Assembly: GCA_028685665.1 (NCBI GenBank)
Contig: JAQUDN010000011.1
Location: 1 to 35,559 of the forward strand
DNA length: 35,559 nucleotides
Origin: Burkholderiaceae bacterium
GTDB taxonomy: Bacteria > Pseudomonadota > Gammaproteobacteria > Burkholderiales > Burkholderiaceae_C
Direction: 5' to 3'
The notes beneath the pieces were generated by a model. It was not told where the DNA came from, searched no databases, and saw nothing but the letters and a program-made list of their open reading frames with translations. Position numbers and translations under genes: made by a program. Below are positions 1 through 35,559 of this stretch, piece after piece. Position 1 is the stretch's first letter. Each line of letters begins with the position of its first letter.

Positions 1-356
1 CGCAGGGCCTGCAAACCCGCCTCGACCCCGGGGTACACCTGCGAGAACTGGCCATTGATCGCCAGGTAATGCTGCTGGTAGCTCGGCCAGGCCCGGGCAT
101 ACCAATCTTCTATTTCCATAGCACTCACCGCCCGTCCTGATTGGCCAAGAACGTGATTCAGCACCGAACGCAGCAAATGCTCAGAGCCTTTGCCCACCAT
201 GGTCTCGATCTGTGGGGCGGCCAGGCCTGGCAGCGCCAGGTCGTCCAGCATGCGGTGGATGGCCTCGGAAAAATCGCCCAGGGTATCGACCATGGTTCCG
301 TCGAGATCGATGATGGCGGCGTCCAAGGCGCCCAGGGAGATAGCAGGAAAAGACAT
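1..356 (-). CDS. gph: Phosphoglycolate phosphatase, N-terminal part (runs off window)
   Basis: HAD-superfamily phosphatase that dephosphorylates 2-phosphoglycolate in the cytoplasm. Only about the first 118 residues are present; the gene continues beyond base 1. The protein starts at the ATG at 356-354, and residues 17-25 read DLDGTMVDT, the HAD motif I with nucleophile Asp17 and acid/base Asp19. The helical cap region follows (MVGKGSEHLLRSVL), as in Gph proteins. HAD phosphatases share this motif, so the exact substrate is inferred from overall similarity to Gph and from the presence of rpe on the same strand at 7356-8039; rpe and gph are commonly neighbours in proteobacteria. Here they are separated by about 7 kb of oppositely oriented pilus genes. 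Confidence 0.85.
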   Translation of the reverse strand, partial: MSFPAISLGALDAAIIDLDGTMVDTLGDFSEAIHRMLDDLALPGLAAPQIETMVGKGSEHLLRSVLNHVLGQSGRAVSAMEIEDWYARAWPSYQQHYLAINGQFSQVYPGVEAGLQAL

Positions 357-470
357 GGTCAGGGACGGGGAAGCATCACGCTCCAGGCAACAGGGGCCGC
401 CATTGTGCCTCTGCACGGACAGGATGCGGCCACCGCCCGCGCGCCGCACCGCGCACGCCAAGCGCCCCCC

Positions 471-497
471 ATGCCCCCCATGCCCCCCATGCCCCCC
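471..497 (+). repeat. Tandem 9-base repeat (ATGCCCCCC x3) at the start of the FimT-like gene
   Basis: Three perfect direct copies of ATGCCCCCC in a row. Each unit carries an in-frame ATG, so the gene has three equivalent starts, each separated by Met-Pro-Pro. Nine is a multiple of three, so copy-number change by slippage would keep the frame. Confidence 0.85.
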
Positions 498-1094
498 GCA
501 CGCCCGAGCCCGGCCAGGCCCGGCACGCGGCGGGGCCCCCGCGGGGTCTCCCTCATCGAGTCCCTGGTGGTCATCGCCCTCGTGGCCCTGCTCGCCAGCC
601 TGGCAGGCCCCGGCTTTGTCGCCTTGCTGGAACAGTGGCGCGTGCACCAGGCCTCGGACCACCTGCAATCGACCTTGTCGTTCGCCCGCACGGAAGCCCT
701 CAAGCGCGGGGGGGATGTGGTGATCGCCAAGACCGGCAACGGCAATGGCTGCACCACGGCCAACGGCGATACCGCCTGGGGTTGCGGCTGGTCGGTGTTT
801 TACGATGGAAACCAAAACAGGCTCCAGGACGCTTGCCAGACGGCCAGCACACCGAACGAATGCACCTTGCTGGCGGTGCCCGCACCGAACCGGGTCTCGA
901 TCACCCTGGCCAAAAGCACCGGCGTGTTGACGGTCGACCGCTGGGGCCTGGTGGACAACGGGGGAGAAAAATCGATGGTCTTCGAGCTGTTTCCCCAGGA
1001 TGCCAGCATGGACAGCCCCCGCGCGCTCAAGCTGTGCCTGGCCGTGGGCGGCTTCGCGCGGCGGGTCAAGGGCTCGGAAGCCTGTGCGGGGTAA
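471..1094 (+). CDS. fimT: Type IV pilus minor pseudopilin, FimT/FimU (GspH) type
   Basis: Minor pseudopilin that primes type IV pilus assembly in the inner membrane. The prepilin cleavage site is G|VSLIE in the stretch RGPRGVSLIESLVV, with Glu at +5 of the mature protein, followed by a hydrophobic helix (VVIALVALLASLAG). A GspH/FimT-like globular domain follows, with paired cysteines (NGCTTANG, WGCGW, DACQ, NECT, KLCL). The start is ambiguous: three in-frame ATG codons at 471, 480 and 489 lie in a 9-base tandem repeat and no clear ribosome site precedes any of them. I took 471, which gives 207 residues. It is the first gene of a plus-strand minor-pilin cluster; pilV starts 4 bases after its stop. 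FimT versus FimU cannot be separated by eye. Confidence 0.8.
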   Translation: MPPMPPMPPARPSPARPGTRRGPRGVSLIESLVVIALVALLASLAGPGFVALLEQWRVHQASDHLQSTLSFARTEALKRGGDVVIAKTGNGNGCTTANGDTAWGCGWSVFYDGNQNRLQDACQTASTPNECTLLAVPAPNRVSITLAKSTGVLTVDRWGLVDNGGEKSMVFELFPQDASMDSPRALKLCLAVGGFARRVKGSEACAG

Positions 1095-1098
1095 ACCC

Positions 1099-1749
1099 AT
1101 GCCTCACCCCATGCCCCAGCGCCCTGCCCTGCCACGCCGCCAATCGGGCATCAGCCTGATGGAAGCCCTGGTCGCCCTGGTGGTTATGGCGCTGGGCGTT
1201 CTCGGGGTGCTGAGCACGCAGCTTCGCACCCTGGTCGATACGCAATCGGGCATCCGGCGCGCCCAGGCGGTGCGCCTGGTGGAAGACCTGAGCGAACGCA
1301 TCCGCAGCAATCCCGCCGGGCTGACGCGCCTGAGCGACTATGAAATCACCTGGAATACCCCGCTGAGTCCCGCCGCGGCGGACTGTGCAGCGGCCCCCTG
1401 CAACAGCACGCAACTGGCCCAATACGACCGGATGCAATGGCTCCAGAACGTGCGGGCCACCCTGAAATCCGGCGATGCCGCCGTGTTCATGGTGGCCGAT
1501 GACACCGTCCCCGAAAACCGGCGCCAGCTCGGCGTGGTGATCCGCTGGCGGGACAACGAACGCAAAGATGCCGAGGGCAAGGCCCTCAGCGAAATCTTCG
1601 CACCGAGCGCCACCAAAACCACCCAGCAAACCAGCGTGAGCTGCCCCACGGGCAGCACCTGCCATCTGCAATACCTCGTGCCGACGGCCCGCTGCACGCC
1701 CTACACCCTGGGCGGCGGGAGCAATCCCCCGCTCATCTGCGCGCAGTAA
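1099..1749 (+). CDS. pilV: Type IV pilus modification / minor pilin PilV
   Basis: Minor pilin of the type IV pilus priming complex, 216 residues. The short leader ends in the prepilin peptidase site SG|ISLMEALVALVV, with Glu at +5, followed by the typical hydrophobic helix ALGVLGVLSTQ. The early segment after the helix (RAQAVRLVEDLSERIRSNP) matches the PilV family pattern in which residues after the helix are charged and read as ...DL.ERIR.N. The ATG at 1099 lies 4 bases after the upstream FimT-like stop, so co-translation is likely. The next gene, pilW, follows after 53 bases. Cysteine-rich C-terminal half (DCAAAPC, SCPTGSTC, RCTP, ICAQ). Confidence 0.85.
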   Translation: MPHPMPQRPALPRRQSGISLMEALVALVVMALGVLGVLSTQLRTLVDTQSGIRRAQAVRLVEDLSERIRSNPAGLTRLSDYEITWNTPLSPAAADCAAAPCNSTQLAQYDRMQWLQNVRATLKSGDAAVFMVADDTVPENRRQLGVVIRWRDNERKDAEGKALSEIFAPSATKTTQQTSVSCPTGSTCHLQYLVPTARCTPYTLGGGSNPPLICAQ

Positions 1750-1802
1750 GCTGCGGCGCCCGCAACCCCAGGACTTTCCATGCCCCGCCCCGCCTTTCCG
1801 AT

Positions 1803-2639
1803 GTGCCGCCCCGGCCACGCCAGGCCCGTGCCCGCCGCCGGCCACAGACCGGCCTGTCGCTGCTGGAACTGATGGTTGGCATGACCATTGGCCTGTTCAC
1901 GGTCGCCGCCGCGCTGGGGTCGCTGGTGGTCTTGCGCAGCATCACCAGCACCGTGAGCGAAGCCAGCCAGCTGCAGCTGCAGGCAGGCCACACCTTGCGC
2001 ACCATCGGCCAGCAAATTCGCCAGGGGGGCTCCATCAAACTCAACCTCGGGCCGGGCAAGACCGACGCCACGATCAATGTGGCCGATGGGGTGGCCTTTG
2101 AGAAAGTCTTTGCGCGCGCCAGCCAGACCCTGGTGGGCAATGACAGTCCCGCCGCAGGGCAGTACCACCTGCAGATCGGTTACCAGAACTACGCCGACCC
2201 GGTGACCGGATCGGGCACCCCGGCCTTCCTGTTCCGGGATTGCCTGGGCCAGGCCTCCTCCACCGACCGCATCAGCAGCGGCTTTGTGTTCGAAAAAGCG
2301 GCCGGCGCCCTCTCGGGGAGCCTGAAATGCGCGGGCAATGACCAGGCACTGCAGACCATCGCGGGCAATGTGGCGGACTTCCGGGTGCGCTACCTGCTGC
2401 AAGACCTCAGCACCGGCACACCGCAGATGCGCTACGCCAACGCACAGGCGGCCCAGGCGGCGGGCTGGTCCCAGGTCCATGGGGTCGAAATCTGCCTGGA
2501 GCTGATTGGCAACCAATCCACCGACACCGCCGGAGCCACCTACCTGAACTGCAATGGAGACAGCGTGAACATGGGCAACCGCTTGCACATGGTGTTCCGC
2601 AACAGCTTCCAGATTCGCAGCCAGGGCTTCTTTGGGTGA
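1803..2639 (+). CDS. pilW: Type IV pilus minor pilin PilW
   Basis: Minor pilin of the PilW type, 278 residues. The leader ends at TG|LSLLELMVGMTIGL, a prepilin peptidase site with Glu at +5, followed by a hydrophobic helix. The remainder is a PilW-like globular domain (RTIGQQIRQGG..., GVEICLELIGNQS..., RLHMVFRNSFQIRSQ near the end). The only in-frame start upstream of the prepilin motif is GTG at 1803. It has no visible ribosome site. An ATG at 1780 does have an AGGA 7 bases upstream, but it is in another frame and ends after about 30 codons. The start is therefore uncertain and a frameshift near 1780-1803 cannot be excluded. The stop overlaps the pilX start by 4 bases (GTGA). Confidence 0.82.
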   Translation: MPPRPRQARARRRPQTGLSLLELMVGMTIGLFTVAAALGSLVVLRSITSTVSEASQLQLQAGHTLRTIGQQIRQGGSIKLNLGPGKTDATINVADGVAFEKVFARASQTLVGNDSPAAGQYHLQIGYQNYADPVTGSGTPAFLFRDCLGQASSTDRISSGFVFEKAAGALSGSLKCAGNDQALQTIAGNVADFRVRYLLQDLSTGTPQMRYANAQAAQAAGWSQVHGVEICLELIGNQSTDTAGATYLNCNGDSVNMGNRLHMVFRNSFQIRSQGFFG

Positions 2640-3388
2640 ACCGGCCGCACACCATGACGCCACGCCCCCCTCCCCGCACACAGCAAGGCATCTCGCTGCT
2701 CACGGTGCTCTTGATCATGGTGCTGTCCATCCTGCTGGCCCTGTGGGCATCGCGCACCGCGCTGATCCATGAGATGGTCGTGGGCAACGATGTCGATTAC
2801 CAGCGCGCCTTTGAAGCGGCCCAGGCCATGCTGCAGGACGCCGAGCTGGACATTCGCGGGGAGCGGGCCGATGGCTCCGCCTGCACGCCCGTGGCCGGCG
2901 ACAGCGATGTGTGCCGCACGGGAACCCAGGCCTGGTTTGTGGACACCGACAGCGATCTGACCCCGCTCCTGACCCTGCTGGACAACCAGACCGCCACCGG
3001 CTGCATCGACGGGATCTGCCGCAAACGGGTCGGCCCCCAGGATTTCTGGAGAGACAGCAGCCTCCTGCCCCAGATGCTTGCCCAGAACACCAGCAGCCGC
3101 GCGCTGGTCGGCGCCCGCTATGGCCAATACACCGGCGCGCAGACCGGCAACTACAGCAACCCGATTCTCAAGGAACGCGCGCAAGGCAAAGGCGCCTGGT
3201 ACTGGGTGGAGGTGATGCCCTACGACAGCAGCTACAGCAATCTGCTCACAGAACCCACGGTGCCCACCTTTCTGCTGAACTTGAGGCCCCAGGTGGTGTA
3301 CCGCATCACAGCCATCGCACGGGGCCTCAAACCGGGCAGCCAGGTGGTCTTGCAATCCACCTATGTTCGGCAGAAAGTCAAGGATTGA
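2636..3388 (+). CDS. pilX: Type IV pilus assembly protein PilX
   Basis: PilX-type minor pilin, 250 residues, part of the pilus tip/priming complex with PilV, PilW and PilY1. The N-terminus has a short basic leader and the cleavage-like site QG|ISLLTVLLIMVLSILLAL. The usual Glu at +5 is absent, as is common in PilX. The helix is followed by the conserved PilX segment with GNDVDYQRAFEAAQAMLQDAE. The GTG start at 2636 overlaps the pilW stop (GTGA), which points to translational coupling; an internal ATG at 2654 is an alternative. Cysteines (GSACTP, DVCRT, TGCIDGICRK) suggest disulfides in the periplasmic domain. pilY1 starts 12 bases downstream. Confidence 0.85.
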   Translation: MNRPHTMTPRPPPRTQQGISLLTVLLIMVLSILLALWASRTALIHEMVVGNDVDYQRAFEAAQAMLQDAELDIRGERADGSACTPVAGDSDVCRTGTQAWFVDTDSDLTPLLTLLDNQTATGCIDGICRKRVGPQDFWRDSSLLPQMLAQNTSSRALVGARYGQYTGAQTGNYSNPILKERAQGKGAWYWVEVMPYDSSYSNLLTEPTVPTFLLNLRPQVVYRITAIARGLKPGSQVVLQSTYVRQKVKD

Positions 3389-3400
3389 ACGAGGTCTTCC

Positions 3401-6400
3401 ATGCCCAGCCCTTCCCCCACGACCCCCACCCTTCTTGCCACGCTGATCTCTGTGCTGTGGGCCCCGGCCATCGGCCACGCGGCCCCCTGGGCGTTTGCGC
3501 AATACCCGGCGGGCTCGGCCAGCCGGGAGCCAGCCCCCAATGTGATCGTGTCGGTGGACGACTCCGGCAGCATGGGAAGCAACGGCATTGCGGCGCTCGC
3601 GGCAGCGCTGAAAAACACCTTCTCCGACACCAACCTGCCAGACGACAAGATCCGCCTCGCTTGGCAGTCCATGAACGGCTGCAACGGTATTCCCAACACC
3701 AACACCAAGACCTGCGGCGGGCCCAACACGATGAAGTCGCTGTCGGGAGACCATCGCAAGAACTTTCTGGCGTGGGTCAACGCCCTCGAATCCAGTGGCT
3801 GGACCCCCTCGCACACGATGGTTTTCAACGCCGGAAACTACCTCATGACGACGGGTGCGAACAGCCCCTGGAATGCCAAGCCCGGCACCACCGACACCAA
3901 ACCCCTCGCCTGCCGCCGGGCCTACCACCTCTTCATGACCGACGGTGAATGGAACGGGTCCGGGCAAACCCCGGACGGCGACCGCTGCGACAAGAGCGGC
4001 GGCTTCCTGGGCAGTCTGCTGGGAAGCTGCGCCGGATCGCCCTACACCCGGCTGCTGCGCTCGGACAGCGGCAACCTGGATGGCACCGATGTGCTGCTGC
4101 CGGACGGCACCACCAGCTACAGCACCAGCTCCAACCAGACGCGGGTGTACCGGGACAGCTGGGGGTTCAAATCGGCCACGACCGGTTTCACCACCGACCC
4201 TTACGGCGTGAACACGCTGTCGGACCTGGCGTTCTACTACTGGTCCACCGATTTGCAGCCCGGCATTGCCAACGAGATCAAACCCCTGGTGCGCAAATCC
4301 GGCACCGAAACCTTCGGCACCGCCCCATCGACCACGGCGCTGGCGGAATACTGGAACCCCAAGAACAACCCGGCCACCTGGCAGCACCTGACCACCTACA
4401 CGCTGGGCTACAACGCTGCCGCCGATTTGAGCTCGACCGACAAAAGCTACCCGGATTTCGACCCGCTGGCCGGCACCTTTGGCGGGGAATTCTGGAAGCT
4501 GGTCACGGGTGAGAAAACCTGGCCCTCCCCGTTCTGCGGCAGCAATGGCGACAAGCCCTGCGAATCCAGTTTTGGCAGCACCTTCGATTACACCGACCGG
4601 TCCAAGGCCCGGATGTACGAGCTCTGGCACATGGCCATCAACAGCCGCGGGAAATTCGTGCCCGCCACCAGCGCGACCTCCCTGACCGACGCCTTCAAGG
4701 AAATCCTGGGCAATATCGTGGCGGACAACAGCCGGCCGATCACGGGCTTTGCCAGCGCTTCCAACTCGATCACGCGCAACGGCACCACGCAGTTTTCTTC
4801 GGGCTACACCGCCCAGGGCTGGACCGGGTATGTCCGCTCGGACCTGATCAGCCAGACCACCGGGGCCGCCACGGCCAACCCGGCCTGGGGCCTGAACCCC
4901 AACCTGAGCGCCCCCAACAACCACCTGACCACCGCCGACAAGCTCGATGCCCTGACGGATGCCGACACCGCCAACCGCCTGATCCTGACCGTCAATGGCA
5001 GCAGCGACACCGCCAAAGGGGTGGCGTTTGAATGGACCGAGGTCCAAAGCCTGCTGGGCAGCCTGCTGTCCAGCACCTTGAGCGCATCCACGGACCAGCA
5101 AAACCTGCTGAACTACGTTCGCGGCATCCGCAGCAACGAAGGCAAGACCGTGGGCAAGATCGCGTTCCGGACCCGGACCTCGCGCGCGGGCGACATCGTC
5201 AATTCGGCCCTGTGGTTTGTCGGCCCGCCCGCCAGCAACTACAGCCTCGACAACTACCGCACCTTCGCAGCCACCCACAAGGAGCGCCTGCCCATGGTGT
5301 ACGCAGGGGGCAATGACGGCATGCTGCACGGCTTTTCGGCCAAGGACGGCAGCGAGAAAATCGCCTACCTGCCCCGGGGCGTGATCAAGAACCTGCCCCT
5401 CCTGGCCCAGGACGGCTACAGCCACCAGTATTTTGTCGATGGCTCGCCCTTCTCCGGCGACGTCAAGCTGGCCGACGATTGGCACACGCTGCTGGTCGGC
5501 ACCCTCGGGGCCGGCGGCAAAGGCTACTTTGTCCTGGACGTGACCGCCCCCGGAACCACAGCGGCCGTGGGCAGTGGCGTGGCCGCCAACTTCACCAAAT
5601 CCAACGCGGCCAAACTCGTGGTCCTGGACAAGACCTGGCACACCAGCGAGACCGTGACGGGCAGCGACGCGGACATCGGCCATGTCTTTGCACCCCCCAC
5701 CGTGGACAACAGCAACAGCCAGAAGTCCACGCAACTCACCCTGCTCAACAACGGGCGCTGGGCGGTGGTGATGGGCAATGGCTACAACAGCACCAACGAA
5801 CGCCCTGTGCTGCTGATCCAGTACCTCGATGGTGCCAAGGAACTGAAAACCCTCGTGGCCTCCAGCGCGGCGGGCCAGGGCAATGGACTCTCGGCCCCCC
5901 AGTTGGTGGACATCAACCGCGATGGCAAGCCCGACGTGGTCTATGCCGGCGACCTCAAGGGCAATCTGTGGAAGTTCGACATCGCCCACAGCGATGCCAG
6001 CCAATGGGGCGTGGCTTTCGCCGGCCAGCCCCTGTTCCAGGCCCTGGACACCAGCAAATCGCCCGCCGTGCCCCAAAGCATCACCACCGCGCCGATCGTC
6101 CAGATGAACGACCGCGGGGTGAACGGCCTGATGGTGTCCTTCGGTACCGGCAAGAACTTCACGGAAGCCGACCGGACGGACACGTCCCGGCAGACGCTCT
6201 ATTCGGTGCTCGACAACAGCGTGTACAAAAAAGGCAGCACGGACAGCACCCTGGCGGTCGATACCTCCAAAGGGAATCCCACCCGGATCAGCGGCCTGGG
6301 CGAGCTGGTGGAACAGACCGTGAACACCACGGCCGTAGCGGGCACCGGCACCAGCACGGGACGCAACTTCTGGACCGTGAGCCAAAACAGCGTGAGCTAC

Positions 6401-6826
6401 ACCAGCCCGACCGACGCCAAGAAAGGCTGGTACCTGCACTTTCCGGTGGGCGGCGAGCGCCTGCTGGAAACCCTGAGCTTCTATGACAACAGCAATATCC
6501 TGGAAGTGGTGTCGGAAGTCCCCGCCTCCGGGGGAAGCCTGCTCGAAGAAAGTTGCGCGCCGTCCCTGGAACAGGCGCGCAAATACCGCACCCTGCTCAA
6601 CATCATGGACGGCAAACGGCCGAGCGTGCAAATCATGAACACCAACGGCGATACGGTCTTCAGCGCCGTGGACGACAAGAACACCTCCCGCATGGAAGCC
6701 TCCTTCAAAGAGGTCCGGGTGCTCTCCGGCGCCATCCAGATTCGCACGGGCTCGGACGGCAAGAAAGACCTGCTGGCCACCCTGCCCGACCGCCCGGTAC
6801 GCCCCAGCTGGCGCCAGTTCCAATGA
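3401..6826 (+). CDS. pilY1: Type IV pilus tip adhesin / assembly protein PilY1
   Basis: Large secreted protein (1141 residues) that caps the type IV pilus and regulates extension, retraction and adhesion. A signal peptide occupies about residues 1-27 and ends in AIGHA. A von Willebrand factor A-like region follows, with a MIDAS-type motif Asp53-x-Ser55-x-Ser57 (DDSGSMG) and a later FMTDGEWNG strand. The C-terminal half is the PilY1 beta-propeller, with the typical GNGYNS segment and a calcium-binding loop DINRDGKPD at residues 837-845 (Asp837, Asn839, Asp841, Asp845), like the site that controls retraction in Pseudomonas PilY1. The ATG at 3401 follows pilX by 12 bases; the stop overlaps the next gene as ATGA. 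Coordinated expression with the minor pilins is inferred. Confidence 0.93.
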   Translation: MPSPSPTTPTLLATLISVLWAPAIGHAAPWAFAQYPAGSASREPAPNVIVSVDDSGSMGSNGIAALAAALKNTFSDTNLPDDKIRLAWQSMNGCNGIPNTNTKTCGGPNTMKSLSGDHRKNFLAWVNALESSGWTPSHTMVFNAGNYLMTTGANSPWNAKPGTTDTKPLACRRAYHLFMTDGEWNGSGQTPDGDRCDKSGGFLGSLLGSCAGSPYTRLLRSDSGNLDGTDVLLPDGTTSYSTSSNQTRVYRDSWGFKSATTGFTTDPYGVNTLSDLAFYYWSTDLQPGIANEIKPLVRKSGTETFGTAPSTTALAEYWNPKNNPATWQHLTTYTLGYNAAADLSSTDKSYPDFDPLAGTFGGEFWKLVTGEKTWPSPFCGSNGDKPCESSFGSTFDYTDRSKARMYELWHMAINSRGKFVPATSATSLTDAFKEILGNIVADNSRPITGFASASNSITRNGTTQFSSGYTAQGWTGYVRSDLISQTTGAATANPAWGLNPNLSAPNNHLTTADKLDALTDADTANRLILTVNGSSDTAKGVAFEWTEVQSLLGSLLSSTLSASTDQQNLLNYVRGIRSNEGKTVGKIAFRTRTSRAGDIVNSALWFVGPPASNYSLDNYRTFAATHKERLPMVYAGGNDGMLHGFSAKDGSEKIAYLPRGVIKNLPLLAQDGYSHQYFVDGSPFSGDVKLADDWHTLLVGTLGAGGKGYFVLDVTAPGTTAAVGSGVAANFTKSNAAKLVVLDKTWHTSETVTGSDADIGHVFAPPTVDNSNSQKSTQLTLLNNGRWAVVMGNGYNSTNERPVLLIQYLDGAKELKTLVASSAAGQGNGLSAPQLVDINRDGKPDVVYAGDLKGNLWKFDIAHSDASQWGVAFAGQPLFQALDTSKSPAVPQSITTAPIVQMNDRGVNGLMVSFGTGKNFTEADRTDTSRQTLYSVLDNSVYKKGSTDSTLAVDTSKGNPTRISGLGELVEQTVNTTAVAGTGTSTGRNFWTVSQNSVSYTSPTDAKKGWYLHFPVGGERLLETLSFYDNSNILEVVSEVPASGGSLLEESCAPSLEQARKYRTLLNIMDGKRPSVQIMNTNGDTVFSAVDDKNTSRMEASFKEVRVLSGAIQIRTGSDGKKDLLATLPDRPVRPSWRQFQ

Positions 6827-7320
6827 AGCCGCACACCCTGCGGCTGCGGCCCATGCGGCGTTCACGCACTGCCGGGGGCTTCACGCTGATCGAGCTGCTG
6901 ATCGTCGTCGCCATCACCGCGCTGCTGGCCGCCGTGGCCTTGCCCAGCTACCAGGAATACCTCCGGCGCGGCCACCGGGCCGAAGCCCGCGCAGTCTTGC
7001 TCGAAATGGCGCAATGGATGGAAAGGGTGGCCACCGCCACCGGCCAGTACCCCACGTACCCGACCACGGAAGCGGCCCCGAAAGAGGCCATCGAAAGAAT
7101 GGTCGCCAGCCTGGAGAACAGGCAGCCGGTCTATCGCATCGGCGTGGGCAGCAGCCCGTCGGCGTTCACGCTCACGGCCGTGCCCAGATCGGGCACGCTG
7201 CAGGCCGTGGACAAATGCGGCACCTTCAGTCTGACGGAATCCGGCAACCAAGGCCTTCAGAGCGCACCGGGCGGCAAGGAGACCGACGCGGCTTTCGTCA
7301 AGGACTGCTGGCGGCGCTGA
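6823..7320 (+). CDS. pilE: Type IV pilin, PilE-like
   Basis: Pilin-type subunit of 165 residues. The prepilin site is GG|FTLIELLIVVAI, with Phe at +1 and Glu at +5, followed by TALLAAVALPSYQEYLRRGHRAEAR, the canonical PilE/PilA-like N-terminal helix. The C-terminal domain contains a pair of cysteines (DKCGTF and KDCWRR) that would close the usual D-loop disulfide. The ATG at 6823 overlaps the pilY1 stop (ATGA), so it is the last gene of the minor-pilin cluster. Its position after pilY1 matches PilE-type minor pilins in other proteobacteria; whether it is a major or minor subunit is not decidable from sequence. Confidence 0.87.
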   Translation: MKPHTLRLRPMRRSRTAGGFTLIELLIVVAITALLAAVALPSYQEYLRRGHRAEARAVLLEMAQWMERVATATGQYPTYPTTEAAPKEAIERMVASLENRQPVYRIGVGSSPSAFTLTAVPRSGTLQAVDKCGTFSLTESGNQGLQSAPGGKETDAAFVKDCWRR

Positions 7321-7323
7321 GCG

Positions 7324-7345
7324 AGGCGGGCTGTGCCACCCGCCT
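7324..7345. terminator. Hairpin between convergent pilE-like gene and rpe
   Basis: AGGCGGG (7324-7330) pairs with CCCGCCT (7339-7345) around an 8-base loop, in the 35-base gap between two convergent genes. No T-tract follows on either strand, so it may be a transcription barrier or message-end stabiliser rather than a classical terminator. Confidence 0.4.
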
Positions 7346-7355
7346 GTCGTCCGAA

Positions 7356-8039
7356 TTACGCCGGCAGTTGCCCGCGCATGGCGTCGATCACGCCCCGGTA
7401 GTCCGGCTGGCCAAAGATGGCGCTGCCGGCCACGAAGGTATCGGCGCCCGCGTCGGCCACGCGGCGGATGTTGTCGGTCTTGATGCCGCCGTCCACTTCG
7501 AGGCGGATGTCCTTGCCGCTGGCCTCGATGCGCTTGCGCACGACTTCGATCTTGCGCAGGGTGGCATCGATGAAGCTCTGCCCGCCAAAACCGGGGTTGA
7601 CGCTCATGAGCAGGATCAGATCGATGTCGTCGATCACCCAATCCAGCACATCCAGAGGCTCGGCGGGGTTGAACACCAGCCCGGGCTTGACGCCCTTGGA
7701 ACGGATGGCCTGGATGCTGCGGTGCACATGGGCCGAGGCATCGGGGTGAAAGCTGATGTAGTCGGCGCCCGCATCGGCAAAAGCGGCGGCCAGCGCATCG
7801 ACGGGCTGGATCATCAGGTGCACATCGATGGGCACGGCCACGCCCTCGGCCGTCTTGGCATGGGGCTTGAGGGCCTGGCAGACCATGGGGCCAAAAGTGA
7901 GGTTGGGCACGTAATGGTTGTCCATCACGTCGAAGTGGATCCAGTCGGCGCCAGCGGCAATCACGTTGCGCACTTCGTCACCCAGGCGGGCGAAGTCGGC
8001 GGACAGGATGGAGGGGGCAATACGGTAGGTGCGGCTCAT
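7356..8039 (-). CDS. rpe: Ribulose-phosphate 3-epimerase
   Basis: Interconverts ribulose-5-phosphate and xylulose-5-phosphate in the pentose phosphate and Calvin pathways. The 227 residues form a TIM barrel with all family signatures: [15 protein letters not shown] at the start, [17 protein letters not shown] (metal-binding His and Asp), [17 protein letters not shown], and [11 protein letters not shown], which carries the catalytic Asp and binds phosphate. Length is normal for the family. The ATG at 8039 is 29 bases from the divergent apaG start, so the two promoters must overlap or reach into the coding regions. gph, the usual downstream partner, lies about 7 kb away on the same strand beyond the pilus cluster. 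Confidence 0.96.
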
Positions 8040-8068
8040 GGCGCCATTGTCGCAGTTACCATTTGCCT

Positions 8069-8476
8069 ATGCCTAAGCACCAGTTTGACGTTCAAGCCCA
8101 ACCCGAATACCTGCCGGAGCAGTCCGAACCCGAGGCCGGGGTGTTCGGGTTCGCCTACACCATCACGATCACCAACACCGGGGACGCCCCCGGGCAACTG
8201 ATCTCGCGCCACTGGGTCATCTGCGATGCCCAGGGGCACACCGAAGAGGTCAAGGGTCTGGGCGTGGTGGGCCGCCAGCCCCTGCTGCAACCGGGAGAGT
8301 CCTTTCAGTACACCAGCGGCTGCCGCCTGCGCACCGTGAGCGGCACCATGCACGGCACCTTCCACTGCGTGGGCGAAGAGGGCGAAACCTTCCAGGCCCC
8401 GGTGCCGCTGTTCGTTCTGGAAGCCGTGGGCCAGGGCCCCGTCGGCCAGCCACTCAAAGGCCGGGTGCTGCATTGA
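8069..8476 (+). CDS. apaG: ApaG family protein (Co2+/Mg2+ efflux-associated)
   Basis: Small beta-sandwich protein, 135 residues. ApaG is linked to cobalt/magnesium homeostasis and to the ApaH neighbourhood in enterics; its molecular role is not established. Family features seen are the early YLPEQS segment, the ITITNTGDAPGQLISRHWVI strand pair, the GLGVVGRQPLLQPGESFQYTSG block, and GTMHGTF close to the end. I chose the ATG at 8069; a TTG at 8063 would add two residues. It is divergent from rpe. Its TGA overlaps the TTG start of the next gene, so the two may be translationally coupled. Confidence 0.93.
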   Translation: MPKHQFDVQAQPEYLPEQSEPEAGVFGFAYTITITNTGDAPGQLISRHWVICDAQGHTEEVKGLGVVGRQPLLQPGESFQYTSGCRLRTVSGTMHGTFHCVGEEGETFQAPVPLFVLEAVGQGPVGQPLKGRVLH

Positions 8477-10449
8477 AACGGCCCACCGACCTCGCCACGC
8501 TGCTGGACGCGCTCGACCCGTCGGCCGACCTGGCCCACCGCCACCTGTGGCTGCTGCATCTGCTGGAATGGGTGCGGGGCACAGACCGCTCGGTGCCCCA
8601 GGCCCTGGCCCGCGTTCAGCTCTTGCTGGATGCCCTGGAAGCCCGGCCCGAAACCCAGGCCCGCCTCCAGGCCTGGTGGGCAGTGCTGGTCGAACAGGTG
8701 GACATGACCACCCTGCTGGCCGACTTTGGCTTTGCACCCCGCACGGCCCTGCTGAGCGAGCTGGGCGAGCGCCTGCGCACCAAATGCCTGCCGGGCAGCC
8801 CCGAAACCATCGATGCCTCCGAGCTGTTCATGCTGGCCTTGCCCGGAGCGTTCGATGCGCAATGGCTGGCCGCGCTGGACGAGCCCACCCTGAACCGCCT
8901 CACGGCCCTGCTGGCCCCCGGAGAATCCACCGGCCTGTCGCGCTGGCACCAGGTGCTGCTGGACGCCATCACCTACTGCGCCGGACAGATTCTCTCGACC
9001 GGTTTTGCCCCCGAACTGCGCCTGCGCATGAGCGATGCAGCACGCGAAGCCCAGCCCTTTCATGCCCTGATCCGCGATGTCGAAAGCCTGCGCCTGGAAG
9101 TGCTGCACGCCCTGCGCACACCCGACCGGCTCAACGAAGCGGCCCAGCGCCTGCGCGACCGGCTCGACGCCTGCCGCGCCGCGGCCACCACGGTCTATGC
9201 CCATTTCGAAGACAACGGCATTTCGGTGGGCCTGGTGTTCCGGCTGCGCCAACTGCGCGAACGCACCCTGCGCGTGCGGGCACTGCTCGACTGCCTGCTG
9301 TCACCGCAACCCGCCGTGATGGCCGCGCAGCTGCTGTCGCAACTGGTGCGCGTCGGCCAGGAGCGGCGCAGCCTGCGGGCGCTGTTTGCCTCCAACTCCT
9401 CGCTGCTGGCCGCCAAGGTGGCCGAGCGCAGCGCCGAGACCGGCGAGCACTACATCACCCGCACGGTGGACGAATACCGCTCCATGGTGAAAAAAGCGGC
9501 GGGGGGCGGCGCGGTGATGGCGCTGACCACGCTGGCCAAGTTTGCGCTGTACGCCGTGGCGCTGTCGGCCTTCTGGGGCGGATTCTGGGCCGGCGTGAAT
9601 TACGCCGTGAGCTTTGTGCTGGTCCAGCTGCTGCACTTCACCGTGGCCACCAAACAGCCGGCCATGACGGCACCGGCCATGGCCGCCAAGCTCAAGGAGC
9701 TGGGCTCGGGCGAAGCGGTGGAATCGTTCGTCGATGAAGTCACCCACCTGGTGCGCTCCCAGGTGGCCGCGGTGCTGGGCAATGTGCTGGTGGTCTTCCC
9801 TGCCGTGCTCGGGCTGTCGCTGCTGATCGCCTGGGCCACCGGCCAGCCGGCCCTTGACGCGCACCAGGCCGAGCATGTCTTCGAATCGCTCGACCTGCGC
9901 GGGCCCTCGGTGCTGTTTGCCGCCTTCACCGGGGTGCTGCTGTTTGCCTCCAGCATCGTCGCCGGCTGGACCGAAAACTGGTTCGTGCTGAACCGGCTCG
10001 ACTCCGCGATGCGCTACAACCCGCGCATCACCGGCCTGCTGGGCACCGCGCGGGCGGCCCGCTGGGCGCGCTTTCTGCGCGAGAACATCTCCGGCTTTGC
10101 CGCCAACATCTCGCTGGGCTTCATGCTGGGGCTGGTGCCAGTGATCGCGGTGTTTTTTGGCCTGGGCCTGGACGTGCGCCACGTCACGCTGTCCACGGGC
10201 CAGAACGGCGCGGCCAGCGCCGCGCTGGGCACCCAGGTGCTGCAACTGCCCGCATTCTGGTGGGCCGTGGCCACCCTGCCCCTGCTGGGCATGCTGAATG
10301 TGGGCGTGAGCTTTTACCTGGCCTTTCGCCTGGCCCTGCGGGCACAAAGCGTGAGCGGCGTGGACCGCAGCCGAATCTATGCCGCCATCCGCGCCCGCCT
10401 GCGCAGCGCCCCGCTGAGCTTTTTCAAACCGGCCCGCGCCAGCGACTGA
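8473..10449 (+). CDS. Polytopic membrane protein of the 'site-specific recombinase' (Gcr-type) family
   Basis: 658 residues. The protein resembles a family that databases call 'site-specific recombinase' (gonococcal gcr). I see no tyrosine- or serine-recombinase catalytic motif. The first ~330 residues are helical and soluble (many LR-rich helices). From about residue 340 there are roughly six hydrophobic segments, for example the ones around VMALTTLAKFALYAVALSAF, VLVVFPAVLGLSLLIAWA, LFAAFTGVLLFASSIVAGW and LGFMLGLVPVIAVFFGLG. This is an inner-membrane protein rather than a DNA enzyme. The start is TTG at 8473, which overlaps the apaG stop (TTGA); there is no nearby ATG that keeps the N-terminus. 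thiL starts 11 bases after its stop. Function unknown. Confidence 0.8.
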   Translation: MKRPTDLATLLDALDPSADLAHRHLWLLHLLEWVRGTDRSVPQALARVQLLLDALEARPETQARLQAWWAVLVEQVDMTTLLADFGFAPRTALLSELGERLRTKCLPGSPETIDASELFMLALPGAFDAQWLAALDEPTLNRLTALLAPGESTGLSRWHQVLLDAITYCAGQILSTGFAPELRLRMSDAAREAQPFHALIRDVESLRLEVLHALRTPDRLNEAAQRLRDRLDACRAAATTVYAHFEDNGISVGLVFRLRQLRERTLRVRALLDCLLSPQPAVMAAQLLSQLVRVGQERRSLRALFASNSSLLAAKVAERSAETGEHYITRTVDEYRSMVKKAAGGGAVMALTTLAKFALYAVALSAFWGGFWAGVNYAVSFVLVQLLHFTVATKQPAMTAPAMAAKLKELGSGEAVESFVDEVTHLVRSQVAAVLGNVLVVFPAVLGLSLLIAWATGQPALDAHQAEHVFESLDLRGPSVLFAAFTGVLLFASSIVAGWTENWFVLNRLDSAMRYNPRITGLLGTARAARWARFLRENISGFAANISLGFMLGLVPVIAVFFGLGLDVRHVTLSTGQNGAASAALGTQVLQLPAFWWAVATLPLLGMLNVGVSFYLAFRLALRAQSVSGVDRSRIYAAIRARLRSAPLSFFKPARASD

Positions 10450-10460
10450 GCCCTGCCACC

Positions 10461-11444
10461 ATGCACAAGCTGGGTGAATTCGACCTGATTGCGCGCTACT
10501 TCACGCGCCCCGTGCGCCGGGCGGCGCTGGGCGTGGGCGACGACTGCGCCCTGCTGGCCCCCGCGCCCGGCATGCAGCTGGCCATCTCCAGCGACATGCT
10601 GGTGGCGGGCCGCCATTTCTTTGCCGATGTGGACCCGGCCCTGCTGGGCCACAAGGCGCTGGCCGTGAACCTGTCCGACCTGGCCGCCTGCGGCGCCCGG
10701 CCTCTGGCCTTCACGCTGGCGCTGGCCCTGCCCAGCGCCGATGCCGCCTGGCTGGAAGGCTTTTCGCGCGGGCTCCTGGCGCTGGCCGATGCGCACGGGT
10801 GCGAGCTGATCGGCGGGGACACCACCCAGGGGCCGCTGAACATCTGCATCACGGTGTTCGGCGAAGTGCCCACGGGGCAGGCCCTGCTGCGCAGCGGCGC
10901 CCGGCCGGGGGACGATCTGTATGTGAGCGGCACGCTGGGCGATGCGCGCCTGGCGCTGGAAGCCCTGCTGGGCCATGTCCAGCTGCCCGCCGGCCTGCTG
11001 GCCTCCGCGCGCCAGCGGCTGGAACAACCCACGCCCCGCGTGGCCCTGGGCCAGGCGCTGCGCGGCATGGCCAGCAGCGCCCTCGACCTCAGCGACGGCC
11101 TGCTGGGCGACCTGGGCCATCTCCTGCGCGCTTCGGGGGTGGGCGCACGGGTCGAACGCTCGATCACTATGCAATTGATAGCTGCCAGCGCATACCCAGA
11201 AAGCCCTCAAGGCCTATTAAGCCCTGAACTCATCGACCAGTGCACCCTGGCCGGCGGCGACGATTACGAACTGGCTTTTACCGCCCCGCCCGCCCTGCGC
11301 AGCGCCGTGGCCGCGGCCGCGCAGGCCAGTGCCACGCCCGTCACGCGCATCGGCGTGATCGAGGCCACGCCCGGGCTGCGGCTGGTGGATGCCCAGGGCC
11401 GGGCGCTGCCAGGCCACTACGCCGCCTTCGACCACTTTGCCTGA
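10461..11444 (+). CDS. thiL: Thiamine-monophosphate kinase
   Basis: Phosphorylates thiamine monophosphate to thiamine pyrophosphate with ATP, the last step of thiamine cofactor synthesis in the cytoplasm. The 327 residues carry the PurM/ThiL signatures: the LGVGDDCALL metal/nucleotide loop, SSDMLVAGRHF, LAVNLSDLAACGARP, and LIGGDTTQG. The C-terminal domain has SALDLSDGLLGDLGH and the later LAGGDDYELAF. Oddity: about residues 237-254 (bases 11170-11222) are encoded by a dispersed-repeat copy read in frame, just before the conserved LAGGDDYE block. The ATG at 10461 is 11 bases after the upstream membrane-protein gene. pgpA and pncC, common thiL neighbours, lie about 3 kb downstream beyond an inserted gene block. 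Confidence 0.95.
   Translation: MHKLGEFDLIARYFTRPVRRAALGVGDDCALLAPAPGMQLAISSDMLVAGRHFFADVDPALLGHKALAVNLSDLAACGARPLAFTLALALPSADAAWLEGFSRGLLALADAHGCELIGGDTTQGPLNICITVFGEVPTGQALLRSGARPGDDLYVSGTLGDARLALEALLGHVQLPAGLLASARQRLEQPTPRVALGQALRGMASSALDLSDGLLGDLGHLLRASGVGARVERSITMQLIAASAYPESPQGLLSPELIDQCTLAGGDDYELAFTAPPALRSAVAAAAQASATPVTRIGVIEATPGLRLVDAQGRALPGHYAAFDHFA
11170..11222 (+). repeat. Dispersed repeat copy 1, inside thiL
   Basis: A box TTGATAGCTGCCAGCGC (11176-11192) is followed after 9 bases by the core AAGCCCTCAAGGCC (11202-11215). Same architecture and spacing as copies at about 14920, 24399 and 26431. The segment stands out as AT-rich within GC-rich thiL and is read in frame, giving residues with S-P-Q-G over the core. 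Confidence 0.7.
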
Positions 11445-11446
11445 GC

Positions 11447-11479
11447 CCGGCCCCTGCAGCGCGGGGGCTCGGGGGCCGG
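11447..11479. terminator. GC-rich hairpin between convergent thiL and HupE-like gene
   Basis: CCGGCCCC (11447-11454) pairs with GGGGCCGG (11472-11479) in the 38-base convergent gap. No T-tract is present; it is a plausible bidirectional transcription barrier. Confidence 0.4.
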
Positions 11480-11482
11480 CGC

Positions 11483-12649
11483 TTACAAGCGCTCGACCAG
11501 CCAGACCGTGGCGATGACCGCAATCGCCAAAGACCCGCCCGCCACCACGCCCCAGCGGTAGAACGCCGTGCGGCGCAGCCACCAGGCCAGGGGCAGAAAG
11601 ACCAGCACGATGGCGATCTGGCCCAATTCAACCCCCAGGTTGAAGCCGCCCAAGGCCACGGCCAGGTCGCGTGCGGGCAGGCCCAGGTCGAGCAGCACAT
11701 TGGCAAAGCCAAAGCCATGGATCAGGCCGAAGACCAGGGCCAGGCGCCAGCGCGTGAAGGCAAACCAGCCCAGCAGGTTGTTGAGCGCCGCCAGCACCAC
11801 CGACAGGGCAATCACCGGCTCGATGAAACCGGCCGAGGGCTCCAGCCAGCGCAGCACCGACAGGCTGAGCGTGACCGAGTGCGCCACCGTGAAGGCCGTG
11901 ACCACCGACAGCACATTGAGCAGCGTGGGGCGAAAGCGCGGCTGGGCGTCCCAATCGGTGACCTTTTTGCGCGACACCACCAGCGGCGCCAGCACCAGCA
12001 GGCTCAGCAGGAACAGGATGTGGTCGGTGCCAATCCAGATATGCCAGACGCCGTCCACCACATAGCGGCGCAGCACCGCGCCCACCGACTGGACGCCGGC
12101 GGCAATCTGGACTTCGGGCTGGTCGGGGCTGAACAGGGCGCTGCTCTGCGCCTGGGGCAGATCCACGCGCAGCAGCCCCCGGTGCAGGTTGTCCTGGGGG
12201 AAGACCAGGCCATAGCGCAAGGTCAGCGGGGCGGCGCCCGGATCGGCCCCGCCGGGACAGGCCACCGACCATTCGGTGCTGAGGTAGTAGCCGTCGGCAT
12301 GCTGGCTGGCCAGCAGGTCGAGGGGCTGCAGCGTGCAGGCCTGGTCGGCACTGCGCACCTGCAGGCCCTGCTGCATCCAGGCGGTGAGTTCCGCAGCACG
12401 GGCGCTGGTTTCGCCCCAGCTGACCTGGCCATCGCGGTTGCCATCGAGGTCGAAAATCAGGTCCAGGTCGCGCAGATGGAGGTCGGTGCGCAGCACCAGC
12501 GCCCCCGCGCGGGCCGAGAGCGTGAGGTAGCTGTTGCTGCTGGAGTGGGCCTGCGCCCCTGCCGCCCAGGCCCACAGCCCGGCAGCCGCCAAAACCAGCA
12601 GGGCCTGTCGGCAGAAAAAAGGCAGTCGCCAGTGCACGGGGTTGCGCAT
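11483..12649 (-). CDS. HupE/UreJ-like membrane protein with periplasmic EF-hand loop
   Basis: 388 residues. A signal peptide ends near residue 34 (GAQA|HSS). A periplasmic domain of about 150 residues follows, with a 12-residue EF-hand-like loop DGNRDGQVSWGE at residues 69-80 (Asp69, Asn71, Asp73, Glu80). The C-terminal half has the hydrophobic helices and histidine motifs of HupE/UreJ-type proteins: HIWIGTDHILFLL, then a HSVTLSLSVL helix, then LIHGFGFANVL. HupE/UreJ members are thought to move nickel or cobalt, but this long two-part subfamily is uncharacterised and no hydrogenase or urease gene is in the window. The ATG at 12649 was chosen over upstream codons because AGGA lies 5 bases before it. 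It follows the TPR gene by 7 bases in one operon. Confidence 0.75.
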   Translation of the reverse strand: MRNPVHWRLPFFCRQALLVLAAAGLWAWAAGAQAHSSSNSYLTLSARAGALVLRTDLHLRDLDLIFDLDGNRDGQVSWGETSARAAELTAWMQQGLQVRSADQACTLQPLDLLASQHADGYYLSTEWSVACPGGADPGAAPLTLRYGLVFPQDNLHRGLLRVDLPQAQSSALFSPDQPEVQIAAGVQSVGAVLRRYVVDGVWHIWIGTDHILFLLSLLVLAPLVVSRKKVTDWDAQPRFRPTLLNVLSVVTAFTVAHSVTLSLSVLRWLEPSAGFIEPVIALSVVLAALNNLLGWFAFTRWRLALVFGLIHGFGFANVLLDLGLPARDLAVALGGFNLGVELGQIAIVLVFLPLAWWLRRTAFYRWGVVAGGSLAIAVIATVWLVERL

Positions 12650-12656
12650 GGGGTTC

Positions 12657-13907
12657 CTATCGGGCCAAACGGGCCTGGAGTTGCTGGGCCAGGGGCTGGA
12701 GGAGGGCATCGGTGTAGCCGGTCTGGGCCATCCAGGCCAGCACGGGGGCCGCGGCCTGGGGGCGGTCGAGCTTCAGGGCGGCTTGCACCAGGAGCACGGC
12801 GTCGGCCGGCTCGTTCTGCTCTTTCCAGTTGCGCTCGGCCAGCGCGAGTCCGGCGGGCACATCGCGGCCATAGACGATCAGGTAGATCATTTTGGGCCGC
12901 TCGATCATCGACTCCTGGCGCAGCGCCTGGCTCTGCATGCGGCTCTCGAACTGGGCGGCCAGCTTTTCGGTGTCGGGGTCGCCCAGGCCCTGGCTGGCCA
13001 GCAGCGACTGCATCAGCAGGGCATCGGTGGGCTCGCCGCTGACCGCCGCAGAGCGTTTGGCCCGGGCGTACTGGCCCTGCTGGTTCAGCAGGTCGGCCAG
13101 CGACAGCCGCACCAGGTGCGATTGCGGGCGGGCCTTGAGGTGTTGCTCCCAAATGGCGATGGCGCGGTCGTACTGGCCCAGGGTGCGGTAGGCCTCGCCC
13201 TGGTGGAAGCGCAGCCAGTCCTGGGTCAGGCCGGCCTGGAAATCCGGCAGCCGGACCAAACGGTCCCACAGCGCCGTGGCCTGCCGGGCTTGGCCGGTGC
13301 GGTAGAGCAGCGTGGCCCGGCAGGCGTCGGCCTCGTCCTGCCCGAAACGGCGCTGGATCTCCTGGCAGTCTTCGCCCGCGGCCCGCATGTCCGAGAGCAG
13401 CAGGTGCAGGGCAAAGCGCCAGGACCAGAACTCGGACTGCTGGGGATCGAGCGCAATCGCGGCATTGAAATCCCGCAAGCCGGCATCGAAATCATGGAAA
13501 CCCTGGTGCACCAGCCCGCGCACGAAATGGCCTTGCGCGCTGAGCGTGGGGCGGTCCCACCAGGGCTGGAGCGCCGCCTTGGCGCTGCCGTACCAGCGCA
13601 GATCGCCCTCGGTCAGACCCAGCACGAACACCGCCCGGGCGTAGCGCAGCGCGGCATCCAGGTCTTGGGGCTTGCGCCGCCAGTCCTGCTCCAGCGCCCG
13701 CAAAGAGCCCGGCTGGCCGCTTTGGGCATGCACGGCAGAGGGCAAGACGATCTGCCCGGCTGCCGGGGCGAAACGGGGCTGGGCCGACACCCCGCCGGCG
13801 CCGGCCAAGGCCACGCCCCAGCACAGGGCCTGGATGGCGCGGCGCAGGCGCCAAGCCGATACCCCAGCAAAAGGCAAGGGCTTGAAAAATACCAAGGGAG
13901 TGGTCAT
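12657..13907 (-). CDS. Periplasmic tetratricopeptide-repeat protein
   Basis: 416 residues. The N-terminus has a basic stretch and hydrophobic segment ending in GVSAQ, likely a signal peptide with a long n-region. The body is a series of helical TPR-like repeats, for example GHFVRGLVHQGFHDFDAGL followed by AIALDP, and GEAYRTLGQYDRAIAIWEQH followed by a proline-containing turn. No lipobox or enzymatic motif is visible. TPR proteins usually scaffold protein contacts. It is the first gene of a two-gene minus-strand operon whose second gene is the HupE/UreJ-like membrane protein, so the TPR protein may assist it. The divergent neighbour at 13993 encodes a small secreted protein. Exact function unknown. 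Confidence 0.7.
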   Translation of the reverse strand: MTTPLVFFKPLPFAGVSAWRLRRAIQALCWGVALAGAGGVSAQPRFAPAAGQIVLPSAVHAQSGQPGSLRALEQDWRRKPQDLDAALRYARAVFVLGLTEGDLRWYGSAKAALQPWWDRPTLSAQGHFVRGLVHQGFHDFDAGLRDFNAAIALDPQQSEFWSWRFALHLLLSDMRAAGEDCQEIQRRFGQDEADACRATLLYRTGQARQATALWDRLVRLPDFQAGLTQDWLRFHQGEAYRTLGQYDRAIAIWEQHLKARPQSHLVRLSLADLLNQQGQYARAKRSAAVSGEPTDALLMQSLLASQGLGDPDTEKLAAQFESRMQSQALRQESMIERPKMIYLIVYGRDVPAGLALAERNWKEQNEPADAVLLVQAALKLDRPQAAAPVLAWMAQTGYTDALLQPLAQQLQARLAR

Positions 13908-13935
13908 GCGATCCGCTATCCTGCAACGCGCAAAG

Positions 13936-13949
13936 TGTGAATAGTCACA
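13936..13949. promoter_or_regulatory. Inverted-repeat operator candidate (TGTGA-N4-TCACA)
   Basis: A perfect TGTGA/TCACA dyad separated by ATAG lies in the 85-base divergent region between the TPR gene (start 13907) and the small secreted protein gene (start 13993). The half-sites match those of CRP, but the spacing is 4, as in FNR sites, rather than CRP's 6. The regulator is not identified. Confidence 0.4.
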
Positions 13950-13992
13950 TTCTGCATGTTCTTCTGATTTTTCTATCTATCGAGGTGACCCC

Positions 13993-14145
13993 ATGAAATT
14001 CCTGATCACTGCCATCATGTCCGCTTTCGTTTTCGTGTCCGCTCCCGCTCTGGCTGGCGGTCACGGCGGCGGCAAGATGGACGACAAGAAGGTCGACTGC
14101 ACCAAGAAGGAAAACGAAAGCAAGGCTGAATGCATGAAGAAGTGA
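13993..14145 (+). CDS. Small secreted protein, 50 residues, two cysteines
   Basis: A 50-residue product. The first ~21 residues are a signal peptide (MKFLITAIM, then a hydrophobic core ending SAPALA|GG). The mature part is about 29 residues, beginning GGHGGGKMDDKK, highly charged, with two cysteines (VDCTKK and AECMKK) that could form one disulfide. A ribosome site GAGGTG lies 6 bases before the ATG. A rho-independent terminator follows 25 bases after the stop, so it is a complete monocistronic unit. I recognise no family. The Lys/Asp/Glu-rich Cys-Cys design is seen in small periplasmic proteins of unknown role. It is divergent from the TPR/HupE-like operon and may share a regulatory site with it. 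Confidence 0.75.
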   Translation: MKFLITAIMSAFVFVSAPALAGGHGGGKMDDKKVDCTKKENESKAECMKK

Positions 14146-14170
14146 GCGGAATTCTTCCTCCCACATCCAA

Positions 14171-14193
14171 GGTCCACACGGTGGGCCTTTTTT
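14171..14193 (+). terminator. Rho-independent terminator of the small secreted protein gene
   Basis: GGTCCAC (14171-14177) pairs with GTGGGCC (14181-14187), including one T-G pair, around a 3-base loop, followed directly by six T residues (14188-14193). Confidence 0.85.
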
Positions 14194-14368
14194 CATGGGC
14201 GAGCCCCTTCCAGATGGAAAAACGCCCCCGGGAGGGCCGCGGCCCGTGCCCGGGGTGGAGCAGGGAGACCAGGGTCCCTGGGCGGGCTGCTAGCATGTCC
14301 CTGCAGCCCCTGGACGCCGGATGCCCGTGCGGGGGCCCTCCCCCCCGACATGATCCTGCGAAAGCGCC

Positions 14369-14905
14369 ATGAACGATTTCACTGCCGCAGCGCCCCCGAC
14401 CGCCGGGCCGCGCCGACCCACCACCGCCTTCCTGCTCGCGCACCCCGCGCATTTTGTGGCCCTGGGCTTTGGCGCCGGCCTGGCGCGCCTGGCGCCGGGC
14501 ACCGTGGGCACGCTGTGGGCCTGGCTGGCCTACCTGGTGCTGCAGCAATGGCTGGCGCCCCCGCAGATCGGCCTGCTGATCGCCGCCGGCACCCTGGGCG
14601 GCTGGTGGGCCTGCACGGTCACGGCGCGCCACATGGGCGTGGCCGACCCCGGCAGCATCGTGTGGGACGAGGTGGTGGCCTTCTGGCTGGTGCTGTGGCT
14701 GGCCATGCCCATGGGTTTCTGGGGGCAATTGGCGGCGTTTGCGCTGTTCCGCTTTTTTGACGCGGCCAAGCCCGGCCCTGTGGCCTGGGCCGACCAGCTC
14801 TTCAAAGGCTTTGGCTGGCGCGGGGGCTGGGGCATCTTGTTCGACGATTTCGTGGCCGCCTTCTGCACCCTGCTGGTGCTTGCGCTGTGGAGGCACTTCA
14901 CATGA
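14369..14905 (+). CDS. pgpA: Phosphatidylglycerophosphatase A
   Basis: Inner-membrane phosphatase that converts phosphatidylglycerophosphate to phosphatidylglycerol. The 178 residues contain the family motifs: [17 protein letters not shown] near the N-terminus, [25 protein letters not shown], and [13 protein letters not shown], whose Asp/Glu residues coordinate the metal. Three to four hydrophobic segments fit a small membrane protein. The ATG at 14369 is used. The TGA overlaps the next start as ATGA, so pncC is translationally coupled. In related genomes this pair often follows thiL directly; here about 2.9 kb (HupE-like/TPR pair and the small secreted protein gene) separates them. Confidence 0.95.
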
Positions 14906-15468
14906 ACCGGGCGGCCAGCTCAATACTCCTGAAAAATGAGCATGTAGCGCTTGATACACAAGCCCTGGAGGCCGATTTGACCCTGATCTCCAGCCCCCTG
15001 CTGCGCCAGGGCTGGATGCTGGCCACCGCCGAAAGCTGCACCGGCGGCCTGATCGCGGCGGCCTGCACCGACCGGGCTGGCTCCAGCCAGTGGTTCGAAC
15101 GCGGTTTTGTCACCTATTCCAACGCCGCCAAGACCGAGATGCTCGGGGTGCCCGCCGACCTGATCGCCCAGCACGGCGCCGTGAGCGAGCCGGTGGCGCG
15201 CGCCATGGCCGAAGGGGCGCTGGCGCATTCGGCCGCCCAGGTCAGCGTGGCGGTGACCGGCGTGGCCGGCCCCTCGGGCGGCAGCGCCGACAAACCCGTG
15301 GGCACCGTCTGGCTGGCCTGGACGGTGGCGGGCGTGACGCACGGCGAGCGCCAGCACTTTGCCGGGGACCGCGCCGCCGTGCGCACCGCCACCCTGCGCC
15401 ACGCCCTGGCCCGCTTGCAGGCCTTGCTGCACGCGGCTGCGCCGGCCGGCCCGCCCCCGGGGGGCTGA
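14902..15468 (+). CDS. pncC: Nicotinamide-nucleotide amidohydrolase PncC (CinA C-terminal domain type)
   Basis: Deamidates nicotinamide mononucleotide to nicotinic acid mononucleotide, an NAD-recycling step. The 188 residues carry the CinA C-terminal domain: [35 protein letters not shown] (written here as [10 protein letters not shown], then [10 protein letters not shown] and VTYSN), later [11 protein letters not shown] and GTVWLAW. The conserved Ser-Cys-Thr-Gly-Gly active-site loop is intact. The ATG at 14902 overlaps the pgpA stop. Oddity: the first ~27 residues are encoded largely by a dispersed-repeat copy (14920-14982), giving an N-terminal extension before the usual [12 protein letters not shown] start. 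Confidence 0.92.
14920..14982 (+). repeat. Dispersed repeat copy 2, at the 5' end of pncC
   Basis: An AGC box ending GTAGCGC (17-base window 14934-14950) is followed after 9 bases by the core AAGCCCTGGAGGCC (14960-14973) and then GATTTGACCCTG. It is read in frame as part of PncC, in a different reading frame from the thiL copy. Confidence 0.7.
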
Positions 15469-15518
15469 ACGGCGGGAGCGCCTTTTCCCGCCCCCTCTTG
15501 CGCCTGCGGAACCCCTCC

Positions 15519-17012
15519 ATGCTTTTTCGCCCCCTTCCGCGCAGGCCCGCCCGCCGCGGGCCGCTGCACCGGTCCTGCACCTGGGCAGTCTGGCTGGCCC
15601 TGGCGGGCTGCGCCCCGCCGCTGCCCACCCTGGCCCCCAGCGCCTGGCCGGTGCCGGACACCTACGCCGACGCCCCCGCCCAGGCCAGCGCGCCCGCACC
15701 CGACTGGCACGCGCACTTCACCGACCCGGCCCTGCGCGGGCTGCTGGAACAGGCCCTGGAGCACAACCGCGACCTGCGCGCGGCGATGCTGCGCGTCGAG
15801 GAAGCCCGCCTGGCCTATGGCCTGCAGCGCGGCGAGCGCCTGCCCACGGTGGCCGCCAACCTGGCCGCGACGCGGGCGGCCGTACCGGGGGTCCTGAACG
15901 CCACGGGCCGGCGCGTGGTGGGCACGCTGTTCCAGCCCGGGCTGGGCTTTGCCCACTGGGAGATCGACTTCTGGGGCCGCATCGGCAGCCTCAGCGAAGC
16001 CGCCCTGCAGACCACCCTGGCCAGCGAGGCCGCGCAGCGGGCCGTGCGCCTGGGCCTGATCACCCAAGTGGCCCACAGCTACCTGCTGCTGCGCGAAGCC
16101 GACGAGCGCCTGGCGCTGGCGCAGGCCTCGCTGGACAGCCGTGCCGAGTCGCTGCGCATCTTCCGGCGCCGCACCGCCCTGGGGGCCACCTCGCGGCTGG
16201 AACTGACCCAAGTCGAGCTGCTGTGGCAACAGGCCAGCAGCCTGGTCGCGCAGCTGCAGCAGGTGCGCGCCACCCAGCAGCAGGCCCTGGCTGTGCTGGT
16301 GGGCGCCCCCATCGACTGGCCGCCCCGCCAGGCCCCGCAGCAGCCGCTGGACAGCCTGGTGCTGGCCCCCCCTCTGGCAGCGGGCCTGCCCTCGGAATTG
16401 CTGGTGCGGCGGCCCGACATCGTGGCCGCCGAACACGGCCTGCAGGCCGCCCAGGCCCAGATCGCAGCGGCGCGCGCGGCGTTTTTTCCGCGCATCGCAC
16501 TGACGGCCTCGGCCGGCGCGGCCAGCACCGCCCTGGACAACCTGTTCCAGGCCGGCAACCAGGCCTGGAGCTTTGCCCCCACGCTCTCGCTGCCGCTGTG
16601 GGACGGCGGCCAGCGCCAGGCCGGGCTGGACCTGGCCGTGGTGCGGCGCGAACAGGCGGTGGTGCGCTATGAGCAAAGCATCCAGGCGGCGTTCCGCGAT
16701 GTGTCGGATGCCCTGTCGGCCCAGCGCTGGCTGGACGAGCAGGTGCGCCACCTGCGCGCCACCCTGGCCCTGCAGAACGAACGCGCCCGGCTGGCCCGGC
16801 TGCGCTACGAACATGGCGCCACGCGCTACCTCGAAGTGCTCGACGCCGAACGCGACCGCCTGAGCGCCGAGCAGCAGCTGGTGCAAACCCGGCGGGCCCA
16901 GCTCTCGGCCCAGGTCGCGCTCTACGCCGCCCTGGGCGGGGGCGCAGACAATGCCCAGGACCCGGCCCGCCCCGCCCTGGCAGAACCCTCCACAGGAAAC
17001 CCCACCCCATGA
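15519..17012 (+). CDS. Outer-membrane efflux lipoprotein, NodT/OprM (TolC-like) family
   Basis: Outer-membrane channel of tripartite exporters, 497 residues. A signal peptide ends in the lipobox LALAGC, so the mature N-terminus is a lipidated Cys. Two OEP-type repeats follow. The first has [19 protein letters not shown], and [13 protein letters not shown] is the family's FWGR hallmark. The second has [31 protein letters not shown], split here as [12 protein letters not shown] and [12 protein letters not shown], then [10 protein letters not shown]. The ATG at 15519 lies 50 bases after pncC. Its stop overlaps the adaptor gene start (ATGA). It is the first gene of a four-gene exporter operon and probably forms the outer-membrane exit duct for it. 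Confidence 0.92.
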
Positions 17013-18079
17013 AACCCCTGATCCAGACCGCCGGGCTGGCCACGGCCGCACTGGTGCTCGCCCTGGGCGCCTACCTGGGCTGGCAGCATTTCCAGCCCGT
17101 GGGGCCGGGGCCTGGTTTCATCCAGGGCAACGGGCGCATCGAGGCGGTGGACATCGACATCGCCACCAAGGTGGCCGGCCGGCTGGACCAGCTGCTGGTC
17201 TCCGAAGGCGAATTCGTGCAGGCCGGCCAGACCCTGGCACGGATGCAGGTGCAAAGCCTGCAGGCACAGCGCGCCGAAGCCCTGGCACGGCTGCAGCAGG
17301 CCCAGCAGGCCGTCAGCGGCGCCCAGGCCCAGGTGCTCTTGCGCGAAAGCGACCAGCAGGCAGTGCAGGCCTTGGTGGCCCAGCGCGAAAGCGAGCTGGA
17401 CGCGGGGCAGCGGCGCCTGGCGCGCTCGGAAATCCTGGCACAGGAGGGCGCGTCTTCGGGGCAGGAGCTCGACGACGACCGCGCCCATGTGCGCAGCCAG
17501 CAGGCCGCGCTGGCCGCCAGCCGCGCCCAGGTGCGCGCGGCCCAGGCCGCCGTGGGGGCGGCGCGCAGCCAGGTGACCGGCGCCGAATCGAGCGTCAAGG
17601 CCGCCGAGGCCACCCTGGCCCGGGCCGAGGTCGAGCTGGCCGACAGCGAGCTCAAGGCCCCGCGCGCGGGACGGGTGCAGTTCCTGGTGGCCCGGGCCGG
17701 CGAGGTGCTCGGCGGGGGCGGCAAGGTGCTGAACCTGGTGGACCTGTCGGACGTGTATATGACCTTCTTTCTGCCCGAAACCGTGGCCGGCCGGGTGGCG
17801 CTGGGCAGCGAGGTGCGCATCGTGCTCGACGCGGCGCCGCAGTTCGTGATTCCCGCCCAGGTGTCCTTCGTGGCCAGCACGGCGCAGTTCACGCCCAAGA
17901 CGGTGGAAACCGCCAGCGAGCGCCAGAAGCTGATGTTCCGCGTCCGGGCCCAGATCGACCGCGCGCTGCTGCAACAGCACCTGGCGCAGGTCAAGACCGG
18001 CCTGCCCGGCGTGGCCTGGCTGCGGCTGGACCCGCAAGCCCCCTGGCCCGCCCACCTGGCGGTGCGGACCACGCCGTGA
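17009..18079 (+). CDS. HlyD-family membrane fusion protein, YhiI-like
   Basis: Periplasmic adaptor joining an inner-membrane ABC transporter to an outer-membrane channel, 356 residues. One N-terminal membrane helix (about residues 8-24) is followed by the lipoyl-type strand [20 protein letters not shown], then a long Ala/Gln/Arg-rich coiled-coil hairpin (about 70-190), then the second lipoyl half with [20 protein letters not shown] and a beta-barrel segment with [10 protein letters not shown]. The start overlaps the outer-membrane factor stop (ATGA) and its stop overlaps the RbbA start (GTGA), so expression is tightly coupled. Order and partners match enteric yhiI-rbbA-yhhJ. Confidence 0.9.
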
Positions 18080-20853
18080 CCCCGGCGCCCGCCGCCCTGC
18101 CTGGCGCCGCGCCCGTGGCGCGCCTGCAGGGCGTGGGGCTGCGCTACGGCCGGACCGTGGCGCTGGACGACATCAGCCTGGACATTCCCGCCGGGGTCAT
18201 GGTGGGCCTGATCGGCCCCGACGGGGTGGGCAAATCCAGCCTGCTGTCGCTGGTGGCCGGCGCCCGGGCCCTGCAGCAAGGCCAGCTGGAGGTGCTGGGC
18301 GGCTCGATGGCGCGGCGCCGGCACCGGCAGGCCGTGTGCCCACGCATCGCCTACATGCCCCAGGGCCTGGGCAAGAACCTCTACCCCACGCTGTCGGTCG
18401 AGGAAAACCTGCAGTTCTTTGCCCGGCTGTTCGGACACGGCACCGCCGAGCGCCGCCACCGCATCGACGCCCTGACCGAGGCCACCGGCCTGCGGCCTTT
18501 CCTGGACCGGCCCGCAGGCCAGCTCTCGGGCGGCATGAAACAAAAACTCGGCCTGTGCTGCGCCCTGATCCACGACCCGGACCTGCTGATCCTGGACGAG
18601 CCCACCACGGGCGTCGATCCGCTGGCGCGCGCCCAGTTCTGGGAGCTGATCGGCCGCATCCGCCAACAGCACCCCGGCATGAGCGTGCTGGTGGCCACCG
18701 CCTACATGGACGAAGCCGAGCGCTTCGACCAGCTGATTGCCCTGGACGGCGGCCGGATTCTGGCCAGCGGCACGCCCGCCGCCTTGCGCGAACGCACGGG
18801 CTGCCACTCGCTCGAAGCCGCCTTCATCGCCCTGCTGCCCGCAGAAAAACGGCAGGGCCATCGGCCGGTGGAGATGCCGCCGCTGGAACACCCCGGGGCC
18901 CCCGAGATGGCGATTGAGGCCCACGGGCTGACCATGCGCTTTGGCGATTTCGTGGCGGTGGACCGCGTGAGCTTCACCATCCAGCGCGGCGAGATCTTCG
19001 GCTTTCTGGGCTCGAACGGCTGCGGCAAGTCCACCACCATGAAGATGTTGACCGGCCTGCTGCCGGCCAGCGCCGGGCAGGCGCAGCTGCTGGGCCACCG
19101 GGTGGACCCGCACGACATGCGCACCCGCCACCGGGTGGGCTATATGTCGCAGGGCTTTTCGCTCTATGGCGAGCTCAGCGTGGCGCAAAACCTGGTGCTG
19201 CACGCCCGCCTGTTCCAGGTGCCCGAGGCCGAGGTCGGGGCCCGCGTGGCCGAAATGGTGGCGCGCTTCGGGCTGCACGACGTGCAGCAAGCCCTGCCAG
19301 ACACCCTGCCCCTGGGCATGCGCCAGCGCCTGTCGCTGGCCGTGGCCATGGTGCACAAGCCCGAGCTGCTGATCCTGGACGAACCCACCTCGGGCGTGGA
19401 CCCGATGGCCCGCGACCATTTCTGGCGCCTGATGATCGAACTGGCGCGCAAGGACCGGGTCACGATCTTCATCTCGACCCATTTCATGAACGAGGCCGAG
19501 CGCTGCGACCGCATTTCGCTGATGCACGCAGGGCGGGTGCTGGCCAGCGACACGCCCGCCGCCATCGTGGCCCAGCGCGGTGCCGCCACGCTGGAGGCCG
19601 CGTTCATCGACCTGCTGCAAGAAGCCAGCGCAGACCCGTCCGCCCGGGCCGGCGGGGCCAGCGCCCCCGCAGAGCCCCCGGCAGCACCGCCCGCGCGCAC
19701 CCTCGACATGCGCCGGCGCGCACGGCTGCGGCGCAGCCTGGGGCGCATCTACAGCTACCAATGGCGGGAAACGCTGGAGCTGCGGCGCGACCCGGTGCGC
19801 GGCGCCCTGGCGCTGCTGGGCTCCTTGCTGCTGATGGTCGTGATGGGCTACGGCATCAGCATGGATGTCGAGAACCTGCGCTATGCCGTGCTGGACCGCG
19901 ACCAGACCGCCCTGAGCCACCACTACACGCAGAACCTGGCGGGCTCGCGCTACTTCAGCGAGCGCCCCCCGCTGGCCGACCACGCCGAACTCGACCGACG
20001 CATGCGCACGGGCGAGCTGTCGCTGGCCCTCGAAATCCCGTCCGGCTTTGCGCGCGAGGTGGCCCGGGGCCACCCGGTGGAGATCGGGGCCTGGGTGGAC
20101 GGCGCCATGCCGCAGCGGGCCGAAACCGTGCGGGGCTATGTGCAGGGCATGCACCAGCAATGGCTGGCCGATCGGGTGCGCGAACGCACCGGCATGGCCC
20201 CCACCGGGGTGGCGACGGTCGAAACCCGCTTTCGCTACAACCCCGATGTCAAAAGCCTGCCGGCCATGGTGCCGGCCGTGATCCCGCTGCTGCTCCTGAT
20301 GCTGCCGGCCATGCTGACCGCGCTGGCCGTGGTCCGGGAAAAAGAACTCGGCTCGATCATCAACCTGTACGTCACGCCCACCACGCGCACCGAATTCCTG
20401 CTGGGCAAGCAACTGCCTTACATCGCCCTGGCCATGGTCAACTTCGGCCTGATGGTGCTGGCCGCCGTGACGGTGTTCGGCGTGCCCCTGACGGGCAGCC
20501 TGGCCACGCTGACCCTGGGCGCGCTGCTGTTCAGCCTGTGCTCGACCGGCATGGGGCTGCTCTCGTCCACGGTGACCAAAAGCCAGATCGCTGCGATGTT
20601 TTTCACGATGATCGGCACCCTGCTGCCCGCCGTGCAGTTTGCCGGCCTGATCCACCCGGTGTCCTCGCTGGAGGGCGTGGGCCGCGTGGTCGGCGCGCTG
20701 TACCCGGCCTCGCACATGTTCACCATCAGCCGGGGGGTGTTCAGCAAGGCGCTGCATTTCACCGACCTGCACGCCGCGTTCTGGCCGCTGCTGGCGGCCG
20801 CGCCGGTGATTTTTCTGGCCGCACTGGCCCTGCTGAAAAAGCAGGCCTCCTGA
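18076..20853 (+). CDS. rbbA: RbbA: dual ATP-binding ABC transporter with C-terminal permease
   Basis: 925-residue fusion of two ABC ATPase domains and one ABC-2 permease. ABC1 has Walker [10 protein letters not shown] (47-55), signature LSGGMKQ, and Walker [14 protein letters not shown]2 has Walker [10 protein letters not shown] (312-320) and Walker [11 protein letters not shown], with a degenerate signature LPLGMRQ. The C-terminal part (about residue 560 on) has one N-terminal helix, a large extracytoplasmic loop and then five or so helices. The block [17 protein letters not shown] and the rest match E. coli RbbA (YhiH), once described as a ribosome-bound ATPase. The GTG at 18076 is chosen because it overlaps the adaptor stop. 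Its operon with an adaptor, an outer-membrane factor and a second permease argues for an exporter. Confidence 0.93.
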
Positions 20854-20854
20854 G

Positions 20855-22027
20855 ATGGCGCCGGTCCCGCCCCGCCCCGCCGACAGCGCAGCCACCGTCT
20901 GGCGCCGCCACCTGGCCCATATCTACCGCCTGGGCGTCAAGGAGCTGTGGAGCCTGTGGCGCGACCCGATGATGCTGGTGCTCATCGTCTACACCTTCAC
21001 GGTGGCGATCTATGTGGCGGGCACCGCCATGCCGGAAACCCTGAACCGGGCCGCCATCGCCCTCGTGGACGAAGACGACTCCACGCTGTCGCAGCGCATC
21101 GCGGCGGCGTTTTACCCGCCGCAATTCACCCCGCCCGCCCGCATCGCCCAGGCCGAGGTCGACCCGGCACTGGACGCGGGCCGCTACACCTTCGTGCTGA
21201 CCCTGCCGCCGCATTTCCAGCGCGATGTGCTCGCCGGCGCCGCCCCGCAGGTGCAGCTCAACGTGGACGCCACGCGCATGAGCCAGGCCTTTGCCGGCAG
21301 CGGCGCCATCCAGCAGATCGTGCTGGGCGAGGTCACGGAATTCGTGCAGCGCTACCGGGGCAGCGCGGCACCGCCCGTGGAGCTGGTGGTGCGCGCCCGC
21401 TTCAACCCGGCCCTGCAGCCGGCCTGGTTCGGCTCGCTGATGGAAGTCGTGAACAACATCACCATGCTGTCGATCATCCTCACCGGCGCGGCCCTGATCC
21501 GCGAGCGCGAGCATGGCACCGTCGAGCACCTGCTGGTGATGCCGGTCACGCCCACCGAAATCATGCTGGCCAAGGTCTGGGCCATGGCCCTGGTGGTGCT
21601 GGGGGCCGCGACGGTGTCGCTGACCGGGGTGATCCAGGGGGTGCTGCGCGTGCCCATCGAGGGCTCGATCGGGCTGTTTCTGTGCGGCGCGGCCCTGCAC
21701 CTGTTCGCCACCACCTCGATGGGGATTTTCATGGCGACGCTGGCGCGCAGCATGCCCCAGTTCGGCCTGCTGCTGATGCTGACCATCATGCCGCTGCAAT
21801 TGCTCTCGGGCGGTGTGACCCCGCGCGAAAGCATGCCCCCCTGGATTCAGGCGCTCATGTCGCTGGCCCCCACCACCCATTTCACCGAGCTGAGCCAGGC
21901 CATCCTGTACCGGGGCGCAGGCCTGGCGGTGGTGTGGCCCTCGTTTGCCGCCCTGCTGCTGATCGGGGCGGCACTGTTCGCGCTGTCGCTGGCGCGCTTT
22001 CGCAAAACCCTGGGGCATATGGCCTGA
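20855..22027 (+). CDS. yhhJ: ABC-2 type permease, YhhJ-like
   Basis: 390-residue transporter permease. One helix near residues 35-53 (MMLVLIVYTFTVAIYV) is followed by a ~140-residue extracytoplasmic domain, then five helices, including NNITMLSIILTGAALIRE, MALVVLGAATVSLTG, LFLCGAALHLFATTSMGIF and LLLMLTIMPLQLLSGG. The conserved REREHGTVEHLLVMPVTPTEIMLAK motif of this family lies in the cytoplasmic coupling loop (quoted as EREHGTVEHLL and PVTPTEIMLAK). It starts one base after the RbbA stop, so the two permeases probably pair in one complex. Substrate unknown. Confidence 0.9.
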   Translation: MAPVPPRPADSAATVWRRHLAHIYRLGVKELWSLWRDPMMLVLIVYTFTVAIYVAGTAMPETLNRAAIALVDEDDSTLSQRIAAAFYPPQFTPPARIAQAEVDPALDAGRYTFVLTLPPHFQRDVLAGAAPQVQLNVDATRMSQAFAGSGAIQQIVLGEVTEFVQRYRGSAAPPVELVVRARFNPALQPAWFGSLMEVVNNITMLSIILTGAALIREREHGTVEHLLVMPVTPTEIMLAKVWAMALVVLGAATVSLTGVIQGVLRVPIEGSIGLFLCGAALHLFATTSMGIFMATLARSMPQFGLLLMLTIMPLQLLSGGVTPRESMPPWIQALMSLAPTTHFTELSQAILYRGAGLAVVWPSFAALLLIGAALFALSLARFRKTLGHMA

Positions 22028-22118
22028 ACCGCCCTTCCGCGGAAACATGGCACCGCGATGACAGCCCCTGCGGGGACGGCGGTTTGTACCCAAAATGCTG
22101 CACCGCACCATTTTTTGC

Positions 22119-22146
22119 TTGCAAAACCCCGAAAGCCCCCTAAGAT
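22119..22146 (+). promoter_or_regulatory. Candidate sigma-70 promoter of the phasin gene
   Basis: TTGCAA (22119-22124) as -35 and TAAGAT (22141-22146) as -10 are separated by 16 bases. Each matches 4 of 6 consensus positions. Transcription would start about 70 bases before the phasin ATG. Found by eye only. Confidence 0.4.
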
Positions 22147-22223
22147 AGGCTCATGCTGCACTGCAACATCTGCCCAAAAGAGGGGCTTGTAGGCAGTTTT
22201 TGTTCAACCTACGGAGCTTTTCC

Positions 22224-22754
22224 ATGATCAATTTCAACGCAGACCAATTCAACAACGCCAGCCAAAACGCCGCCGCCGAGCTGAGCGCCCTGGCCCAGAC
22301 CGCCTTTGCCGGTTTCGAAAAGCTGACCGAATTCAACCTGGCCACCACCAAGGCCGCGCTGACCCAGACCCTGGACTCGCTCCAGGCCGTGGCCCAGGCC
22401 AAGACCCCCCAAGACGTGCTGGCCGTTCAATCGAGCCTGGTCAAGCCTTTGGCAGAAAAGGCCGCCGCCTACAGCCGCAATGTGTACGCCATCGCTTCGG
22501 AAACCAGCAGCGAACTGAGCAAGGCCTCGGAAGGCAAGCTGGCCGAACTGCAAAAGACCGTGGGTTCGGCCTTTGAATCGCTGGCCAAGAACGCCACTGC
22601 CGGCAGCGAAACCTGGGTGGCCGCCTTCAAGAACGCCGCCACCACCGGCCAGCAAGTGATGGACTCGGCCCAAGCCGCCGCCAAGCAAGCCCTGGCCCAG
22701 GCCGAAGCCAATGTGTCCGACGTGGTCGCCAAGGCCACCGCCGCCACCAAGTAA
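22224..22754 (+). CDS. phaP: Polyhydroxyalkanoate granule-associated phasin
   Basis: 176-residue helical protein that coats PHA storage granules. It matches the Phasin_2 type: the N-terminus has FNNASQNAAAELSALAQTAF and then GFEKLTEFNLATTKA; the middle has the characteristic PQDVLAVQSSLVKPLAEKA and YSRNVYAIASETSSEL. The C-terminal half is an Ala/Lys-rich amphipathic helix region with no cysteines and no membrane segment. The ATG at 22224 has a GGAG 7 bases upstream. It stands alone: the exporter operon ends about 200 bases earlier and the convergent SulP gene follows. The codons look biased toward highly expressed genes, fitting an abundant granule protein. Confidence 0.93.
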   Translation: MINFNADQFNNASQNAAAELSALAQTAFAGFEKLTEFNLATTKAALTQTLDSLQAVAQAKTPQDVLAVQSSLVKPLAEKAAAYSRNVYAIASETSSELSKASEGKLAELQKTVGSAFESLAKNATAGSETWVAAFKNAATTGQQVMDSAQAAAKQALAQAEANVSDVVAKATAATK

Positions 22755-22757
22755 GAC

Positions 22758-22794
22758 GGCCCCGGGCATCGCTCCCTTTTCACAGGGGGCCTTT
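22758..22794 (+). terminator. Possible phasin terminator hairpin
   Basis: GGCCCC (22758-22763) pairs with GGGGCC (22786-22791), followed by TTT; the 22-base loop contains a further GGG/CCC pairing. Long loop and short T-run make it weak. Confidence 0.35.
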
Positions 22795-22838
22795 GCCCAG
22801 CCTGCGGAGCAGCCTTTCAGGCCCGCCCCGCTCCCTCC

Positions 22839-22857
22839 CCCGGGCTTCAGCCCCGGG
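22839..22857. terminator. GC hairpin at the 3' end of the SulP gene
   Basis: A CCCGGGC arm (22839-22845) pairs with GCCCCGGG (22850-22857) with a single C bulge and loop TTCA. It overlaps the SulP stop codon and lies in the convergent gap after phaP. No T-tract. Confidence 0.35.
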
Positions 22858-24322
22858 CGGAGTTCCCCAGACGGTCGATCAGCACCGCACTGGCGGCACT
22901 GAGCCCCACCACCTCGACGGCACACCCATGGTGGCGCAAGCGCGCCACCACCTTGTCCAGCGCCGCAACCGCCGTGATGTCCCAGAAATGCGCTTGCGAC
23001 ACGTCGATGCGCACGGGCCGCTGCACCACCTCCCGCACGTCAAACGCCTCGATGAACGCATCGGCCGAGGCAAAAAACACCTGGCCCGTGACCCGCCAGA
23101 TCCGGGTGCCACTGGCGGGATCGTCTTCGGAGCGCACCGAAAGCATGCGCGACACCTTCATGGCAAACAGCACGCCGCTGAGCAAGACCCCCACGATCAC
23201 GCCCGCCGCGAGGTTGTGCGTGGCGATCGTCACCCCCACCGTGCTCAGCATCACGGCGCTGGAGCTGCGCGGATGCACGACCAGCGCCCGCACCGAGGCC
23301 CAGTCGAACGTGGAAGCCGACACCATGACCATGATGGCCACCAGCGCCACCACGGGCACCTGCGAGACCCAGGGCTTGAGCAGCACCATCAACACCAGCA
23401 AAAACACGCCGGCAAACAAGGTGGACAGGCGCCCACGCCCGCCGTATTTCACATTGCCCACCGCCTGACCGATCATTCCGCAGCCGGCGATGCCGCCGAA
23501 CAGGCTGGCGGCCACATTGGCCAGGCCCAGGCCGGTGCATTCGCGGTTCTTGTCGCTGGGGGTGTCGGTCATCTCATCGACCACCGTGGCCGTCAGCACG
23601 GACTCCAGCAGGCCCACCATGGCGATGGCCAGCGCCGGCAGGGCAATCGTGCACAGCGTCTCCCAGGCCCAAGGCACCTCGGGCAAGGCCCACGCGGGCA
23701 AAGCCTCGGGCAGGCGCCCCAGGTCGGCCACCGTGGCCAGGGGCAAGCCCAGCGCCGACCCCAGCCCGCTGAGCACCAGCACACAGACCAGCGGCGGCGG
23801 AATGACCGTGAAGGCACGGCCCAGCCAGGGCAGGCCGTAAATCAGCGCCAGGCCCAGTGCCAGCATGGCCCAGGTCGCGCCGTTGGCACCCACCAGGTGC
23901 GGCAGTTGGGCCGCAAAGATCAGCACCGCCAGGGCATTCACAAAACCCGTGCGCACCGAACTCGACACAAAACGCACCAGCACCCCCAGCCGCAGCAGGC
24001 CAAACAGCATCTGCACCAGCCCCGCCAGCAGCCCGGCGGCCAGCAGATAGGCCAACCCGTGCGAGGCCATGAGCGGCGCCGCCACCAGGGCCACCGAACC
24101 CGCTGCTGCCGACACCATGGCCGGGCGTCCCCCGGCGAAGGCAATCACCAGGCTGATGACAAACGAGGCAAACAGGCCCACCGACGGGTCCACGCCCGCC
24201 ACGAAGGCAAAGGCGATCACCTCGGGAATCAGGGCAAACGTGGCCACGGCACCGGCCAGCAGCTCACGCGGGATGCTCGGCGCCCATTCGGCGCGCAGGC
24301 GCTGCAAAAAAACAGGGTTCAT
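22847..24322 (-). CDS. SulP-family anion permease with C-terminal STAS domain
   Basis: 491-residue inner-membrane transporter of the SulP (SLC26) family, for sulfate, bicarbonate or related anions. The N-terminal ~380 residues have the family pattern: LLAGAVATFALIPEVIAFA, then ASFVISLVIAFAGGRPAMVSAAAG (short of full) in the second helix pair, and later GLGLANVAASLFGGIAGCGMIGQ (quoted as GLANVAASLFGG and GCGMIGQ). The C-terminal ~100 residues form a STAS domain with VRIDVSQAHFWDITAVAALD. The length is on the short side for the family. The ATG at 24322 has AAGGTGG three bases upstream, an unusually good ribosome site. Substrate cannot be told from sequence; a repeat copy lies about 80 bases upstream. 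Confidence 0.9.
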   Translation of the reverse strand: MNPVFLQRLRAEWAPSIPRELLAGAVATFALIPEVIAFAFVAGVDPSVGLFASFVISLVIAFAGGRPAMVSAAAGSVALVAAPLMASHGLAYLLAAGLLAGLVQMLFGLLRLGVLVRFVSSSVRTGFVNALAVLIFAAQLPHLVGANGATWAMLALGLALIYGLPWLGRAFTVIPPPLVCVLVLSGLGSALGLPLATVADLGRLPEALPAWALPEVPWAWETLCTIALPALAIAMVGLLESVLTATVVDEMTDTPSDKNRECTGLGLANVAASLFGGIAGCGMIGQAVGNVKYGGRGRLSTLFAGVFLLVLMVLLKPWVSQVPVVALVAIMVMVSASTFDWASVRALVVHPRSSSAVMLSTVGVTIATHNLAAGVIVGVLLSGVLFAMKVSRMLSVRSEDDPASGTRIWRVTGQVFFASADAFIEAFDVREVVQRPVRIDVSQAHFWDITAVAALDKVVARLRHHGCAVEVVGLSAASAVLIDRLGNSARG

Positions 24323-24398
24323 TCCCACCTTCCCGGCCCCCGGAGCACCCACCGCCCGAACCACCCGGTCGACCGGCCTGGAGCAGGCAGGCAAACTA

Positions 24399-24460
24399 CA
24401 GGCCAAAAACGGCCCTGGGGCTTATGGAGATTGCACTGATTGCTATTAAAAAAGAAGTCT
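24399..24460 (-). repeat. Dispersed repeat copy 3, intergenic upstream of the SulP gene
   Basis: On the minus strand the box TTAATAGCAATCAGTGC (24449-24433) matches the thiL copy at 12 of 17 positions. It is followed, again after exactly 9 bases, by AAGCCCCAGGGCC (24423-24411) and then GTTTTTGGCCTG. It is the only intergenic copy in the window. Confidence 0.65.
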
Positions 24461-24536
24461 TTTGCGCCCGCAGAGGGACACCCGGGCACCGGCGGGGCGC
24501 CCCAGGCCGCCCCGGCAACGCCTTGACGGCCTCAGC

Positions 24537-25367
24537 TCAGGCGCCGTGGCATTTCTTGAACTTTTTGCCGCTGCCGCACCAGCAAGGGTCGTTGCGGCCG
24601 GGCTCGGCTTCCTTGCGCACGGTTTCGACGCGGGGGCCCAGGCTCTTCCAGAGCTGGCGCAGGTCGTACACCGCCCAGATCGCTTCGCCAAAGGTTTCGA
24701 CGCGCGCCTGGCTGGTGCTGGGCGGGCCGTCCTCGCGGTACACGCAAACTTCGGGCTTGCCGGTGTCGTCCTCGGTCAGGGCGACGATGCTGTCGAGGGC
24801 GTCGTCGAGCCAGCGGGCGGCTTCCTTGTCGCGGGGCGGCGCCCAATCGTCCGGCCAGTTTTCCACGGCAAACATGAAGCCGATGGCCCAGACCTGGCCA
24901 AACGACGGAATCTCCTGGCCCGCCACTTCGGCCTGCTGCTCTTCGGACAGGCAGGCCACGGCACCGCGCATGTCCATGGCTTCGGGGGCAAACGCCTGGT
25001 CTTGGTCGAGCGACTTCACGTCAGCATCGAGCTGCTGGGCCACTTCGTCCCAGCGGCGCTGCCACAGGGCCAGAAAACGCGCTTGCTGTGCGGCATCGGC
25101 AAAAGCGGGCAACAAAGGCAGGGCCTCGCCCTCAGCCAGATCGAGCACCGTGCCATCGCCCAGCAGCATGGGCAGGTATTCGGCCGGGGGAATCGGCCGG
25201 CGGCTGCAGACCAGCGCGGTCAGGAAACCATCGCAGAACTCCCACTGCGGGATTTCCTCTTCGCGCGTGCGCAGATCGTCCAGCAGGTTGTCGAGCTCTT
25301 CCAGGTCATCGGTGCTCAGGGCCGTAAGCAGCTCTTCAGGCGTGGCGGCGGTATCGGGTGTGTTCAT
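24537..25367 (-). CDS. UPF0149/YecA-family protein with C-terminal SEC-C zinc motif
   Basis: 276 residues. The N-terminal ~220 residues are acidic and resemble the YecA/UPF0149 family (EFCDGFLTALVCSRRPIPPAEYLPMLLGDG, seen as EFCDGFLTAL and PPAEYLPMLLG; later FMFAVENWPDDW). The C-terminus is a SEC-C motif CWCGSGKKFKKCHG, the Cys-x-Cys-8x-Cys-His zinc site found in SecA and in YecA-like proteins. Such proteins are thought to aid ribosome or SecA-linked processes, but the role is not established. The ATG at 25367 was preferred over a TTG 27 bases upstream. Its neighbour on the 5' side is the PIN-domain gene, 84 bases away. Confidence 0.85.
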   Translation of the reverse strand: MNTPDTAATPEELLTALSTDDLEELDNLLDDLRTREEEIPQWEFCDGFLTALVCSRRPIPPAEYLPMLLGDGTVLDLAEGEALPLLPAFADAAQQARFLALWQRRWDEVAQQLDADVKSLDQDQAFAPEAMDMRGAVACLSEEQQAEVAGQEIPSFGQVWAIGFMFAVENWPDDWAPPRDKEAARWLDDALDSIVALTEDDTGKPEVCVYREDGPPSTSQARVETFGEAIWAVYDLRQLWKSLGPRVETVRKEAEPGRNDPCWCGSGKKFKKCHGA

Positions 25368-25451
25368 GGGACAGGCGTCGTCAGGAGTGGGCAAAGCACG
25401 CCCCCGGGTCCGGGAGCGGCGCAGGAAAGGCGCAAAGTGTAGCGGGGGCGG

Positions 25452-25937
25452 TCACGCCAGGGGCGGCGGTGCGGTGTCGGACGCCATCACCAGCGCCGTG
25501 GCCACCTGCGCGCCCTGCGCAAGCAGGCGTTTGCGCATGCAGATCACGGCCTTGTCCTTGCTCAGCAGCACGGCCTGGTGGGCCGCGGCCAGGTCGATGA
25601 ACTTTTGGTCGTCAGCGTCCTTGCAGGCGGCGGGCACGCGCGGGGGCACATCGCACCACTGCACCTGGGCTTCGTAGGCCTGCAGCACGGCAGCGCTGCC
25701 CAGCCCATAGAACGCCAGGCGCGGCACGATCTGGGGGTAGGCCAGCACCCGGGCCAGCTCATCGCGCATCACCGGGGTGGCGATCCAGCGCAAGGCGCCA
25801 TCGGCGAGCAGCTGGCGCACGGGGGCGATGGCCGGGTCGTTGAAGACCAGCAGGTCGAGGACGATGTTGGTGTCGAGCACCAGCGCACGCGCCCCTGGGG
25901 CGGCATCGGCCAGGGGCCAGCGCAGTTCAACGCGCAT
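25452..25937 (-). CDS. PIN-domain putative nuclease (toxin-like)
   Basis: 161-residue PIN-domain protein, a fold of metal-dependent ribonucleases that includes many toxins (COG1569-like). The acidic active-site set is in place: Asp22 and Asn24 in LDTNIVLDLL, Glu60 in MRDELARVL, Asp107/Asp110 in KDADDQKFIDLA and Asp128 in SKDKAV. No antitoxin-like gene precedes or follows it. The ATG lies inside the 3' end of the RNA-methyltransferase gene (overlap 11 bases), so it is co-translated with a housekeeping enzyme. That argues against a mobile toxin-antitoxin module and for an RNA-processing or RNA-quality-control role, which remains inference. Confidence 0.82.
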   Translation of the reverse strand: MRVELRWPLADAAPGARALVLDTNIVLDLLVFNDPAIAPVRQLLADGALRWIATPVMRDELARVLAYPQIVPRLAFYGLGSAAVLQAYEAQVQWCDVPPRVPAACKDADDQKFIDLAAAHQAVLLSKDKAVICMRKRLLAQGAQVATALVMASDTAPPPLA

Positions 25938-27222
25938 GGGGATCGCGGGGCGTGTCCGGAGCGCCCTCGCCCCGCGGCGGGCGCACCGAGCCCTTGACCA
26001 TGTCGAAGCGGAACAGGCGGCATTCGATGGGGCCGTTCCACAGGGGCACGCGGCGCGATTCTTTCAGGCGCATCTTGCCGGGCAGCTTGAGGTCGGGCGT
26101 GAGCATCCAGGCCTGCCAGCCGGCGTAGTTCTTTTTCCAATGCGAGGCCAGCTGGCTGAAAAACTCGCCGCCATCATCGGTGTGCGCCGCTTCCCGGCCC
26201 ACGGCATCGCCCTGGGCGCGCTGGGCGGCCCGCTCGCTGGCGTTCTGGCCGGCCGCACCGGCGGCCGCAATCCGCTCGCCATAGGGCGGGTTCAGCACCA
26301 TCACCCCCGGCTGTTCGCAGGGGGGCATGCGCTGCAGGGCATCGCCGCCGCGCAAGTGCACGGCCTCGGCCACGCCCGCGCGTTCGGCGTTGCGCAGGGC
26401 AAAGTCCACCATGCGGTGCGAAACATCACTGCCAAAAATGCCTACAGGGCTTGCCTGTATTGCCTTTTCAGCTTCTTCTTTGATAGCAGACCAGACATGG
26501 CCCTGGAAGGGTAGCAGTTTCTCGAAGGCAAAACGGCGGAGCATGCCGGCCGGAATACGGCAGGCGATTTGCGCGGCCTCGATCAGCACGGTGCCGCTGC
26601 CGCAGCAGGGGTCGTACAGCGGCATGGGCGTGGGGCCATGCGGGTCCCAGCCGCTGGCGGCGATCATGGCGGCGGCCAGGGTTTCCTTGAGCGGGGCGTC
26701 GCCCTTGTCCTCGCGCCAGCCGCGCTTGAACAGGGGTTCGCCCGAGGTGTCGATGTAGACGGTGGCCTCGTCGGTGGTCAGGTGCAGGTGGATGCGCACA
26801 TCGGGCCACTGGGTGTTGACGTCGGGGCGCACGCCGCTCTTGGCGCGGAAGCGGTCGGCCACGGCATCCTTGACGCGCAGGGCGGCAAAGTTGAGGCTGG
26901 TCAGCGGGCTGTGCTGCGCGGTGACGTCGATCTTGAAGCTCTGGCGCGTGGTGAACCAGATCTCCCAGGCCACCCCGCTGGCCAGCTGGTACAGGTCGTT
27001 TTCGCTGCGGTACAGGCCTTGTGCCAGCTGCACCAGCACGCGCTGGGCCAGCCGGCTGTGCAGGTTCAGCAACAGGGCCTGGCGCCAGGACGCCCGCAGC
27101 AGCACACCGCCACGGCCCACGAGCAGGTCGTTGCCCGCCAGGCCGGTGATGGCGTGCACTTCGTCGGCCAGAAAGCCCTCGACGCCGGCGGCGCAGGGCA
27201 GAAAGAGTTGGAGTTGGTTCAT
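25927..27222 (-). CDS. rlmL: THUMP-domain class I rRNA methyltransferase (RlmL-like)
   Basis: 431 residues, S-adenosylmethionine-dependent RNA guanine-N2 methyltransferase like the N-terminal half of RlmL (23S rRNA m2G2445). An N-terminal ferredoxin-like/THUMP region (CAAGVEGFLADEVHAI, VTAQHSPLTSLNFAALRVKDAV in parts) is followed by the Rossmann domain with DPCCGSGTVLIEAAQI (SAM site) and the catalytic NPPYGERI. The protein has no C-terminal RlmK half, normal in beta-proteobacteria. Oddity: residues around AIKEEAEKAIQASPVGIFGS are encoded by a dispersed-repeat copy (26431-26488) just before the conserved FGSDVSHRMVDFA block. The 3' end overlaps the PIN gene. A thioesterase gene lies 36 bases upstream. 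Confidence 0.9.
   Translation of the reverse strand: MNQLQLFLPCAAGVEGFLADEVHAITGLAGNDLLVGRGGVLLRASWRQALLLNLHSRLAQRVLVQLAQGLYRSENDLYQLASGVAWEIWFTTRQSFKIDVTAQHSPLTSLNFAALRVKDAVADRFRAKSGVRPDVNTQWPDVRIHLHLTTDEATVYIDTSGEPLFKRGWREDKGDAPLKETLAAAMIAASGWDPHGPTPMPLYDPCCGSGTVLIEAAQIACRIPAGMLRRFAFEKLLPFQGHVWSAIKEEAEKAIQASPVGIFGSDVSHRMVDFALRNAERAGVAEAVHLRGGDALQRMPPCEQPGVMVLNPPYGERIAAAGAAGQNASERAAQRAQGDAVGREAAHTDDGGEFFSQLASHWKKNYAGWQAWMLTPDLKLPGKMRLKESRRVPLWNGPIECRLFRFDMVKGSVRPPRGEGAPDTPRDPHAR
26431..26488 (-). repeat. Dispersed repeat copy 4, inside the RlmL-like gene
   Basis: On the minus strand a box with AGCTG (17-base window 26478-26462) is followed after 9 bases by AAGCCCTGTAGGC (26452-26440) and then ATTTTTGGC. 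It is read in frame as S-P-V-G over the core, the same frame as the thiL copy (S-P-Q-G). Confidence 0.65.
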
Positions 27223-27258
27223 GGAAGCAGCAAAAAAGAAGGGGGCACCCCAGCGGCG

Positions 27259-27693
27259 TCAGGCCGGCACGGGGACCAGGCGTGCGCGGATCGCCAAGGG
27301 CAGGGGCGCGACCTTGCGGCTTTGCTTGTCGATGAAGACCATGCCGACCTTGCCCCGGGCAATCTCGCGCCCCTGGTGTTTCTCGCTCATCCGGAAGACG
27401 AGGTCGAAGCCGTAGGGGTTCAGGTCGGCGGGCACCATGTCCACGCGCAGGGTCTCGCCATGGAAGGCCTCGGATTTGTACTGGGCCACGATGTCACCGA
27501 CCACCGTGGACAAGCCGCTGACATCGGCCTCGGCGTACCCGAGCGACTGGAAAAAGCGCAGCCGGGCCTCGGACACCAGGGAGAGCAGTTGCGCGTTGTC
27601 GAGGTGTCCCCCGACGTTGACGTGGCTGATATAGACCTGCAGCTCGGTGGTGAAGGAAAACTGCGAAGGGAGGTCGAAAATGAGTCGGGCCAT
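27259..27693 (-). CDS. Acyl-CoA thioesterase, hot-dog fold (4HBT family)
   Basis: 144-residue hot-dog-fold thioesterase. Members hydrolyse acyl-CoA or acyl-ACP. The N-terminal strand (FTTELQVYISHVNVGGHLDNAQLLSLVSEARLRFF, with the landmark HVNVGGHLDN) includes the Asp/His-type region; later KSEAFHGETLRVDM and MSEKHQGREIARGKVGMVFID fit the fold. The ATG at 27693 gives a family-typical length; the upstream extension of the frame is not conserved-looking. It lies between rpoN (71 bases upstream) and the RlmL-like gene (36 bases downstream) on the same strand. Substrate not predictable. Confidence 0.85.
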   Translation of the reverse strand: MARLIFDLPSQFSFTTELQVYISHVNVGGHLDNAQLLSLVSEARLRFFQSLGYAEADVSGLSTVVGDIVAQYKSEAFHGETLRVDMVPADLNPYGFDLVFRMSEKHQGREIARGKVGMVFIDKQSRKVAPLPLAIRARLVPVPA

Positions 27694-27764
27694 GGATAGA
27701 AAAATTCCCAAAAAACAAGGGCCCGGGATGGCCTGCGGTGGACACCCCCGGCGCGGCGTCCAGC

Positions 27765-29342
27765 CTACAAGGCCTTGCGCAAGTTGGCAGGCGCAATCTT
27801 GAGCGCCTCGCGGTATTTGGCCACCGTCCGGCGGGCGCATTCAATGCCCTGCTCTTTGAGCATCTCGGCGAGCTGGCTGTCGGACAGGGGCTTGGCGGGG
27901 TTTTCAGCGGCCACGAACTGTTTGATCAGGGCGCGCACCGCGGTGCTGGAGGCACTGCCCCCGGTGTCGGTCCCCAGGCCCGAGCCAAAGAAGTATTTGA
28001 GCTCGTAGGTGCCAATCGGCGTGGCCATGTATTTGGCCGTGGTCACGCGGCTGATGGTGGATTCGTGCAGGCCCAGTTCGTCGGCGATTTCCCGCAGCAC
28101 CATCGGGCGCATGGCCAGCTCGCCATGGACGAAAAAGTTCTTTTGCCGCTCCACGATGGCCCGCGAAACCCGCAGGATGGTGTCAAAGCGCTGCTGGATG
28201 TTCTTGATGAACCAGCGCGCCTCTTGCAGGCGCTGCTGCAGGGCCTGGTGGCCCCCTTCGCCCTTGTGGCCACGCAGGGCCCCGGCGTACACATCGTGCA
28301 CCCGCAGGCGGGGCATCACCTCGGGATTGAGCTGCACGCTGAATTGCGGCTGGCCCTGGCTGCGGCCGGCTTTTCGCACGATGACATCGGGCACGATGAT
28401 GTTGCGTTCGACCTCGACAAAGCGGCGCCCGGGCCGGGGCTCCAGGCGGGCAATCAGCGCCATGGCCGCGCGGATGCGCTCCTCGGAATCGCCGCAGGCC
28501 TGCACCAGGCGTTTCACGTCGCGCCGGGCCAGCAGTTCCAGCGGCTGTTGGCAGATGCGCAAGGCGGTCTGCACGGTGTCGGGGTCTGCGGCGGCCGGGC
28601 CGTCGTGGAGCAAGGCCTTGAGCTGCAGGGAGAGGCACTCCGACAGCCCTGCTGCGCCCACGCCCACGGGCTCCAGGCTTTGCAGCAGGCGCAGGGCCAC
28701 CGTGAAGCGGTGGACCAGCTCTTCGATCTGTTCGGCGGCGTCTTCCCCGGCCAGACCGGCCGCCAGGGTTTCCAGGGCATCTTCCAGGTACCCATCGTCA
28801 TTCAGCGACTCGATCAGAAAGCGCAGGGCGGCACGGTCGATCTCGGACAAGCGCAGCGCCAGGGCCTGGCGGTGCAAATACGCCGTGAGCGATTCATGGC
28901 CGTGCGCCAGGTCCGTGGCATCGGCTTCGTCGCCTTCGCCCCCCCGGGCGTTGCGCGCCGGCGCCTCTCCGCCCCACTCCCCGTCGTTGGGCGCCAGGTC
29001 GCTGCTGCCATCACCGCTCCAGTCGGGCTCGTCCGATCCCGCCGAGGACTCGGCCTCGTTCGGCACGTCCACGCTGGCCTTGCTGGCGCTGTCGGCGCCC
29101 GCATACAACGCCTCTTCGGCACGGTAATCGTCCCCCTGAACAGGGGCATCGGCCTGGGCGAGACCAAACTCCTCGCGCGGCGCTTCGTCCTGGCTCAGCT
29201 CCAGAAAGGGGTTGTCATCGAGCATCTGCCCCACTTCCTGCGACAGTTCGAGGGTGGACAGCTGCAGCAGACGGATGGACTGCTGCAGCTGGGGCGTCAG
29301 CGCCAGATGCTGCGAGACACGCAGGGACAGGCCGGGCGTCAC
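27765..29342 (-). CDS. rpoN: RNA polymerase sigma-54 factor
   Basis: Sigma-54 of RNA polymerase, needed for activator-dependent promoters (nitrogen, motility, pili and others). Region I is Gln-rich (SLRVSQHLALTPQLQQSIRLL; the family start is LQLRLSQQL-like). Region II is a long acidic linker (about residues 60-130). Region III has the core-binding part, the HTH (LREIADELGLHESTISRVT) and the C-terminal RpoN box ARRTVAKYRE (about residues 504-513), all intact. 525 residues, normal length with an enlarged acidic linker. Two adjacent GTG codons (29345 and 29342) could start it; GGAGG lies 6 bases before 29342, which I chose. It follows lptB by 42 bases. Confidence 0.96.
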   Translation of the reverse strand: MTPGLSLRVSQHLALTPQLQQSIRLLQLSTLELSQEVGQMLDDNPFLELSQDEAPREEFGLAQADAPVQGDDYRAEEALYAGADSASKASVDVPNEAESSAGSDEPDWSGDGSSDLAPNDGEWGGEAPARNARGGEGDEADATDLAHGHESLTAYLHRQALALRLSEIDRAALRFLIESLNDDGYLEDALETLAAGLAGEDAAEQIEELVHRFTVALRLLQSLEPVGVGAAGLSECLSLQLKALLHDGPAAADPDTVQTALRICQQPLELLARRDVKRLVQACGDSEERIRAAMALIARLEPRPGRRFVEVERNIIVPDVIVRKAGRSQGQPQFSVQLNPEVMPRLRVHDVYAGALRGHKGEGGHQALQQRLQEARWFIKNIQQRFDTILRVSRAIVERQKNFFVHGELAMRPMVLREIADELGLHESTISRVTTAKYMATPIGTYELKYFFGSGLGTDTGGSASSTAVRALIKQFVAAENPAKPLSDSQLAEMLKEQGIECARRTVAKYREALKIAPANLRKAL

Positions 29343-29384
29343 CACCGGCCTCCGATGGGCAGGCTATGGGTGCGAGACATGGCC

Positions 29385-30167
29385 CTACATCCTGAAATGT
29401 TCGCCCAGGTACACCCGGCGCACTTCGGCGTTGTCAACGATTTCGGCGGGCGTTCCCTGGGCCAGGACACGGCCATCGCTGATGATGAAGGCGTGGTCAC
29501 AAATCCCGAGGGTTTCACGCACGTTGTGGTCCGTGATGAGCACCCCGATGCCGCGCGCCTTCAGAAAACCGATGATGCGCTGGATCTCGATGACCGCAAT
29601 CGGATCGATGCCGGCAAAAGGCTCGTCCAGCAGGATGAAACGGGGCTGTGTGGCCAAGGCGCGTGCAATTTCGACCCGACGGCGCTCACCGCCCGACAAG
29701 GCAATGGCGGGAGAGGCCCGCAGGTGGTCCACGCGCAGCTCCTGCAGCAACTCCGTGAGGCGCTCTTCGATCACCACGCGGGAAAGCGGTCGACCGCTCT
29801 CGTCATGCTGCAGTTCCAGCACCGCCCGCACGTTTTCCTCGACGGTCAATTTGCGGAAGATCGAAGCCTCTTGGGGCAAATAGGACAGGCCCAGGCGCGA
29901 GCGGCGGTGGATGGGCATCTGGGCGACCGACTGGCCGTCGATCCGGATGTCTCCGCCATCGCAGCGCACCAATCCCACGATCATGTAAAAGGACGTGGTC
30001 TTGCCCGCACCATTCGGACCGAGCAGCCCGACGACCTCCCCTTTCTGGACCTCCAGCGAGACATCCTTGACCACCTTGCGGCTGCCATAGGCTTTCTGCA
30101 GGTGCAGCACCTCGAGACGGCTTGGGGCCAAGACAGGATCACCCACACTCACAGACGCACCACTCAC
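29385..30167 (-). CDS. lptB: LPS export ABC transporter ATP-binding protein LptB
   Basis: Cytoplasmic ATPase of the LptB2FGC machine that extracts lipopolysaccharide from the inner membrane, 260 residues. Features: Walker [16 protein letters not shown]-loop YLPQEASIF, signature [15 protein letters not shown], Walker [15 protein letters not shown], and the switch His in [10 protein letters not shown]. The N-terminus has a ~17-residue extension before the usual [11 protein letters not shown] start. GTG at 30167 overlaps the lptA stop by 4 bases (GTGA), showing coupling. rpoN lies 42 bases downstream, the classic lptA-lptB-rpoN order. Confidence 0.97.
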
Positions 30168-30808
30168 TTGGCGGGACCGCTCAGGACATTGCTGGGGCGC
30201 AGCGCCGGCGCAGGGGCCGGTACCGATGTGGTGGGGGCCCCCACCACCGAGCCTTTGGGAAACAGCACGGCGCGGACCCGGCCACCCGCCGAATTCGAAT
30301 CGGCGCTGCCGGCGGTCTTTTTCTGGCCATCCACCGTAAAGACATCGGTCAGGTTGTTGTAGACGATGGTGCTGCCCGACAGCTCATCGGTCACTACGGC
30401 GCTGCGATAGCGCCGCAGTTCAGCATGGCGGATGAAGCGCACGTTGTCGGTGCGACCGTCGTATTCGATGGTTTCGCTTTCGCCCTCGACGTATTCTTCA
30501 GGCGCCCCTGCGGGGGTGTCACGCTTTTGGCGGAAAAAAGCCCGTTTGCCGGCCTCTGCGGTCACAACGCCAGACTGGTAGCCCTCGGCATCCTGGCGAA
30601 CGTCCAGACGGGCGCCACGCAGCACGATGCTGCCTTTGGTCATGACCACCCGTCCTGTGAAGACACTGATCTGCTGAAGCTCATCGTGGCGCAGGGCATC
30701 GGCCTCGATATTCATCGGCTTGCTGCGGTCTGCCTTTTCAGCATGGACATGGGCTGAAGCACCCGCCAAGGCGGCCAGCAAGAAAAGGGGGACAAAGCGT
30801 TGTTTCAT
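30164..30808 (-). CDS. lptA: LPS transport periplasmic protein LptA
   Basis: Periplasmic bridge protein that carries lipopolysaccharide from LptC to LptD, 214 residues. A signal peptide ends near [11 protein letters not shown]. The OstA-type beta-jellyroll region follows: the start of the mature part has [14 protein letters not shown], then [22 protein letters not shown] and later [22 protein letters not shown] low-complexity Pro/Ala-rich C-terminal tail ([10 protein letters not shown]) follows. ATG at 30808. A TACAAT hexamer at 30834-30829 (minus strand) could be its -10. lptB overlaps its stop. lptC, normally just upstream, is absent; the 269 bases upstream hold no gene I can support. Confidence 0.94.
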
Positions 30809-31077
30809 AAGGCACGAATCTTGCACGCATTGTAGCCCTTGGCCACGGTCGACTCTGGAGCCCCCAGAGAGGGAGAACCGGACAGAGAGATCCTCCGCCC
30901 CCCACGGAGCCCGGAGGTCTGCTCGCAGGCCGCAATGCCCGCGAGGTGGTGCAAGCGGGGCGGCACTGGAGCAAGGTAGCTCACCTCACCACCAAAGCGC
31001 AGGAGCCAAGAACAGAAAAGCCATGCCCCGACAAGGCTTGGTGCGCCACTGCAGACCGCAGCAGCGATCCAGAACGC
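30809..31077. other. Intergenic region between lptA and cytochrome c5 gene
   Basis: 269 bases with no open frame that looks like a protein and no RNA gene recognised. It holds a possible -10 for lptA (TACAAT at 30834-30829, minus strand). No trace of an LptC or KdsC coding sequence was seen here. Confidence 0.5.
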
Positions 31078-31581
31078 TTATTTGGCGGGCGCAGCGGGTT
31101 CCGCAAATTTGCCGCCCGCCGCATTGGCCATGAAGGCCACGGCACGTGCGATTTCAGTGTCGTTGAAATCACCCCCGCCTTGCGGCGCCATGGCCCCCTT
31201 GCCTTTCAGGGCCGATTGCACCAGGGTTTCAAAACCTGTCTTGATGCGCGCAGACCAAGCCCCCGTATCGGAGAACTTGGGTGCGCCGGCAGCGCCACTG
31301 GCGTGGCAAGCCGCGCACTGGCCTTTGTAGACATCTTCGCCATTCTTCAGGGGGCGATTGGCATCACGGATTTCCACCATGCCGACCTTCTGAATGCGCT
31401 CGGCGGTGGCTTTTTCAGGACTGACCGCACCTGCGGCGGGCTTGTTGTCCGAGGTGACGTACATCACCAGGCCAATGATGGCAAAAATTGGAATCACAAA
31501 CGAGAAAAGTACCGCGACCAGCAACTGCTTAGGGTTCTTGATCGGGCCGGTATGTGCTTCTTCGTGATGGTTGTCGCTCAT
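31078..31581 (-). CDS. Membrane-anchored cytochrome c5-type protein
   Basis: 167 residues. One N-terminal membrane helix (about residues 19-42, LLVAVLFSFVIPIFAIIGLV) anchors a periplasmic c-type heme domain. The heme site CAACH is at residues 89-93 (Cys89, Cys92, His93). The distal Met ligand is likely the Met of GKGAMAPQGG near residue 140. It matches the cytochrome c5 family of single-heme electron carriers, found in the respiratory chains of beta- and gammaproteobacteria. The ATG at 31581 has AGAGGA upstream and a strong promoter (TATAAT box at 31631-31626) about 45 bases before it. It stands alone between lptA and tRNA-Arg. Confidence 0.9.
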   Translation of the reverse strand: MSDNHHEEAHTGPIKNPKQLLVAVLFSFVIPIFAIIGLVMYVTSDNKPAAGAVSPEKATAERIQKVGMVEIRDANRPLKNGEDVYKGQCAACHASGAAGAPKFSDTGAWSARIKTGFETLVQSALKGKGAMAPQGGGDFNDTEIARAVAFMANAAGGKFAEPAAPAK

Positions 31582-31625
31582 GACGTCCTCTGGTTTAACG
31601 GGGGCTTGAATGAAATCAACCTTCA

Positions 31626-31655
31626 ATTATATCGATTACGTCCTGTTATTTTCAC
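31626..31655 (-). promoter_or_regulatory. Sigma-70 promoter of the cytochrome c5 gene
   Basis: On the minus strand a perfect TATAAT (31631-31626) lies 18 bases after GTGAAA (31655-31650, 4 of 6 matches to the -35 consensus). The start of transcription would be about 38 bases before the ATG at 31581. Confidence 0.65.
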
Positions 31656-31742
31656 GGAACGGACTCAGGGGGCATCGCATCCCTGGTTGCGATCGCATGC
31701 AGATCTCGGCTCGATAAACGATTCGGCACAGATCAGCCATGC

Positions 31743-31748
31743 GATAAT
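31743..31748 (+). promoter_or_regulatory. Candidate -10 box of the tRNA-Arg gene
   Basis: GATAAT (5 of 6 to TATAAT) ends 23 bases before the tRNA. I see no convincing -35. Confidence 0.4.
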
Positions 31749-31771
31749 CGGAAGTTGCTAGTGACAGCTGT

Positions 31772-31847
31772 GCGGCTGTAGCTCAGTGGATAGAGTATTG
31801 GCCTCCGAAGCCAAGGGTCGTGGGTTCGATCCCCGCCAGCCGCACCA
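31772..31847 (+). tRNA. tRNA-Arg (anticodon CCG)
   Basis: 76 bases folding as a cloverleaf. The acceptor arm is GCGGCTG with CAGCCGC, the anticodon arm TTGGC/GCCAA with loop CTCCGAA, giving anticodon CCG (reads CGG, arginine). The T arm is GTGGG with loop TTCGATC and CCCGC. The 3' end ACCA is encoded. It is the only RNA gene I found in the window. Confidence 0.97.
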
Positions 31848-31858
31848 TTCTTTGGCGT

Positions 31859-31886
31859 CTTGCCGCGCCAAGCGGTGCGCGGCAAG
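31859..31886 (+). terminator. Perfect 10-bp hairpin 3' of tRNA-Arg
   Basis: CTTGCCGCGC (31859-31868) pairs with GCGCGGCAAG (31877-31886), 8-base loop CAAGCGGT. No T-run follows. It may end or process the tRNA transcript. Lies 11 bases after the CCA end. Confidence 0.45.
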
Positions 31887-32145
31887 CACGACAGCCCCTC
31901 TGGAGCACGGCCTCGCGCGCCCAACGTCAGCGCCGCGCCATGTGTATGCTGTCCGGCATCCTGAACGCATGCCGCTCCAGTGCGATGCACGCGCCCGGCC
32001 CATGCCTCCCCCACAACACCCGCGCTGCCCACCTTGCTACGGGCATGTACTTTGCCATGCCCAGGGATTTGCCCTCATGTGGCAGCTTTCCGCCCGGCGA
32101 CCGATCGGAATCGGCAATCGCCCGTCCCCTCAGCCCTCGGGGCAA

Positions 32146-32178
32146 GAAAAAAGCCAGTCAAGTGGCCTTGACTGGCTT
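32146..32178 (-). terminator. Rho-independent terminator of the ATP synthase operon
   Basis: On the minus strand AAGCCAGTCAAG and CTTGACTGGCTT form a perfect 12-bp stem (32178-32167 with 32162-32151) around a 4-base loop, followed by a T-run ending near 32146. It lies about 38 bases after the atpC stop. Confidence 0.93.
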
Positions 32179-32216
32179 GGTGTCGCTGCGCAGATGCGCA
32201 CAACGCGGGTGAAGGG

Positions 32217-32633
32217 TCACTTCTTCTGGCGGTATTTGCGCAGAGCAGCAATCTGGGCCGCCATGACAGCCAGCTCAGACTGGGCCTTGGCCAGATCCAG
32301 ATCGCTCTTGGCGTTCTTGATGGCTTCTTCGGCGGCTGCCTTGGCGGCATTGGCCTTCTCATCGTCCAGATCCTTGCCGCGAATGGCCGTATCCGACAGA
32401 ACGGTCACACAGTGGGGCTGCACTTCAAGAATGCCACCGGCCACGAAGACGAACTCTTCGGAGCCATCGGCCATTTCAATGCGCACCGAACCCGGCTTGA
32501 TACGGGTAATGAGTGGAATGTGGCGGGGAAAGATACCCAACTCGCCCACTTCGCCGGGCAGCGCAACAAACCGCGCTTCACCGGAGAAGATGGACTCTTC
32601 GGCACTGACCACATCAACGTGGATGGTGTTCAT
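32217..32633 (-). CDS. atpC: ATP synthase epsilon subunit
   Basis: Central-stalk subunit of the F1 sector that couples rotation and inhibits ATP hydrolysis, 138 residues. The beta-sandwich N-terminal part has [35 protein letters not shown] and [12 protein letters not shown]; the C-terminal part is the helical hairpin with [16 protein letters not shown]. Two tandem ATG codons (32636, 32633) exist; AGGAG lies 5 bases from the second, which I used. It is the last gene of the atp operon, 72 bases after atpD, followed by a strong terminator. Confidence 0.96.
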
Positions 32634-32705
32634 CATTGCTCCTGGGAAAAGATGGATTGCATGCTGGCACGTGGCCGACCGGCTACCCGGTCAGGCCCGT
32701 GTCAA

Positions 32706-34145
<1,440 letters not shown>

Positions 34146-35012
34146 TTACACAGCAGCGGCGCCTGCCACGATTTCCGAAAGTTCTTTCGTGATCGCTGCC
34201 TGACGCGTCTTGTTGTAGACCAGCTTCAACTCGCCGATGACACTGCCAGCGTTGTCAGTCGCAGCCTTCATGGCCACCATGCGCGCCGATTGCTCGGACG
34301 CCATGTTTTCTGCAACAGCCTGGTAAATCAGGGATTCGACGTATCGAATCAACAATTCGTCGATCACTGTCTGGGCGTCCGGTTCATAGATGTAGTCCCA
34401 TCCATGCTCCGTCTTCTCGGACTGCATCTGCTCGGAGGACAGTGGGAGCAACTGCTCAACCACCGATTCCTGCTTCATCGTGTTGATGAATTTGGTGTAG
34501 CTGATGTACACCGCATTGATCTTGCCTTCAGCGTATGCATCCAGCAAAACCTTGACGGGACCAATCAGCTTGTCCAAATGCGGCGTATCACCGAGACCCG
34601 TCACATGCGAAACCACCTTGGCACCGACACGATTCAGAAAGCCCAGACCCTTGTTGCCAATGGCCACTGCTTCAGCAGAAACACCCGCATCCTGCATTTC
34701 ACGCAACTTGGTCGTTACGGCACGCAAAACGTTGGTGTTCATGCCACCGCACAGGCCCTTGTCGGTCGTGACCACGATAATGCCAGCCGCCTTGGCATCG
34801 TTCACTTGCATGAACGGATGCGTGTATTCGGGGTTGGCACAACCGAGGTTGACCGCAATATTGCGGATCTTTTCGCTATAGGGACGGGCAGCACGCATCC
34901 GGTCTTGCGCTTTGCGCATTTTGGATGCAGCCACCATCTCCATGGCTTTGGTGATCTTCTTGGTGTTTTCCACCGATTTGATCTTGCCGCGTATTTCCTT
35001 GCCTGCTGCCAT
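34146..35012 (-). CDS. atpG: ATP synthase gamma subunit
   Basis: Rotor shaft of F1, 288 residues. The N-terminal helix [26 protein letters not shown] and the C-terminal helix with [20 protein letters not shown] (quoted in parts) are the coiled pair that turns inside the alpha/beta ring; the middle has [18 protein letters not shown] at 35012 with GAGGAA 6 bases upstream, 18 bases after the atpA stop. It sits in the standard alpha-gamma-beta-epsilon order. Confidence 0.97.
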
Positions 35013-35030
35013 GATGGTTCCTCGTCCGGT

Positions 35031-35559
35031 TTAAGCGAACGACTTCTTGAACGCGCCCACGGCAGCGGTCAATTCAGCTTCAGCATCCTTGTCCATGGCC
35101 TTGGCTTGTTCCAGCTTGGCCAGCAAAGCCGCATGGCTGGTCTTCAGGAACTGGTGCAAACCATGCTCGAAGTCCAAGACCTTCTTGACATCGATGTCGT
35201 CCATGAAACCCTTGTTGACCGCAAACAACGTAGCGCCCATCAAGGAAATCGACAGAGGAGAGTACTGGGCTTGCTTGAGCAGTTCCGTCACACGGGCACC
35301 ACGGTCCAGTTGCTTGCGGGTGGCTTCGTCCAGATCGGAAGCAAACTGCGCGAAAGCAGCCAACTCGCGGTACTGTGCGAGGTCGGTACGGATACCGCCA
35401 GACAGGTTCTTGACGAACTTGGTCTGTGCAGCACCACCCACGCGGGACACCGAGATACCGGCGTTGATCGCGGGACGGATACCGGCGTTGAACAGGCTGG
35501 TTTCCAGAAAGATCTGACCGTCGGTGATCGAGGTCACGTTGGTAGGAACGAAAGCAGAC
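35031..35559 (-). CDS. atpA: ATP synthase alpha subunit, C-terminal part (runs off window)
   Basis: Last ~176 residues of the F1 alpha subunit. The segment opens inside the conserved [19 protein letters not shown] region, then shows [19 protein letters not shown], the alpha 'arginine finger' region, and the helical C-terminal domain ending GAFKKSFA. The gene continues beyond base 35559, so start and length are not visible. It precedes atpG by 18 bases. Confidence 0.97.

Follow-up and report, generated by a model that had tools for sequence, protein, structure and literature searches.

A dispersed 58-bp palindromic motif on housekeeping codons of Comamonadaceae: a candidate DNA signal maintained in trans

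The DNA uptake sequences of Neisseria and the uptake signal sequences of Haemophilus have cores of about 9–12 bp and occur in hundreds of copies on both strands. They lie inside and between genes, form palindromic pairs at gene ends and leave an imprint on codons. Intragenic palindromic repeats, in turn, are usually taken for selfish DNA whose insertion gives a protein an additional surface loop. In the parts of the cited papers that bear on the present case, Rickettsia palindromic elements (RPE) are described as 100–150 bp long and located in exposed parts of proteins (PMC3767692), GTAG/CGTC REPs as palindromes of 20–40 bp with a GTAG or CGTC tag at one end (PMC3733652), and the beta-proteobacterial repeat element (BRE) as 75–91 bp long, often tandem and, in Bordetella, with an average GC content of 69% (PMC3110155). 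For the bacterial family studied here, our literature search found no uptake sequence. Neither a search by topic nor one with four words of the motif reported below, most subscription journals lying outside both, found a description of it among the titles and abstract openings listed.

The window, that is, the whole stretch of 35,559 nucleotides that we analysed, contains a thiL gene in which one copy of this motif is embedded in frame. The relevant features are the following:

10461..11444, plus strand: thiL, thiamine-monophosphate kinase of 327 aa (TIGR01379, 297.9 bits against a curated cut-off of 184.15; Pfam AIRS and AIRS_C)
11166..11223, plus strand: copy of the dispersed 58-bp palindromic motif in thiL, residues 236–254 (covariance model R1, 38.0 bits, E 2.7e-9; PWM score 49.1)
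14925..14982, plus strand: weaker second motif copy at the beginning of cinA, on its leader or its initial codons (R1, 22.6 bits, E 3.1e-4; the open reading frame has a CinA Pfam match)

The host gene passes the curated cut-off for ThiL. The embedded segment is AT-rich within a GC-rich gene, and its PWM score compares with a maximum of -3.2 in a reversed-sequence control. With at most one mismatch, the word ATAGCTGCCAGCGC occurs 27 times in the source genome and never when read backwards; another word, GATAGCTGCCAGCGC, has a single exact occurrence in the window. According to R1, the window has a single strong copy, that in thiL, and the third match there is at chance level (E 0.23). The copy is absent among the window repeats listed, which are the best 20 of 43 direct families and the best 25 of 34 inverted pairs.

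The original prediction had placed a repeat-derived segment at 11170–11222, inside ThiL. This part stands: the span lies within the plus-strand ThiL reading frame and translates to QLIAASAYPESPQGLL, with S-P-Q-G included, while the genomic counts of ATAGCTGCCAGCGC and the R1 match confirm its origin from a repeat. The segment was also said to come right before the LAGGDDYE block. The order is confirmed, with the block about 10 residues further on. Likewise, the frame is unbroken as proposed, although neither the predicted span of 53 nt nor the 58 nt of the motif is divisible by 3.

The start codon of cinA in the window is uncertain (14887 or 14977). At another locus, L043, a strong copy (60.7 bits) lies in frame at the cinA start (MELSKIELPALDGQALKADL...). 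It is found about 600 nt after thiL, unlike in the window, where two minus-strand genes occupy 11483–13907, between thiL and a PgpA-like gene at 14369–14905. A similar reading at L063 is cut off by the end of the locus, and the extra copy at L059 does not lie at the start of cinA.

The motif has a consensus of about GCTATnAAATTnATAGCTGCYAGCGCTTnnTnnnCAAGCGCTrGAGGCnnnTTTTG and forms a 58-bp imperfect palindrome in Comamonadaceae genomes. R1 was built from 42 aligned copies from the source and related genomes, with loci fetched through thiL left out; it has 58 positions and an imperfect stem of 14 pairs, and at least two of its training copies are BaiN copies (G000 and G225). In the source genome, it yielded at least 125 matches at at least 121 places (E<=1e-3, overlapping matches on the two strands merged), a lower bound obtained by scoring 150 of 2616 candidates. 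The listed matches have a GC content of 36–60% each. A PWM derived from the same 42 copies was applied to 365 kb of source-genome sequence made up of loci that, apart from the window, were picked for holding copies; 196 windows scored >=0, as against 0 in the reversed control.

We then counted a strict 16-base pattern in 299 genomes of the family, keeping in mind that such counts partly reflect the age of the copies besides their number. The pattern was present in 103 of these genomes, at up to 514 places (G282), and by our count at 30 or more places in 34. The two strands were about equally represented, and the backward control gave at most 6 in any genome. Outside the family, 291 genomes from the same order had no more than 3 each. 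The covariance model agreed that copies were few in the low-copy genomes (G218, 3 matches; G264, 1; G230, 2; G134, 0; G288, 1; G087, 0), and found 147 in G128, at least 150 in G189, 68 in G255 and 9 in G047. Many dispersed copies on both strands are also what one expects of an uptake sequence. The motif is a dispersed palindromic DNA family that we did not find described, and its coding copies, judged by their sequences, are evidence for a probable upkeep at the DNA level.

In ThiL relatives found by protein similarity, the element is present in many but not all, and always in the same codon register. R1 recognised it at thiL of Acidovorax sp. NO-1 (61.7 bits), Rhodoferax sp. BLA1 (55.8), Rhodoferax antarcticus (51.4), Acidovorax sp. 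MR-S7 (51.0), Simplicispira metamorpha (49.9), Acidovorax defluvii (44.2), Comamonas odontotermitis (42.2) and Comamonas testosteroni (30.9). Because several genera carry the element at identical ThiL codons, we reject a recent insertion, and with it the idea that the segment was recently gained. The common register, together with the reversed controls, also disposes of the idea that the match arose by chance or from local AT-richness of the loop; nothing but the short length of the motif speaks for such an explanation, which the reversed controls rule out and to which we assign practically no credit.

For a broader comparison, we assembled 90 ThiL genes for which the genomic copy number was known; of these, 88 could be parsed and 2 were dropped. 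The motif scored (PWM >=10) in 49 of the 88, and the loops of these proteins are 67–75 residues long. All 18 loops of 58–65 residues scored below -20. This agrees with a loop that was gained, if not recently. The same residue positions can nevertheless be present in the absence of the motif, which the original prediction regarded as the outcome that would count against it: 21 of the 39 genes scoring below 10 have loops of at least 66 residues, so that its expectation is contradicted in part. In two of the long loops (L038 and L042), the codons are GC-rich.

In motif-bearing genes, the element retains a codon choice at odds with its surroundings. In 26 ThiL sequences with a model score of at least 30, GC3 of the element codons was 0.36, compared to 0.82 and 0.81 in the flanks, a few rows of the comparison being the same genome entered twice. 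The corresponding value in 39 sequences without a recorded model match, drawn from the same length classes, was 0.61; the model search covered L030–L129 and not L130–L138, and this group therefore includes a few unsearched loci. Across 155 distinct loops, ATA encodes the isoleucine within the motif in 71 of 78 cases, compared to 4.7–4.8% of isoleucine codons elsewhere in the genes, and GCT encodes the next alanine in 77 of 140, compared to 4.4–6.5% elsewhere. These codon counts span all loops, independently of the motif score, and are taken over related sequences. The thiL copy is old, sits at one fixed place of ThiL and is kept with non-preferred AT-rich codons.

The state of the thiL copy follows the number of copies in the rest of the genome. 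Among the 30 ThiL genes from genomes with at least 30 copies, loops of at least 67 residues were found in 29 and scores of at least 10 in 28. Where the genome has at most 2 strict copies (n=48), 31 loops reach 67 residues, with a score of at least 0 in 20 and of at least 10 in 15. For 69 genes with loops of at least 67 residues, motif score and genomic copy number correlate with a rho of 0.73, in related sequences and with a correction made by genus only. Within 18 genera, 34 pairs were concordant and 7 discordant (permutation p 0.0015 in 2000 within-genus shuffles), with loops too short to score set to -60. There are exceptions: G189 has 140 copies yet no motif in thiL, G255 has 57 copies yet a thiL with a short loop and no motif, and genus g96 runs against the trend. 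Long loops that lack the motif, as well as motif-like thiL sequences in low-copy genomes, are as expected of an old element eroding at different speeds.

The dependence on copy number could also arise if copying or conversion kept replacing copies by others of the same genome, so that thiL would come to resemble the genome consensus. We consider this improbable. Read by eye, different genomes have ThiL elements with the same middles, such as CCAGAAAGC or TTCACGGGC, and overwriting purK without an indel (see below) would presumably need homologous flanks. A REP-associated-transposase-like gene (NF047646) does not single out the genomes concerned either: it occurs in 263 of the 299 genomes, low-copy ones included, in 90 of them over the curated cut-off, whereas G095, an element-bearing genome with 58 copies, has no match and G195, also element-bearing, only a weak one. 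We thus rejected RAYT as a discriminating factor, as it occurs in low- and high-copy genomes alike. The NF047646-like gene often scores about 80 bits, is usually single per genome and is unrelated to motif copy number.

To see how the element is accommodated in the protein, we used a structure model of ThiL based on 38 sequences (pLDDT 88.8, pTM 0.88), whose best Foldseek match is a ThiL from the PDB (8yks_B, TMq 0.85). Residues 236–254 are predicted to lie between a strand (228–232) and a helix (255–264). The block 241–250 (pLDDT 64) and residues 21–30 (62) are the two internal blocks of lowest confidence. Three solved ThiL sequences are about 7–8 residues shorter at this position. The simplest reading of the model would be an element tolerated in a loop. 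This loop, longer than the 58–65 residues of the 18 element-free relatives, probably has no new function of its own.

Of the 18 coding copies in the source genome, we followed another 4 (PurL, PurK, MutS and the BaiN-type flavoprotein, BaiN) through orthologues found by protein similarity in 20 genomes hand-picked by copy number; 21 of 21 sequences could be parsed for PurL and BaiN, and 19 of 21 for PurK and MutS. In each of the 55 parsed cases from 14 genomes that have 100 or more copies and represent 10 genera (PurL 14, PurK 14, MutS 13, BaiN 14), the motif is found at the orthologous position with a score of 12.5 or higher. In five genomes with 0–2 copies, 16 of the 18 parsed cases scored below 0, one of them, PurK of G218, only barely (-0.1, which is higher than the maximum of -3.2 in random sequence). 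The motif has been lost jointly at these orthologous places in most of the low-copy genomes examined. G218 and G264, both low-copy, share a genus with the high-copy G128 and G189, respectively, which means that, even inside one genus, several loci can lose the imprint jointly.

Two genomes are less clear-cut. G047, one of the five and with 0 strict copies and 9 model matches, supplied the other two of the 18 cases. It scored 9.9 at PurL and 19.9 at MutS, and its MutS score exceeds that of the weakest case among the high-copy genomes. Its scores at PurL, MutS and ThiL (L351, L392 and L053) are intermediate, as if the motif were decaying or present in a variant form. G255, with 57 copies, scored 0.8 at PurL, 1.7 at PurK and 42.3 at BaiN.

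PurK and MutS deserve particular attention, as here the motif overlies segments of unchanged length. None of the 19 parsed PurK sequences shows a length change, and a solved PurK aligns without gaps across the motif place. MutS is gap-free among the parsed relatives, save for one residue in G134, and a solved MutS is two residues from a gap-free alignment with the motif-bearing protein. Over the motif (codons 15–34), GC3 of purK is 0.27–0.47 in the 14 high-copy genomes and 0.73–0.93 in three low-copy ones; in the five codons that precede it, GC3 in the high-copy genomes is 0.66. Similar residues are spelled in purK and mutS with AT-rich, motif-matching codons in high-copy genomes and with GC-rich codons in most of the low-copy genomes examined. 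Coding presence without indels, another property expected of uptake sequences, is found at purK and mutS; some other hosts have extra length. The interpretation offered with the original prediction is partly supported, but it missed this larger point, namely that the same motif runs over purK and mutS without an indel.

The extra length differs between hosts. MoeA is about 27–29 residues longer at the motif place, and PurL 7 residues longer there than a solved PurL. For other hosts, we compared net length along the profile match, a measure that leaves the position of the gap unspecified. By it, the gain is 33 residues in RlmD, 15 in GlcE, 13 in CobS, about 10 in a propionyl-CoA-carboxylase-like subunit and 7 in an SDR reductase; EarP and BaiN are not longer overall. 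Extra length in several hosts makes a mobile origin likely for some copies, and the gap-free hosts imply that insertion is not the whole story.

Several copies were also noted in particular protein contexts. One, antisense, lies inside the insertion of about 27 residues in MoeA (L244 1403–1460), and another between the helicase core and the C-terminal part of a UvrD-type helicase (L216 976–1033). By eye, others coincide with apparent signal peptides of exported proteins (L223 2210–2267, L195 1501–1558, L184 1501–1558, L220 1482–1539, L266 1541–1598, and L268 1539–1596 and 2552–2609), as in MKF[AIQSIAVSALLWGSGACFA]. The weaker of these overlaps (27–30 bits) may reflect convergence of hydrophobic leaders, and we did not count them as evidence.

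One may ask whether a mobile palindromic element, similar to RPE or REP, simply entered thiL and other genes in an ancestor and has since been tolerated with no present role at the DNA level. The lengthened hosts are in line with this scenario, and so are the 18 short ThiL loops, all of them motif-free, and the crowding of intergenic copies at gene ends, which resembles that of REPs in the relevant sections of PMC3733652. As a general account, it is nevertheless unlikely: purK and mutS hold the motif without an indel where most of the low-copy genomes examined spell similar residues with GC-rich codons, and the rare ATA has been kept in almost all of the ThiL sequences counted for it.

We next looked at where the copies lie, using gene calls from a small codon-based caller trained on 17 genes of the window. 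Of 121 copies in the source genome, 88 are intergenic, 18 intragenic, 10 extend over gene ends and 5 are at contig edges. The median distance of intergenic copies is 15 nt to flanking 3′ ends and 25 nt to 5′ ends. Copies were found in 4 of 23 divergent and 23 of 38 convergent gaps, in loci picked for having copies.

A preference for convergent gaps, a palindrome flanked by A and T tracts and some excess of pairing are what an RNA hairpin selected in transcripts, either a terminator or an mRNA structure, would produce. The excess is found in 100 other copies (stem pairing 0.70, slightly above the 0.672 of shuffled sequences) and in the 42 aligned copies, whose pairing was reached by 8 of 500 shuffles. 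The 17 coding copies, on the other hand, pair at the level of shuffled sequences (0.63 vs 0.634), although their information profile resembles that of the 100 others (rho 0.83; the 4 of 121 copies that are not exactly 58 nt long were left out of the profile). Orientation tells against a transcript as well. Only 5 of the 18 intragenic copies are on the gene strand and 13 are antisense, and in gaps between co-oriented genes 29 copies are sense and 30 antisense. Finally, neither the thiL copy nor copies of 20 other loci matched any Rfam family at E values of up to 1, and thus no known RNA family is recognised there. The pairing of the coding copies at shuffle level points to DNA sequence rather than an RNA hairpin as the constraint, and we rejected RNA structure as the main one; selection on a hairpin has, in our estimation, a very small probability.

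A strand-biased motif of the KOPS or Chi type was rejected as well: the 102 copies listed for G189 show no two-arc strand bias (P 0.28). Their spacing is no more even than random.

A motif of fixed length occupies fixed places, leaves an imprint on codons and is tied, with exceptions, to copy number. The best reading of these observations, and a fairly probable one, is that the motif is maintained at the DNA level in trans, as a candidate uptake-signal-like sequence or protein-binding site. A putative trans-acting factor or process would read the DNA itself, in either orientation, which would fit the absence of excess pairing in coding copies. The motif might be kept by selection or by molecular drive, and most likely it would serve as a DNA-uptake signal or as a binding site for some abundant protein. 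At the 3′ ends of genes, copies may double as terminators. In ThiL, the motif would be tolerated in a lengthened loop. Some findings run counter to upkeep in trans: several hosts are lengthened, as a mobile element would cause, and low copy number is not always accompanied by loss (ThiL, G047), with G189, G255 and g96 discordant.

A more far-reaching proposal is that many Comamonadaceae carry a previously undescribed, trans-maintained 58-bp DNA signal imprinted on the codons of housekeeping genes (thiL, purK, purL and mutS), a candidate uptake-signal-like or chromosome-organising motif of unusual length that sister lineages would retain or lose as a whole system. We put this forward tentatively, with more doubt than conviction. 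What sets the present case apart from the usual view of intragenic repeats is that some copies overlay conserved, indel-free segments that are spelled otherwise in low-copy relatives, even within one genus (G128/G218 and G189/G264). This combination makes the question of repeat upkeep testable by synonymous recoding. It is also a caution that loops derived from an element, such as that of ThiL, can arise as side effects of a DNA signal rather than as innovations of the protein.

Among described systems, the motif shares with RPE, as characterised in the relevant parts of PMC3767692, a palindromic repeat that lies in frame in existing open reading frames and at the same place in orthologues (here ThiL, PurL, PurK, MutS and BaiN). 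It differs from the 100–150 bp of RPE in its length of 58 bp, and some of its coding copies are an imprint at the codon level without insertion (PMC3767692). Like the GTAG/CGTC REPs, in the aspects covered by the same sections of PMC3733652, the copies are short palindromes, mostly intergenic and near gene 3′ ends, with some inside genes, including a UvrD/REP helicase. Unlike these, the consensus carries neither tag, the presence of RAYT, judged by NF047646, does not track copy number, and coding positions are common to several genera (PMC3733652). BRE, going by the portion of PMC3110155 that describes it, is likewise dispersed, has Comamonadaceae among its hosts and sometimes lies within open reading frames; our motif is set apart from that description, rather than by alignment, by its 58 bp and 36–60% GC. 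The ERIC, YPAL and RU elements are, in the pertinent passages of PMC2759123, also small intragenic repeats with translated frames, but they are 103–168 bp long and enterobacterial.

Uptake sequences, in turn, resemble the 58-bp motif in occurring in hundreds of copies, on both strands, within and between genes, as palindromic pairs at gene ends and with an imprint on codons. Compared to their cores of about 9–12 bp, the motif of the Comamonadaceae is 58 bp long.
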